From: a virus
DNA: 51,702 bases
IMG/VR virus record: IMGVR_UViG_3300029893_000236
Span: 1-51,702 of that record
Reading direction: 5' to 3' (one strand)
Below are positions 1-51,702 of this stretch, piece by piece (position 1 is the stretch's first letter; each line of letters begins with the position of its first letter). A program made the position numbers and the translations under genes. The notes beneath the pieces are model-generated. The model was not told where the DNA came from. It made no database searches and saw nothing but the letters and a program-made list of their open reading frames with translations.

Positions 1-222
1 TTTCGCCAACCGTCCCTGTTTATCGTCAAGGTTTCCTTTCTGAAAGCGGATGAAAGACTCCGCATCCTCAACCAATCCCGGAACCGTTTTCCGCAATCGC
101 CCAATCTGCCGAACCTGGCGTAGCAACCTACGCCTGTCACGCCAGTCTAGCATCCTGATCCGCTCGACGATTGGCGACGTTCGCCAATCCTGAACAAAGT
201 TAGAACCAGAAACCGCCTGCAT
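1..222 (-). CDS. Partial hypothetical protein, Arg-rich, runs off left edge
   Basis: An open frame starts at an ATG at 222-220 and stays open for 74 codons to position 1, so only the N-terminal part is here. A purine-rich AAGGG about 8 bases upstream can serve as ribosome binding site. The visible protein is rich in arginine, with a helical look and no motif I recognise. It follows the 68-aa gene at 283-489 in the same direction, 60 bases away. Caution: the same stretch contains several perfect GC-rich inverted repeats (117-134, 169-189), so it could instead be a structured non-coding element. The function is unknown. Confidence 0.45.
   Translation of the reverse strand, partial: MQAVSGSNFVQDWRTSPIVERIRMLDWRDRRRLLRQVRQIGRLRKTVPGLVEDAESFIRFQKGNLDDKQGRLAK
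169..189. repeat. Perfect 9-bp inverted repeat with 3-base loop
   Basis: GATTGGCGA and TCGCCAATC flank CGT. A second perfect hairpin (GGCGTAG / CTACGCC, loop CAAC) lies at 117-134, and an outer CTGGCG / CGCCAG pair flanks that one. The density of GGCG-based hairpins in the first 200 bases is unusual and is not matched anywhere in the AT-rich part. Confidence 0.6.
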
Positions 223-257
223 TGTTGCATCCCTTACTCCGTTGGGGCTGTAAGAAC

Positions 258-278
258 ATAGGGTGAACACCACCCTAT
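258..278. repeat. 8-bp inverted repeat between the two leftward genes
   Basis: ATAGGGTG (258-265) and CACCCTAT (271-278) form a perfect stem with a 5-base loop. It lies directly downstream of the stop of the 68-aa gene and upstream of the partial gene. There is no T-run on either side, so it does not look like a standard intrinsic terminator. It could be an attenuator or an RNA processing hairpin. Confidence 0.5.
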
Positions 279-282
279 CTAT

Positions 283-489
283 CTATCGGACTTCGACCTC
301 CACAATCAGATTGGCCGCGGGATCATCCTCCCCATACCAAAAAGTGACCGGATGATTCGACTGAATGGATTCCGACCAAATTTCCGGCCCCATCCGCCGG
401 AACCATTCCCAATCGTCGACCGCACGGAATCTCTCTCCGTGCCGCACGTCCGCAAAGGCCCGGTACTCCGTTTTCCTTGTGTTCGGCAT
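283..489 (-). CDS. Hypothetical 68-aa protein
   Basis: The ATG at 489 is preceded by an excellent Shine-Dalgarno, GGGAGGTAAC, ending about 5 bases before the start, which makes this a convincing gene despite its size. The protein is acidic and aromatic-rich (WEWF, WYGEDD), probably a small compact domain. I recognise no family. It ends in TAG and lies entirely in the GC-rich segment, so its base composition and codon use (GCC, CGC, GAC) differ from the phage genes after position 800. It may belong to a different replicon or to recently acquired DNA. Confidence 0.65.
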   Translation of the reverse strand: MPNTRKTEYRAFADVRHGERFRAVDDWEWFRRMGPEIWSESIQSNHPVTFWYGEDDPAANLIVEVEVR

Positions 490-822
490 GGTTGTTACCT
501 CCCTTGTTTGCGTTCCGTTAGGTCCGGCCTACCCGAACCCTCAATGAGTGTACCCTACCATCGTCCATCATGCAAGGATTCCGAGAAAATATTGTGCGAG
601 AATCCGACACGACAACCAGGATTGTTTGCATAGAACAGAATCCTAACAAAGCGGGTAGGGGAGGGTTATAGACTGTACGGGTTTCGTTAGGGTGGGGGCC
701 GGAAACCGGCACGGGGTCTAGACTCAATTCCAATCAACCAATAATTATGGGAACTCCCCATCTATAATAACCAATAATGTTTATGTTTATTCTTCTTTTT
801 GTTATTTTTTTATAGATAATGT
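490..822. other. Non-coding stretch spanning a composition break
   Basis: I see no convincing gene here. Bases 490-735 are GC-rich and contain the leader of the 68-aa gene and a GCCGG-AAA-CCGGC hairpin at 698-710. Around 735-745 the sequence switches abruptly to AT-rich DNA that continues to the end of the window. The right part holds a 15-bp near-palindrome (747-761) framed by a direct repeat AACCAATAAT (736-745 and 769-778), a perfect TATAAT (763-768) and a T-rich tract (791-811). Confidence 0.7.
736..778 (+). promoter_or_regulatory. 15-bp near-palindrome plus TATAAT box, candidate promoter
   Basis: ATGGGAACTCCCCAT at 747-761 is followed one base later by TATAAT (763-768). The same element recurs at 3941-3955 (14 of 15 identical on the opposite strand), again next to a TATTAT-like box. 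It sits where a -35 box would be, and no TTGACA is visible. The arrangement resembles activator-dependent middle promoters such as T4 MotA-type ones; that is an analogy and not a family match. The direct repeat AACCAATAAT brackets it. The likely target is the gene at 823. Confidence 0.5.
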
Positions 823-1320
823 ATGACTTTATTAATTATGAGTATAATACAAATGTTAAATCCAATTAATGTTTATCAGTCCAATAGTTGGAATATTAAT
901 GGGTCGGGCACAATAATTGATAAATTAAATTCTACCGATCCTAACGACTATATTTATAGTTTTGAAACAGGCAATAATAATAGACTCAGGGTTGGATTAG
1001 CCGCTACCACAGGAAATTTACCTAGTGGTTATTCCGTTACCATACATATTAATGTAAATACTTATCAAAGTGGAGCCGTAGCTTCGGGAGACTTGTTATT
1101 AAGGATAGGTTCTTCTTCTTCTGAGAATGTAGCAACATTATTGAATTTTGAAATTAATTCGGATGCCAGCGGCAATTTATATTCTTATATTTTAAATAAT
1201 GCTGAACGAGACGTTGTTGCCAGTGATATCAATGATTTATCCCTAATTTTCCGGGTAGATAATTTTTCTAGTAGTGGTATGGAAGCAAGAGTATGCCGAA
1301 TGTATGTTACTATTGAATAA
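823..1320 (+). CDS. Virion-type beta-sandwich protein, paralogue of the 17174 gene
   Basis: This 165-aa protein aligns over most of its length with the 182-aa product at 17174-17722. Shared blocks include YQSGAVASGDLLLR versus YPSGSIATGDLILR, and a C-terminal L-L-FR-D-F-SSG-...-M-Y-T pattern. The paralogue sits in the virion gene block next to the capsid, so a structural role such as fibre, decoration or carbohydrate-binding is inferred. ATGs at 823, 838 and 853 are all possible starts and none has a clear Shine-Dalgarno. It lies downstream of the candidate promoter at 736-778. Confidence 0.7.
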   Translation: MTLLIMSIIQMLNPINVYQSNSWNINGSGTIIDKLNSTDPNDYIYSFETGNNNRLRVGLAATTGNLPSGYSVTIHINVNTYQSGAVASGDLLLRIGSSSSENVATLLNFEINSDASGNLYSYILNNAERDVVASDINDLSLIFRVDNFSSSGMEARVCRMYVTIE

Positions 1321-1385
1321 AATTAATCTCCGCACAAAATGTGGAGAATAGCATTACTATTTACCGCAAAAATTCATACACAACC

Positions 1386-2094
1386 TTATTTTTGCAACAA
1401 TTCCAAATGTCCCTTCATAATTTTATCAATTTGGGAACTTTTAACACCCGTAATATTATCCGTTACCCTTGATTCAATAAAATTATATGTCCTAACTTTA
1501 TTGCCCCGACCCCCACCAGTCCATTGTTCGCGTTTTTTATTCGCCCATTTGTTCTTGTCTATATTTTCTTGGAATTCTTTCACGCGGGCTGTTAAAATCT
1601 TGAGAGCTAATTCCTTATTCGATTGGGGACTCTTGCCATCAATACAAACTTCAATGTTGGTAGGAAGGTGTCGCATTCTCACCATTGAATTAGAACGATT
1701 TTTATTTTGGCCCCCTGGTCCGGTTCCGGTTTGCCATGTAATTTTTATATCAGAAGGACTAATTTTGAAATTTGAATTATTGGGCGGTGGTAGATCTAAT
1801 ACCGAAACCGTAACGACAGAGGTATGGCGGCGTCCTTTGTTTTCGGTAGGCGGGCATCTCTGCACAACATGTTTTCCTACTTCATTTTTAAACAAACCAA
1901 AAGCATTGCTGCCCATTATTTTCAGGATTACTCGTCCCTCTGATATTTCTAAGTATTCCGATTTTAATCCGTTCTTTGTAGCATATGCAATATATGTTTT
2001 GGCCAAATCTTTTACGAACAATTTAGAATCTTCGCCTCCCTCTCCAAATTTTACATCAACAATAATTGTTTCAAACTAACACCGTGTTCTTCAT
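1386..2094 (-). CDS. Class I peptide chain release factor, RF1-like, likely +1 frameshifted
   Basis: The protein matches domains 2-4 of bacterial RF1/RF2. It has the catalytic GGQ (codons 1715-1707) in a GTGPGGQ context, a PxT-type recognition motif (CPPTEN, RF1 pattern) followed by GRRHTS, and a C-terminal RTYNF...RVTD block typical of RF1. The N-terminal domain 1 is absent: about 235 aa against ~360. PxT predicts UAA/UAG recognition. Homology (a GEGGEDSKLFVKDL stretch, as in GTGGDEAALFAGDL of RF1) extends upstream of the only in-frame start (TTG at 2021) to an in-frame stop at 2078-2076. The nearest ATG with upstream AGG-type sequence (2094) is in another frame and meets TGA at 2073-2071. 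A +1 shift at GTT TGA joins them. A class I RF is certain; the frameshift is inferred. Confidence 0.85.
2071..2085 (-). promoter_or_regulatory. Candidate prfB-like programmed +1 frameshift site
   Basis: On the minus strand the codons from the ATG at 2094 run ATG AAG AAC ACG GTG TTA GTT TGA A. Skipping one base at GTT-TGA continues as GAA ACA into the release-factor frame. A GGTG capable of pairing with the CACC of the 16S anti-Shine-Dalgarno lies exactly three bases before the GTT codon. That is the same spacing as the stimulator in E. coli prfB, where the site is CTT TGA C. Differences: GTT instead of CTT (poorer re-pairing on TTT) and A instead of C after TGA. A single-base assembly or evolutionary deletion is the alternative. 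Confidence 0.5.
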
Positions 2095-2147
2095 AAAACA
2101 CCTAACCTTTCTATTTGTTAATTGTTATACACCGTGAATATATCTAT

Positions 2148-3026
2148 ATGATAGAATTACATTGGGCAATACATGCAGATGATGGTACGCCAGTTCTACC
2201 TGATTGGGTTCGTCCAAATTGGATGGCAGGTAAATGTTATTGGATTAAATATAATCGTTTAGGTCTTTCTAGATTAAATTTACTTCAATTTGGTCGTGAT
2301 ATAAAATATGGAATTCAGGATGAAGTTAAAAAAGTAATTACCAATATCAAAGATAAAATTAATATTATCGTAGATGAAATGGATATAGATCCCGAATATA
2401 GCGGTTTATTATACATAGATTCAGAGGGTATTCCACCCGATGCTAATTTGGTGGGAAAATGGGGTAAAAGAAATGGGTCGGTTAATTTAGAAACAGATGA
2501 AGACAAAGAATTATATAATATAGCAGTAAAACGAGTTTATAATTTTATTTTTAATTATTTCGGTAAACTTTTACCAAATGCTAAAATAGGATTTCATAAT
2601 ATTCCCGTAACGGGGTCATGGAAAGATCCTAATGATAAAACACCGATTGCCGACCTTTCTTGGTTATATGGAAATTATTCTGTTAATATGATGAAAGCCT
2701 ACGTACCCAAAGACATTACTCAAAATGAGGGTGGGGCAACCTATAAAGAAATGTATGAATGGTATAGGGATTTAATAGACGTGGGGCATAATTTATTACC
2801 CGATAAAGATATATATCTAATGGTTTGGCACCAACATATGGGTAGTAAAAATTTTATTCAAACGTCAGTAATGGATGCTATTATACAAGCGGCGTTAGAT
2901 GGGCAAGCTAAGGGTATTTGTGTTATTGGTGGCAACAATCCCTATGACCGCGATCCTGTTGGATATACTGCTTGGGCTAAATATGCAATAGATGATATAG
3001 TTAACAAATATTTGAATGTTGAATAA
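2148..3026 (+). CDS. Putative TIM-barrel glycosidase-like protein
   Basis: This 292-aa protein shows alternating beta-strand and helix segments with acidic and aromatic loops (LYIDSEGIPP, IGFHNIPV, LMVWHQHMG), the look of a glycoside-hydrolase TIM barrel. It shares an ordered set of motifs with the central part of the 735-aa protein at 17723: an aspartate-rich YHMDMEERP-type strand, an LYG strand, a W/H strand and a C-terminal GxGxN loop. A hydrolase or sugar-binding role is inferred. The ATG at 2148 is chosen over an upstream TTG (2115); no clear ribosome binding site is visible. Its 3' end overlaps the end of the opposing 65-aa gene by 26 bases. Confidence 0.6.
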   Translation: MIELHWAIHADDGTPVLPDWVRPNWMAGKCYWIKYNRLGLSRLNLLQFGRDIKYGIQDEVKKVITNIKDKINIIVDEMDIDPEYSGLLYIDSEGIPPDANLVGKWGKRNGSVNLETDEDKELYNIAVKRVYNFIFNYFGKLLPNAKIGFHNIPVTGSWKDPNDKTPIADLSWLYGNYSVNMMKAYVPKDITQNEGGATYKEMYEWYRDLIDVGHNLLPDKDIYLMVWHQHMGSKNFIQTSVMDAIIQAALDGQAKGICVIGGNNPYDRDPVGYTAWAKYAIDDIVNKYLNVE

Positions 3027-3198
3027 TTTTGTTGGTAATATTTTCTTTGTGTCGAATTTGATTATCTTTTGATAAAATATACCAAATAAAATATTGGTCA
3101 AGAAATTCGTGATTTTTAATAAACAACAATAGTTTGTTTCGTGATGAAAAAATTCCTATCAATCCTTGCGAACTAATTAATACAAAAGATTCATCCAT
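3001..3198 (-). CDS. Hypothetical 65-aa protein
   Basis: This small open frame starts at an ATG overlapping the TGA stop of the upstream 74-aa gene (3191-3198), a typical translational-coupling arrangement. The product is basic and rich in aromatic and aliphatic residues (LLLFIKNHEFLDQYFIWYIL). No family is recognised. Support comes mainly from the overlap and same-strand context; the tail-to-tail overlap with the 292-aa gene weakens it slightly. Confidence 0.4.
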   Translation of the reverse strand: MDESFVLISSQGLIGIFSSRNKLLLFIKNHEFLDQYFIWYILSKDNQIRHKENITNKIIQHSNIC

Positions 3199-3415
3199 TT
3201 AAATCTTTAGTATAAGCATCAAACAAATCGTTGATAATTTTGATTGCTTCGATACGTAATCTTTCTAAAGATTCATTAGCAATGACATCGCCCGGAATTT
3301 GTATTGTATCTCCATCATCGGAGTTAGTCTGAATATGACTTCCTTTTGGAACACTACATTTAGAATCTAGTTTTAAACCAAGAGCAAAAATAAAATTATG
3401 AAGAAGTGGGGGCAT
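3191..3415 (-). CDS. Hypothetical 74-aa protein
   Basis: The ATG at 3415 has an AGGA about 10 bases upstream on the minus strand. The protein has a polar middle (SDDGDTIQIPGD) followed by an amphipathic helix (ESLERLRIEAIKIINDLFDAY). No family is recognised. It heads a two-gene leftward unit with the 65-aa gene and lies downstream of the structured intergenic region 3416-3659. Confidence 0.5.
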   Translation of the reverse strand: MPPLLHNFIFALGLKLDSKCSVPKGSHIQTNSDDGDTIQIPGDVIANESLERLRIEAIKIINDLFDAYTKDLNG

Positions 3416-3659
3416 AAATTAGTTTTCCTACTATAAGCTTATATATAGCTTTTATTAAGTGCTTCGCAAACTTGAAAAACCTCTATAAGCACTTTTTTGA
3501 TGTTTAATTAATCTTTGATTAATCTGTCAGTCTTGACAAAGACTGACTAAACACCCCCATACTAATATATACGCTTACAAATTATCGAATGTTCCACAAA
3601 ATCTTAGCTTGTTACAAAAAAACATAAAATTCTTTCATTTCCCTATCGATAATAAATAA
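3416..3659. other. Structured non-coding region with stacked inverted repeats
   Basis: There is no gene here. In order: a 12-bp palindrome TATAAGCTTATA (3432-3443); AAGTGCTT (3457-3464) paired with AAGCACTT (3487-3494), followed by TTTT; ATTAATC-TTT-GATTAAT (3507-3523); and GTCAGTCTT-GACA-AAGACTGAC (3526-3547), a perfect 9-bp stem. The tail 3548-3659 is AT-rich with no clear structure. The region separates two leftward genes. It could be a terminator plus promoter region, a small structured RNA or an origin-like element; nothing seen decides between these. Confidence 0.55.
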
Positions 3660-3905
3660 TTAAGAAACTGTAGTTTCGCCCGCCGTTGTAGTTTCGTGAC
3701 GAATAATTTTACCTTGACTATCAAACGGAACACCTATATCCCACCCCATAGGTTTCTTTAATTCCATTTCTTCTCTTTTACGACGTACCGATTTTAGGGT
3801 TTTACCTAATACTTCTGCTATTTGTTCGTCAGTCATTTTTTTATAATTTTCTCTTAAAAAAATAACTTGTTTGCTAGTCCATCGTGGTTTTGCTTTATAC
3901 GCCAT
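3660..3905 (-). CDS. Small Myb/SANT-like DNA-binding protein
   Basis: This 81-aa protein opens with a basic stretch and a Myb-like helix-turn-helix (WTSKQVIFLRENYKKM, DEQIAEVLGKTLKSVRRKREEM), the tri-helical pattern used to bind DNA. Its ATG has a good GGAG Shine-Dalgarno 8 bases upstream. It is transcribed divergently from the sigma-like operon, and the 15-bp element at 3941-3955 lies between the two. This position is typical for a regulator acting on its own divergent promoter; that role is inferred. Confidence 0.75.
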   Translation of the reverse strand: MAYKAKPRWTSKQVIFLRENYKKMTDEQIAEVLGKTLKSVRRKREEMELKKPMGWDIGVPFDSQGKIIRHETTTAGETTVS

Positions 3906-3934
3906 ATCTTAATCTCCTATTTTTAATTGATAGG

Positions 3935-3985
3935 TTAATAATGGGGACTTCCCATTTTTATTATATACACTAAAATTGGTGTATA
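3935..3985. promoter_or_regulatory. Divergent promoter/operator region
   Basis: ATGGGGACTTCCCAT (3941-3955) is the second copy of the near-palindrome seen at 747-761. To its right is TATTAT (3959-3964), and on the minus strand it is followed directly by TATTAA, so it could serve both the rightward operon and the leftward Myb-like gene. A perfect 7-bp inverted repeat TATACAC (3964-3970) / GTGTATA (3979-3985) overlaps the presumed start region of the rightward genes and looks like an operator. Confidence 0.5.
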
Positions 3986-3992
3986 CATAAGT

Positions 3993-4169
3993 ATGAAAAA
4001 TAATCCACAAGTTGTTGCAAATACCGAACTTATTATGGTTGCTAAAGGTAAAGCATTAGATATAGAAGAAGAATTAAAAAAGGGTAAAGAGGAGGTGGAA
4101 TTTAAGGATTTAAATTCATTGTTGTATACGAAAGATAAGGACGGACCCAATGCAGATCAAAGGAATTAG
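3993..4169 (+). CDS. Small acidic protein (58 aa)
   Basis: This short frame begins at an ATG at 3993 and ends in TAG at 4167-4169, overlapping the start of the sigma-like gene by 20 bases. The product is polar and helical (KGKALDIEEELKKGKEEVEF), with a normal composition for a phage protein of this genome. No family is recognised. The first position after the divergent promoter and the overlap with the next gene suggest translational coupling. The ribosome binding site is weak. Confidence 0.55.
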   Translation: MKNNPQVVANTELIMVAKGKALDIEEELKKGKEEVEFKDLNSLLYTKDKDGPNADQRN

Positions 4170-4650
4170 TTCTGAAGAATTTATAGAAATAGTAAATAAG
4201 GTAGCAGACAACCACTCTCATAAAGGGTTTGCCTACTATACTTCTGATGATATTAAACAAGAAGTATGGTGTATTGTTTTAGAAGCGATTAATGGTTTTG
4301 ATGTTAAACGTGGTAAGGTTAAAGATGTAAAGAAGGCTTTGGAACATTGGTTAAACACCATTGTTGCTCGACGCCTAGTCAATCTTTATCGTGATAAGTA
4401 TATTGTTCCTCACAAATCTAAAAATCATAATTTGTTAGAACCATATGATATTGCTATAATTGGCGATTTAGATCATTTAAAAATTAGTTATGATTTAATC
4501 GAATCAGAATATTGGGAAATTATTAAAAAATATCTTAATTTAGAAGAATGGTTTATTTTAGAAGCATTAATGAGTGGAGAAAAAATTCCTTCATATTGTC
4601 GTATTAGATTGAAAAAGAAAATTATGAGTATTTTATCAGAACATGCCTAG
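4150..4650 (+). CDS. Sigma-factor-like protein (sigma70 region 2 type)
   Basis: This 166-aa protein resembles region 2 of sigma70/ECF factors. A helix begins YTSDDIKQEVWCIVLEAINGFD, then a linker, then the conserved LEHWLNTIVARRLVNLYRDKY helix that carries core binding and -10 recognition in the family. The C-terminal part is short and may be a reduced region 4 or a phage-specific helix. Phage sigma factors of this size (for example T4 gp55) direct late transcription, so a role in switching to the structural operons is inferred. It overlaps the 58-aa gene upstream and the HTH gene downstream (ATG at 4643 inside its end). Confidence 0.65.
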   Translation: MQIKGISSEEFIEIVNKVADNHSHKGFAYYTSDDIKQEVWCIVLEAINGFDVKRGKVKDVKKALEHWLNTIVARRLVNLYRDKYIVPHKSKNHNLLEPYDIAIIGDLDHLKISYDLIESEYWEIIKKYLNLEEWFILEALMSGEKIPSYCRIRLKKKIMSILSEHA

Positions 4651-5527
4651 TAATTTTGAACATAAATTAACGCCTGAACAAAAAACAAGGATGAGGGAAC
4701 TTGTTCTTGAACAACGGTTAACCGACAAAGCTATTGCTAAAGAAATTGGTTGTAGTCATCAAACGGTGGCTCGGCTTAGAAAAAAGGAAGGTATTATTAA
4801 AGGTGTTCGAGGTACTATTATTACTAGTAAACCTAGTAATGAAAGAAAGAAAATACTTACAGAAATTGGTCCCGAAGAAGAAAAAATTGAAAAATTAAAA
4901 GAATATTTCAAAAATACTGATAGATATCATAAAATTTGTAAACATTATTTGCCTGAAGATGTAGAAACATTTATAAATCAATGGGTAAATTATCAACTTC
5001 ATACCGAAGATTTAACTTTAGCGGAGGAAGATAGTCTTGAATTATTAATTATGTATAAGATTCGTATTGATGCGAATCAAAAAACTATGAAGGAAATTGA
5101 GGAAAAAGAATTACAAATTAAACAACAATTAATTGGTAGAGAATTAGATTTAGAAGTAAATGAAAGCGATCGTTGGATTTGGGAAATGACCAATTCTCTT
5201 AATGCTACTAAGCAGGAGGTTAATAAAGAATTAAAGGATTTATATGATAGATATGAAAAAGTACAACGTTCATTAAATTTTACTCGTGAGCAAAGAGAAG
5301 CTAAGCGTAGAATTGGTGGTAACACATTTTTGGATTTAGTTAGGATGATGCAAGATAAAGAACGTCGTAAAGAAATTGGTGATTATAATGAACGAATGAA
5401 AATTGCCACACAACGACAAAAAGATAAACTTAAACGCCCACATATGTTTGCGGACGGTAATTATGACGCAATTTTGTTAGATGGATCAGATTTTATTCAG
5501 AAACAGGAAAATTCTAATAATGAGTAA
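4643..5527 (+). CDS. HTH and coiled-coil protein, candidate small terminase
   Basis: The N-terminal ~60 residues carry a clear helix-turn-helix (LTDKAIAKEIGCSHQTVARLRKKEGI). The remaining ~230 residues are charged, helical and predicted coiled coil, ending in an acidic tail. An N-terminal HTH followed by a coiled-coil oligomerisation region is the plan of small terminase subunits that select DNA for packaging, and the large subunit is encoded about 2.3 kb downstream. It could also be a transcription factor. It overlaps both neighbours by 8 bases. Confidence 0.5.
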   Translation: MPSNFEHKLTPEQKTRMRELVLEQRLTDKAIAKEIGCSHQTVARLRKKEGIIKGVRGTIITSKPSNERKKILTEIGPEEEKIEKLKEYFKNTDRYHKICKHYLPEDVETFINQWVNYQLHTEDLTLAEEDSLELLIMYKIRIDANQKTMKEIEEKELQIKQQLIGRELDLEVNESDRWIWEMTNSLNATKQEVNKELKDLYDRYEKVQRSLNFTREQREAKRRIGGNTFLDLVRMMQDKERRKEIGDYNERMKIATQRQKDKLKRPHMFADGNYDAILLDGSDFIQKQENSNNE

Positions 5528-6575
5528 TATTAAAAAGGTTCTTATTACTGGTTTTACCGGAATGGATGGCAGTGTTTTGGCTCAACAATTACTCCAAATG
5601 AATCCTGCCCCAAAAGTTTATGGATTGATTAGACGTTCTTCTAATCCTTCTTTAGATTTTATTGAAGAAATGGGTTTACAAGATGTGGAGTTAGTAGAGG
5701 GGGATTTGTGTGATAGTGGTAGTTTGCAGCATATCATTAAAAAACTGCGTCCCGATGAATTATACAATTTTGCTGCACAAAGTCATGTACATACATCTTT
5801 TGATCAACCAGAATATACTTTAGATATTACTGGTGGTGGTGTGGTTCGTCTTTTAGAACAAATACGATTAAATTCGCCAGACACAAAATTTTATCAGGCT
5901 GGTACTAGTGAATTATGGGGTGATGTACGGGGTAGAACGGTGCAAAATGAGTCTACTCCTTTTAATCCAATGTCACCGTATGCTGCGGCTAAGGCGTATA
6001 GTTTTCATATAACTAAATTATATCGTGAAGCATACGGTTTATTTACCTGTAATGGTATTCTCACAAATCACGAACATTATCGCAGATCTAAAACATTTGT
6101 TACTCGCAAGATTACTAATTGGGTAGCAAATTATATGTTGGATGATACTATTCCATCTTTAAAATTAGGTAATTTATATGCTAAGCGAGATTGGGGTTAT
6201 GCCGGTGATTTTTGTAAAGCGGCATATTTAATGTTACAACAAGATAAACCGGATGATTATGTAATTGGCACTGGTGTCGCTCGTAGTGTAAAAGATTTTT
6301 GTAATACCGCGTTTCATGTGGTTGATATTAATATTGAGTGGCATGGTAATGGAGTAGAAGAAAAGGCGTATGATACAGAAAGTGGTAAAGTAGTTATAGA
6401 AATTGATCCTAAATTTTATCGTCCCGCTGAAGTGAATTATTTATGTGCCGATTTTTCTAAAGCTAAACGAGTATTGGGGTGGTATCCTACTACAGAATTT
6501 GAGGTTTGGATTAAAGAAATGATAATGTTTGATGTTACTCGGAATTTAGAAACAATATCTGAGGATGAAATATAA
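5520..6575 (+). CDS. gmd: GDP-mannose 4,6-dehydratase
   Basis: This 351-aa extended short-chain dehydrogenase converts GDP-mannose to GDP-4-keto-6-deoxymannose, the first step towards GDP-fucose and related deoxysugars. It has the NADP-binding TGFTGMDGS loop (residues 10-18), the RRSS motif after strand beta2, a Thr/Ser-Glu pair in TSELWG, the catalytic YxxxK in SPYAAAKAYS (about 153-157), ILTNHE...FVTRKIT and AKRDWG, all diagnostic of Gmd. The ATG at 5520, with AGGA upstream, is preferred to the ATG at 5481, which would add 13 non-homologous residues. It lies far from the sugar cluster at 46-51 kb but probably works with the GT10 enzyme there. Confidence 0.93.
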   Translation: MSNIKKVLITGFTGMDGSVLAQQLLQMNPAPKVYGLIRRSSNPSLDFIEEMGLQDVELVEGDLCDSGSLQHIIKKLRPDELYNFAAQSHVHTSFDQPEYTLDITGGGVVRLLEQIRLNSPDTKFYQAGTSELWGDVRGRTVQNESTPFNPMSPYAAAKAYSFHITKLYREAYGLFTCNGILTNHEHYRRSKTFVTRKITNWVANYMLDDTIPSLKLGNLYAKRDWGYAGDFCKAAYLMLQQDKPDDYVIGTGVARSVKDFCNTAFHVVDINIEWHGNGVEEKAYDTESGKVVIEIDPKFYRPAEVNYLCADFSKAKRVLGWYPTTEFEVWIKEMIMFDVTRNLETISEDEI

Positions 6576-6982
6576 TGGAATATTATCCTATTTATTTACG
6601 GTGTCTTAATGTTTTGGAATCATCTTTATTAGATTATTATAATATAACTACAGATATATCTTTTAGTGAAATATGTGATAGAAGTATCGGATATCAATTT
6701 GTTAAGGATCATAGTATCTTTGATATTGAAATAAAAAATAATAAAATATATGCTTCTATGGGAGAAAGATTTGATCGATATAAAAAAGAAATTATAGAAA
6801 AAAATGATTTGTGGGAAGAATCATCGTCACCGTTTTATTATTGTACCTCGATAAAAACTGATTTGACTAGAAAATTATTAGATACTATAGGTTATGAGGA
6901 TTGTGATATTAAAATAACCGAAAAATGGGATGATAATCGGGAAAATGTAGAATATATTTATGAAATTCCTGCACTATTATGA
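6575..6982 (+). CDS. Hypothetical 135-aa protein
   Basis: The start overlaps the stop of gmd by one base (TAATG), and its TGA stop overlaps the ATG of the HNH gene, so it is translationally embedded in the operon. The protein is acidic and aromatic-rich with a mixed alpha/beta look. No motif is recognised and no function can be assigned. Confidence 0.6.
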   Translation: MEYYPIYLRCLNVLESSLLDYYNITTDISFSEICDRSIGYQFVKDHSIFDIEIKNNKIYASMGERFDRYKKEIIEKNDLWEESSSPFYYCTSIKTDLTRKLLDTIGYEDCDIKITEKWDDNRENVEYIYEIPALL

Positions 6983-7344
6983 TTATACCTAATTTAAAAC
7001 AAATTACTCAAAAACGTTTACGCCAATTGTCTCATGGTCGTGTATCTGAAAAAACTAACATTTGGCGGCAAACGGTATTAGCAAGAGATAATTATAAATG
7101 CCAATTTGGTAATTGCAATGAAAAAGATAATTTGCAAGTTCACCATATCAAAAAATATTCCCAATATATGCATTTAAGATATGATCCACTAAATGGTATT
7201 GCTTTATGTCCAAAGCACCATCAAATAGTAACGGGTCATGAAAAACGCTATGAAATTCAATTTATGAAAACGGCTCTAATTAATAATGCCCGATACAAAA
7301 ACCAGCAAAAACAAGAACAAGACAATCCTTCCAATTCTAGTTGA
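6979..7344 (+). CDS. HNH endonuclease
   Basis: This 121-aa protein has an HNH fold: a cysteine pair (CQFGNC), the metal-binding VHHIKKY, an N in the DPLNGIALC strand and a terminal CPKHHQ zinc/metal motif. These residues form the nicking or double-strand nuclease site of the family. HNH proteins encoded beside terminases often assist DNA cutting during packaging, and this one lies ~450 bases upstream of the large terminase. A free-standing homing nuclease is the alternative. It ends in TGA inside the next gene. Confidence 0.85.
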   Translation: MIIPNLKQITQKRLRQLSHGRVSEKTNIWRQTVLARDNYKCQFGNCNEKDNLQVHHIKKYSQYMHLRYDPLNGIALCPKHHQIVTGHEKRYEIQFMKTALINNARYKNQQKQEQDNPSNSS

Positions 7345-7792
7345 TACTAGGGAACAAAATCCTTTTAATTGGGAAAAATACGAAGGAATCAGAATTTATC
7401 AAGATACTTTAGAGGCTGCTGATTATACATTGGTTGGTCATGAATTTTATAATGAAGACGATTCTGTATTAGTTGAAAAAAAGAAGAATTGTTTGGAATT
7501 AGTAACCAACCTATGTAAAAAATGGGATCAATTTGAGAAAGAACTTGTGATTATGTCGCAATATAAACACAAGTGTATTGTAGTATGTGGGGAATATAAT
7601 TTTTGGGAAATTTATACTCAAAGAATGACTAAGGTACATCCTAATTTTGTTAATAAACGTTTGTCTGAGATATATTTAAATTATGGAGTGCCTACGTTAT
7701 TTTTGAAAAACCGTTCAACAGCAGAAGATTTTGTTTTCCGTATGTTTTGTCAAATATATAATAAACATTATTTAGAAAATACAGATGAATAA
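7286..7792 (+). CDS. ERCC4/XPF-type nuclease
   Basis: This 168-aa single-domain protein begins with the ERCC4 signature ILVDTREQNPF. An AADYTLVG strand carries the conserved Asp, and VLVEKKK stands for the ERK part of the family's ERKxxxD motif. The usual last Asp is not in register; the nearest acid is a Glu in LEL, so activity is not certain. Members cut branched or flap DNA in recombination and repair. The start overlaps the HNH gene by 59 bases, and no better ATG is available before the domain. Confidence 0.75.
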   Translation: MPDTKTSKNKNKTILPILVDTREQNPFNWEKYEGIRIYQDTLEAADYTLVGHEFYNEDDSVLVEKKKNCLELVTNLCKKWDQFEKELVIMSQYKHKCIVVCGEYNFWEIYTQRMTKVHPNFVNKRLSEIYLNYGVPTLFLKNRSTAEDFVFRMFCQIYNKHYLENTDE

Positions 7793-10700
7793 GAATATCA
7801 ATGTTTTAACAGAAATTAATAAAGCTTTTCGTGGTACTCCCGAGTACCAAACGATGCTTAGGCAGGCTTTAAAAAATACTGAAAATTTAGATGTTTTTTT
7901 AGATAGTTTGTGGATGGAGATTGGGGATGTTCGCAAATTAAAGTATGATAATAAATTATTATATCCTGAGTGGGACGATTATAATAAAATACCTGAAAAT
8001 ATAGTAAGATTATGTTTACGATCAGAATATTTACATTTTACTACAAAATATATTCTTAATTTAGACATATTACCATATCAAGCGGTTATTCTTGATACAT
8101 TCTGGCATAAACCTCTTCCATTGTTGGTGGGTAGTCGTGGTATGGCTAAATCATTTTTGTTGGCTGTATATTGTATATTGAGAGCATTATTAAGTCAAGG
8201 ATGCAATATTGCTATTGTTGGTGCTTCATTTCGACAATCAAAAGTAATTTATAATTATATCCAACAAATATATAACAACGCCCCTGTTTTACAAGATATT
8301 GTTCGTAACGAACCAAAAATTGGTTTAGATATGGCATCATGGTCGGTGGGGAATAGTAAAATTATTGCTTTACCTTTAGGAACTGGTGAGAAGATTCGTG
8401 GTCAACGTGCTAACGTGGTGATTGCAGACGAGATAGCCTGTTGTAGTTATAATACTTTAGTAGAAACAGATAGAGGTTTATTACGATTAGGAGAATGTAT
8501 TGAGAATGGACGAAGTGATTTCAAGATATTAAATCGGAAAGGTCAGTGGGAAAAACCCATGAGATATCATAAGACAGCATTGACCGATGTTTATAGAATT
8601 ACAACTGTTAATGGATATTCTTTTAAATGTTCTAAAATACACCAAGTGTTAACTACCAATGGATGGAAATTAGCTAAAGATTTAACCACAGACGATTATT
8701 TGATATATGATAATAAGTATATATTTCCTACAGACTATGTAATATACGAAAATATAGTTGTAGATGAAAAATTGGGATATTTAATTGGATTACTTATTTC
8801 TGAGGGCACTCTAACTAATAAAAATATGATATGTATTACTACTACAGATGAACGTTTAAAAAATTTTTTAATGGACGAATACAAAGATTTCAATATTAAA
8901 TGTTATATATCGACACCGAAATATGATAAGAGATTTGGAACTACGTGCAAAACTAAATATGATTTACGTATTCACTCTACTCGTTTACGTAATTGTTTAG
9001 AAAAATTAGGACTAAATAAAGTTACTTCTCATTATAAAACCACTCCTTGGTGTATATTAGAATCTCCTAAAAGTGTATTATTAGCTTATCTTAAAGGACT
9101 GTTTGAGGGAGATGGGTCTGCATTTAAAGTCAAGTGTCGTAATAAAATTAAATTTGCTGTATCTTACTATTCTGTTTCTGAACAGTTAGTAGATGAATTA
9201 CAAATTATACTTTTTAAATTAGATTTATTAAGTAATAAGGGGTCAAGGTATAGTAAATTAAGTGATAAAAAACAATGGATGTTGTGTTTACATGGAGAAA
9301 ATGCTGCTAAATTATATCATTTATTGAAAATAAGTAAATGGGATGAGGCATATCATAATTCTTATATATTTGAACGTAAAAAACGTATTGGTGTTACATA
9401 TTATAATGGTTTATATTATGCTAGGCCATATTATGAGGGTAAAGATAGATATTTGGGTAAATTTAATACTGAACATGAGGCTTTTGCTAAAGTAGATGAG
9501 TTTTGGTCTTCACACCAAAAGGGAATTAAGGTTAGTTCTGTATGTCTGTTGCCTATAAAAGAATGTTTATATGATTTTGAATTACCAGAATCCCAAAGTT
9601 GGTATGGCAATTGTTTCGTTCAACATAATTCCGTGAGTAAAGTAATTTTTGAAACAGTAGTGCGTGGGTTCGCTGCTGTTAAATCTCAGGGTGTTCATGG
9701 TAATGTTGTTGAAGAATACAAAAAAGACGTAGAAAAATTATATAATGAAATGTATAACGATGGGCCACGCACTCCTGATCTTGTGACTGAACTAGGTATT
9801 GATAATATTATGAAAAGTAACCAGATTATATTATCTGGTACTGCTTCCTATGAATTTAATCATTTTTATGAATATTGGTTAATGTATTCGGCTATAATAA
9901 AACATGGAGGGAATGTTAAATCTATTTATGAAGAATATGGTGACAAATTAAAATTTGATCGTCATGACAATATTGATGCCAATAATTATGCTGTAATTAG
10001 AATGCCATATGATGTTTTACCTCCTGGTTTAATGGACCCTGTTATTTTAACTCAAGGTAAAGCAACTATGGATAAACAAATATTCTTAATGGAATACGGA
10101 GCGGTATATTGTAAAGATTCAGAAGGATATTATTTAGCAAGTTGGTTAGAAAGAGCAACTTGTCCAATTAAAGATGATTCTAATGAATTAGTGATTAATT
10201 TTGGTCCAGCTTTGGTTGGTAATCCAGAAAAGGAATATATTGTAGGTATTGATCCGGGTTCAGAAGATGACAATTTTGCGGTGGCAGTGATTGAAAAAAA
10301 TACCAACTATAAAGCATTGCGTTATATGTGGACTACTAATCGTAAAGAATTTGAAAATTTGAGAAAGGATGAAAACCAACCCATTTCTTCTGATATTAAA
10401 GACTATCATACATTTTGTATTAAAATTCTTAGAGGAATCTTGCGAAGATTTAATTGTAAAATGTTTGTGTTAGATTCGGGGGGTGGAGGAGTATCTATTA
10501 GGGAGGGTTTGCGTGATCCAGATAAATTATTAGATGAAAACGATGATTTAATTTATGATATGGATGACGATGATGTAAAAGGGTTAAAAGGATTGCATAT
10601 TTTAAAGGTGGTAGAATTTTCAGATTATAAATGGCGTAGAGAAGCACATACAGGCTTAAGAAAAGATTTGTTAGAAATGAAAATTTTGTTTCCGAATTAC

Positions 10701-11156
10701 GATTTGGCTGAAGTTGCTTTATCCTCTTATAGAGATAGTAAAATGGGTAAGATTTATGATACTATTGAGGATGTACATTTAGAAATTTTACAATGTAAAC
10801 AAGAAACTGCTTTAATTAAGCGTACAGAAACCTCAACAGGACAAGAAAAGTGGGATGTACCTAAAATAGTTGGTTTGAATTCAGAAGAAGTTAAAAAACA
10901 ATTAAAAAAGGATCGGTTTACTGCTTTGATGCTTGCTAATTGGGGTTGGCGTTTTGTTGATCAAAATGATTATCCTGTATCAGTTGATTTTGTTGGGGGA
11001 GTAGCCCAAAATTATGGTAAAGATAAACAAAACTTATCTGGCCCAATGTATGTTGGAAAGGGTGCTGCTCGTATGAAAAACATTGGTCATGTGGGTGGTT
11101 TGGTGGGGGGTAGAGATTCACAACAATCGAACGGACACAGAAGAATTTTCTATTAA
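7785..11156 (+). CDS. Large terminase subunit interrupted by an intein
   Basis: The 1123-aa precursor comprises a 726-aa terminase and a 397-aa intein (residues 219-615). The ATPase half has Walker A GSRGMAKS (116-123) and Walker B VVIADE (211-216), which power DNA translocation at the portal. The nuclease half has the RNase H-like acidic strands VGIDPGSEDD (about residue 820) and MFVLDSGGGG, and a closing KKDRFTALMLANW helix. The intein sits just after the Walker B acid pair, so splicing is needed for function. The ATG overlaps the ERCC4 gene by 8 bases. The portal gene follows 43 bases downstream. Confidence 0.95.
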   Translation: MNKNINVLTEINKAFRGTPEYQTMLRQALKNTENLDVFLDSLWMEIGDVRKLKYDNKLLYPEWDDYNKIPENIVRLCLRSEYLHFTTKYILNLDILPYQAVILDTFWHKPLPLLVGSRGMAKSFLLAVYCILRALLSQGCNIAIVGASFRQSKVIYNYIQQIYNNAPVLQDIVRNEPKIGLDMASWSVGNSKIIALPLGTGEKIRGQRANVVIADEIACCSYNTLVETDRGLLRLGECIENGRSDFKILNRKGQWEKPMRYHKTALTDVYRITTVNGYSFKCSKIHQVLTTNGWKLAKDLTTDDYLIYDNKYIFPTDYVIYENIVVDEKLGYLIGLLISEGTLTNKNMICITTTDERLKNFLMDEYKDFNIKCYISTPKYDKRFGTTCKTKYDLRIHSTRLRNCLEKLGLNKVTSHYKTTPWCILESPKSVLLAYLKGLFEGDGSAFKVKCRNKIKFAVSYYSVSEQLVDELQIILFKLDLLSNKGSRYSKLSDKKQWMLCLHGENAAKLYHLLKISKWDEAYHNSYIFERKKRIGVTYYNGLYYARPYYEGKDRYLGKFNTEHEAFAKVDEFWSSHQKGIKVSSVCLLPIKECLYDFELPESQSWYGNCFVQHNSVSKVIFETVVRGFAAVKSQGVHGNVVEEYKKDVEKLYNEMYNDGPRTPDLVTELGIDNIMKSNQIILSGTASYEFNHFYEYWLMYSAIIKHGGNVKSIYEEYGDKLKFDRHDNIDANNYAVIRMPYDVLPPGLMDPVILTQGKATMDKQIFLMEYGAVYCKDSEGYYLASWLERATCPIKDDSNELVINFGPALVGNPEKEYIVGIDPGSEDDNFAVAVIEKNTNYKALRYMWTTNRKEFENLRKDENQPISSDIKDYHTFCIKILRGILRRFNCKMFVLDSGGGGVSIREGLRDPDKLLDENDDLIYDMDDDDVKGLKGLHILKVVEFSDYKWRREAHTGLRKDLLEMKILFPNYDLAEVALSSYRDSKMGKIYDTIEDVHLEILQCKQETALIKRTETSTGQEKWDVPKIVGLNSEEVKKQLKKDRFTALMLANWGWRFVDQNDYPVSVDFVGGVAQNYGKDKQNLSGPMYVGKGAARMKNIGHVGGLVGGRDSQQSNGHRRIFY
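8439..9629 (+). mobile_element. Intein with LAGLIDADG homing endonuclease
   Basis: The intein begins at Cys after DEIA (CCSYNTLVETDRGL, the Hint block A pattern) and ends in FVQHN, followed by Ser as +1 residue. His-Asn plus Ser is the canonical C-terminal splice junction. Two LAGLIDADG motifs are present, LGYLIGLLISEG (near residue 329) and LLAYLKGLFEGDG (near residue 435), so this is a full-length intein with a monomeric dodecapeptide homing endonuclease. Both key acids (E in SEG, D in GDG) are kept, so it is probably active. Insertion at the terminase Walker B site is a known type of intein target. Confidence 0.92.
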
Positions 11157-11199
11157 TTTAGTGTATAGTATTACAATGCTATTGTAATAGGATTATAAT
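11154..11199 (+). promoter_or_regulatory. Promoter-like element with operator hairpin before portal
   Basis: TAATTTAGTGTATA (11154-11167) is identical to 16651-16664, and its core recurs at 22939-22947, each time directly before a virion gene. It contains an extended -10 look (TGTATAGT). A perfect 8-bp inverted repeat ATTACAAT-GCT-ATTGTAAT follows at 11170-11188, then an AGGAT ribosome binding site before the portal ATG. The inverted repeat could be an operator or an mRNA 5' hairpin. Confidence 0.5.
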
Positions 11200-13269
11200 A
11201 TGACCGATCGAACAGCTTCGGATAAATTTGTAACCGCTTATCAATCTTTTCCTGATGGAATTAAAGATTCAGAAACGGGTTTTTATCACGCCGTAGGACA
11301 AATTAATAATCGTAAAGAAGCGGTAGGTTCGTTTTTTAGTGATTCAGATAAGGGAACTAAGGTTCGTTCTCCTTATGATAGAAGTGTTTATGAATATTTT
11401 CGTCCTAACGAAAGAATTCCTACCGGAAATTCCCAAAAGGAATTACAAAATATTATGCGATTATGCCGACACGCTTATGATAGTGTAGGTGTTGTTCGTT
11501 CAGTAGTAGATTTAATGAGTGAATTTGCTGCTGAAGGTGTTCAAATTGTTCATGAAGATGAAATTCCCAATACGTTTTATCAAAACTGGGCTAAAAAAGT
11601 TAATTTAGCTGATCGAGCTGAGCGTTTTGCTAATTGGTTATATAAAACTGGTAATGTAGTTGTTAGACGAAACGTGGGTATTTTAGATGGTGAAAGTTTA
11701 AATAAACTACGTCAAATAAAAGATTTTTCTATCGTTCATTCTGCTACGGTAGAAATTCCTATTTCATATATATTTTATGATCCCTCTCGGGTTGATTTGG
11801 TGGGAGAAAAGTTAGCTACATTTTCAGAAGAAAAAAGATATGCGTTATCGGTACCTTTGTCTAATTTTGAAGATATTCATACTAGAAATCCCAAAATTAG
11901 GGATTTAATTATGCAAAACGTACCAGATGAAATTAAGAAACTATTTGATAAAAAGAATTTTACTAACAACCAAATGTATGGTGTTAGTATTTTATTACCA
12001 TCAGATAAAATTTTTGTTGGTTATTATAAAAAGGACGATGATGAGATTTGGGCAAGATCATTTATTTATGCTATTTTGGGGGATATATTTTATAATAATA
12101 AACTTAAAACCGCTAAAACAGCGGGATTAGATGGTTTAATTAATGTAGTGCGTTTATGGAAATTGGGCGATCATACAATGGAACTTTTACCATCACCAGT
12201 AGCGGGAAGTAAGTTAGCGGGTATTTTGGAACAAAATGTAGGTGGTGGTTCGGTAGATATTATTTGGGATAGTGCTATTAAATTAGAAGAATTTTATCCA
12301 CCAATTGATAAAATTATTGGGGTTCAAGAAAATTATCAATCCATATTATTAGGTTTGGGTGTTCCAGAAAATCTAATTGGTGGTTTAAATAAACAATCTG
12401 CTGCTGGTAATACCACTGTTGGATTAAAAAATCTTATTAAAAGAATCGAGGCTGGTCGTCGTGTTATTAAAGAATGGTTAGAAAAGGAAATTGATATTAT
12501 TCATAATCAGATGGGTTTTCGCAAACGACCTGAAATTCGATTTACACATTCTGATTTACATGATGAGCGTGTTTATTATAATTTGTTGTTACAATTAGTA
12601 GATCGTAATATTTTACCCGATGAACGTATACTAGAATTATTGGATGAAATCCCAGACTTTGAATTATCTAGAGTACGACAACAAGAAATAGAGCGTAAAA
12701 CTGGTGATAGGCCACCTAAAGCGGGTACATTTAATAATCCACAAATCGAAACACAACATAAACACGAAATTAAATTAAGAAAAATACAACAAGAATCTAC
12801 TAATAGCAATAATGAAACAAAACGTAAATTGGAAGAAAGAAAGTCACCAAATGGGCGTCCACCAGGTTCAAAAGATAGTCAACCTAGAACTCGCGGACCA
12901 AATAAAGTAGAAGTGCCTATGGGTAAGTTAGTCATTGAGGCTAATAATATTTATAATATTATTGATAAATTTGTGACCGATTTAATGTTAAATTATTGGT
13001 CAGTCGGCTCGGTTCGAGAACTAACTAAAGAACGAAAAACGGAATTAGAATTATATAAAAATCAATTATTTATACAATGCGTACCTTTTCAAGAAGTTAC
13101 ACAAGATAAAATAAAAGAATATTTTGACAATATGGACAAAGATTTATATCAAAATTTTGATGAAGAATATAAAATTTTACTTTCGGAAGCTAGTGTAGAG
13201 GGTATAATTTCTTTAGAAGACCGTAAAATGTTGAAATTAATTGCTTATAGTCGTGTTTGGGGAGATTAA
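11200..13269 (+). CDS. Portal protein
   Basis: This 689-aa protein, directly after terminase, has the portal pattern near residues 95-170: RHAYDSVGVVRSVVDLMSEF, then NWAKKVNL and a WLYKTGNVVVRR strand. A long helical stem with IGVQENYQSILLGLGVPENL follows. It forms the ring at one capsid vertex through which the terminase pumps DNA. The last ~200 residues are charged and partly low-complexity (ERKSPNGRPPGSKDSQPRTR), probably a flexible crown. The ATG has AGGAT upstream. Confidence 0.88.
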   Translation: MTDRTASDKFVTAYQSFPDGIKDSETGFYHAVGQINNRKEAVGSFFSDSDKGTKVRSPYDRSVYEYFRPNERIPTGNSQKELQNIMRLCRHAYDSVGVVRSVVDLMSEFAAEGVQIVHEDEIPNTFYQNWAKKVNLADRAERFANWLYKTGNVVVRRNVGILDGESLNKLRQIKDFSIVHSATVEIPISYIFYDPSRVDLVGEKLATFSEEKRYALSVPLSNFEDIHTRNPKIRDLIMQNVPDEIKKLFDKKNFTNNQMYGVSILLPSDKIFVGYYKKDDDEIWARSFIYAILGDIFYNNKLKTAKTAGLDGLINVVRLWKLGDHTMELLPSPVAGSKLAGILEQNVGGGSVDIIWDSAIKLEEFYPPIDKIIGVQENYQSILLGLGVPENLIGGLNKQSAAGNTTVGLKNLIKRIEAGRRVIKEWLEKEIDIIHNQMGFRKRPEIRFTHSDLHDERVYYNLLLQLVDRNILPDERILELLDEIPDFELSRVRQQEIERKTGDRPPKAGTFNNPQIETQHKHEIKLRKIQQESTNSNNETKRKLEERKSPNGRPPGSKDSQPRTRGPNKVEVPMGKLVIEANNIYNIIDKFVTDLMLNYWSVGSVRELTKERKTELELYKNQLFIQCVPFQEVTQDKIKEYFDNMDKDLYQNFDEEYKILLSEASVEGIISLEDRKMLKLIAYSRVWGD

Positions 13270-13276
13270 GTGTATT

Positions 13277-14200
13277 ATGAAAATTTATGATAACGAAATT
13301 AAAGCCGGACTACAAAACATTTTAAGTTCTAAAAATTCTATAGAGGTCTGTGCTAGTTTGAAATTCCCGACTGAGATAGAAAATAAGATTGTAGAGGCAG
13401 GACATAAATATTTTAAATACGATAGTGACAAAGAATATATTAAAGAATGGTTGTCCATAGATTTAATGAAAATTTACTGTATTCTTGTTTCAACTAATTG
13501 GAACAAAAATGACGATGTTTTTAGCGTAGAAGAAACATATAAAGCATACCAAACACCCCTATACAAACCAGTTAATTTAAATCATGCCGGTAGAGAAACT
13601 ACGAAAAATACTATTTTAGGTGTTATTAATAACTGTTTTTTAATGGATAAGGATTATAATGATATTTATCTTGATAAAAAGGATATGCCGGATTTTTTTC
13701 ATCTAGGGGTTGGGGCATTTCTTTGGGAGGCTTATTTTCCAAAAATAATAAAAGAAATTAAAGAAAAAATTCAGGATGATAAAATATTTGTTTCTATGGA
13801 ATGTATTTTTGCTGATTTCGGATATGCTTTACGTAAAGATGTAGATTCGCCCATACAATTTTTACCTAGAAACGATGTTACATCCAAATTAACTTCTAAT
13901 TTACGTGCTTATGGTGGTAAAGGTAGAGTTAAAATTGATGGGGAGCAATATTTAATTGGTCGATGGTTAAAAGATTTTGTTTTTTCGGGTATGGGAATAG
14001 TAGAAACTCCTGCTAACCCCGAATCTATTATTTTTACTGATTTCCTTTCTCATACCGATGATACTCTACCCGATAAATTTAAGAAGATAGATGAGGCTAG
14101 TATTGGTGAATTTGATGGAAACTGTAATAAAAATTTAGAAAATGGTGTATTATCTTATAGTTTAGATGAAATAGGGTTATGGGATACTAATCATGTCTAA
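13277..14200 (+). CDS. Prohead protease
   Basis: This 307-aa protein shows the capsid-maturation serine protease pattern: the catalytic His in NLNHAG (H103), Ser in FVSMEC (S173) and the typical C-terminal MGIVETPANPES segment that ends the protease fold. It would cleave scaffold and capsid precursors inside the prohead. The ATG at 13277 is chosen; upstream TTG/GTG codons would read into the portal's end and into GGGGAG, which more likely is the ribosome binding site. It overlaps the scaffold gene by 8 bases. Confidence 0.85.
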   Translation: MKIYDNEIKAGLQNILSSKNSIEVCASLKFPTEIENKIVEAGHKYFKYDSDKEYIKEWLSIDLMKIYCILVSTNWNKNDDVFSVEETYKAYQTPLYKPVNLNHAGRETTKNTILGVINNCFLMDKDYNDIYLDKKDMPDFFHLGVGAFLWEAYFPKIIKEIKEKIQDDKIFVSMECIFADFGYALRKDVDSPIQFLPRNDVTSKLTSNLRAYGGKGRVKIDGEQYLIGRWLKDFVFSGMGIVETPANPESIIFTDFLSHTDDTLPDKFKKIDEASIGEFDGNCNKNLENGVLSYSLDEIGLWDTNHV

Positions 14201-14975
14201 ATATGTCAAATGGGCGGTAACTGGTGGTTCGGTAGTTGGTGAAGTAATTGGTCAACCTAAAGATGGTAATGTTAAGATTGCCCTACCTACTGGTCAAGAA
14301 CTAACCAAGACTGAAGCTGAAGTAGATTATATTGATGAAAATGTGTATCAGGCCCATATTAAGAATCTAGTTAACACATTAAAAACTAAAGCCAATATCA
14401 AAGAAGGTGATACTATGACTGATACTAAAGCCGACAATTTTGAACAAAAAATAACCGAACTACAAGCCGAAATTAATAAATTAACTGAGGCTAATAAAGA
14501 ATTAGTAGAAGCTAATGAACAATATAAAAAAGATGTTGAAAAGATGAAGGAAAAGGATAAGGAATTAGAAACTACTAAAGCTGAATTAGTTAAAGTGAAG
14601 CAAAGTATATTAGGTGAGCGTCGGTTTAACGAATTAGTACAGCTTAAAGCTAATGAAGCCATTGACAAAGATGAAAATAAGGCTAAAGAAGCCCTAGGTA
14701 GTATGTCGGATACTGAATTTGCTCGTATTGTTTCTGTAGCACAAGTTATACGTAAATCTACTGAAGTTACTTCTACCTCAGAAACTAAATCTACTGATGT
14801 AACCGAAAGTGATAAGAAAAAGTCGTCTGAAGCGATTACTGATGCTTTAGCATCTGCTAAAACTAAGGAAGATGATCTAGTAATAGATAGTACTGTTACT
14901 ACTCAATCAGATAAACCAACAGCCTTTGCTCAAGCAATGCACGAATTATGGTCTGATAATGATAAAAAGGACTAA
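14193..14975 (+). CDS. Scaffold protein with N-terminal SH3/Tudor-like domain
   Basis: This 260-aa protein has a beta-rich first ~50 residues (VKWAVTGGSVVGEVIGQ...VKIALPTGQ), reminiscent of small Tudor/SH3 barrels. Then come a long coiled coil (about 85-150) and an acidic, Thr/Ser-rich tail. Coiled-coil charged proteins between protease and capsid genes are scaffolds, assembled in the prohead and removed by the protease. An internal ATG at 14415 (M75), with GAAGGTG 5 bases upstream, could start a 186-aa scaffold without the N-terminal domain. Confidence 0.75.
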   Translation: MSKYVKWAVTGGSVVGEVIGQPKDGNVKIALPTGQELTKTEAEVDYIDENVYQAHIKNLVNTLKTKANIKEGDTMTDTKADNFEQKITELQAEINKLTEANKELVEANEQYKKDVEKMKEKDKELETTKAELVKVKQSILGERRFNELVQLKANEAIDKDENKAKEALGSMSDTEFARIVSVAQVIRKSTEVTSTSETKSTDVTESDKKKSSEAITDALASAKTKEDDLVIDSTVTTQSDKPTAFAQAMHELWSDNDKKD

Positions 14976-14982
14976 TTTTGGG

Positions 14983-14990
14983 TATAAATA
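14983..14990 (+). promoter_or_regulatory. TATAAATA box before decoration protein
   Basis: TATAAATA, the T4 late-promoter consensus, occurs 25 bases before the ATG of the decoration gene. A sigma-like protein is encoded at 4150, which makes a late promoter plausible. In DNA this AT-rich one such 8-mer is weak evidence. Confidence 0.25.
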
Positions 14991-15014
14991 AGTTATACAA
15001 CGGAGATTTTACTT

Positions 15015-15530
15015 ATGGCACTTAAACCACATAGAGTTTACAGTCAAGAATCAGAAGATATTTCATGTTATATGAATACCACGGGTAGTCGTGGTGCTAT
15101 TGTTTCGTATACATCTACTGCTAGCGGTGCTTTAGGTGCCGGTTTAGATTCTTCTAGTCGTGTAGTTGAATTTAATGCTAATGGATCGGGTGCCCGACCT
15201 GTTGGTATGCTTTTGAATGACGTTGTGAATATTGATTTGTCACGTCAAACTTTAAATCCTTATAAGTTTGAAGTACAGGTAGGTAGTAAGGTACTTATCG
15301 CCAAACGAGGCCGTTTTACTACTGACAGATTTTATCTAAATACAGCTAGTGGTGCGGTTACACTTCCTGCTAGTGGTTTCTGTGGTCCTAATGGTTTAAT
15401 TGCCATTGGGGAGGGTTATGGTCAAACCTCAATTACTGGTGTGTTGCAGGGTAGTGGTTTCCCATATGTAGGTAAATTATGGACTACTCAAGACGCAGAT
15501 GGTTTTGCGGAATTTGAAGTAGATCTTTAA
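15015..15530 (+). CDS. Head decoration protein
   Basis: This 171-aa beta-rich, Gly/Ser/Ala-rich protein lies directly before the major capsid gene. That is the usual place of capsid-stabilising proteins that trimerise on the shell. Features are a hydrophobic beta core (KFEVQVGSKVLIAKRGRF) and a closing WTTQDADGFAEFEVDL strand. The ribosome binding site is CGGAG, 9 bases before ATG. The assignment rests on position and composition. Confidence 0.65.
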   Translation: MALKPHRVYSQESEDISCYMNTTGSRGAIVSYTSTASGALGAGLDSSSRVVEFNANGSGARPVGMLLNDVVNIDLSRQTLNPYKFEVQVGSKVLIAKRGRFTTDRFYLNTASGAVTLPASGFCGPNGLIAIGEGYGQTSITGVLQGSGFPYVGKLWTTQDADGFAEFEVDL

Positions 15531-15562
15531 TTGATTATTAATAGGTAACAAAGGGGTATAAT

Positions 15563-16588
15563 ATGGCTCGGCGAAAATCTAGATTCAATAAGTTAACGCG
15601 AGAACAAGCTAATGTTATTGTGGCTCAATTCCAAAAGGTTTTTTCTAATGACCCGGTTGAGTCAGCTCAAGCGGCACGAGAAATTATAACTGCTGTTGAG
15701 TTACCTATTCGCAAAACCTTGCTTGAAGGGCCTATTCTAGATGGTATTTATGAACCAATGGATTTTACTACAAATCCTAATGTCCGTTTCCCTCTAGATT
15801 TACTAACGCCGGGTGATGAAGATGAATTTTATGCCTATGTTCATCCCGGCGAAGGCTATATTCCTATGAAACGAGTAGAAGCCGATTACTTAATGGTTCC
15901 TACTTATCAAATTGCTAATAGCATTGATTGTTCTCGTCGGTTTATTCGTGATGCAAATTGGCCTGTTATTCAGCGTATGCTTGAAGTATTAGAAGCGGGT
16001 TTTTTTGCTAAAATGAATGATGATGGTTGGCAAACAATAATTTCTGCTGGTGTTGATCGTAACGTAATTGTTAATGATCCTAATGCTGCGGCCGGTCAAT
16101 TTACACCACGTCTAATTACGCTATTACAAACATTTATGCGTAGACAAGGCGGGGGTAATTCTGGTACAGTAGATCGAGCCAAACTGACTGATCTTTATGT
16201 ATCACCCGAAGCAATGATGGATATTCGGGCTTGGACATTAGATTTGGTACCCGACATTGTTCGTGCCCAAATTTACAATAGTGCCGAAACTGATGAAACT
16301 ACGATTTTTGGTGTAAGAATAAAAGCTCTAGATGAATTGGGTGAAGCTCAAGAGTATCAAAATTATTTTGCTAATACTCTTGGTGGTTCAATGGCAGCTT
16401 CGGATGTTGAAATTGTTGTTGGTCTAGATCGACAACGAAACGATTCTTTTATTCATCCTGTTCGTGAAGAACTGATGCTTTTTGAAGATAATCTTTTACA
16501 CCGTCGAGGCTTGTTTGGGTTTTATGGTCATACTGAAATTGGGTTTGCAGTATTAGATTCTCGTCGAGTATTGCTAGGTTCCCTATAA
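15563..16588 (+). CDS. Major capsid protein, HK97 fold
   Basis: This 341-aa protein is in the right place (after portal, protease, scaffold and decoration) and has HK97-type landmarks: a charged N-arm, a central helix (RFIRDANWPVIQRMLEVLEAGFF) and an A-domain stretch LYVSPEAMMDIR. The C-terminal ELMLFEDNLLHRRGLFGFYGHTEIG strand pattern is seen in phage capsid proteins. It forms the icosahedral shell. AAGGGG lies before the ATG, and a strong hairpin follows 35 bases after the stop. Confidence 0.88.
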   Translation: MARRKSRFNKLTREQANVIVAQFQKVFSNDPVESAQAAREIITAVELPIRKTLLEGPILDGIYEPMDFTTNPNVRFPLDLLTPGDEDEFYAYVHPGEGYIPMKRVEADYLMVPTYQIANSIDCSRRFIRDANWPVIQRMLEVLEAGFFAKMNDDGWQTIISAGVDRNVIVNDPNAAAGQFTPRLITLLQTFMRRQGGGNSGTVDRAKLTDLYVSPEAMMDIRAWTLDLVPDIVRAQIYNSAETDETTIFGVRIKALDELGEAQEYQNYFANTLGGSMAASDVEIVVGLDRQRNDSFIHPVREELMLFEDNLLHRRGLFGFYGHTEIGFAVLDSRRVLLGSL

Positions 16589-16622
16589 TTAGCCTTCCAT
16601 AGTTGATGCTGTTCTCCATGTG

Positions 16623-16650
16623 GAAATGCCGGGCTAACGCTCGGCGTTTC
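16623..16650 (+). terminator. Strong hairpin after the capsid gene
   Basis: A 12-bp stem with two G-T pairs (GAAATGCCGGGC / GCTCGGCGTTTC) closes on a TAAC loop. It is followed by TAATTT, a weak T-tract, so it is either a partial terminator or a 3' stabilising hairpin that separates abundant capsid mRNA from the following genes. It is the most GC-rich hairpin in the AT-rich part of the window. Confidence 0.7.
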
Positions 16651-16667
16651 TAATTTAGTGTATAATT
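16651..16667 (+). promoter_or_regulatory. Promoter-like element TAATTTAGTGTATAAT
   Basis: This is the second exact copy of TAATTTAGTGTATA (also 11154-11167), here reading TGTATAAT like an extended -10 box. It starts directly after the capsid hairpin, giving a terminator-then-promoter arrangement that would let the following virion genes be expressed separately. Confidence 0.45.
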
Positions 16668-16701
16668 ATGTAGTAATAGCAATGAATAAGGGGACCATAT
16701 A

Positions 16702-17154
16702 ATGTCAGTACGTACTCTTAATGCTTCGTCTGGAATTAATCAGGGAAATACCGTGGTACGGTATGGATATAATCATAAAACATTTAATTGGCCCGGTTTA
16801 AATACCGCTATGTCTGCCGATGGATTATATGCTGAAAATTCTCGTATGAATCCTATGTATGGTGGCTTTTCTGTTACGGGAACTGATATAAATATTAGTG
16901 GTGCTTTATTATTTAGTGCTTCTGGTTCTAAAGGTGCTTTATCAGAGGTTGTAGTGGCTAATAGGGGGTCGTCTGGTATTGTTTTTGGTTTTAATAGTTT
17001 AGTACCTAATGTAAATAGTGGTATTTTATTAGTTAGCGGGGAAAGTTATCGTTATACTGATGATCAAATTTTTGCAGTGTGGGCGATAGCACCTACTGGT
17101 AGTGCTAAAGTCTCAATGTATGGTAATTTTGATTATAACCCTAATACAATCTAA
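16702..17154 (+). CDS. Putative virion accessory protein
   Basis: This 150-aa protein is rich in Gly, Ser and Asn with beta-strand periodicity (INISGALLFSASGSKG, SSGIVFGFNSL). It lies between the capsid gene and the receptor-type genes. A head fibre or decoration role is possible, but no family is recognised. A good GGGGA ribosome binding site precedes the ATG, and a promoter-like element lies 35 bases upstream. Confidence 0.55.
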   Translation: MSVRTLNASSGINQGNTVVRYGYNHKTFNWPGLNTAMSADGLYAENSRMNPMYGGFSVTGTDINISGALLFSASGSKGALSEVVVANRGSSGIVFGFNSLVPNVNSGILLVSGESYRYTDDQIFAVWAIAPTGSAKVSMYGNFDYNPNTI

Positions 17155-17173
17155 AATAGGATTATAATAATTT

Positions 17174-17722
17174 ATGACCACTGAATTTTTAGTACCAAAC
17201 AATACCTTATTATCTAATGTTTGGCAGGTGACCGGATTGTATAATACACACCATCAAGCATTGGCTTCGGTATATGATACCGATTATATATTTGGAAGTG
17301 GTATAGGTAATGCAGAACGGATAGAAGTACATTTAGCGACACCATTAGGAAATTTAACAACTTTAATAGGTGCGGCAACAATGACCATTGGTGTACGTGC
17401 TAGAGCATATCCTAGTGGTTCTATCGCTACCGGGGATTTGATATTAAGATTTTCTGGTAATTATAATAATGTCGCCCTCTTAAGTAATCAGGGTTTTACT
17501 TCTAATTGGACTGAGTATTTATATACTTTACGTTTAGCAGAAAAATCTACTGTAAATAGTACTGGTTATAATCAACTTGTTTTGTTGTTTCGTTTAGATG
17601 ATTTTATAGGAAGTGGCATTCAAGTCAGCAAAATGTATTTTACTCTTGCTCCTACTGATTATGTGCTACGTCCTGTTTTAAATACATTGGGAAGTTTATC
17701 TTATACATTAAGAGGAATTTAA
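17174..17722 (+). CDS. Virion-type beta-sandwich protein, paralogue of the 823 gene
   Basis: This 182-aa protein is clearly related to the 165-aa product at 823-1320: YPSGSIATGDLILRFSGNYNN matches the YQSGAVASGDLLLR block, and LVLLFRLDDFIGSGIQVSKM matches the C-terminal block. The rest also follows a jelly-roll-like pattern. It directly precedes (no gap) the 735-aa glycosidase-like gene, mirroring the 823 / 2148 pair. A role as a carbohydrate-binding or adaptor part of a virion appendage is inferred. Confidence 0.65.
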   Translation: MTTEFLVPNNTLLSNVWQVTGLYNTHHQALASVYDTDYIFGSGIGNAERIEVHLATPLGNLTTLIGAATMTIGVRARAYPSGSIATGDLILRFSGNYNNVALLSNQGFTSNWTEYLYTLRLAEKSTVNSTGYNQLVLLFRLDDFIGSGIQVSKMYFTLAPTDYVLRPVLNTLGSLSYTLRGI

Positions 17723-19930
17723 ATGTCGGTTTGGATAAAATGGGCCTCTGGTAGAATTATTCCTAGTGGTTCTACTGCCACTTGGGGAATTATTGCTAGT
17801 GGTGATTCTGCTGCTAACAAACGTACGTTTGAATTATTATCTGACGGTAATCATACCATAACTAGTGGTGATTTGTGGGTTAGTGGTAATTTATCATTTG
17901 TATCCTATCCTATTGGTGATAATGATAGTATTACTTTAGGTAGTGGGGCAACTACTGGTTTTATAGTGTCTATCACAAATAATAGTACTGGATATATGAG
18001 CGGCATTATTAGCGTAATGCCAATATTAGAAACCATATATGCTATATCTGGTAATGCCATTGTTGCTGAAACCCCATTACGTTTTTTTTATAATCTGACT
18101 TTTGATCCTATTATTAACGAAGCTGTACCCATTACACATAAAATATGGAGTCATTATGAAGTACAGCCTTTAGTTAAAATTAATTTTCAAAATCCTAATA
18201 GCGTTTCACCTTCAGGACAAGGAACAGTCTATCCTAGTCCTGAAGGAATCAATATCAGTGGTGTAATTACTAACCTATTAAATTATATAGAATCTCATAA
18301 TCAACAATACATGGATGCTTTAAATCGACCATATATTGGATATGGTATATGTTTGCAACGTTGGGGACATCCTAACCCTGATTTTTCAACCGATCCGCTA
18401 ATTGGTTATGCCCTTAATGTAAATTGGCGTGATGCCGTTACTGGAACGGCGGCTATTGAGTCTCGTAGCGAGGTTTATTATTCGGCATCAGGTGTAGAAT
18501 TAAATTCTGTACAAATGCAACAATATGTTGACGTTTTTAACGAAAAAATACCAAATAGACCTGGTATCACGCTTCCACATTTTTATCATATGGATATGGA
18601 AGAGCGTCCGGGTGATGATGATGTTTATAGTTGGTATCCAAATGCCATAGATGACACTAGATATAATGTAGAAATTTTAGATGGTACAGGAACTTTGTCT
18701 GGTATATTTAATGATCGTACTACTGTTAGTGGTTCATTACTTACTGTAAATACAGGTGTCAGTCCTAATGATCCTGTTAATTGGAATTTTCAGGATTGGC
18801 GGGAAAATTTGAGTATTACTTGTGTTGCTTATACGATGTCTAAAACTTTTGTTTCTGGTGTTAAAAATATTGATCCTCTTGTCAAAGTAACGAATTATCG
18901 TATACATCCTGCTACAAAAACAAATTGGACTTATGAATTAAAACGTTATCTTCGTGGCTTTGATCGTAATATTTATGACTTTGATGGTGCTACTATGAAT
19001 TTGTATGGACCTGGGAACAATTTATTTAATAACAATAGCACTACGGGTTTATGGTTGAGTACATTGGGATTAAGCTCGTCTGGTAACGATTATATGGATT
19101 TGGTTTCTATTTCTTTAAATCGACATATTTATAATATTAAGCAGGTTGCTACCGTATGTGCCCAACATGGTAAATATGCATCACATTGGGTAGATGGTTA
19201 TAATGTATTTAGAAATGTTGGTGCATTTAATATGCGTATGCCGGTTAGGTTCGCGTTAGATTTAGTAAAAGCTTGTATTGATACTAGTGGATATCATTTT
19301 CAATGGTTTAAAGCCGGTGAGGGTAGTAATGAAGTTTGTTTATTTGATGAGATTATTTTTCGCACTGCAAAAAATTATTATTTAGGTCGTCCTGATTTAA
19401 ACGTATATCAAAGTTATGCTACCGGATTTTATAATAGTGGTTTATATGTTGTTGGTACAGGAAATTATTTGGATAGTATTACAGGTATAATATATTTAAG
19501 AAACGATGGTGCTTCTGATCTTACTGTTACTAGTGTTGTAACTAGTGGGGCTGTTAGTTTGGTTAATGGTCCTTTAGAGTCCAATTTAGTTATTACATCT
19601 GGTACACAGACTGGTGTACTTTTTTCTATGAATAGTAGTGTTGTGGGATTACGACAAGGTATGTTGTCCATAGGATCAAATGATCCTGAAGATACTACTT
19701 TCATTATCAATTTATCGGCTTATGTACAGGGTAGTGTTCCTGCTGGTGTAGAGGGTATAATGGGTACAAATTTATTGAGTAGTCCTTATGCTTCTATTAA
19801 TATGATTCGTAGTCCCCAAAAAAACACCCATTTCAATAATAGTTTGTCTAAAAATACTAATTTAAACAGTGATGTTGAAAAAGAGACTAGTCTAAATAGT
19901 GGTCCATCTATTTCGATAAATTTTAACTAG
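17723..19930 (+). CDS. Glycosidase-like virion protein with C-terminal Ig-like domain
   Basis: This 735-aa protein has three parts. Residues ~1-130 are beta-rich and Ser/Gly-rich. Residues ~140-560 look like a TIM barrel (YIGYGICLQRW, FYHMDMEERP with clustered acids, FDGATMNLYGP, ASHWVDGYN, FQWFKAGEGSNE) and share ordered motifs with the 292-aa protein at 2148. Residues ~590-680 form an Ig-like ASH/choice-of-anchor type domain (GIIYLRNDGASDLTVTSV...SNDPEDTTF). An Asn/Ser-rich tail follows. A depolymerase or receptor-binding role on host glycans is inferred; catalytic residues cannot be named with certainty. Confidence 0.6.
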   Translation: MSVWIKWASGRIIPSGSTATWGIIASGDSAANKRTFELLSDGNHTITSGDLWVSGNLSFVSYPIGDNDSITLGSGATTGFIVSITNNSTGYMSGIISVMPILETIYAISGNAIVAETPLRFFYNLTFDPIINEAVPITHKIWSHYEVQPLVKINFQNPNSVSPSGQGTVYPSPEGINISGVITNLLNYIESHNQQYMDALNRPYIGYGICLQRWGHPNPDFSTDPLIGYALNVNWRDAVTGTAAIESRSEVYYSASGVELNSVQMQQYVDVFNEKIPNRPGITLPHFYHMDMEERPGDDDVYSWYPNAIDDTRYNVEILDGTGTLSGIFNDRTTVSGSLLTVNTGVSPNDPVNWNFQDWRENLSITCVAYTMSKTFVSGVKNIDPLVKVTNYRIHPATKTNWTYELKRYLRGFDRNIYDFDGATMNLYGPGNNLFNNNSTTGLWLSTLGLSSSGNDYMDLVSISLNRHIYNIKQVATVCAQHGKYASHWVDGYNVFRNVGAFNMRMPVRFALDLVKACIDTSGYHFQWFKAGEGSNEVCLFDEIIFRTAKNYYLGRPDLNVYQSYATGFYNSGLYVVGTGNYLDSITGIIYLRNDGASDLTVTSVVTSGAVSLVNGPLESNLVITSGTQTGVLFSMNSSVVGLRQGMLSIGSNDPEDTTFIINLSAYVQGSVPAGVEGIMGTNLLSSPYASINMIRSPQKNTHFNNSLSKNTNLNSDVEKETSLNSGPSISINFN

Positions 19931-19945
19931 TGAATATATTGTTGT

Positions 19946-20302
19946 ATGCCAGATATTATTTTTCCAGAACATAGTGATATTACGTTGGTATTTAATAATA
20001 TCCAACAAGATGGGCAAGACTTAGATTTTACTACGGTTAGTGGGTGGTATTTTTCTATGGCTAGTGGAATTAATACTAGTTCACCCGATTTAGCACTTAA
20101 TTCATTTACACATTCGGGTTTATTTACGGTAAATACTGGTGTTAGGTCGGTTTCTGTTTTTCTAGCTTCTAGTGGGCTTCAATCTTCTGGTATTACCGAT
20201 GGCCAGTTTTTTGTGGGTTTATGGGCTTGGACGACAGGTAATACATATTTAACACACAGGCAACGCAGCATTATTATTGAGAAACAAATACCGAGGATAT
20301 AA
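19946..20302 (+). CDS. Small virion protein, BppU-like N-domain pattern
   Basis: This 118-aa protein is a single beta-sandwich-like domain (ITLVFNNIQQDGQDLDFTTVSGWYFSMAS, ...FFVGLWAWTTGNTYLTHRQRSIIIEK). The layout recalls the small upper-baseplate or adaptor domains that hold receptor-binding proteins. It follows the 735-aa gene by 15 bases and precedes the connectors by 2. The assignment is weak and rests on fold impression and context. Confidence 0.5.
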   Translation: MPDIIFPEHSDITLVFNNIQQDGQDLDFTTVSGWYFSMASGINTSSPDLALNSFTHSGLFTVNTGVRSVSVFLASSGLQSSGITDGQFFVGLWAWTTGNTYLTHRQRSIIIEKQIPRI

Positions 20303-20304
20303 TT

Positions 20305-20829
20305 ATGGCGTGGGATACTGAATGGCCATTGAAATTAAGGTATGTTATCAACGATTTAACAAGTGGTTGGACTGATAACCAACTTAAGTCGTTCTTAATT
20401 ATCAGTTTTGACCAAGTAAGGGATGGCTTGCAAAAATGGGGTATAGGAGGTCCATATACTGTAAATTTTACTAATCTAACTATTACACCTGATCCCGCCG
20501 ACCCAACAGGTGCCCCAATTGGTTTGGGTAATCTTACTATTTTAAAGGCCGCTTGTACTATTGCTAGAGCTGAAACCAAAAAAGAATTAGCGTCAGCGGG
20601 TTTTAAAATTACTGATGATAAATCTAGCGTGGATACTACTAATCGTATAGGTTCCTTAAAAGAAGGAACTAAAACTATGTGTGAAGCTTACGAAGAGGCT
20701 TTGAAAGAATTCAAAGAAGGTAACAGATATGCTGGATTGGGTATTCTTGGCCCTTATTCTTCGTCAGATGGTCCTGTATATCCTTGGCCAGTATATGAAA
20801 ACGATCGTGGTGTAGGAAATGTCTATTAA
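20305..20829 (+). CDS. Head-tail connector (adaptor) protein
   Basis: This 174-aa, mostly helical protein has the adaptor pattern: N-terminal helices, an ITPDPADPTG turn, then ILKAACTIARAETKKELA and a DTTNRIGSLKEGTKTM segment. Such proteins form the ring under the portal that closes the filled head. The ATG follows AGGATATAATT. It overlaps the next gene by 11 bases. The family is inferred from pattern and position. Confidence 0.6.
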   Translation: MAWDTEWPLKLRYVINDLTSGWTDNQLKSFLIISFDQVRDGLQKWGIGGPYTVNFTNLTITPDPADPTGAPIGLGNLTILKAACTIARAETKKELASAGFKITDDKSSVDTTNRIGSLKEGTKTMCEAYEEALKEFKEGNRYAGLGILGPYSSSDGPVYPWPVYENDRGVGNVY

Positions 20830-21310
20830 TTTACCAACAGGATTACTTGCTACTTTATATGAAGATGGTGCTGAGGCCATCCGAACTCAAGTAAATAATA
20901 CTACTATTACTGTGTATTATAAATCTTATGATTATGATCCTATTACTGTTCCTTTTTCGCAAGAACCACAAAGTTATGATTTTTTAGGTGGTCGAACTCA
21001 GATTTATGATACTCAGGGAAAATCGGATATTGATGCTAGCGGTGTTAAGGATAAGATTGTTCCGGAAAATTTAACGGTAAGAGCGTATTTTGGTGGTAAA
21101 AAATTATTACCATCTGCACAACAGATAGGTGTTGCAGATGATGCTAATATTTGTAAAATTATTTCTTTAACATCTGATCGCATTAAATTACGTAATGCTA
21201 TTTATATTGAAGTAGATGGTCGTAAATGGACGAATATTTATGAAGACACCCCTCATGGATTGTTTGGAAAACAGTATACTACCACATATTGGACGGTAAT
21301 GAATGAGTAA
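20819..21310 (+). CDS. Putative head-closure/neck protein
   Basis: This 163-aa beta-rich protein directly follows the adaptor and overlaps it. A mixture of strands and loops (TITVYYKSYDYDPITVPF, YIEVDGRKWTNIYEDTPHG) is consistent with a stopper or neck barrel. The position between adaptor and tail genes supports a role in joining head to tail. No specific signature is recognised. Confidence 0.5.
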   Translation: MSINLPTGLLATLYEDGAEAIRTQVNNTTITVYYKSYDYDPITVPFSQEPQSYDFLGGRTQIYDTQGKSDIDASGVKDKIVPENLTVRAYFGGKKLLPSAQQIGVADDANICKIISLTSDRIKLRNAIYIEVDGRKWTNIYEDTPHGLFGKQYTTTYWTVMNE

Positions 21311-21319
21311 TTTTTTATT

Positions 21320-22000
21320 ATGGCTATAAAAATTGGTAAATTACCTATTCAAGATATTATTAATAATGTTGCTAACAGCAAGGAATTTTTACGTCGTGTG
21401 CGTGAGTCTTTAAATATTATACGACCTGAATTATCTGAAAAATTTGTTGAAGCTTATGACCGTACCCTACTTCATCAGGCATTAATAGGAGATTTTTCAG
21501 GAAATAAAGAATTTGATTTACCCGCACATTTAGGTTTTGGTCGTGATCCTGCTCCTAGTGCTATAGATGTTGATAGTCAGATTCGTTTTGGTTTATCAGA
21601 AGTTTTACAAGTAACTCCTATACGCCGTAGTTATGGGAAATTCAGTTTTAATATTACTGTGGTAGGTTTTCAAGAGATTTTGCAATCGCAATTAGATGGT
21701 AGTTATATCACTGAGAAAGGTGATATTATTAATTGGTTGGAATGGTTATTAGAGGGAATAGGAGATATTGATGGATATTCTATTAGATTTGATTATGAAT
21801 TAAAAAATGTGAATATTGGTTCAATTAGTCGTTCTGGTAGGGCAATTATGGTAAAAGATGGGGGTGGTTGGAGTGTTGGAGATTATACTTTTGCCGAAAA
21901 TGAAAACTTTATTATTGATATATTAAATGATTTAACTTGGCAAGAAGATGCCCAAAATATAGTAGAAACGGTTTTCGGGAATGTTTTGAGAAATGGTTAA
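21320..22000 (+). CDS. Putative neck or tail-completion protein
   Basis: This 226-aa protein has a helical N-terminus (LPIQDIINNVANSKEFLRRVRESL) and a beta-rich second half (YGKFSFNITVVGFQEIL, YSIRFDYELKNVNIG). It lies within the head-tail joining genes and overlaps the next gene by 8 bases. It may be a neck or tail-terminator protein; the exact role cannot be told. Confidence 0.45.
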   Translation: MAIKIGKLPIQDIINNVANSKEFLRRVRESLNIIRPELSEKFVEAYDRTLLHQALIGDFSGNKEFDLPAHLGFGRDPAPSAIDVDSQIRFGLSEVLQVTPIRRSYGKFSFNITVVGFQEILQSQLDGSYITEKGDIINWLEWLLEGIGDIDGYSIRFDYELKNVNIGSISRSGRAIMVKDGGGWSVGDYTFAENENFIIDILNDLTWQEDAQNIVETVFGNVLRNG

Positions 22001-22931
22001 TTTATTATCCGCTAATAATTTTTATGGTGATCCAACTTTACAAGATATTATTTTACGTAATATTGTTGATTACATGCGTTATGGATTACTAGAAATTGGT
22101 GCGTATTATAACATTGAAATAGATCAAAATAATATTTTTGGTACCAACGAAAGTATATTACAACCAATTTTAAATGTTAGTGGTATCACTAATTATACTA
22201 GATATCGCGGTTTTAAACCTGATTGGGTATGGGAAACGGGTATCATATTAAGTTTTACAGGCGGTAATAGTCCTATTGAAATTTCTGGTATTTTAGTTGA
22301 TGGTGGTTTTGTTGGTACTGGTGCAAAATTTAGTGGTACGGGTTATCATATAGATTATCCTAACGGGCATATTGTGTTTGATAATCCTTTGGATTCTGCA
22401 AATATAGTTAAATGTCCCCATACTATTAGATGGGTTAGTGTGTATGAAGATGAAGGCTATATTTATAGAAAACTTACTACAGATTGGATATCTAAAACGG
22501 GTGGTTCGGGCCTAAATTATGATATTCAAGAAAGAGCATATTTACCTGCAATTTTTGTGGGTATTAACACCATGCGTACCTTACGGGGAATCGAATTGGG
22601 AGGTCATGGCAAAGTAGCTGAAATTAATATAGAATTTAATTTATTGTCCGCTAATCCTTCTGATAACAGAAAATTAACCGATATCTGTTATATGATGGAA
22701 AATAAAACAATACAAATGTATAATTTAAAGACAGCTCCTAGACCATTAAATATTAGTGGTTCAATAAATAATGGGGCACTGACTTTTCCCGCGATGGTAT
22801 CAGGATATCCGGCTAATAATTATTCTAGATTTTTTGAAAATTCTAAATATCAGAAATTGAAGCACTCCCCATTACCTGTTTATCATAGTAAAGTAACGGT
22901 TGGTCTAGAATGCAATGTTTTTCCCGTGTAA
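21993..22931 (+). CDS. Putative tail-completion or tail-tube-associated protein
   Basis: This 312-aa beta-rich protein sits immediately before the tail tube gene. It has a helical start (LQDIILRNIVDYMRYGLLEIGAYY), then many beta segments with SG-containing turns (GFVGTGAKFSGTGYHIDYPNGHIVFDNP) and a final strand block SKVTVGLECNVFPV. The position fits a tail terminator or connector. No family is identified. Confidence 0.45.
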   Translation: MVNLLSANNFYGDPTLQDIILRNIVDYMRYGLLEIGAYYNIEIDQNNIFGTNESILQPILNVSGITNYTRYRGFKPDWVWETGIILSFTGGNSPIEISGILVDGGFVGTGAKFSGTGYHIDYPNGHIVFDNPLDSANIVKCPHTIRWVSVYEDEGYIYRKLTTDWISKTGGSGLNYDIQERAYLPAIFVGINTMRTLRGIELGGHGKVAEINIEFNLLSANPSDNRKLTDICYMMENKTIQMYNLKTAPRPLNISGSINNGALTFPAMVSGYPANNYSRFFENSKYQKLKHSPLPVYHSKVTVGLECNVFPV

Positions 22932-22938
22932 TCAAAAA

Positions 22939-22976
22939 TAGTGTATAATATTACAGTTATAAGGGTGATATAAATT
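22939..22976 (+). promoter_or_regulatory. Promoter-like element before tail tube gene
   Basis: TAGTGTATAATATTAC (22939-22954) repeats the TAGTGTATA core of the elements at 11154 and 16651, with a perfect TATAAT inside. The tail tube start is 23 bases downstream of its end, behind an AAGGGTG ribosome binding site. No -35 box is obvious at any of the three sites. Confidence 0.45.
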
Positions 22977-24029
22977 ATGGGCGGAAATCCTCGTATTTAC
23001 TATCCATTACATGCTGTTTCTTTTGCTCGGCACGGGATGCCATTAAATAATGCTACTGGCGTTCTTCATGTTTCGCCTACGGGTTATCAGCCTGCTCGTG
23101 GTGTCCAAAGTGTTAGTATTAATACCACTTTTAATTTAGAACAGGTATTCCAACTAGGTATGTTGGATATTTATGAAAATATTGAAGAAATTCCTAATGT
23201 TGAAATGACGGTGGATAAAGTTATTGACGGCTATGCTCTGTTAGAGCATTTAGCAACTCCGGGGGCATCCGCTGCCACTTTGGCTGCACGATATAATGAC
23301 CAACGTTGCATGGTAGCATTAACATATTATGATATTGCTTTAGAATATGCTACTGGTGTTCCGTTAACAACTATGCTTATATCGGGAGCATACGTTTCTG
23401 CTATTAACTGGAATATCCCGGTTCAAGGTAATATTACAGAATCTATCACTTTGGTAGGTAACAATAAGACTTTTAATCTTACTCCTAGTGGTATTATTTT
23501 CCAGTCTGGTCAGTTGTTTACAGCAACAGAAACACCCGTTCTTTCTAGTGGTGGTGTTCAACGACGTGAAAACGTAATTATGGCTAGCTCATTGTGGCCA
23601 TCTGAAATTCCGGGTATTGATGGTGCAAATATTAACCAACCATCTGGTGATGGTTATTCTGCTCACATTCAAAATGTTACTATTGGTGTTAATTTAGGGC
23701 GTACTGAACTTTTTGAATTAGGTACTAAAGGACCATATTTTCGATATGCCGAGTTCCCCACAGAAGTTACGACTTCTATCGATATTACTGCATCAGAAGA
23801 TGCCGACAATATTGATGTTCAGGCTACTGGTGATAACCTCAGTAATCAACCTATTAAGGTGTGGTTGAATCAAGGCGTTATTATTGATTTAGGTACCAAG
23901 AACAAACTATCTTCGGTCAATATTGCTGGTGGCGATACTGGTGGTGGAAATGTTACTGTAACTTATAATTATAGCACTTTTAATACATTAACAGTAACTT
24001 CTACACATAATGATCCTGCTGGCCAATAA
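22977..24029 (+). CDS. Major tail tube protein
   Basis: This 350-aa protein precedes the chaperone and tape-measure genes and has the beta-rich, repetitive profile of tail tube subunits: RGVQSVSINTTFNLEQVFQLG, ESITLVGNNKTFNL, HIQNVTIGVNLGRTELFELG, TSIDITASEDADNIDV. It ends in a Gly/Thr-rich C-terminal domain, possibly Ig-like decoration. It has its own promoter-like element, as expected for a highly expressed subunit. No sheath gene is adjacent, so a non-contractile tail is inferred. Confidence 0.7.
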   Translation: MGGNPRIYYPLHAVSFARHGMPLNNATGVLHVSPTGYQPARGVQSVSINTTFNLEQVFQLGMLDIYENIEEIPNVEMTVDKVIDGYALLEHLATPGASAATLAARYNDQRCMVALTYYDIALEYATGVPLTTMLISGAYVSAINWNIPVQGNITESITLVGNNKTFNLTPSGIIFQSGQLFTATETPVLSSGGVQRRENVIMASSLWPSEIPGIDGANINQPSGDGYSAHIQNVTIGVNLGRTELFELGTKGPYFRYAEFPTEVTTSIDITASEDADNIDVQATGDNLSNQPIKVWLNQGVIIDLGTKNKLSSVNIAGGDTGGGNVTVTYNYSTFNTLTVTSTHNDPAGQ

Positions 24030-24064
24030 TTGATCTTAAGATTTCTAGTGGATGGACAAAGGAT

Positions 24065-25144
24065 ATGTTGTTTGAGGATTTGCAAGATCTTTGTGATCGT
24101 ATAATTTTGGGCAAAAGTATTATAGAGGATCAGGGTCATATTTATGTGATTTCTGATCCTTCGCCTTATTATCGGCAACTATCTAATTTACAATATACGA
24201 AAGATTTGGAACAATTGCGTATTTATGGTGTACCAACCAAGGATGAAATAGATATTATTCTTAGAGAACGTTATATTTGGAATGATGAAAAGGACGAATT
24301 ATATCAACGTTTATTGGAAAGAAAAAAAGAAATCGGTAGGCAATTAAAAGAAGTAGAATTTCAGAGTTTGAAAAAAGACAAGTTGCGATTAGAATTAGAA
24401 CATACTGAATTACGTATTAAAAAATTAAGTACTGCCCGAAATTCTCTTTATAATCAGTGTGCTGAAAGTTTAGCAATTAATAGTAGATATAAGTATTTAT
24501 TATTTTATTTGACTAAAGACGTTTATGGTAATTCATTTTGGTCGAATATATCTGAATTTTTAAAATTAAATGATATGTTTTTAGTTAATCTGATGAATCG
24601 TTCGTTTTTTGATGAGAGACTGAACGAAAAAAACATTCGTTTATTAGCACGTAGCGATCCTTGGAGAACTGTGTGGTTAGGAGCTTGTAAAACCGGACGA
24701 TTATTTACACATCCAATGTGTGAAGTGACAGATTATCAAAGATTATTGGTTTCGTGGTCTATTTTGTATGATAATGTTTATGAAAGTATGGATAGACCTT
24801 CTGAAGAAATAATTAATGATGATGATTTGTTGGACCAATGGTTACTAACACAAAAAGAGGAGAGAAACAAAGAGAATAATAGAGATAAGTTTAATAGTAA
24901 ACAAAGAGGTGTTGTAGGTGGTACTAGTTTACAAGAAATAGCAATTCCAGTTGATACTGTAGAAGATGCTAAAAAGGTGTTTGAGTTGAATTCTCAAATA
25001 GGTAAAAAGAGTTTGAAAAGCAGGTCTAAGGCTCTTTGGGAAGCAAAAACTTTACACGAAGGACAAATGCCGGATACTAAAACTAATATTCAAATGATTA
25101 AAAATCAAATAGCGATCGAACAGGCTAAAAAACGATCTAGATAG
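24065..25144 (+). CDS. Candidate tail assembly chaperone, first paralogue
   Basis: This 359-aa protein lies between tail tube and tape measure, where chaperones of tape-measure folding are encoded. It has a central coiled coil (LRLELEHTELRIKKL) followed by YKYLLFYLTKDVYGNSFWSNISEFLK. The second half of that pattern recurs in the 277-aa protein at 25511 (MQYFVYACTVKEDGSPYW...F), so the two look like divergent paralogues. The C-terminal third is charged and probably disordered. The chaperone function is inferred from position. Confidence 0.5.
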   Translation: MLFEDLQDLCDRIILGKSIIEDQGHIYVISDPSPYYRQLSNLQYTKDLEQLRIYGVPTKDEIDIILRERYIWNDEKDELYQRLLERKKEIGRQLKEVEFQSLKKDKLRLELEHTELRIKKLSTARNSLYNQCAESLAINSRYKYLLFYLTKDVYGNSFWSNISEFLKLNDMFLVNLMNRSFFDERLNEKNIRLLARSDPWRTVWLGACKTGRLFTHPMCEVTDYQRLLVSWSILYDNVYESMDRPSEEIINDDDLLDQWLLTQKEERNKENNRDKFNSKQRGVVGGTSLQEIAIPVDTVEDAKKVFELNSQIGKKSLKSRSKALWEAKTLHEGQMPDTKTNIQMIKNQIAIEQAKKRSR

Positions 25145-25152
25145 GATAAAAT

Positions 25153-25518
25153 ATGTCAGAATATCAATATTTAAAACACCAAATTAATGATGTGGTAAAA
25201 AATCGAAAAGAGGAGGCATTTAAGAATTTGTTAAGAAGTATGATTACTACTCGTATGAGAACAGCGTTTATTTATCCTCTTGCCCAATTAGAAGAATTAT
25301 TCGGTGAATTATGGGGACATGATATTGATGATAAAACTCAATTGGATGAAGATCATTTAGAGTGGTTATCGGTGTATAAGCAGTATAGGAAGGCGGTTTT
25401 GGATAATGGGAATGTCCAATTGAGGGCTATTTTGGACGAATTGGATAATTATAAAATAGAATTTAAAAACGATAAAGTGATATTTGTTAATTTAAGGAAG
25501 GATTGTCGAAATGATTGA
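25153..25518 (+). CDS. Hypothetical 121-aa helical tail-region protein
   Basis: This helical protein (SMITTRMRTAFIYPLAQLEELFGELWG, HLEWLSVYKQYRKAVLDNGNVQLRAILDEL) sits between two candidate chaperones. Its end overlaps the next ATG (ATGATTGA), one of the few TGA stops in the window. No slippery heptamer typical of chaperone frameshifting is seen at the overlap. It may be part of the chaperone complex. Confidence 0.55.
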   Translation: MSEYQYLKHQINDVVKNRKEEAFKNLLRSMITTRMRTAFIYPLAQLEELFGELWGHDIDDKTQLDEDHLEWLSVYKQYRKAVLDNGNVQLRAILDELDNYKIEFKNDKVIFVNLRKDCRND

Positions 25519-26344
25519 TACTAAAACTTTTACTGTTACGTTGTCTGATGGATCAACCCAATCACTAATAACACTACCTATTACCCCGGAAATCAGATTA
25601 CATAGCCAACGACATTATGCTAAAGCATGGAACGAAGCGTTGTCTAATGGTATGCCGTTACGTTTAGAAATCGAACGTACATTAGAGGCGAAAAATTTGT
25701 TAGATACTGACTCAGATGAAAGAAAACTTGATCGTTTACGAAAAGAGATCAGGCTTAAGACTAAACAATTAAAGAGTGGTGTGGTTGATGGAAAACGAAT
25801 TGATAAAACTCAAGGTCGTAAACTTGCTTTAGAGATTCGTAAATTAAGAAAAGAGGTTGTTGAGGTTGGACAATCATTAACTGAAATGTTTAGTCAAAGT
25901 GTAGAGAATTATGCTCAAAACGAGCAAATGCAATATTTTGTTTATGCTTGTACGGTAAAAGAAGATGGTTCTCCATATTGGCCGTCTTATGATTCTTTTA
26001 AAGATGATACTGATAGTCCAGTATATGCTGAAGCAGTGAAAAATTTTATCACTAGTTTTACTGGTATTGACTTAGATTATGAAAAAGAATTATATGAAGT
26101 TAGATGGTTAATAGCGATGGGTTATATGGATGATGAACTACGTCTTATTGATGAAAAGGGTCGTTTCGTTGATTTAGATGGTCGATTAATTGATGAGAAA
26201 GGTCGATTTATTAATGAGGATGGTGCTTTAATTGATCTAGAGGGTAATTTAATTGATGAAAATGGAAATCTGCTTGTGGAAGATGCTTGGGGACTTGACC
26301 AAGACGAATTTTCTAAGGAAGAGGAATTTTCTAGTAAGTCTTAA
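25511..26344 (+). CDS. Candidate tail assembly chaperone with C-terminal heptapeptide repeats
   Basis: This 277-aa protein has an N-terminal beta hairpin (FTVTLSDGSTQSLITLPI), a long coiled coil (about 65-120) and a helical domain with the YFVYACTVKEDGSPYW pattern shared with the 24065 product. The C-terminus has seven tandem 7-residue units of the form xLIDEKG / RFVDLDG. It is the last gene before a terminator and the tape measure, consistent with a chaperone coating the tape-measure protein. Function is inferred from position. Confidence 0.55.
   Translation: MIDTKTFTVTLSDGSTQSLITLPITPEIRLHSQRHYAKAWNEALSNGMPLRLEIERTLEAKNLLDTDSDERKLDRLRKEIRLKTKQLKSGVVDGKRIDKTQGRKLALEIRKLRKEVVEVGQSLTEMFSQSVENYAQNEQMQYFVYACTVKEDGSPYWPSYDSFKDDTDSPVYAEAVKNFITSFTGIDLDYEKELYEVRWLIAMGYMDDELRLIDEKGRFVDLDGRLIDEKGRFINEDGALIDLEGNLIDENGNLLVEDAWGLDQDEFSKEEEFSSKS
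26141..26287 (+). repeat. Seven tandem 21-bp units coding for heptapeptide repeats
   Basis: 49 codons encode seven heptads: RLIDEKG, RFVDLDG, RLIDEKG, RFINEDG, ALIDLEG, NLIDENG, NLLVEDA. The strict alternation of hydrophobic positions with Asp/Glu and a closing Gly suggests a beta-hairpin or solenoid stack, possibly calcium-binding because of the acidic loops. The DNA repeats have diverged at third positions, so the array is not very recent. Confidence 0.85.
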
Positions 26345-26374
26345 TAATAAAAAGATCATATAGAATAGTGAATA

Positions 26375-26400
26375 AAAGAGTGGGGATAGACCCACTTTTT
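26375..26400 (+). terminator. Intrinsic terminator before tape measure gene
   Basis: AGTGGG (26379-26384) pairs with CCCACT (26391-26396) around a GATAGA loop. The stem is extended by AAAG against the TTTT that follows. It has the full form of a rho-independent terminator: GC stem, six-base loop and T-run. It ends the connector/tail-tube transcript; the tape measure starts 27 bases later and would need its own promoter or readthrough. Confidence 0.8.
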
Positions 26401-26426
26401 ATTTATTTGGGGATGGATTTAATTAG

Positions 26427-29400
26427 ATGCCACCTATTAATATACCTTCAGTATTAGATTTACAAGGCGTTATTAATGCTGATAAAGTAGCACGCGAAAT
26501 TAATACCAAAGTAGCTAATGCTTTAGGTAAGGGACAATTAAAACCGCTTAAAATTGTTGGTGAATCGGATAAACAGGTTCGTGATATCAGTAATTTAGCT
26601 AATGCTTTGTTAGAATTACGTAGAGCAGCTTCTAATACTAATACTGATGCTAGTCGTGCTATTGGTAGAGTTACTGATAATATTGAGACTTTGTTCACTA
26701 AAGCTGAAAAGAATGTAACTCGTCGCGTGCGTAATATTGAAGCAGTAACAAGACAGGCATTTAATGCTATTGTTCAAGGTCGAGGGGGGGTTTCTGTAGA
26801 TAAATTAACAGAAATTTTAACTCCTACGACCGATGTTGGTAAATTGGGGGATCAAACAGTCGCTTTAAAAGTTTTAACACAACTAGTTAAAGATTATCGT
26901 AAAGAATTAGAAAATACCGCACGAACACAGCAACAAGAAGCGAGGAAGGCCGAACGCGAAACTATTAGAAATTTAAAAGAAAAAGAAAAACTTCTTTCTA
27001 ATATTCGTCGTTTGCAACGTGGTGCGGCTGATGTAGTAGGGGGAGCGGATCGTAGAACTATAGCAACAGGTCAACGACAAGTTGGTACAGAAATATTACG
27101 CGAATTTGCGGGGACCGATCCTAATAAAGTTTTAGATGAATTGATTCGTAGGGGAGAAGGATTAGATGATTTAGCGGATCGTATCAATAAAGTTATTAAT
27201 CGTACTCTAGCATCAGTATTAGTATTAGAAAAGGAAGCTAAAGACGCTAATGTTTTGTCGGCAAATTTAAAACGAGCCGCTAAAGAACGCGAAACTTTTA
27301 ATAAATTATTAACAGAAGCAGAAAGATTACAAAAATTACTTAATATTCCTGAAACGGAAGAAGTAAAATTACTACGTGAACAGTTAAGATTACGAGAACA
27401 AATTATTGGTCGTGGTGGTCAGGGTGGGCGACCAATAGATGCTCAAACACAAACTATTGTTAGTAGAGTAAAAGAGCAAAATAAATTAAATGCTTCTATC
27501 GAAAGAGGTCGTGTAACTTTACGAGGATTTGGAGAGGCAGCAGCCTTAGCATTTAAACGTTACGGTGCTTTTCTTTCTGGTAGTTTAATTATTTTTCAGG
27601 TTGTAAACGCTTTCAGACAAGCTACTAGTGCCGCATTGGAATTTGAAAAATCGGTAACACAAATTCAACAGGTATTGTCTATTACACCACAAGGAGTAGA
27701 TAAGATTGCTCGTAGTATTAGGGCAAGTGCTAGGGCTACAGGAGTAAGACCTACTGAAATTGCGGGTGGCGTATTTACGTTTGCTCAGGCTGGATTCAAA
27801 GACCCACAACAATTAGCAAACGTGGCTGAGCAGATTTCTCGTATTCCTTTGGCGGCAACCTTTGGTAGTATTGAACAAACTACTTCTGGTTTGTTGGCTA
27901 TTATGGGCCAATTTAATAAAGAATTGGATGATACGGGTCGTATTTTAGATTTGGTTAATCAGTTTGCTGCCGATTTTGCTGTTGAATCTGCTGATATTTT
28001 TGAAGGTGTTAAACGGGGTGGTGCTACGTTTGCTACAGCGGGTGGCCAGATTGAAGAATTTATAGCATTGTTTTCGGTATTGAGAGAAAGTACGCGAGAA
28101 TCGGCTGAAACATTAGGTACTTTTTTTAAGACTGGTTTTGGTAGATTACTTAATCCTCAGTCTCAACAATTATTGCGGCAATTGGGTGTTACCGCTGATA
28201 ATGTATTGGGTCAAGTTCAACAATTGGCTGAATTGTTTGGTTCGGGTTCTCCATTATCTGGTGAAGAGCAAATTAATGTTGCTCAACAATTGGTTGGTGT
28301 AAGACAGTTTGCCCGCTTACTTGCTTTGTTACGAGAAGTTCGTGATCCTGAAGTACAAGGTCGTATTCAGCAATCATTAATTCTAGCAGGTGGATCAGTA
28401 GAACGTCAGGCCGCTTCTAGGTTAGATGATATAGGTCAGAGTTTAGAAAGATTACGCACTAATTTTCAAGATTTAGCTATAGAAGTTACACAAAACGAAG
28501 CAATTAAGAAGTTAGTTAGTGATTTTACTAATGTTGCTACATCTGTTCTTAAGGTTATTGGTGCATTACAAGATTTTATTCCTCTCTTATTAACTATCGG
28601 TGCAGTAGCTTTGGCACCAAAAATTGGTACTATTGCCCAAGCCGCTTTAGTACGTATTAATCCTAATTTAGCTAATTTTTCATTAAAAGATATAGGTCAA
28701 CTTCCAATTACTGCTAAGACGTTTTTTGGTACAGGTCGTAGGGCTATTGCTACTGTTGGTGGGGCGGCTTTGGGTGCGGGATTATTAGGTAGTAATATAT
28801 TAGGAGATACCGAACTTGGTACGGGTACTAGTAGATTTACTGGTCGTAATGTTACTGATGCATTAAATGCCGGATTAATTCAAGGATTGGTGGTAGGTGC
28901 TATTAATCCTTGGGCGGGTGCGGTTATTGGTACTATTGCCTTTTTTAGTCAGCTAAGTAAAGCTATTGATGAAAATAGAAAAGCATTTGTTGCTAATACT
29001 TTAACCCAACAGAAAACTTCACAAGAAAGAATTAATATTGCTTTAGGTACGGGTGCCCCAGTTAGTCTTGGTACTCAAGGCGTTTTAGGTGAGTTTACAA
29101 GAAGTTTTAGGGTGAATGCTGCTAGAATAAATGTTCTTTTGAATGGCACAGAAGAAAATATAGAAAAATTTATTGCTGAAGCATTTGAAGCACCAGCGGG
29201 TAGAGGAAAAATTAGGCAAACTTTTGGTGATTTAGGGTTTTTACAATTTTTACCTTTTGGTGCCCGATTACGAAGATTGGGTAGAGAAGAAGAGGGTATC
29301 GATTTTACTGAAGACGAAATAAAAACAATTGTTTTAAAACAATTGGTAACTAGTGGTGGTGATGAGGTTGGTAGAAGTCTGCTATTAGCTATACAATCTG

Positions 29401-32120
29401 CTATTAATGAAGTAGGAGATGATGTTAATCAGCAAATTACTACAACGTCCGGATTAAATGTCAGCGATTTTAATAGATTATTCAACGAAGGATTACGTAC
29501 TAGATTATTACAAGAATTTCAAGCCGCTGATGAATTAAGAGAATCATTAGGTTTACGACCTTTAGAAGTTAATCTTAATGTATTAAATCAGTTTTTATCT
29601 ATTATTAAACAATTAAGTTCTGTTACTTTTCCAACACCGCCTTTAACCAGTGGTCGTTTCAGGAATGAAATTAGGGAAGCGGCCCGTAATTTACGTACTG
29701 TATTATCATCGGTTGCAGTATTAGGTGATATATTTAATCAACAACTTACTGAACAATTAGATTTATTAAATAATATTGTTATAGATAGCACTTCATTGGT
29801 TCGTGCCAATTTATCATCTAATAATTTGACTCTTTTGAGGCAAAATGATTTTGGTATAGTGGCAGATTTATCGGAACTTTCCTTAGATATCAGTAGTGTA
29901 TTAATCGATTTCAACAAGCGTTTTAAAACGGGTATTGATATATTTTTAGAAAATCTAGGTGGACCAGATTTAAATCCTGAATTTGAAACTAATATTAGTG
30001 CTGTTATTCAAAGTATTGTACAGAATGTATCTGAGGGTTTACAACGAGGTTCTGAAAGAGCAAGACAAGACCGTAAAGTTTCTGAAGAAGTAGTAAAACA
30101 ATTTGGCAATCTTTTTGAATTTTTGTCGGCTATTACCGGACAAACGTTTGATCAATTATTCAAAGAATTATTTACAGATAGCGATGATATTTTGGGTAAT
30201 GTGCGTGGTCTTTTAAATGAAAGGTCGGATGAAATTGCCAATTTAATTCGTCGCCAAGCAGAAATATTTAATCGTCGTTTAGAATTAGAACGACAATTAG
30301 AAGAACAACTTTTAGGATTAAATCAAAATATTTTTGATATTAATCAAAATATTCGATCATTACAACAAAATTTGGAAGATAGAGTTTCTGAACAAGAAGC
30401 GTTTATTAATGATTTGACAGAATCACAAATTGTTGCTATTACAGCAGGAAGATTACGTGGGCGGGCACAAGCAACACAATTTAATCAACCAATAGGACAA
30501 TTTATTTCTCAAGTATTGGCGGCGGCTCAAAATCGTAATCTTTTAGTGGGAGCAGCGGGTCAAGCTAATATTAGTGGTGTAAACATTTTTACACAGCAGG
30601 GTGTATTTGAACAGTCTTTACAAGCACAAATAGAATTTTTACGTCAGCAACAATTATTAAATCAAAGACTGGATGAATTAGATGGTCGTATTAGTGCGGC
30701 ATCACAAGCTAGTGATATATTACGTCAAGCATTTTTGACATTACGTACCGATTTACAATCGGCGGGTCAAGCGGTTCAACAATTTACTGAACGTGATTTA
30801 ACTGAAAGTGTTGATGCTTTACAGAAATTTATCGAGGGCGGTGGATTAAATAATGTTACTGCCGGGCTAGAAGGTCTTACTCCACAAAGATTTACCGCAT
30901 TACAAAGGTTATTACAGGCCATTGGTAATATTGATGTGGGAGGGTTTACTGGTGCCCAATTATTGGGGGATATTAATAAAGAACTAGGAATTGCATTTGC
31001 TGCCGCTATTAGATCAGCTGTTACAGGTGAGACTAGTGGTCAAGCGGCTGATTTTATTCGACAACAATTACAAGATTTGCGTGATCAACAGCAAGCGGCA
31101 TTTGATTTAGAACGTCAATTACGCGAAGAACAAATTTTACTTGTAGAAACTCAACGTAAGTTAGTTGAATTAGAACAACAATTTGTTGAAGATCAACGAA
31201 TTACATTACAGCGTATTGCTAGTGCTATTCAAAATAATGATCAATTTGATCGTTTACGAGATACTGTTAGTGAAACCAACCAAATTTTAATCAAAGGATT
31301 TGAAGCATTAATAGAAGCTACAGGAGGGGAAGGTGCTGCAACACCGTTCAAAGATCTTATTGATCAAATAAGACGTGAAAATAAAAGATCGTTAGAAGAT
31401 TTAGTAAAAACACCTAATATTGTAGAAGCTCCTAGAAATATTCTACCTTCTCTTCCTGATCGTCGTCCGCTAGAAATTCCAAGCCATCCATTTTTCCCCG
31501 AACCCTTAATTCCTATTGGTCCTGGTATTCCGGGTATTACTACACCACGTCAGCCACGAGAATTTCCTACTCAGATTCCTAGTCATCCGTTCTTTCCTGA
31601 ACCAAGATTACCACTTCGTCCAAGGAATGTAACTCCTATTCAAAACCCGGATGTTGTACCCCCTTCGATTAGTCGTCCTAATGTTTTTGATATACCCGGT
31701 GGTTTCGGTGGTATATTTAGAGGGGAAAATATTCAAAGGGTTCAGGGTCCGCAAGCAGATACTAATATTGGTGTTATTGTTAATCTAGATAATGTAATTA
31801 ACCGCATTGATTCTATAAATGAAACATTATCGGCACTTACCGAATTAAACGCTATTGGTAATCATATAAGTATTATTAGTGATAATTTAATATTCATTAA
31901 AAATGAATTAGAAAAATCGGTTAACGAACCTACTCGATTTACATTAGAGGTAAGTCCGGTTCAGGTTAATGTAGCTTTAACAGCACCAGATATTTTGGCA
32001 ATGGCTGGACCTCAAATCAAATCAGATATTATGAGATCAATAGGTATTAAACTGTCAGCAATTTTTGGGGATGATGTAGAAAAATCTAGTCAAATTTCGT
32101 CGTCATTTGCTAATGTATAA
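26427..32120 (+). CDS. Tail tape measure protein
   Basis: This 1897-aa protein sets tail length. The N-terminus is coiled coil. Around residues 380-640 it matches the phage minor tail/TP901 core (FEKSVTQIQQVLS, IARSIRASARATGV, FTFAQAGF, ADIFEGVKRGGATFATAGG, ESAETLGTFFKTGFGRL). Hydrophobic segments near 710-850 (IPLLLTIGAVAL, GGAALGAGLLGSNIL, LVVGAINPWAGAVIGTIAFF) are the usual membrane-active part. Then come Gln-rich coiled coils and a Pro-rich region with IPSHPFFPEP repeated twice. By the usual ~0.15 nm per residue, a tail of up to about 280 nm is expected. The gene follows a terminator and a GGGGATGG-type ribosome binding site. Confidence 0.93.
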   Translation: MPPINIPSVLDLQGVINADKVAREINTKVANALGKGQLKPLKIVGESDKQVRDISNLANALLELRRAASNTNTDASRAIGRVTDNIETLFTKAEKNVTRRVRNIEAVTRQAFNAIVQGRGGVSVDKLTEILTPTTDVGKLGDQTVALKVLTQLVKDYRKELENTARTQQQEARKAERETIRNLKEKEKLLSNIRRLQRGAADVVGGADRRTIATGQRQVGTEILREFAGTDPNKVLDELIRRGEGLDDLADRINKVINRTLASVLVLEKEAKDANVLSANLKRAAKERETFNKLLTEAERLQKLLNIPETEEVKLLREQLRLREQIIGRGGQGGRPIDAQTQTIVSRVKEQNKLNASIERGRVTLRGFGEAAALAFKRYGAFLSGSLIIFQVVNAFRQATSAALEFEKSVTQIQQVLSITPQGVDKIARSIRASARATGVRPTEIAGGVFTFAQAGFKDPQQLANVAEQISRIPLAATFGSIEQTTSGLLAIMGQFNKELDDTGRILDLVNQFAADFAVESADIFEGVKRGGATFATAGGQIEEFIALFSVLRESTRESAETLGTFFKTGFGRLLNPQSQQLLRQLGVTADNVLGQVQQLAELFGSGSPLSGEEQINVAQQLVGVRQFARLLALLREVRDPEVQGRIQQSLILAGGSVERQAASRLDDIGQSLERLRTNFQDLAIEVTQNEAIKKLVSDFTNVATSVLKVIGALQDFIPLLLTIGAVALAPKIGTIAQAALVRINPNLANFSLKDIGQLPITAKTFFGTGRRAIATVGGAALGAGLLGSNILGDTELGTGTSRFTGRNVTDALNAGLIQGLVVGAINPWAGAVIGTIAFFSQLSKAIDENRKAFVANTLTQQKTSQERINIALGTGAPVSLGTQGVLGEFTRSFRVNAARINVLLNGTEENIEKFIAEAFEAPAGRGKIRQTFGDLGFLQFLPFGARLRRLGREEEGIDFTEDEIKTIVLKQLVTSGGDEVGRSLLLAIQSAINEVGDDVNQQITTTSGLNVSDFNRLFNEGLRTRLLQEFQAADELRESLGLRPLEVNLNVLNQFLSIIKQLSSVTFPTPPLTSGRFRNEIREAARNLRTVLSSVAVLGDIFNQQLTEQLDLLNNIVIDSTSLVRANLSSNNLTLLRQNDFGIVADLSELSLDISSVLIDFNKRFKTGIDIFLENLGGPDLNPEFETNISAVIQSIVQNVSEGLQRGSERARQDRKVSEEVVKQFGNLFEFLSAITGQTFDQLFKELFTDSDDILGNVRGLLNERSDEIANLIRRQAEIFNRRLELERQLEEQLLGLNQNIFDINQNIRSLQQNLEDRVSEQEAFINDLTESQIVAITAGRLRGRAQATQFNQPIGQFISQVLAAAQNRNLLVGAAGQANISGVNIFTQQGVFEQSLQAQIEFLRQQQLLNQRLDELDGRISAASQASDILRQAFLTLRTDLQSAGQAVQQFTERDLTESVDALQKFIEGGGLNNVTAGLEGLTPQRFTALQRLLQAIGNIDVGGFTGAQLLGDINKELGIAFAAAIRSAVTGETSGQAADFIRQQLQDLRDQQQAAFDLERQLREEQILLVETQRKLVELEQQFVEDQRITLQRIASAIQNNDQFDRLRDTVSETNQILIKGFEALIEATGGEGAATPFKDLIDQIRRENKRSLEDLVKTPNIVEAPRNILPSLPDRRPLEIPSHPFFPEPLIPIGPGIPGITTPRQPREFPTQIPSHPFFPEPRLPLRPRNVTPIQNPDVVPPSISRPNVFDIPGGFGGIFRGENIQRVQGPQADTNIGVIVNLDNVINRIDSINETLSALTELNAIGNHISIISDNLIFIKNELEKSVNEPTRFTLEVSPVQVNVALTAPDILAMAGPQIKSDIMRSIGIKLSAIFGDDVEKSSQISSSFANV
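31476..31604 (+). repeat. Duplicated IPSHPFFPEP segment in tape measure
   Basis: The decapeptide IPSHPFFPEP occurs at 31476-31505 and at 31575-31604 with different codons. Each is followed by a proline-rich stretch (LIPIGPGIPG, RLPLRPRN). It is probably a short linear motif in a disordered linker, perhaps for binding a tail-tip or chaperone protein. Confidence 0.75.
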
Positions 32121-32135
32121 GGATGGAAAAAGATA

Positions 32136-34241
32136 ATGTTATTCATTGGTGATAAAAGACTGATTCCGGCCCCATTTGTTACAATAAACCGTCAGGCTAA
32201 TTTGGCCTCGGATGGACAAACTGTTTCTACCACTTTTCGTATTTTACTCAATGGTACATTACTACCCAATAAAGGTTCGCCACTAAGTAATGGTTGGTTT
32301 TATGGATATGGAAGCCCACCTGATGAAAACTTTGTTTCCGATGAAGATCGTTTTGATTCTATTTTAAAGAAACAAGAACAATTAAGAGAAACGCTCGGAC
32401 AATTACAAACTTCTGGTATTAGATCGGTATTAAAGTGGCACCCTCCGGGTGGATCACCGATAGAATGTTATCCAAAATTAATTTCTATTGATTTTAGTCC
32501 GGGTACTTGGGTTAATATTTGTAATTACAATATTGAATTAGAAGCACCCTCCATTCAACGACAAGATACAGATGTAGAAACTGAAGATATTGCTTTTGGG
32601 GCTAGTGGATTATATTTACGTCAAGTTAGTGATACGTGGCAAGTTAAGGAGCGTGGTGATGTTTCTGGTATAATGGAAATTACTCGTAATGTATCTGCTG
32701 TAGGATTTGCGGCACCATATGTTAGTGGATTAATTGGTTCTGAACCTTGGCTAAACGCTAAAACGTGGGTAGAAAATAGATTGGCAGATGTACCTTTGGG
32801 TACTGATACTCATTTTGTATCTATTCCTACGGGCAATCAATATAATCTAATTACTGAAGAAAATATTGATAAAGTTGGTGGAAGTTATTCGATAAGTCAA
32901 CGCTATTTATTTTCTCCTAATAACTATATTGAAAAACGAAGCATTTCTCGTAATTTACAACCGTCTGGTATTTTCGGTAACGGTTCGCCAACCATAGAGA
33001 CAATTACTGTTAATGGTACAATTGAAGGATTATTACCATCGGGTAATGATGGGTCGGGTAAATTGGCTAATGCACTGACTTATTGGAATAATACTTTAAA
33101 AGACTTACTACCAATAATGGTGGGTGCTAATGGAAGTGGTATTCGATATAATGTACAAGAAGATTATGATAATGGTATTTTACAATATTCGGTTGAATTT
33201 ATAAATAATAGTGGTACACATACATATACTCATACGTATGGGGTAAGTTTTGATTATGGACAAAATGCTAGTCCTACAGTAAGTATTCAGGGTACTATTG
33301 AAGGCTTGACTTCGGATGGATATTATGGGCCTAATGATCGTAAATTTAATAGAGCAGTAACGGGTTGGATTACTATTCAACCTACCATAAAATCATTGGC
33401 TTTTGCCTATGGTGGAACATTATTCGGAAATGCTGCCTCTTATAGTGGTTTGTTTACTAATGAACCCATTACTAAATCTATTAGTTTTAATAAAGATCAA
33501 GGTACTATTAATTATAATTTTACCTTTAATTATCTAGATTCAGAATCGGGCCATCTATTTTCAGATCAATATTCTGTTGAATATAATACTTCTAACGCAT
33601 TATCAGATACTCATGCTGGTTTATCGGTTACAGCCACCATACAAGGCACTATTATAGGTTTGGCTAGTGGTGATGATCCTACTACTAAAGTTGCTAATGC
33701 AGTAACAGGTTGGAATACGATTAAAAATCAATTGTATACTCGTGCCCAATCCGATTTCTTTAAATTAGGTACTAATACACCTAATTTGGTTAATCGGGTA
33801 GTTAATCGCACTTTTGGTATCAATAGAGTGGCCGGAATTATTAATTATTCGGCGACATATAATAATGCTTGGTATAAAGATGCTCCAGCCGGAGTAGCAA
33901 TTTTTGATATTAATATAGATCAAACTCTACCCGCTCGATTAGTAGTACCACAAATTATTCCGGGACGAGCAGCTGGTCCAATAATTCAAAATATTAATAC
34001 TTTTTCGGAACGTCGCAGAACTGTTAATGTTGCCTTAACAATGTACCCAAAAGGCACCGGGAATTATTGGGAGTATAATGATATTTCTACACCACGTAGT
34101 ATTGCTAGTGGATTTTTAGCAAGTGGTGTTAGTGATTTAGGTACTCAATTGACGGGATGGTTTTTAGTAGGTCAGTCAGAAAATTGGGATTGGAAGAATG
34201 GATTTTATACTACAACGTATAATATAGTTTCGCCAAGTTAA
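32136..34241 (+). CDS. Distal tail protein with internal repeats
   Basis: This 701-aa protein follows the tape measure, the place of distal tail proteins. The first ~150 residues are a beta domain (FVTINRQANL...KWHPPGGSPIECYPKLISIDFSPGTWVNICNYNIELE) resembling a tail-tube-like ring domain. The rest contains at least three repeats beginning V-GTIEGL / IQGTIEGL / IQGTIIGL and ending A-TGW (near 33000, 33280 and 33640). The C-terminal piece (GNYWEYNDISTPRSIASG...GWFLVGQSENWDWKNGFYTTTYNI) is a further beta domain. The ring-forming role is inferred. Confidence 0.6.
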   Translation: MLFIGDKRLIPAPFVTINRQANLASDGQTVSTTFRILLNGTLLPNKGSPLSNGWFYGYGSPPDENFVSDEDRFDSILKKQEQLRETLGQLQTSGIRSVLKWHPPGGSPIECYPKLISIDFSPGTWVNICNYNIELEAPSIQRQDTDVETEDIAFGASGLYLRQVSDTWQVKERGDVSGIMEITRNVSAVGFAAPYVSGLIGSEPWLNAKTWVENRLADVPLGTDTHFVSIPTGNQYNLITEENIDKVGGSYSISQRYLFSPNNYIEKRSISRNLQPSGIFGNGSPTIETITVNGTIEGLLPSGNDGSGKLANALTYWNNTLKDLLPIMVGANGSGIRYNVQEDYDNGILQYSVEFINNSGTHTYTHTYGVSFDYGQNASPTVSIQGTIEGLTSDGYYGPNDRKFNRAVTGWITIQPTIKSLAFAYGGTLFGNAASYSGLFTNEPITKSISFNKDQGTINYNFTFNYLDSESGHLFSDQYSVEYNTSNALSDTHAGLSVTATIQGTIIGLASGDDPTTKVANAVTGWNTIKNQLYTRAQSDFFKLGTNTPNLVNRVVNRTFGINRVAGIINYSATYNNAWYKDAPAGVAIFDINIDQTLPARLVVPQIIPGRAAGPIIQNINTFSERRRTVNVALTMYPKGTGNYWEYNDISTPRSIASGFLASGVSDLGTQLTGWFLVGQSENWDWKNGFYTTTYNIVSPS

Positions 34242-34251
34242 GGGATGGGAT

Positions 34252-36831
34252 ATGCCTCAGCAAGATGTTACTGGTGTTAAAGTATTTTTAGGGGCTTATG
34301 TTCAAAGGGCGTCTGCATCTTTTGGACTTAATAATACCCCCACTTCTTTAGATATTGATTTGATTGAAGGTCATCCTTATCACCCCGAAGATAGTAGTAA
34401 TGCTGCTACAGGGTTTTTGCGTACTTTGTCACAACCGGGTAATATTACCGGATTTAAATATGGAGCATTAGAATTTGCGGGTATTATTCAAAGTTGGAGA
34501 TCACGTAATGGTCCACAAGGATATAGTTATAACGTTAGATTAGTAGACCCTAGAGTTGTTTTTTCTAATATTATTGTTGGTTTAGATTCTGAAATATTAG
34601 TGCCATCTGGTACTAGTTTGGGAAATGTTTTTAACTTATTGGATTTTTACGATAATCCTACCGATGCTCATATTACACCAGAAGGCGTAACATTTAAAAA
34701 AATACGTGATTATTTAGACAATAGTGGTGTTATTAATATTTATGGTAAAGATTTTACTTTAGTATTTAGTAGTGGTTTTTTAGATCAAGACAATACCACC
34801 AACCCATCTGGTATTCCTACATGGTATCGTATAGCGGGTACCGAAATGTCTTTGGATAGTTTATTACAAAGAGTGGGTCAAGATATGGGTTTGGATTATT
34901 ATGTTTATATTGACTATGATACCCATACTAATCCTACCGGACAAATCGTTATTCAACATATAGACCGTGACCAGTCTAATGATCCTGACCAAATTGCGGT
35001 ATTTGTTAGCGGAATGCAGGATAGTGGCGTATTAATTAATTGGGATTTCGGTCAAGAATTAAGGTCGGAAGCTACTACCGTAATTTTACATGGTGCCCCA
35101 CAAACCTATTGGGTCTTTCCACAGGCTAACGAGATTCGTTCATATTGGGGCAGAACTGATGATGGTAATGTATTATCTTTACCTCGTGATAATGGTTCGG
35201 GTATTGTCTTATTAAACCATATTACCGGGTCGGGGTCATATAGAATAAATAGTACTATTACTTATGACAAAATTGAATACATTAAAACCAGTGGTGTAAC
35301 TTTATATCCTCCTCGTGTACAACGTAATTATTTTCCAAATGTATCGGTTTCAGGTTATTATGCTTCTGAATTAGTAATGCGTGCAGCATTGTATAGTCAG
35401 GATTCTTGGGAAACTATATTATATTATGAACAACCTAATTTCGCTAGTGGATTAGGTATTACAGATCAGCGATTTTTAACTGGTTCCCAATTTCAAAATT
35501 TAGTTACAGATTTATTATCATCGGGATTATCACCATTAGGTTTGGGATTATCTGTTGTTTCTAACCAAATTGTTAATAGAGATGGCGTAACAACCGCATT
35601 AATTAATGCTGTATATGAGGCAACTAGAGAGACGGCTGAACAATATTATGGTAGATCGTGGTTTGTTACTATAGGAAACAGTAGTTGGGCACAAACCGGC
35701 GAATTTAACTCAACTAACCTTTTTCCTGAAGCTGAATTTACTCCTGTTGATTATGCATGGAGTGAACAAAGATCGTTACCTACAGGAAGTTTACTAAATT
35801 ATCCTAGTTTAGCTGTTACACATAATCCGACCTTTAGAGACGAAGTGGGTCGTTTTAGAAGTTTTCTTGGTTGGGTAGATTATGATACATTTACTAATAG
35901 CGAATTTCCGTATCCTATCGATTTATCATTATTAAAACGTGACGAATTTTTTATTGAAAATCAAGGTGATAAATTAGTTGTACCTATTAAGGTAGAACAA
36001 TTTGAACGCGATCCTGATTGGGGTATTGTTACCCTTAATGTTCCTTTACAAGCACAACTTGGACCATCAGGTTACAATCAAGAAAAACAATTTTATGATT
36101 TTTTGATTGCTTTAGGATATACAGAGGCTAATATTTTAAATTTTGGTTTATTATATAATTTAGGTGAAACTCATGATTATGGATTAGCACCACCGAGAGC
36201 ATATAATGTACCTCATAGTAACGATATTTATGGCTTTTTTATTGCAATGCAAAGTACTATTTATAATTTTGGGCCGTTTGTAGCATCTGGTAGTGAAAAT
36301 GGCGGGATAAAAGTAGTTAGGGATTCGTCTTTAGGACCGTGGACTTATGGAAATTACGAAAATTTCCTAACAGCCGGTCAGCAATTGGCGAATTTAGCGG
36401 TAGTTACTGATATTTTGGTTGATTCTGCCGAATTAACTGTAGCAGGTTTACCCGATTTTAATATTGGGGAGTCTATTGGCACCGCCGCTAATATTAATGG
36501 TTTAAGTATTCAATTAGGGGCAGAAGGTTTAACTACTAGATATAGTATTAAAACATTTGCTTTACCTAATCAACGTTTAACTAAACTATTATTTGATAAA
36601 GTGAATTATATGAATAGTGAGATTAATGCTAATAGGAGGGATATTGTTAATTTGGATAAATTTGTGGAAACGACCAAACAAGAATTATTAATTACCAAAC
36701 CATCACAATTACAAAATATTTCTAAGGGTCGAGGTATACAATCTGATCCGGGTCAGATGATTGACATTTCTCCACCGGCACTACCCACTATTTCGGGTAC
36801 GTTTAATCCAATCGGATTTATTTGGGTGTAA
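34252..36831 (+). CDS. Tail hub / tail-associated protein
   Basis: This 859-aa protein is encoded directly after the distal tail gene. The N-terminal ~100 residues (VTGVKVFLGAYVQRASASFGLN...ALEFAGIIQSWRSRNGPQGYSYNVRLVDPRVVF) look like the first barrel of gpD/gp27-type hub proteins that cap the tail tube. The large middle and C-terminal parts are beta-rich with few helices. A helical stretch (LTKLLFDKVNYMNSEINANRRDIVNLDKFVETTKQELL) near the end may trimerise. Hub function is inferred from position and N-terminal pattern. Confidence 0.6.
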   Translation: MPQQDVTGVKVFLGAYVQRASASFGLNNTPTSLDIDLIEGHPYHPEDSSNAATGFLRTLSQPGNITGFKYGALEFAGIIQSWRSRNGPQGYSYNVRLVDPRVVFSNIIVGLDSEILVPSGTSLGNVFNLLDFYDNPTDAHITPEGVTFKKIRDYLDNSGVINIYGKDFTLVFSSGFLDQDNTTNPSGIPTWYRIAGTEMSLDSLLQRVGQDMGLDYYVYIDYDTHTNPTGQIVIQHIDRDQSNDPDQIAVFVSGMQDSGVLINWDFGQELRSEATTVILHGAPQTYWVFPQANEIRSYWGRTDDGNVLSLPRDNGSGIVLLNHITGSGSYRINSTITYDKIEYIKTSGVTLYPPRVQRNYFPNVSVSGYYASELVMRAALYSQDSWETILYYEQPNFASGLGITDQRFLTGSQFQNLVTDLLSSGLSPLGLGLSVVSNQIVNRDGVTTALINAVYEATRETAEQYYGRSWFVTIGNSSWAQTGEFNSTNLFPEAEFTPVDYAWSEQRSLPTGSLLNYPSLAVTHNPTFRDEVGRFRSFLGWVDYDTFTNSEFPYPIDLSLLKRDEFFIENQGDKLVVPIKVEQFERDPDWGIVTLNVPLQAQLGPSGYNQEKQFYDFLIALGYTEANILNFGLLYNLGETHDYGLAPPRAYNVPHSNDIYGFFIAMQSTIYNFGPFVASGSENGGIKVVRDSSLGPWTYGNYENFLTAGQQLANLAVVTDILVDSAELTVAGLPDFNIGESIGTAANINGLSIQLGAEGLTTRYSIKTFALPNQRLTKLLFDKVNYMNSEINANRRDIVNLDKFVETTKQELLITKPSQLQNISKGRGIQSDPGQMIDISPPALPTISGTFNPIGFIWV

Positions 36832-36840
36832 TTAAATTAA

Positions 36841-39675
36841 ATGTGGGAAAAATTTGGATTAACAGATCGTATAGGATTAGAGGGGTTTTTAAGAAATCCT
36901 AGTGGTTATGCTACATCTTATGGGTTAAATTTTAAGGGGTTTTTTAAACCTTTTAAAACCGATTTTAATGCTAGTGGAAATCCACATTATTTTTATCATA
37001 GCATTGCCACATTAAATAGTACCGGGTTTTTTGGTGCCTCAGCATCGGGTTTGAATCCATATGGATTAAATACTTTAAATGATGGTATTCTTTCTGGAAC
37101 TGGTGTTTCCAACAATTTAGGAACACAGATTTCTCCTACTAGTGTCCGTTCTTTGGGTATTAAAACACCTAATACTTTAGTAGGATGGGGATATGATATT
37201 TTTGGATATCCGGCTCCTAACTTTACTGAAGGATGGAATAGTCCGGTATATAGCACTAATGCTACGCCAAGCGGAGCTTGGGGTGATACTACTCCAAGTT
37301 CCGGTTTTAGAAGTACCACTGGTGCTGTTGTATATCACGGAAGTTTAGTAAGTCATCCTTTTTGGCTAGCCGGACCTATTGATTTAAGATGGGATCAACA
37401 TCGTGGAGTATGGTGTGGTAGGGAAAGTGTAAGGGCTGGACATATAATTGCTGCTTATAACACTGGACAAATTATTACTGATTTTTCAAGTGGATATTTT
37501 GCAGAAAATTTAACATATGATATTCAGTCTTTTGATGGATTAGCCAATACTTTTACTATTACTGGTATTTCTCATATAGGACCAAAACCTGAACCCACTT
37601 CTTATAAAGTGTTCGCTTGGTCATCAGGAAGTTTTTGTTTTGTTGTTCAACATCAGCATACTGGTCTACATAAGCCTAAATTTGGTATGTGGACTATAGA
37701 GCCGCCTGATACCGAAGCGTGTACTAGTTTAAGTACTGTTCCAGGTGGTATTGGTGGTGGGGGTGGTACTGGTGGTGATATTACGATTAGCGGTTTGCCT
37801 GTATATTGTGGTTCGGGTTGTGGTAGACCCTGGGATTCTAGTGGTTGGTTAATTGGTTCTGGTTTGTTTGATGGATTGGCACATACACCAATGTTGTTAG
37901 AATATGGTGGATTAGGATTAAACGTTTTATCTACTGGTGATATATTAATTGGTAGTTCGGGTAATAAAGTAGGTAAATTTACATTAAAAGAAGGAAGTGG
38001 TATTTCTATTAATGTTAGTGGTTATACCGCTGCTAGTGGAATTATCACCATTGCTTTATCAACAGGTGTAGCTTTCATTGAAGCGGGTGTTAATACCAAT
38101 ATTACTGAGTTACAAGGTTTAACTACGCCCTTAAGTATTGCTCAAGGAGGAACTTCATCTACTGGAAAGGTTTGGGTTGATTTAACTACGGCCCAAACCG
38201 TTGGTGGTAAGAAGACCTTTACTAGTGGTGTTCGTTCATATGGCGATAATTATGATAGTTTGGCGTATGGATTTTATACAAATCAATACGCAGGCATGTA
38301 TTATGCTGTAAGCACGAGTGGCGTTGGTATTGCTACTTCGGGTTTAGCAAATACGGTATTTAATCCTACTGGTGTTCGTGTTAATACACGAATGGTAATT
38401 AAAAACGATTGGGAAACAGATAGTGCTGCACCAGTTTTAGTATTACATCAAAATACTAATTTAGCTGGTACGGGTGGTATTATACCTACTGGTCATTTAA
38501 TTGAATTTAGACATTTAAATAGTACTTTGTTGGGATATTTTGATCATACGGGTACTTTAGCATCACGGTATTATCGCATAGGTGTTACAGGATCACAAAC
38601 TACAGTTAGTGGTTCTGCCACTTCAGATATTAACATTACGTTGCCTAATATAGGATGTACCTTATTAGAACGTCATGGGCAAGATACACCCACCCTTATT
38701 ACGGGAAATATTTCCAATTATCAGATTACTCCTAGTTCTAATTTTATTAGATTGCGTTCAAACGCTCATGGTTATAGAATTGACGGATTATCTACTCCAT
38801 ATACTGGTCGTATGGTATATTTAACTAATGCTGGTACGGGTGACATTATTATCACACATAACAATTTTGCTAGTGCTACATATCCGTTTTGGTTGCCGAT
38901 ACAAACTAATATGGTTATAAGACCTTATGATGTTTGGACCTGTTTGTTTGATGGAGAAATTGCCCGTTGGAGAGTTTTAAACGGTTATGAAGAATATTTA
39001 AGAGATCCTATTTTTGTAGCCACTTTGTTTGATGATTTTGCAGGAGGAAGAGCAGTAGCGTGGTCTGTTGGTAATACTAATTATAATTATGGTAATGCTA
39101 ATGGTGGAAATATTAATCATAATATGGGTAATGGAAGTGGAGAATGGTGTGGTGTACAATTATTAACCGGAACTGGTAATAATGGTAAAGCTTATATACA
39201 TTATGATAATGATTGGACGGTAAATGGTGGTCTGATTTTAGATGCATTGGTGGCATTAGATTTAATAGACGATTTATCTAACACTTGTAGTATAGCGGTA
39301 GGGGCTAATTTTAATACATCGGTTCAGGGTAATCAGGCATTACAATTTAAGTATACTACTAATCATAGTGGGTGGATTTGTGAATCGCGTGGTTCAGCAG
39401 TAAGCACAGAAACTAATACAAATGTATTGTTAAGTAATAATACTTGGTATCACTTACGACTTATTTTTGATACCGATGGAAATAAAGCATCATTTTATAT
39501 TAATGATATGTATAATCCAGTGGCTACACATACGGGTAATTTTCCCGATCCTACTATAGATATTATACCAATGAGAATTGGTATTTATAAAACATCGGGT
39601 ACTACTGAAAGAATATTAAGTATAGATATGACTCAAGTACGTCATGTACGAACTAGTCGTAGATTAATCGGTTAG
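36841..39675 (+). CDS. Tail fibre protein with C-terminal LamG-like domain
   Basis: This 944-aa protein carries classic fibre repeats: LSIAQGGTSSTGKVWV and TAQTVGGKKTFTSGVRS near residues 435-465. A poly-Gly linker (GGIGGGGGTGGD) lies around 305, and the C-terminus is concanavalin/LamG-like (NNTWYHLRLIFDTDGNKASFYIND...MRIGIYKT), a frequent sugar-binding tip. The N-terminus is Gly/Ser/Pro-rich and probably attaches to the tail tip. It would bind the host surface. Confidence 0.8.
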   Translation: MWEKFGLTDRIGLEGFLRNPSGYATSYGLNFKGFFKPFKTDFNASGNPHYFYHSIATLNSTGFFGASASGLNPYGLNTLNDGILSGTGVSNNLGTQISPTSVRSLGIKTPNTLVGWGYDIFGYPAPNFTEGWNSPVYSTNATPSGAWGDTTPSSGFRSTTGAVVYHGSLVSHPFWLAGPIDLRWDQHRGVWCGRESVRAGHIIAAYNTGQIITDFSSGYFAENLTYDIQSFDGLANTFTITGISHIGPKPEPTSYKVFAWSSGSFCFVVQHQHTGLHKPKFGMWTIEPPDTEACTSLSTVPGGIGGGGGTGGDITISGLPVYCGSGCGRPWDSSGWLIGSGLFDGLAHTPMLLEYGGLGLNVLSTGDILIGSSGNKVGKFTLKEGSGISINVSGYTAASGIITIALSTGVAFIEAGVNTNITELQGLTTPLSIAQGGTSSTGKVWVDLTTAQTVGGKKTFTSGVRSYGDNYDSLAYGFYTNQYAGMYYAVSTSGVGIATSGLANTVFNPTGVRVNTRMVIKNDWETDSAAPVLVLHQNTNLAGTGGIIPTGHLIEFRHLNSTLLGYFDHTGTLASRYYRIGVTGSQTTVSGSATSDINITLPNIGCTLLERHGQDTPTLITGNISNYQITPSSNFIRLRSNAHGYRIDGLSTPYTGRMVYLTNAGTGDIIITHNNFASATYPFWLPIQTNMVIRPYDVWTCLFDGEIARWRVLNGYEEYLRDPIFVATLFDDFAGGRAVAWSVGNTNYNYGNANGGNINHNMGNGSGEWCGVQLLTGTGNNGKAYIHYDNDWTVNGGLILDALVALDLIDDLSNTCSIAVGANFNTSVQGNQALQFKYTTNHSGWICESRGSAVSTETNTNVLLSNNTWYHLRLIFDTDGNKASFYINDMYNPVATHTGNFPDPTIDIIPMRIGIYKTSGTTERILSIDMTQVRHVRTSRRLIG

Positions 39676-39685
39676 TTAATAAATT

Positions 39686-42600
39686 ATGGGTGATCAATTA
39701 AGATATTATAATAATAAACTGCTTCTAATTGACAACCGTTTGGCTTTGTGTTGTTGTGATACGCAATCTGATTTTTATTGGGAAGGCATCCCATGTGAAA
39801 TGACCCTACCTTATAGAGAAGTATGTAAGGAATGGGATCAGTGTCAATATGAAAAAAGGGTGTTTTTTCACGCAGGATCATTATGTTTAGGTAATACTAA
39901 TAGAATATGTGAATGTCAGAGGTTACAAGTTGATGGATGGACCAACATTTTAAATGGTCATTATACCGGAATTTTGGATATTCAGTGGACTACCTCTGTA
40001 CCAGATACTACAGAAATTAATTGGACAGATACGGAAGTAACTGTTATTACTACTGGATACGTTACTGGTATTCCTGTTTCATCTAATACTCTTATTTCTG
40101 ATATATTTTTGTCGTTAACAACGATATCTCCATTTTGGAACCCAACTATTAATATTAACGTGGGACACTTGTTTAATGCTCCTGCACGAATAGTAGCACC
40201 CGATAGTGGAATATATTTGTTTACTAATGATACTGCTAGTTGGGATAGTAAAGATTCCCATTTAATTTTAAGTTGGGGTGGTAAACTTAGTAATCCTGTA
40301 TATTTTGATCCTGACGCGGAAATATTTGCTAGTGGTTTACAAGCAGAATTACGAAACAACTTAGTTGGTAATGATGATGTTGATGTTATTGTTAATAGTG
40401 GTTGGGTAGAATATTACTTTTTTGGAACTAAAGAAGATAAAAGACTGTTCGAGATTTCGTTTCATGGTTCGTTATGCGGTATAGAATACAATAATATATT
40501 AGTTAATGATATGTTATTTGTGCCTAGTGGGGCATCACCATCGGTAGTGGCTACAGGAATATACGGGGATTATATTCTCAATTCATATCTAGCATTGGGT
40601 AGTGAATCTGAATATAATTATTTAGGTAATAGTGGAATATGTCCATACGAAAATGCTATTACTTATCCGGGTGGTCCTTCTTGGTTTGTGTCGGGTTTAG
40701 AGTGTTGTCCCCAACGTGGGACAGTATTAGGTCCAAATCAAACTAATCGTTTAGAAGTTATAGCGGGTATTTCAGGTTATTGTTATAATGGGTGTTCTAA
40801 TCAAGACCCTTTTAGTGTATTTAGATGGTCTAATTTAGATAACATTGTATGGGTTCCTACGGGGAGTGAGGGGGGGTCGGGATGTTATGCAGTTTCTCCA
40901 TATTATTTCCTTTTTGGAATGGAGGGTAGATTCGAGTTTGACCATTGGTTTAATAGAAATTTATTTATAAAACCGGATTGTGATTTTGCCACTAATTGTC
41001 AAGATGAAATTCCGTGTAATTGTTATCCTGAATTATTTATAGCACAGTTTCATAAAGATGTTCCTTGGGGGCCGTTTGGGGCGTATTATCCCGATATTTA
41101 TAATGATACGCATTTAGCATGGACTGAACCATATAATAATTCAAATAACCCGGCAGGCGGTCCTAGTTATTTATCATTAACATTTGCTACTAGATTTGGT
41201 GCGGATTATGCACCAGAAGGTACTATTAAAACTATTGGTACATGGTTAGAGACAAAGAAAATTGTCGTTAGAGCCTCTGTACATCGTCCTATTTCTTTTT
41301 ATGTAGGTACGGGTGCCTATGACGACTTAGATTTCTTTATAGAAATTGATCCTACTACTGTTAGTTCTGATTTTACTTGGAATTACGGTGGTACTCCTGG
41401 TTGTAGTTATGTAGAGTTTACCTTTGATACTAGTGGTAAAACAGTAGGTGATTTTTTGAATGGTATCAATGCTATAAAAATAGATGATTGGCATTGTAAT
41501 CTATTTGCTTTTTGTCCGGCTAGTAGTGGTGCAAAAACTATATCTGCTTCTAAAATTATTAATAATTCTGCCGATTTGTTTGAGCAAGAATATGCTACAG
41601 ATATTTTAGGTTTATCATCCGTTCCTGGTGGAGATGGACCGGATTCTGATTCTAGTTTATATAGTGGATCAGATATTATTGGTGGTTTATTATCTTATGA
41701 AGATATGTTTGGTGGTTGTTCTTCAGTATCTATTGGTTGTGATGCTAATAGAACAAGGTATAATTTATTTGTTCCAACTACTATTTATGTTCCAATGTGG
41801 ATGACACCTACTGGCACCGCTGTTGCATCAGAGGCTATTCCGCCCCCAATGTGTAGATTGTATGATAATAAATTGCCTAAAGAAAGTGGAGATACATCGG
41901 AATATTATGATGTTTCACGTAATACCCATGCCTGGTGGTCTAGTATACAAGGTTGTCGTAATTCGGTAATTCATATTAAACCTAATACACAAGCATTGGA
42001 CCCATTTTCTGTTTTAAATATTTCTGTAGTTAGCGGTATTATTTATGTGGTAGGTAGTGGAACTACTACTGGTGTGGTAGAAGAACCATTTTCTCGTAGT
42101 GGTATTATTAATACCAATAAAAATGAAGAATATACTGTAGGAGATTGTATTGATGATTTAAACAATTTAACTTTTAATTATATTGGAGTTGGTACATATA
42201 ATCCTCTTATTGCTACTACAGGAGTTGGTGCTACAGGTTTTATTATTTGGTTAGACGATGTAACTTTTAGAAATACTTCTAGTCAAGCAGTATATACATC
42301 GGGTGTTGGATATAGTCATACTACTTATAATTTTAGTTATAAAGAACCCTTGCTAGATAAAACCCCCGTTAATATATTGGGGGCATCTACTACACTAGAA
42401 TCTTGGATTCGTAGACGATGTGGTTGGACGGAATTAGGTGGTAGTACTGAACACGATCCTAAATTGCCTCCTTGTATTTTTCCTAATGCAGTTATTTATG
42501 AAAACGGTATTGAAGTTGATTGTGATAGTGACGAGGTTGTATCAGTAAATTGGTTATCTAGAGTTGGATGTGATAGTTATATTTGCAAAACTGAATGGTA

Positions 42601-44347
42601 TATCCGGGCTGAACGTTGTCCGTGTAATACGGTATATAGGTGTGATGGTATTAATGGTCGTGTTATTCCACACCCTGTTAATCATAATGACCAATCTAAT
42701 GCCAATTATTATGTAGAAGATTATGCTTTTAATCAACCTACATTATATGTGTGTCAACACAATTTTCACCCTGAATGCAATATTCCTATGATGGTTAAAG
42801 TACCATTCCAAATAATCCACGTTCCTACACAGACTGTAGTAGGATATCAGGATGGTGATGATAATTTACCTTGGTCAGATTTAAAATGTTTATTTTGTAA
42901 TGAACAAACACCTTGTCACCCGTTTGATTCTCTATTTTTTGGTTGGTGTCAAGTTATTGATCCTACGGGTGGCACACTAGTTAAAGAAGAAGATATTCCT
43001 AGAGAATCTATTCCAACAGCTTATATTATTCCTAGGTCGTGGGGAGTATTCTGTTCTACTCATGTTTGGAATTTTGATCCTCATCTTACACAATTCGGCA
43101 CCTTGCCCAACATTATTTTACGTACTAACACCTATCAAAATGGTGCTGTGTCGCCTAGTTTTCATCATCAGATACCAGAAGGATGTTTGGCTTCTCCTAA
43201 TGGAACCAATTGTTTTGGATTGGCCGGTGGTGTATGTGGTTCCTGTGATAATTGGGATAATATTGTAGGAGCAATGCCGGTTGATAGTAATGGCCCCAAT
43301 AAAAATTACGCACTTAAAGTTTTATTCCGACCCGCATTATTTCCGGTAACTTTTGCTGATATATGTGGAACCCCACATACAGAATGTGATTATCGTGTTG
43401 ATGTTTCGTGTGGTACTGTTTGTTGTGAATGTTTTTATACGTGTAATCCGGGTGACGGATGTTATGATCAATATGTTACTGATCCATTTACACAAGATAT
43501 TACTTATGACAGATCGGTTACTATTACTAATAATGTTCAACCTTGTGTATTGGGTGATTTAGGTCCATTATGTAATTTTCAAATATGTGTATGTTTTGTC
43601 CAAGGTAATTGCTTGCCTCCATGTTGGGGAGTATTATATGATTATACCGAGGAAACTCATGTAGATGTGTTTCAAAACAGTTGTAATTGTGTTGCTGAGG
43701 GTAATACGGTACAAACATATACTGTGGTTTTTGATGGTTGTCCTAATACCCCAATTAGTGGTGCTTGTTGGTCATATAATAATCCGTGTAATATTATTAG
43801 TCCGGCTCCTCAATGGTGTGGTGATGTAGTAACTACCACTTATGATTGTAATAATTATCCTACATTGGTGGCTGATAATTTGTGTTGTGGTACCCCTTGT
43901 ACTGGTATTGAGGTACGTAGGCCGGATTCTGGTGTAGGGTGTATGGGTTCTACTACCTCATTTCAGGAATATGCTGATTATTATATAGAAATTTGTAAAA
44001 CCGTTAATTCTGGTAATTGCGAAGCTGTTGAAGCTTCTCATAGTAGAACACAAAGATATATTGCTTCGGGCATTAGTCCTTTTGACGGTAAACAATTAGG
44101 ACATAGTGATTGTGAAGGGGGAATATTTGAGTTTATTAATGAATGGTTGGATGAAGCGAATTTAGTTATTAATAATAAAATTTGGACTTCTTGTACTATC
44201 CAAGAAATTGTTGTACCCATGAGTTATTCTGGAATCAGATCTTGGATTACAACGGCATCTGGGTATCTTTGTGGTATTCAACAAATATTTGTTGCTAGTG
44301 GTGATATTGTTAATGATCCTAGATTTTTAGGATCGAATACGTGTTAA
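39686..44347 (+). CDS. Giant cysteine-rich tail-tip or fibre protein
   Basis: This 1553-aa protein has roughly 75-80 cysteines by hand count, very unusual for a phage tail protein. They occur as CCC (near residue 22), CEC, CCP, CNC, CPC, VCCEC and NLCCGTPC. The rest is beta-rich with SG, NN and W-rich turns. The arrangement suggests many disulphides or bound metal, and hence an extracellular, protease-resistant appendage. It starts 10 bases after the fibre gene and lies in the tail operon, so a virion location is likely. I recognise no family. Confidence 0.65.
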   Translation: MGDQLRYYNNKLLLIDNRLALCCCDTQSDFYWEGIPCEMTLPYREVCKEWDQCQYEKRVFFHAGSLCLGNTNRICECQRLQVDGWTNILNGHYTGILDIQWTTSVPDTTEINWTDTEVTVITTGYVTGIPVSSNTLISDIFLSLTTISPFWNPTININVGHLFNAPARIVAPDSGIYLFTNDTASWDSKDSHLILSWGGKLSNPVYFDPDAEIFASGLQAELRNNLVGNDDVDVIVNSGWVEYYFFGTKEDKRLFEISFHGSLCGIEYNNILVNDMLFVPSGASPSVVATGIYGDYILNSYLALGSESEYNYLGNSGICPYENAITYPGGPSWFVSGLECCPQRGTVLGPNQTNRLEVIAGISGYCYNGCSNQDPFSVFRWSNLDNIVWVPTGSEGGSGCYAVSPYYFLFGMEGRFEFDHWFNRNLFIKPDCDFATNCQDEIPCNCYPELFIAQFHKDVPWGPFGAYYPDIYNDTHLAWTEPYNNSNNPAGGPSYLSLTFATRFGADYAPEGTIKTIGTWLETKKIVVRASVHRPISFYVGTGAYDDLDFFIEIDPTTVSSDFTWNYGGTPGCSYVEFTFDTSGKTVGDFLNGINAIKIDDWHCNLFAFCPASSGAKTISASKIINNSADLFEQEYATDILGLSSVPGGDGPDSDSSLYSGSDIIGGLLSYEDMFGGCSSVSIGCDANRTRYNLFVPTTIYVPMWMTPTGTAVASEAIPPPMCRLYDNKLPKESGDTSEYYDVSRNTHAWWSSIQGCRNSVIHIKPNTQALDPFSVLNISVVSGIIYVVGSGTTTGVVEEPFSRSGIINTNKNEEYTVGDCIDDLNNLTFNYIGVGTYNPLIATTGVGATGFIIWLDDVTFRNTSSQAVYTSGVGYSHTTYNFSYKEPLLDKTPVNILGASTTLESWIRRRCGWTELGGSTEHDPKLPPCIFPNAVIYENGIEVDCDSDEVVSVNWLSRVGCDSYICKTEWYIRAERCPCNTVYRCDGINGRVIPHPVNHNDQSNANYYVEDYAFNQPTLYVCQHNFHPECNIPMMVKVPFQIIHVPTQTVVGYQDGDDNLPWSDLKCLFCNEQTPCHPFDSLFFGWCQVIDPTGGTLVKEEDIPRESIPTAYIIPRSWGVFCSTHVWNFDPHLTQFGTLPNIILRTNTYQNGAVSPSFHHQIPEGCLASPNGTNCFGLAGGVCGSCDNWDNIVGAMPVDSNGPNKNYALKVLFRPALFPVTFADICGTPHTECDYRVDVSCGTVCCECFYTCNPGDGCYDQYVTDPFTQDITYDRSVTITNNVQPCVLGDLGPLCNFQICVCFVQGNCLPPCWGVLYDYTEETHVDVFQNSCNCVAEGNTVQTYTVVFDGCPNTPISGACWSYNNPCNIISPAPQWCGDVVTTTYDCNNYPTLVADNLCCGTPCTGIEVRRPDSGVGCMGSTTSFQEYADYYIEICKTVNSGNCEAVEASHSRTQRYIASGISPFDGKQLGHSDCEGGIFEFINEWLDEANLVINNKIWTSCTIQEIVVPMSYSGIRSWITTASGYLCGIQQIFVASGDIVNDPRFLGSNTC

Positions 44348-44366
44348 ATATGAAAGGACAAATGTA

Positions 44367-44825
44367 ATGAGATGCGGTGGATGCGGGAATAACAGAATAC
44401 AACCAAACCACAATACAAATTCTGTGTCGGCACCACAGAGTTTAACATTGGTTGATGAACATTTATTAAATAATAAGGTGGCTGATCAAAATGTTTTTAA
44501 AAATTTACGACAGGCAGCATTACAACAACCTGATAAATTGTTATGGTTTAAAGATGGTATTAGTAAAATTATTAAATGTTTAAAAGGAAAAACTCTATAT
44601 TTTGATGAAGATATTCAAAAAAATAGAGATGTATGTCGAGAATGTCAATATTCTACCAAAGACAGTAACGGAAAATTAACATTAAAATCACAATGTATGG
44701 CTCCCGATCCAGAAAAAAACAACGCTCCTTGCGGTTGTTTTATTGTTTGTAAAACACAAACAGGTTTTTGTCCTCAAAAAAAATGGACCACCACTGTTTT
44801 GACTGTAAAACGAGATGGTGAATAA
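44367..44825 (+). CDS. Small cysteine-rich protein
   Basis: This 152-aa protein begins MRCGGCGNN and has a C-terminal block with CRECQ, QC, PCGC, VC and FC spacing, ten cysteines in all, suggesting zinc binding or disulphides. The middle is helical (LRQAALQQPDKLLWFKDGISKIIKCLKG). AAAGGAC lies upstream of the ATG. Directly after the 1553-aa cysteine-rich gene it may be a partner or assembly factor of that protein. Function is unknown. Confidence 0.55.
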   Translation: MRCGGCGNNRIQPNHNTNSVSAPQSLTLVDEHLLNNKVADQNVFKNLRQAALQQPDKLLWFKDGISKIIKCLKGKTLYFDEDIQKNRDVCRECQYSTKDSNGKLTLKSQCMAPDPEKNNAPCGCFIVCKTQTGFCPQKKWTTTVLTVKRDGE

Positions 44826-44833
44826 TTAGTTAT

Positions 44834-45418
44834 ATGAATATTACTATTACTTGGGAACTTCTTATTCAGGGTATACTAGGTCTTGGGGCTATCCTAGGAG
44901 CGAGTTATAGTATTTGGAAATTTGGTGCTAAACCTTTAGTACGAGGTATCCATCGTACCGTAAAAATATATACCGATATTGAAAAGATATTAACAGAATT
45001 ATCACCCAATGGTGGTAAAAGTATGAAAGACGCTATCCATCGTATTGAAAAGATTTTGGTTACATATAATTATAAAACAACCACTCTTTTAGAATATCTT
45101 AATATAGGTTTTTGGGAATGCGACAATTATGGTAATTGTATTTTTGTCAATCGAGCATTGAGAAAAATTACAGGATATGATTTAAATCAATTTTTAAATA
45201 AAAATTGGATGGGAATAATATCAGAAGAAGATAGAGAAAGGGTGAGTGAAGAATGGGAAGATTGTATTCAACAACAGAGATCTACTTCATTAAGTTGTTC
45301 AATAGTAGATTGTAATGGTAAAGTTATTCCGGTCTATATAGAATCTATCGTATTACGTACTGAATCGCATGAAGTATTGGGTTATATTGGTACCGTAATA
45401 CCAATTAATAAAATATAA
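44834..45418 (+). CDS. Membrane-anchored PAS domain protein
   Basis: This 194-aa protein has one N-terminal transmembrane helix (about residues 7-28, LLIQGILGLGAILGASYSIW), a helical linker (KSMKDAIHRIEKILVTYNY) and a PAS domain (about 85-190). The PAS part has the expected order: GFWECDNYGNCIFVNRALRKITGY, the FLNKNWMGIISEEDRE helix, then paired strands RSTSLSCSIVDCNGKVIPVYIES and a final VLGYIGTVIPI. No kinase or cyclase output domain follows. A PAS sensor at the end of a late phage operon is unexpected; a role in sensing or lysis control is only a guess. Confidence 0.75.
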   Translation: MNITITWELLIQGILGLGAILGASYSIWKFGAKPLVRGIHRTVKIYTDIEKILTELSPNGGKSMKDAIHRIEKILVTYNYKTTTLLEYLNIGFWECDNYGNCIFVNRALRKITGYDLNQFLNKNWMGIISEEDRERVSEEWEDCIQQQRSTSLSCSIVDCNGKVIPVYIESIVLRTESHEVLGYIGTVIPINKI

Positions 45419-45459
45419 AAAATAAACCACCATTTACGGCGATTTATTTCTGTTAATCA

Positions 45460-45478
45460 TTAATGTTTAAAACATTAA
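45460..45478. terminator. AT-rich palindrome between convergent genes
   Basis: TTAATGTTT and AAACATTAA flank a single A, a perfect 19-base palindrome overlapping the stop codon of the leftward 156-aa gene. It lies 42 bases after the PAS gene stop. Placed between converging transcripts it could act as a weak bidirectional terminator, though the stem is AT-only. Confidence 0.35.
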
Positions 45479-45945
45479 AACATTTCCATACCACATTTAA
45501 CAAGGAATAAGTGTAATTGTTCTACTTCTCCATACGATAGTAGTACTGATTCTCTTTGTGAATTTCCGTTTCGTTTTACACTTAAACTTAGATAATAACC
45601 TATATCTTTCCATTTTTCAAAACCAATGATTGAATTGTCGTTCTCATTGGGAGAACTATGAAAAAGACCTTTATATTTATCTCCCTCTTTTCGACCAACT
45701 CCATCTATATGTCTTCGGCAAACAGCTAGCATTTCCCCTACATCTTGTAGATTTAATTTAGATGTGATTTTCTTATCTTTGTCAAAATTACGTTCGTCTG
45801 TTCCCTTTTGGGGCATGAAAGACAGAAATATGGATTTTTTGTCTAGATTAAAGTCCAAATGTGCTGAAGATCCATTGCCATCTTTACGAGCTTTCCAAAA
45901 AGAAAGTGATGGACCACGTTTGAATTCTGTATTGTTATCGCTCAT
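45475..45945 (-). CDS. Hypothetical protein, possible ssDNA-binding fold
   Basis: This 156-aa protein starts at an ATG preceded by weak purines. The pattern is beta-rich (SLSFWKARKDGNGSSAHLDFN, SIFLSFMPQKG), with a helix (SKLNLQDVGEMLAVCRRHI), more strands (GYYLSLSVKRNGNSQRESVLLS) and a final helix (YGEVEQLHLFLVKCGMEMF). This beta-beta-alpha layout with an LF-HSS core recalls PC4/whirly-type single-strand-binding proteins of phages, but the match is by impression only. It is the last gene of the leftward cluster. Confidence 0.5.
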   Translation of the reverse strand: MSDNNTEFKRGPSLSFWKARKDGNGSSAHLDFNLDKKSIFLSFMPQKGTDERNFDKDKKITSKLNLQDVGEMLAVCRRHIDGVGRKEGDKYKGLFHSSPNENDNSIIGFEKWKDIGYYLSLSVKRNGNSQRESVLLSYGEVEQLHLFLVKCGMEMF

Positions 45946-45976
45946 AAGCTTTTTGATATACCTCTTTAATTATGAA

Positions 45977-46717
45977 TTATTCAAGATTAAATTTTTGCTT
46001 GAAAAATTCTAAGTCTTTGGGGGTACCAAGGCCGTACATTTCATTTACAAACCAAGGTAATACTAAATCCCCTGCTCCACCCCGAATCAGTTCATTATAT
46101 GATGGGGCTAAATAAAACAGTCCGTTAGTCTTTATGTCTTTACGTATCATTTCTTTTATTGACCAAAGCATGTCTTTGGCTTTAGACCAATAATATATAC
46201 CTACCGTTGCATAACCACTAATAACCTCCTTTTCTTTTACTTGTACTATTTGGCCAAGATGATTCAGTTTAACAAAACTCCACTTAGGATCATCAGCGGC
46301 AAAACAAAAAATACCACCTACCGCTTTTTCTCTAGTAAAAAAGTTTATAGCTTCTGATAGCCAGTAAGAACCTTTAATATATTGGTCCGAATTATAAATA
46401 ATAATAGGCTCGTTTTCGTTTAAATAATTCGAGGCCAATAATATACTAAAAGAGGGGCCAGAAAGGTCGTATTGGGTAGAATATACTAATTCTTTAAAGT
46501 GTTGTTTATATCGTGTAAGAATAGGTTCTAATCTAGGTATATGTTCTTTTTTGCAGAGAATGATTAGTTTATCAAAGGATTTTAATTCGTTACATATATT
46601 ATCTAATACTAATTCTATTACACATTTGTTACCTACCTTAATAAGGGGTTTAGGGTCTTTATAACCAACCTCTGCAAATCGTTTACCTTCGCCAGCCATT
46701 AAAATCATTACTTGCAT
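45977..46717 (-). CDS. Sugar-1-phosphate nucleotidyltransferase
   Basis: This 246-aa protein has the nucleotidyltransferase fold. The N-terminal signature MILMAGEGKRFAEVGYKDPKPLI binds the NTP (G-x-G-x-R-F and KPL motifs), and a later IIYNSDQYI carries the metal-binding Asp. It would activate a sugar-1-phosphate with an NTP to a nucleotide sugar. Its neighbours are a HAD phosphatase and methyl/glycosyltransferases, so it supplies donors for the glycan cluster. It follows the HAD gene by 8 bases. Confidence 0.82.
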   Translation of the reverse strand: MQVMILMAGEGKRFAEVGYKDPKPLIKVGNKCVIELVLDNICNELKSFDKLIILCKKEHIPRLEPILTRYKQHFKELVYSTQYDLSGPSFSILLASNYLNENEPIIIYNSDQYIKGSYWLSEAINFFTREKAVGGIFCFAADDPKWSFVKLNHLGQIVQVKEKEVISGYATVGIYYWSKAKDMLWSIKEMIRKDIKTNGLFYLAPSYNELIRGGAGDLVLPWFVNEMYGLGTPKDLEFFKQKFNLE

Positions 46718-46725
46718 AATTTATA

Positions 46726-47364
46726 TTACTCAATAATGTATTTTGATAGGGTATCCTGAATCAGTTTTATAGTTAAATCTTTAGGACCATTAATTTTTAA
46801 TATATGTGCCCCACTGGATTTAGCAGACATAAGTCCTACCTCTGAATCCTCTACGATAAGAGTTTGGTTGCAGTTCACATTTAATTTTTGCATCGCTAAT
46901 AAATATGGGGCGGGGTGTGGCTTAGGAAAATCTACATCCTGATTAGTGATAACGACATTCATGTAAGAATAAAACCCGGCCTGTCTTAACATGAGTTCAG
47001 TAGTATCTCTTATACTGTTTGTTACGCATCCTAATTTGTATTTTCTATTTTTCAAATAACCTAAAATATTTACTTTATCGTTATCAAATGTAATACGATT
47101 TTTGATTTCACTAATAGTATAGGTTTGTTTTAATTGGTAAATAGCATCAATTTGTTTTTCATTAATTTTATTTTCTTTTACTATTTTTTTTAATTTTTCT
47201 TTGGTAGGCAACCCGTTAAATCGAGCGTAATGTTCTTCAAGAGGAATAATGTAATTGGCGGCTTGTTTTAAAGCACGATTTAGTGCGTGATAGTGTACAT
47301 CACACATATCTACCAAACAACCATCTAAATCAATCAAAACCGCCTGAATTTGATTATTCGACAT
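46726..47364 (-). CDS. HAD-family phosphatase / phosphoglucomutase-like
   Basis: This 212-aa protein, started at the ATG at 47364 (MSNNQ), has all HAD motifs: AVLIDLDGCLVD with the nucleophilic Asp and acid Asp, LGCVTNS (motif II), DFPKPHPAP (motif III Lys) and IVEDSEVGLMSAKSSG (motif IV). A helical cap follows motif I, as in the beta-phosphoglucomutase subfamily. It probably dephosphorylates or isomerises a sugar phosphate for the adjacent nucleotidyltransferase. A longer frame from 47430 would overlap the methyltransferase and is less likely. Confidence 0.82.
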   Translation of the reverse strand: MSNNQIQAVLIDLDGCLVDMCDVHYHALNRALKQAANYIIPLEEHYARFNGLPTKEKLKKIVKENKINEKQIDAIYQLKQTYTISEIKNRITFDNDKVNILGYLKNRKYKLGCVTNSIRDTTELMLRQAGFYSYMNVVITNQDVDFPKPHPAPYLLAMQKLNVNCNQTLIVEDSEVGLMSAKSSGAHILKINGPKDLTIKLIQDTLSKYIIE

Positions 47365-47369
47365 ATTAT

Positions 47370-48074
47370 TTATTGTTGATATGTACCTATTTGAATAACG
47401 GATAAATTGTATGGGTCTTTTTCTATACAATTGGTCCAGGGTTTATTAAATATTTTTAATATAAAATCTTTAGCCAAATTTTTAAAACAATGGGTATCAT
47501 GTAAAAAAATCGAACATTTTTCCGAATTTATAAATGGCAATATACCTAGTAAATCTAGAATTAAAGATTCGTCGGTGTGGTGGGCGTCTATAAAAACAAA
47601 GTCTAATTCATTACGATTAACATATTTAAATATGTTGATGGGACTTTTATCTTGTATAAAAAATACATTTGATAAATTATAATATTGTTGTAATGTTAAT
47701 AGAAATGGATAAGTTTTGCTTTGATTATTAATTTTATGATTAAAATCATATGCGTTACAGGCATTGCGTTTTTCTTCTATGTACGAATCAATAGTAGTAT
47801 AAAAACCACCGTAATTTTGCATAGCCTGGCCAATTATTAACGCACTGACCCCCGTTCCAGTTCCTATTTCTAGACCACATTTTGGTTGATATTGTTGTAT
47901 AAAATTTTGAAAAAATAATACTTCGGCACGATTAATAGATATTGGACAATCAAACGTATTAATTTTAATGCTGTCAAAATCTTTAGTTGTTTTGTTATGT
48001 GGGATATAATGTAAACTACGATTTATTTGTTGAGAATCGTTTATTAATTGATCTAATGTGAGTAGTGATGACAT
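47370..48074 (-). CDS. Class I SAM-dependent methyltransferase
   Basis: This 234-aa protein has the SAM-binding motif I LEIGTGTGVSALIIGQAM, an acidic end of strand beta2 (TIDSY) and FVFIDAHHTDESLILDLLGILPF with SIFLHDTHC, the pattern of the Methyltransf_24 type. That type often methylates sugars or small metabolites in glycan clusters. It lies within the leftward sugar operon. The substrate is unknown. Confidence 0.8.
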   Translation of the reverse strand: MSSLLTLDQLINDSQQINRSLHYIPHNKTTKDFDSIKINTFDCPISINRAEVLFFQNFIQQYQPKCGLEIGTGTGVSALIIGQAMQNYGGFYTTIDSYIEEKRNACNAYDFNHKINNQSKTYPFLLTLQQYYNLSNVFFIQDKSPINIFKYVNRNELDFVFIDAHHTDESLILDLLGILPFINSEKCSIFLHDTHCFKNLAKDFILKIFNKPWTNCIEKDPYNLSVIQIGTYQQ

Positions 48075-48090
48075 ATTTTATATATACACG

Positions 48091-48726
48091 TTAACGTAGC
48101 AACTTTCGTTGTAATTCTTTAATACTTTCTCTGTCCCCAAAAACAAAATGACATCCATTTCCATTGCCTACACCCATACTTGTTAATTGTTGATAATTCA
48201 TATTTTTAAATTTTACAAACGACACTACTTTAATGTTACCATTATTATGGCGAATAATTACGTCGTTTGGGTGTAGTGTAATTCTTGTATTATTATGGTC
48301 ATAGATAACAATGTCGTCTAATTGAGAATCGTATCCTGTACTTAATTGACCCTCTTCTCTTATAGAGGGTAGGAATTGTTTTAACTTCCAACGTCTAGAC
48401 GGAAGATAAAAGAAAACTTCTACTATTTCTTGTGTGCTAGGTATTATGTACCATTCTCTAATATTGTCGTTGGAATTTTGTAAATAAGTAGATACCAAAT
48501 GATATGCCTTTCTTATATTTTGCCAAATCGCTTCGGAAACAATGTTGTAACGTTGATTAGGATAAATAATTAATTTATTCCCTATTTTCCATTCACCTAT
48601 TATACGAATTAAATATTGAGTTATTTGTTTAAGATATTCAAGATTATCATAAGTCACATTATATACATCGATATGATATCCATCATGATGTTTGTGACAA
48701 TAGGTTTCTTTTATTATTCTATACAT
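48091..48726 (-). CDS. Hypothetical 211-aa protein of the sugar cluster
   Basis: A good TAGGA ribosome binding site precedes the ATG. The protein is mixed alpha/beta and basic/aromatic, with a His-rich start (CHKHHDGYH) and a beta block near the C-terminus (DIVIYDHNNTRITLHPNDVIIRH). No family is recognised. It lies in line with the cluster, 16 bases before the methyltransferase. A stem-loop GCCATCA/TGATGGC lies just upstream at 48746-48761. Confidence 0.55.
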   Translation of the reverse strand: MYRIIKETYCHKHHDGYHIDVYNVTYDNLEYLKQITQYLIRIIGEWKIGNKLIIYPNQRYNIVSEAIWQNIRKAYHLVSTYLQNSNDNIREWYIIPSTQEIVEVFFYLPSRRWKLKQFLPSIREEGQLSTGYDSQLDDIVIYDHNNTRITLHPNDVIIRHNNGNIKVVSFVKFKNMNYQQLTSMGVGNGNGCHFVFGDRESIKELQRKLLR

Positions 48727-48778
48727 TTAAGTAATTCCTATCACCGCCATCAAATGATGGCAAAAATCGCGTTCCTTT

Positions 48779-49462
48779 TTATTTCGTTTTGATGTACTCA
48801 TTATGTTTAATAATTCCTGGCGAAGCTGGATAACAATGTTTTTGCTTTAAAAATTGTACCAAGGATAATCTGTTTAGTTTATAATACCAGCAATCACGCA
48901 AACGCAGGCTCCATTCTACATCTTCGCCTTGACCCCATACTCTATTTTCGTCTAGAGGGTTCTCTCTAAAATAATCTGTTTTTACTACAAAATACGATCC
49001 ACTAATGTACATATTATGGATTTGGTCATCTACATCATAATCTAAAAACCTGATTTTTCCGTTATGATAGTCGCCGTCCCATATCATCCAATCACGAAAT
49101 CTAGTACCATCTAAATTTAAAATTGGGTTCATTGCTACTTGCCAGCAATTTTCAAAATTACAATAACCCCGATACCAGCCGGGCAATAATTTAATATAAT
49201 CATGCATTAATACTAAATTGGGATATTTTGCTAATCTAGCCTGTTCATTTTTATGTTTGGTAATCCACATTTGTCGGCCTAAATCTTCTATTTTTAAAGT
49301 AGTAGTATTGATACGTGGGATAGAAATATCTATAGGGGCCGTAATAATAATTTCATAATTATGTATTGGACATTCTTGTTCAATGGAATCTATAATTTTA
49401 TGTATACGTTCGTTTTGTGTGCCGTCAGTACAAATACCGAAAGTAAAATGGGTTGAAGTCAT
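48779..49462 (-). CDS. GT-A-like glycosyltransferase
   Basis: This 227-aa protein looks like a compact GT-A enzyme (family 2 type). An N-terminal Rossmann-like half (FTFGICTDG...YEIIITAP) is followed by LVLMHDYIKLLPGWY, where HDY replaces the usual DxD. GQGEDVEWSLRLRD matches the acceptor-binding ED-x-E-W/xxR block that holds the catalytic acid. It would transfer a sugar from a nucleotide donor. It is smaller than many family 2 enzymes (~250-300 aa). Confidence 0.7.
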   Translation of the reverse strand: MTSTHFTFGICTDGTQNERIHKIIDSIEQECPIHNYEIIITAPIDISIPRINTTTLKIEDLGRQMWITKHKNEQARLAKYPNLVLMHDYIKLLPGWYRGYCNFENCWQVAMNPILNLDGTRFRDWMIWDGDYHNGKIRFLDYDVDDQIHNMYISGSYFVVKTDYFRENPLDENRVWGQGEDVEWSLRLRDCWYYKLNRLSLVQFLKQKHCYPASPGIIKHNEYIKTK

Positions 49463-49467
49463 ATATG

Positions 49468-49692
49468 TTAAAACCTTTTATTAGTACAATTATTATTTAA
49501 TTCTGTATCGCAACAATATTGTATTTCTTTTTGGTTGTAATTGTGATATAGTATACCATATAAAATACCTAAAGCATACCATAATCTACCATTGGCTTGT
49601 GGATAATCTGTAGGTTTTTTGTTATAATACATACTAGGGGAGGGGAATATTAATGATTCAAGGTTTTTAGGTGTGTGTGTTGTTTTTTCCAT
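49468..49692 (-). CDS. Hypothetical 74-aa protein
   Basis: The frame starts 26 bases inside the end of the sugar O-methyltransferase gene and stops 5 bases before the glycosyltransferase gene, so it fills the gap in the operon. It has a Tyr-rich middle (WYALGILYGILYHNYN) and Cys-Cys near the end. No family is recognised. It could be a small accessory protein. Confidence 0.45.
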   Translation of the reverse strand: MEKTTHTPKNLESLIFPSPSMYYNKKPTDYPQANGRLWYALGILYGILYHNYNQKEIQYCCDTELNNNCTNKRF

Positions 49693-50572
49693 TGTTTTGC
49701 GAAAATCCTATCAGATAATAATTATTGGGAATATATTCTGTTTCTTCAATTTCCACATTATAACCACATTCGGTTGCCAAAAATCCTAATTGTTCGGCGT
49801 GTGGCATGTCGGAGGATTTGTTTTGAAACGACAAGAATAGGTTATTAGCCCCGAACCAATTAGCGTTTGTCACCAAATCTAGTGTTTTTTGGTTGGCTTC
49901 ACTTAATGACCATAATGACATAAATAAATCGCAATTCCATTTAGTGTCACTTACACGATTGATCGGTAATATTTCAATACCTATATTACCACCAAATAAA
50001 CATTTGTCATCAAAAAAGATTTCGTTGCTACCTTGAATGGTACATTTTAAATAAAGCCATTGTAACGCACAAAAGATAGGCAGATCAATTATTGTGTATT
50101 TATCGCACCAACCACCATTGTATAATTTACGAGCCATATTGCCATAACCGCCACCTAATTCTATAAAATGATAATACATCTTATATTGTAAACTAGGGTT
50201 GGTATAATTTAAATAATACCACCAATGGTAAGTGTGATGTAAATCATTGTGGGAAAATCCATATTCAGGATTCTTGATAGGCATACCTACATTTGGTTCT
50301 TTTTCAAATTTAATTTCATTTTTAGTTTTAATTTTTTCTAATTGAACATCAGCCCATTTACCCCATGCATTAACAAACATAGTGTGTTGTATTTCTGGTA
50401 AAGAAAGAAAGTTAAAAGGGGGGTTGGGGTATATTAGTTGGAATATACGATCACATTGTTGTTCCCAAAACGGGGTGGTATATTGCCGCCATGAAGAATC
50501 GTTAATATGGTATTGTTCAACCAATTGTCTATATTGTGGAATTAGAGATTGCCATTTTTGTTTAGTGTTCAT
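49667..50572 (-). CDS. Putative sugar O-methyltransferase
   Basis: This 301-aa protein, started at the ATG at 50572 (MNTKQ) whose ATGA overlaps the stop of the GT10 gene, matches the sugar O-methyltransferase type found in glycan clusters. It has an N-terminal helical region with FVNAWGKWADV, then FIELGGGYGNMARKLY as SAM motif I and YTIIDLPIFCALQWLYLK. It probably methylates a glycan hydroxyl. The longer frame to 50605 would run into the GT10 gene and lacks support. Confidence 0.72.
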   Translation of the reverse strand: MNTKQKWQSLIPQYRQLVEQYHINDSSWRQYTTPFWEQQCDRIFQLIYPNPPFNFLSLPEIQHTMFVNAWGKWADVQLEKIKTKNEIKFEKEPNVGMPIKNPEYGFSHNDLHHTYHWWYYLNYTNPSLQYKMYYHFIELGGGYGNMARKLYNGGWCDKYTIIDLPIFCALQWLYLKCTIQGSNEIFFDDKCLFGGNIGIEILPINRVSDTKWNCDLFMSLWSLSEANQKTLDLVTNANWFGANNLFLSFQNKSSDMPHAEQLGFLATECGYNVEIEETEYIPNNYYLIGFSQNNGKNNTHT

Positions 50573-51405
50573 AATAAAAGTTGTCCATACTGTTGTATAA
50601 ACCAATCTTCAGCTGTTCTATATTGTTCAACTCTTTGAATATTATCTTCAATGGCGGGTAACATAGATTGATACAAATCCTCATTCAAGGAGGAGAGTAT
50701 GTTTTCTAATTCTTCTAGGGTTTCAAATTGAATAATCCCGTCCGAGTTAAAATATTTGTTTATGTTCGGTGTGCCCCACCAGATGGGGACTGTACCTGCC
50801 GCAAAACAATCTAAAATAATATCAGTAAAATAATCGTCCAGTCTCATATTCATAATGGCCAAAGAAAAACGGTAGTTGCGGTGGCCATCCAACTTGTATT
50901 GAATTGGTTGATATCCTCTACCAAATAATCCATCAATATAATTACCAAATTTTCTAACCACTTCATGACGTAATTTATGTCCGGGGGCATAATTTTTATC
51001 CGATGCTATAATAGATAAATTCGATGTTTTGGGGTAAATCTTAACATCTTGTGGTTTAGTCCAAACAGCCCCCATAGGGTAATATAAAATTTTATTTTGT
51101 AATTCTATAGACTGATTCTTTTTCCACTCAAGATTGTGTGTTAATATATAATCAAATAAATCAGGATTACGCTCAACAAAAGAATAACTATTATTAATAA
51201 TACATGGGGGTTCTAATAACCACGCTATTTTCTTTTTACAAAAATAATTTTGTGCGTGTGGCAACATTAAATCCGTAAAAAAACAGGTGTCACTTGGTTT
51301 AATAGGAGTTCGGTCCCATTCTACCCATTTAGGTATATTATCACTAGAAGATACAGAGTGTGCAAATGCAATGTCGCAAATTTTTAATTTATATTTTTTA
51401 TACAT
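50569..51405 (-). CDS. GT10-family fucosyltransferase-like protein
   Basis: This 278-aa protein has the diagnostic GT10 block near residues 180-220: YRFSLAIMNMRLDDYFTDII, then DCFAAGTVPIWWGTPNINKYF. In family members these bind GDP-fucose. The N-terminal half is a Rossmann-like acceptor domain (IAWLLEPP, DYILTHNLEW). The donor would be GDP-fucose or a related GDP-deoxysugar, for which the phage encodes the first enzyme (Gmd, 5520). It ends in TGA overlapping the next ATG. Confidence 0.82.
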   Translation of the reverse strand: MYKKYKLKICDIAFAHSVSSSDNIPKWVEWDRTPIKPSDTCFFTDLMLPHAQNYFCKKKIAWLLEPPCIINNSYSFVERNPDLFDYILTHNLEWKKNQSIELQNKILYYPMGAVWTKPQDVKIYPKTSNLSIIASDKNYAPGHKLRHEVVRKFGNYIDGLFGRGYQPIQYKLDGHRNYRFSLAIMNMRLDDYFTDIILDCFAAGTVPIWWGTPNINKYFNSDGIIQFETLEELENILSSLNEDLYQSMLPAIEDNIQRVEQYRTAEDWFIQQYGQLLL

Positions 51406-51702
51406 TAGTTTGTTGATAAACCTGTTTTAGTCCTTCTAATAGAGGAATTTGTGGTTGCCACAATTTATTATCCATTAACCACATATTGGGTTCGTTTTGT
51501 AGTGTTTGTGTAATATCTTTTTGTATACCTCGATCAATAATACTATCTACAGATAAGGCATTATTATTTGAATGTATATAACACAAAAGTCTTGCAATAG
51601 CATATATTGATATCCATACACCAGAGGTTAAATCAAATATGTCGGGAAAATTTGGTTGACAACTATTTTCAGCAATTGTTATTAATCCTCTAACACAATC
51701 TT
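51398..51702 (-). CDS. NAD-dependent sugar epimerase/dehydratase, C-terminal part only
   Basis: The frame continues past the TTG at 51586 to the right edge of the window, so only the last ~100 residues are present. They show the C-terminal pattern of extended short-chain dehydrogenases: DCVRGLITIAE, FDLTSGVWISIYAIA, then LWQPQIPLLEGLKQVYQQ, where family members have LGW-P---LEEGL. It could be an epimerase, or a GDP-fucose synthase-type enzyme that completes the Gmd pathway; the active site is outside the window. It overlaps the GT10 ATG by 8 bases. Confidence 0.65.
   Translation of the reverse strand, partial: DCVRGLITIAENSCQPNFPDIFDLTSGVWISIYAIARLLCYIHSNNNALSVDSIIDRGIQKDITQTLQNEPNMWLMDNKLWQPQIPLLEGLKQVYQQTNV

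Follow-up and report, generated by a model that had tools for sequence, protein, structure and literature searches.

A phage PAS protein with a HolA-type membrane anchor is a candidate lysis accessory

What does a phage gain from a PAS domain that hangs from a membrane anchor and is encoded after its tail genes? The question is raised by the last gene of a + strand operon in a virus record of which we analyzed the whole stretch of 51,702 nucleotides, referred to here as the window. The gene (44834-45418, + strand; ATG start, TAA stop) encodes a protein of 194 amino acids, P0001, which we describe as a TM-PNGG-PAS protein. A first-pass annotation, made from the letters alone, had seen here one transmembrane (TM) helix, a helical linker and a PAS domain without output module, located at the end of the tail operon. 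Both the architecture and the position were borne out. The open reading frame covers exactly these positions, the sequence and the AlphaFold2 model fit an N-terminal TM helix that continues through a helical linker into a PAS domain at the C-terminus, and at E 0.1 Pfam finds no families other than PAS. The genes from 45475 onward lie on the - strand, and thus the P0001 gene closes the + strand operon after the tail genes. Its upstream neighbor (44367-44825, +) ends 8 nt before the PAS gene and encodes a Cys-rich protein with no family at E 0.001. A terminator-like hairpin of 15 pairs was detected only on the - strand (45451-45418), where the convergent - strand operon ends, and none on the + strand; the hairpin search, which relies on a consensus match only, returned 2 sites in the region vs 1.0 expected.

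The same annotation had noticed no holin or endolysin elsewhere in the window, and our searches agree with it. No lysis family was found in the 45 window proteins among the best 25 of 27 Pfam families and the best 25 of 43 PHROG families, nor in 38 of these proteins in a second PHROG scan that took all 10 families into account, and Amidase_2 was not found across the whole 51.7 kb record. The record looks incomplete. Since a gene runs off its right end, and no replication family is among the matches listed for the window proteins in Pfam and PHROGs, the missing lysis gene counts as a weak absence.

Several other features of the window were recorded. The terminase large subunit gene (7785-11156, +) is apparently interrupted by an intein at about residues 219-615. 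The terminase of the viral contig L020 aligns to both flanks of this putative intein, and the LAGLIDADG_3 and intein splicing matches obtained with the window proteins were placed in this gene by inference. A - strand cluster (45977-51702) contains a nucleotidyltransferase gene and, by eye, HAD hydrolase, methyltransferase and fucosyltransferase-like genes; together with a GDP-mannose dehydratase-like gene (5481-6575, +) it possibly forms a glycan pathway. Positions 1-800 of the window have a GC content of 0.49-0.53 vs 0.34 for the whole window and may represent a foreign or misassembled end.

The linker of P0001 (residues 47-74; 44972-45055, +), with the family motif SPNGGKSMKDAIHRIE, matches phrog_9869 at E 6.5e-6. 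Its motif PNGGxSxxDAxxRIE, which the first-pass annotation had not noticed, marks this phage anchor family, a PHROG without assigned function. An hhalign comparison of 11 PAS-type N-termini with 8 phage proteins (7 from actinophages and one from a Dulem virus) gave a probability of 98.7 over 36 columns, a match that leaves the TM helix uncovered. Judged by sequence, the membership of P0001 in the anchor family is well supported. A tblastn search with the linker led to small phage proteins with one TM helix; phrog_9869 was confirmed in all five of the records then searched, and these five were therefore retained, while a match in Providencia PSTCR6 was set aside.

Annotated relatives of the anchor are in part found next to lysis genes. 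In Thermobifida phage P1312 the anchor gene lies directly 5' of an amidase gene, mu1/6 gp52 lies directly 3' of the endolysin and holin genes, and Sonali gp22 has lysin A directly downstream; no endolysin annotation stands beside the anchor gene in Glutamicibacter BIM BV-113, Dulem virus 32 or LiSara. The P1312 anchor protein (147 aa, L002:3725-4168) is labelled 'sensory protein kinase CreC', a name that seems to be wrong. With the short relative L065 as query, 21 records matched at E 0.001, including HolA of Actinomyces phage Av-1 and Arthrobacter proteins. Anchor proteins are named holin in five Arthrobacter RefSeq records, LiSara and Mufasa8 being among the holin-named, and the Mufasa8 anchor gene is directly followed by a metallo-endopeptidase gene. 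In Av-1 the gene order is holA-holB-lysA, and the record notes that HolA has a single transmembrane region and 'appears to enhance holin activity of HolB'. HolA is called holin-like in a passage of a review (PMC11064738); it retains the PN-G-S-D part of the motif but not the RIE end. The holin family phrog_15431 matches L065 (9.5e-10) and L070 (5.6e-4), and no match to it was found in P0001 at E 0.1.

To describe how widely the combination of anchor and PAS domain occurs, viral contigs were scanned with the pattern PNxGxS[LMI][RK]DA. The scan returned at least 599 stretches and at least 91 relatives, of which 80 were retained. In 31 of these loci (L016-L045, L086) the protein runs on for 128-169 aa from the motif into a region that can be aligned to the PAS domain of P0001 (PAS-type members); the other 49 are short members. 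Because the motif was itself the search key, its invariance is not evidence. A collection of bacteria and archaea, scanned with a slightly different pattern, gave 29 motif stretches and 7 confirmed relatives, two of which (L096, L097) extend into a PAS domain. With at least 599 viral against 29 bacterial or archaeal stretches, the motif is strongly enriched in phages, and its combination with PAS is mainly a phage feature. By eye, the neighbors of L096, on a contig in a SAR202 MAG, resemble those of the viral L029/L044 group, and this contig is possibly a binned phage. P0001 itself found no relatives by peptide scan or by tblastn in phages at E 0.01. The same was true of the relative L017 by tblastn in phages at E 0.001, and the adjacent 1553-aa protein, used as query in a scan, likewise gave no relative. 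In plasmids, tblastn detected no close PAS; its best match, to a single PAS sensor protein, had an E value of 0.07.

The position of the PAS-type gene varies between these viruses. The 167 kb contig L020 belongs to a virus related to that of the window, with equivalents of the terminase, the portal and the protein encoded at 15563-16588 at 27-41% identity, and there the PAS gene is flanked by the terminase and portal genes. By eye, the gene is near the terminase in L017 and L031, near helicase-like genes in L041 and L045, and beside tail or fiber genes in several loci. These positions indicate that the PAS-type gene moves and that its linkage to lysis genes is partial.

The TM helix of P0001 was placed at about residues 3-28 (44840-44917, +) by hydropathy and the charge rule. 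The peak hydropathy of 1.73 was equalled in 1496 of 5000 shuffles of the same hydrophobic protein, so that hydropathy on its own is not significant; a hydrophobic stretch is found at the same N-terminal placement in P0001 and its relatives. No Lys or Arg precedes the helix, and K29, K33 and R37 follow it. By the positive-inside rule, we therefore predict an N-out/C-in topology. The C-in charge bias was seen in 16/16 PAS-type and 25/25 short members, counting those with a clear TM helix. When the first ATG is used, the helix is missing in 8 of 24 PAS-type members, and an upstream open frame provides a TM-like stretch in seven; in L034 the helix is borderline even with the open frame upstream. 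P0001 is thus predicted from its sequence to have a single N-terminal TM helix and its C-terminus inside, as in the HolA-type anchor.

The PAS domain occupies residues 85-191 (45086-45406, +), as judged from Pfam, AlphaFold2 and structure comparison. Pfam PAS_3 scored 47.1 bits (cut-off 25.6; E 2.9e-12), and PAS, PAS_9, PAS_4 and PAS_8 were also above their own cut-offs. AlphaFold2, run with a 26-sequence alignment, gave a model with a mean pLDDT of 87 and a pTM of 0.66, in which helices at residues 7-55 and 60-87 precede the PAS strands and helices at 92-190; across this fold pLDDT was 90-98 in blocks of ten. Foldseek with this model found 3lyx at E 9.7e-9. The PAS part superimposed on 6ywi with a Z score of 16.6 and an rmsd of 1.7 over 103 residues, and the top-ranked folds were LOV domains (Z 16.6). 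By curated Pfam score and predicted fold, P0001 belongs to the PAS domain superfamily. Profile matches to the PAS domains of phytochrome, ARNT and WalK were dismissed as generic, and a histidine kinase or GGDEF sensor was rejected, as Pfam found no output domain in P0001.

The first-pass annotation had proposed that the protein could sense redox, ligand or membrane state and had asked for the residues of the ligand pocket. The PAS fold was confirmed, and none of these signals is supported, the LOV and Aer flavin residues looked for being absent. The photoactive Cys of LOV domains sits in an NCRFLQ motif. By eye, P0001 has NWMGII here, with W125 at the Cys position; W125 is kept in 25 of 26 aligned sequences, as is G100. 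W125 aligns with the flavin-stacking H53 of Aer. According to the part of the Aer report that lists them, the FAD contacts are H53, R57, W70, N85 and R115 (PMC9668731). In a profile alignment read by eye, the consensus of the family carries W, I, K, I and L at these positions, so that none of the five is kept. The conserved W141 was considered as a counterpart of Aer W70 and rejected, since it aligns with the neighboring M69. As both the LOV cysteine and the Aer FAD contacts are absent, neither light sensing nor redox sensing of the Aer kind is supported. What is rejected are the LOV and Aer-type FAD signatures and not ligands in general: P0001 may hold FAD by other residues, bind another ligand or act through PAS-PAS dimerization.

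To assess the linkage to lysis genes, we analyzed 50 whole records, comprising 24 of the 31 PAS-type loci after near-duplicates were dropped and 26 of the 49 short members. Eight lysis families were searched, namely VanY, CHAP, two spanins, Amidase_2, Phage_lysozyme, M15_3 and GH108. The PAS-type records gave 9 lysis-domain matches, 5 within 1 kb of the PAS gene and 4 at a distance of 12.7-30.5 kb. Matches within 1 kb thus occur in 5 of 24 non-redundant records where random placement expects 0.55, and the resulting P of about 1e-4 is optimistic and partly circular because the choice of VanY, CHAP and the two spanins followed a look at the neighbors. Among families not picked in this way, Amidase_2 was near in 0/3 and Phage_lysozyme in 1/1. 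M15_3 and GH108 had no match in PAS records, GH108 being silent in the controls too, and PF05838, without match even in the controls, was uninformative. No match of the eight families lies within 1 kb in 19 of the 24 PAS records, and 15 have none anywhere in the record.

The individual loci show what this linkage looks like. According to PHROGs, a holin (1.7e-39) and an endolysin (1.3e-28) gene lie directly upstream of the PAS gene in L019, an Rz-like spanin gene (3.5e-10) lies directly upstream and overlaps it in L025, and another Rz-like spanin (2e-15) is encoded two genes upstream in L022. In L038 the second gene downstream encodes a peptidoglycan hydrolase (tail lysozyme 3e-26, endolysin 1.4e-6), with a CHAP match slightly below the cut-off (25.4 of 26 bits). 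In L040 (7830-9157) the stop codon of the PAS gene and the ATG of a Phage_lysozyme gene share bases (ATGA), an overlap that makes L040 the best natural test case; in our reading the N-terminus of this lysozyme looks like a SAR domain. As the ORF picker overlooked the L040 lysozyme, by-eye neighbor lists in high-GC loci are unreliable. Further lysis candidates were not counted: a downstream 2-TM protein and an M15-like protein in L016, and small proteins in L049, had no PHROG or Pfam match; in L029/L044 a small TM protein had no PHROG match and a papain-like protein had neither; and small proteins in L065 had no PHROG match.

For the short members, the whole-record test gave 2 of 6 matches within 1 kb against 0.88 expected (P 0.20, not significant), a test that misses weak CHAP/NlpC neighbors. 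By coordinates, an upstream CHAP/NlpC-like or VanY gene overlaps the anchor gene in L046, L059, L068, L077, L081, L082 and L085; family matches were run for L046, L059 and L081, and the other four were assigned by eye. The neighbors that could be named include VanY in L046, a PHROG endolysin in L095, SLT_3 on the opposite strand in L070, NlpC/P60 barely above the cut-off in L051 and L081, and CHAP below it in L059. The L087 neighbor matched no Pfam family and one unnamed PHROG, and a phrog_1275 match in L087 (E 5.8e-4) was dropped because of an internal stop. Neighbor tallies over 124 proteins covered the best 25 of 48 Pfam and the best 25 of 202 PHROG families.

The phage family of the anchor thus has short members that sit in lysis cassettes, and several PAS-bearing relatives lie near lysis genes. 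This supports the idea of lysis timing put forward in the first-pass annotation, on grounds independent of the gene position from which that annotation had argued; the variable gene position, the unlinked majority of PAS records and the window without a detected lysis gene speak against it. We propose that P0001 is a lysis accessory with N-out/C-in topology whose cytoplasmic PAS domain modulates the timing of lysis, and regard this reading as an even call. A lysis role of P0001 is moderately supported; gating of lysis by the PAS domain we only infer. The TM helix and stalk would form an anchor of the HolA-type helper kind, from which the PAS domain would hang in the cytoplasm. P0001 would be made alongside the tail genes, accumulate in the inner membrane and associate with the holin or a membrane-tethered (SAR) endolysin of the phage. 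It may speed or delay triggering according to whether the PAS domain has a ligand or partner bound and whether it is dimerized. By analogy with releasin, LysF1b and HolA, the PAS domain may then be seen as a regulatory load.

The same observations have to be weighed against explanations in which P0001 does not time lysis. An anchored PAS dimerization domain might hit membrane proteins of the host or of an incoming phage, in membrane takeover or superinfection exclusion without any part in lysis. The gene positions near terminase, portal and helicase-like genes and the 19 records without a nearby lysis match would suit such a role, but it leaves the recurrent linkage of the anchor family to lysis genes unexplained, and we consider it unlikely. 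P0001 might also be an ordinary holin or holin helper with an inert PAS fold, used for oligomerization and not for sensing. Some short PAS-less relatives are already named holins, and neither Aer-type flavin nor LOV signatures were seen; against an inert domain, 31 loci retain the PAS-like part and W125 and G100 are nearly invariant, although a purely structural role is still compatible with this. We judge an inert PAS fold to be distinctly unlikely.

The first-pass annotation had also suggested a decoy that interferes with a host kinase, in which P0001 would use its PAS domain to pair with that of a host sensor kinase or cyclase and so blunt the host protein. A PAS domain without output module, whose profile matches many sensor proteins, is what a decoy would look like, but these matches are generic, the best plasmid hit was at E 0.07, and the anchor is enriched in phages, with the difference in search patterns noted above. 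No positive evidence for a decoy emerged, and we find it highly improbable. Equally little probability is given to a protein associated with the tail or baseplate that would arrive at the membrane during injection or assembly. The gene follows tail genes, by eye tail or fiber genes are neighbors in several loci, and 5 of the 9 short members scanned weakly match phrog_404 'minor tail protein' (E 3.4e-5 to 0.004). In all five, phrog_9869 outscores phrog_404, and a single TM helix with C-in charge bias would better fit an inner-membrane protein.

In the usual description a holin is a clock, and its own sequence and level set the time. If P0001 is a lysis helper with a built-in cytoplasmic sensor, it becomes testable whether phages read host physiology to time their release. 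True sensing, in which HolA-type anchor-PAS proteins of widespread uncultured phages couple lysis timing to a host metabolite, redox state or partner, is possible but doubtful. A lysis role would give a function to phrog_9869 and to phage proteins named merely 'PAS domain'.

How does P0001 compare with known systems? None of the titles and abstracts listed on phage PAS with holin or lysis describes a membrane-anchored phage PAS, and a PAS review names phage in its reference list only (PMC10468136). Two BFVD/UniProt entries named 'PAS domain [uncultured Caudovirales phage]', A0A6J5NY05 and A0A6J5QVN9, resemble P0001 in length with 205 and 195 residues. Foldseek aligned P0001 with them at E 9.6e-14 (191 columns, 24% identity, overall rmsd 34.6) and E 8.6e-12 (195 columns, 27% identity, overall rmsd 13.4), and the large overall rmsd indicates that the placement of helix and PAS domain differs between P0001 and both models. 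VqmA of vibriophage VP882 is a phage PAS protein through which a small molecule controls lysis (PMC8284805). Unlike P0001, it is an HTH transcription factor acting on the lysis-lysogeny decision, and the passages on it mention no membrane anchor (PMC8284805); in our reading the PAS domain of P0001 would act on lysis at the membrane, whereas this known PAS control is transcriptional. Class III (T4 T) holins have, as summarized in a section of one paper, a single TM helix with N-in/C-out topology and a periplasmic domain (PMC13056207). Identity with this class was rejected, the predicted topology of P0001 being the opposite.

Closer in topology are two lysis proteins. The Mu releasin gp25 (DUF2730), as described in part of one report, has a single N-terminal TM helix, N-out/C-in topology and a gene near the endolysin, and it frees SAR endolysins (PMC9239132). 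It shares with P0001 the helix, the predicted topology and a cytoplasmic C-terminal domain, and differs in having no PAS domain; DUF2730 was absent from P0001 (E 0.1) and from 9 anchor relatives (E 1). LysF1b of mycobacteriophages Girr and NormanBulbieJr acts on triggering, its deletion leads to lysis defects, and the passages that describe it give, like P0001, a single TM helix, N-out/C-in topology and a charged cytoplasmic helix and, unlike P0001, report no PAS domain (PMC13056207). No sequence relation to LysF1b was seen, with 0 Mycobacterium phages in the 21 records matched by L065 (E 0.001). The likeness of P0001 to releasin and LysF1b is one of topology and not homology. HolA of Av-1 and the phrog_9869 anchors of actinophages differ from P0001 in their actinobacterial hosts and in having no PAS domain; like P0001, they have one N-terminal TM helix and a cytoplasmic stalk that ends in the PN-G-S-D motif.
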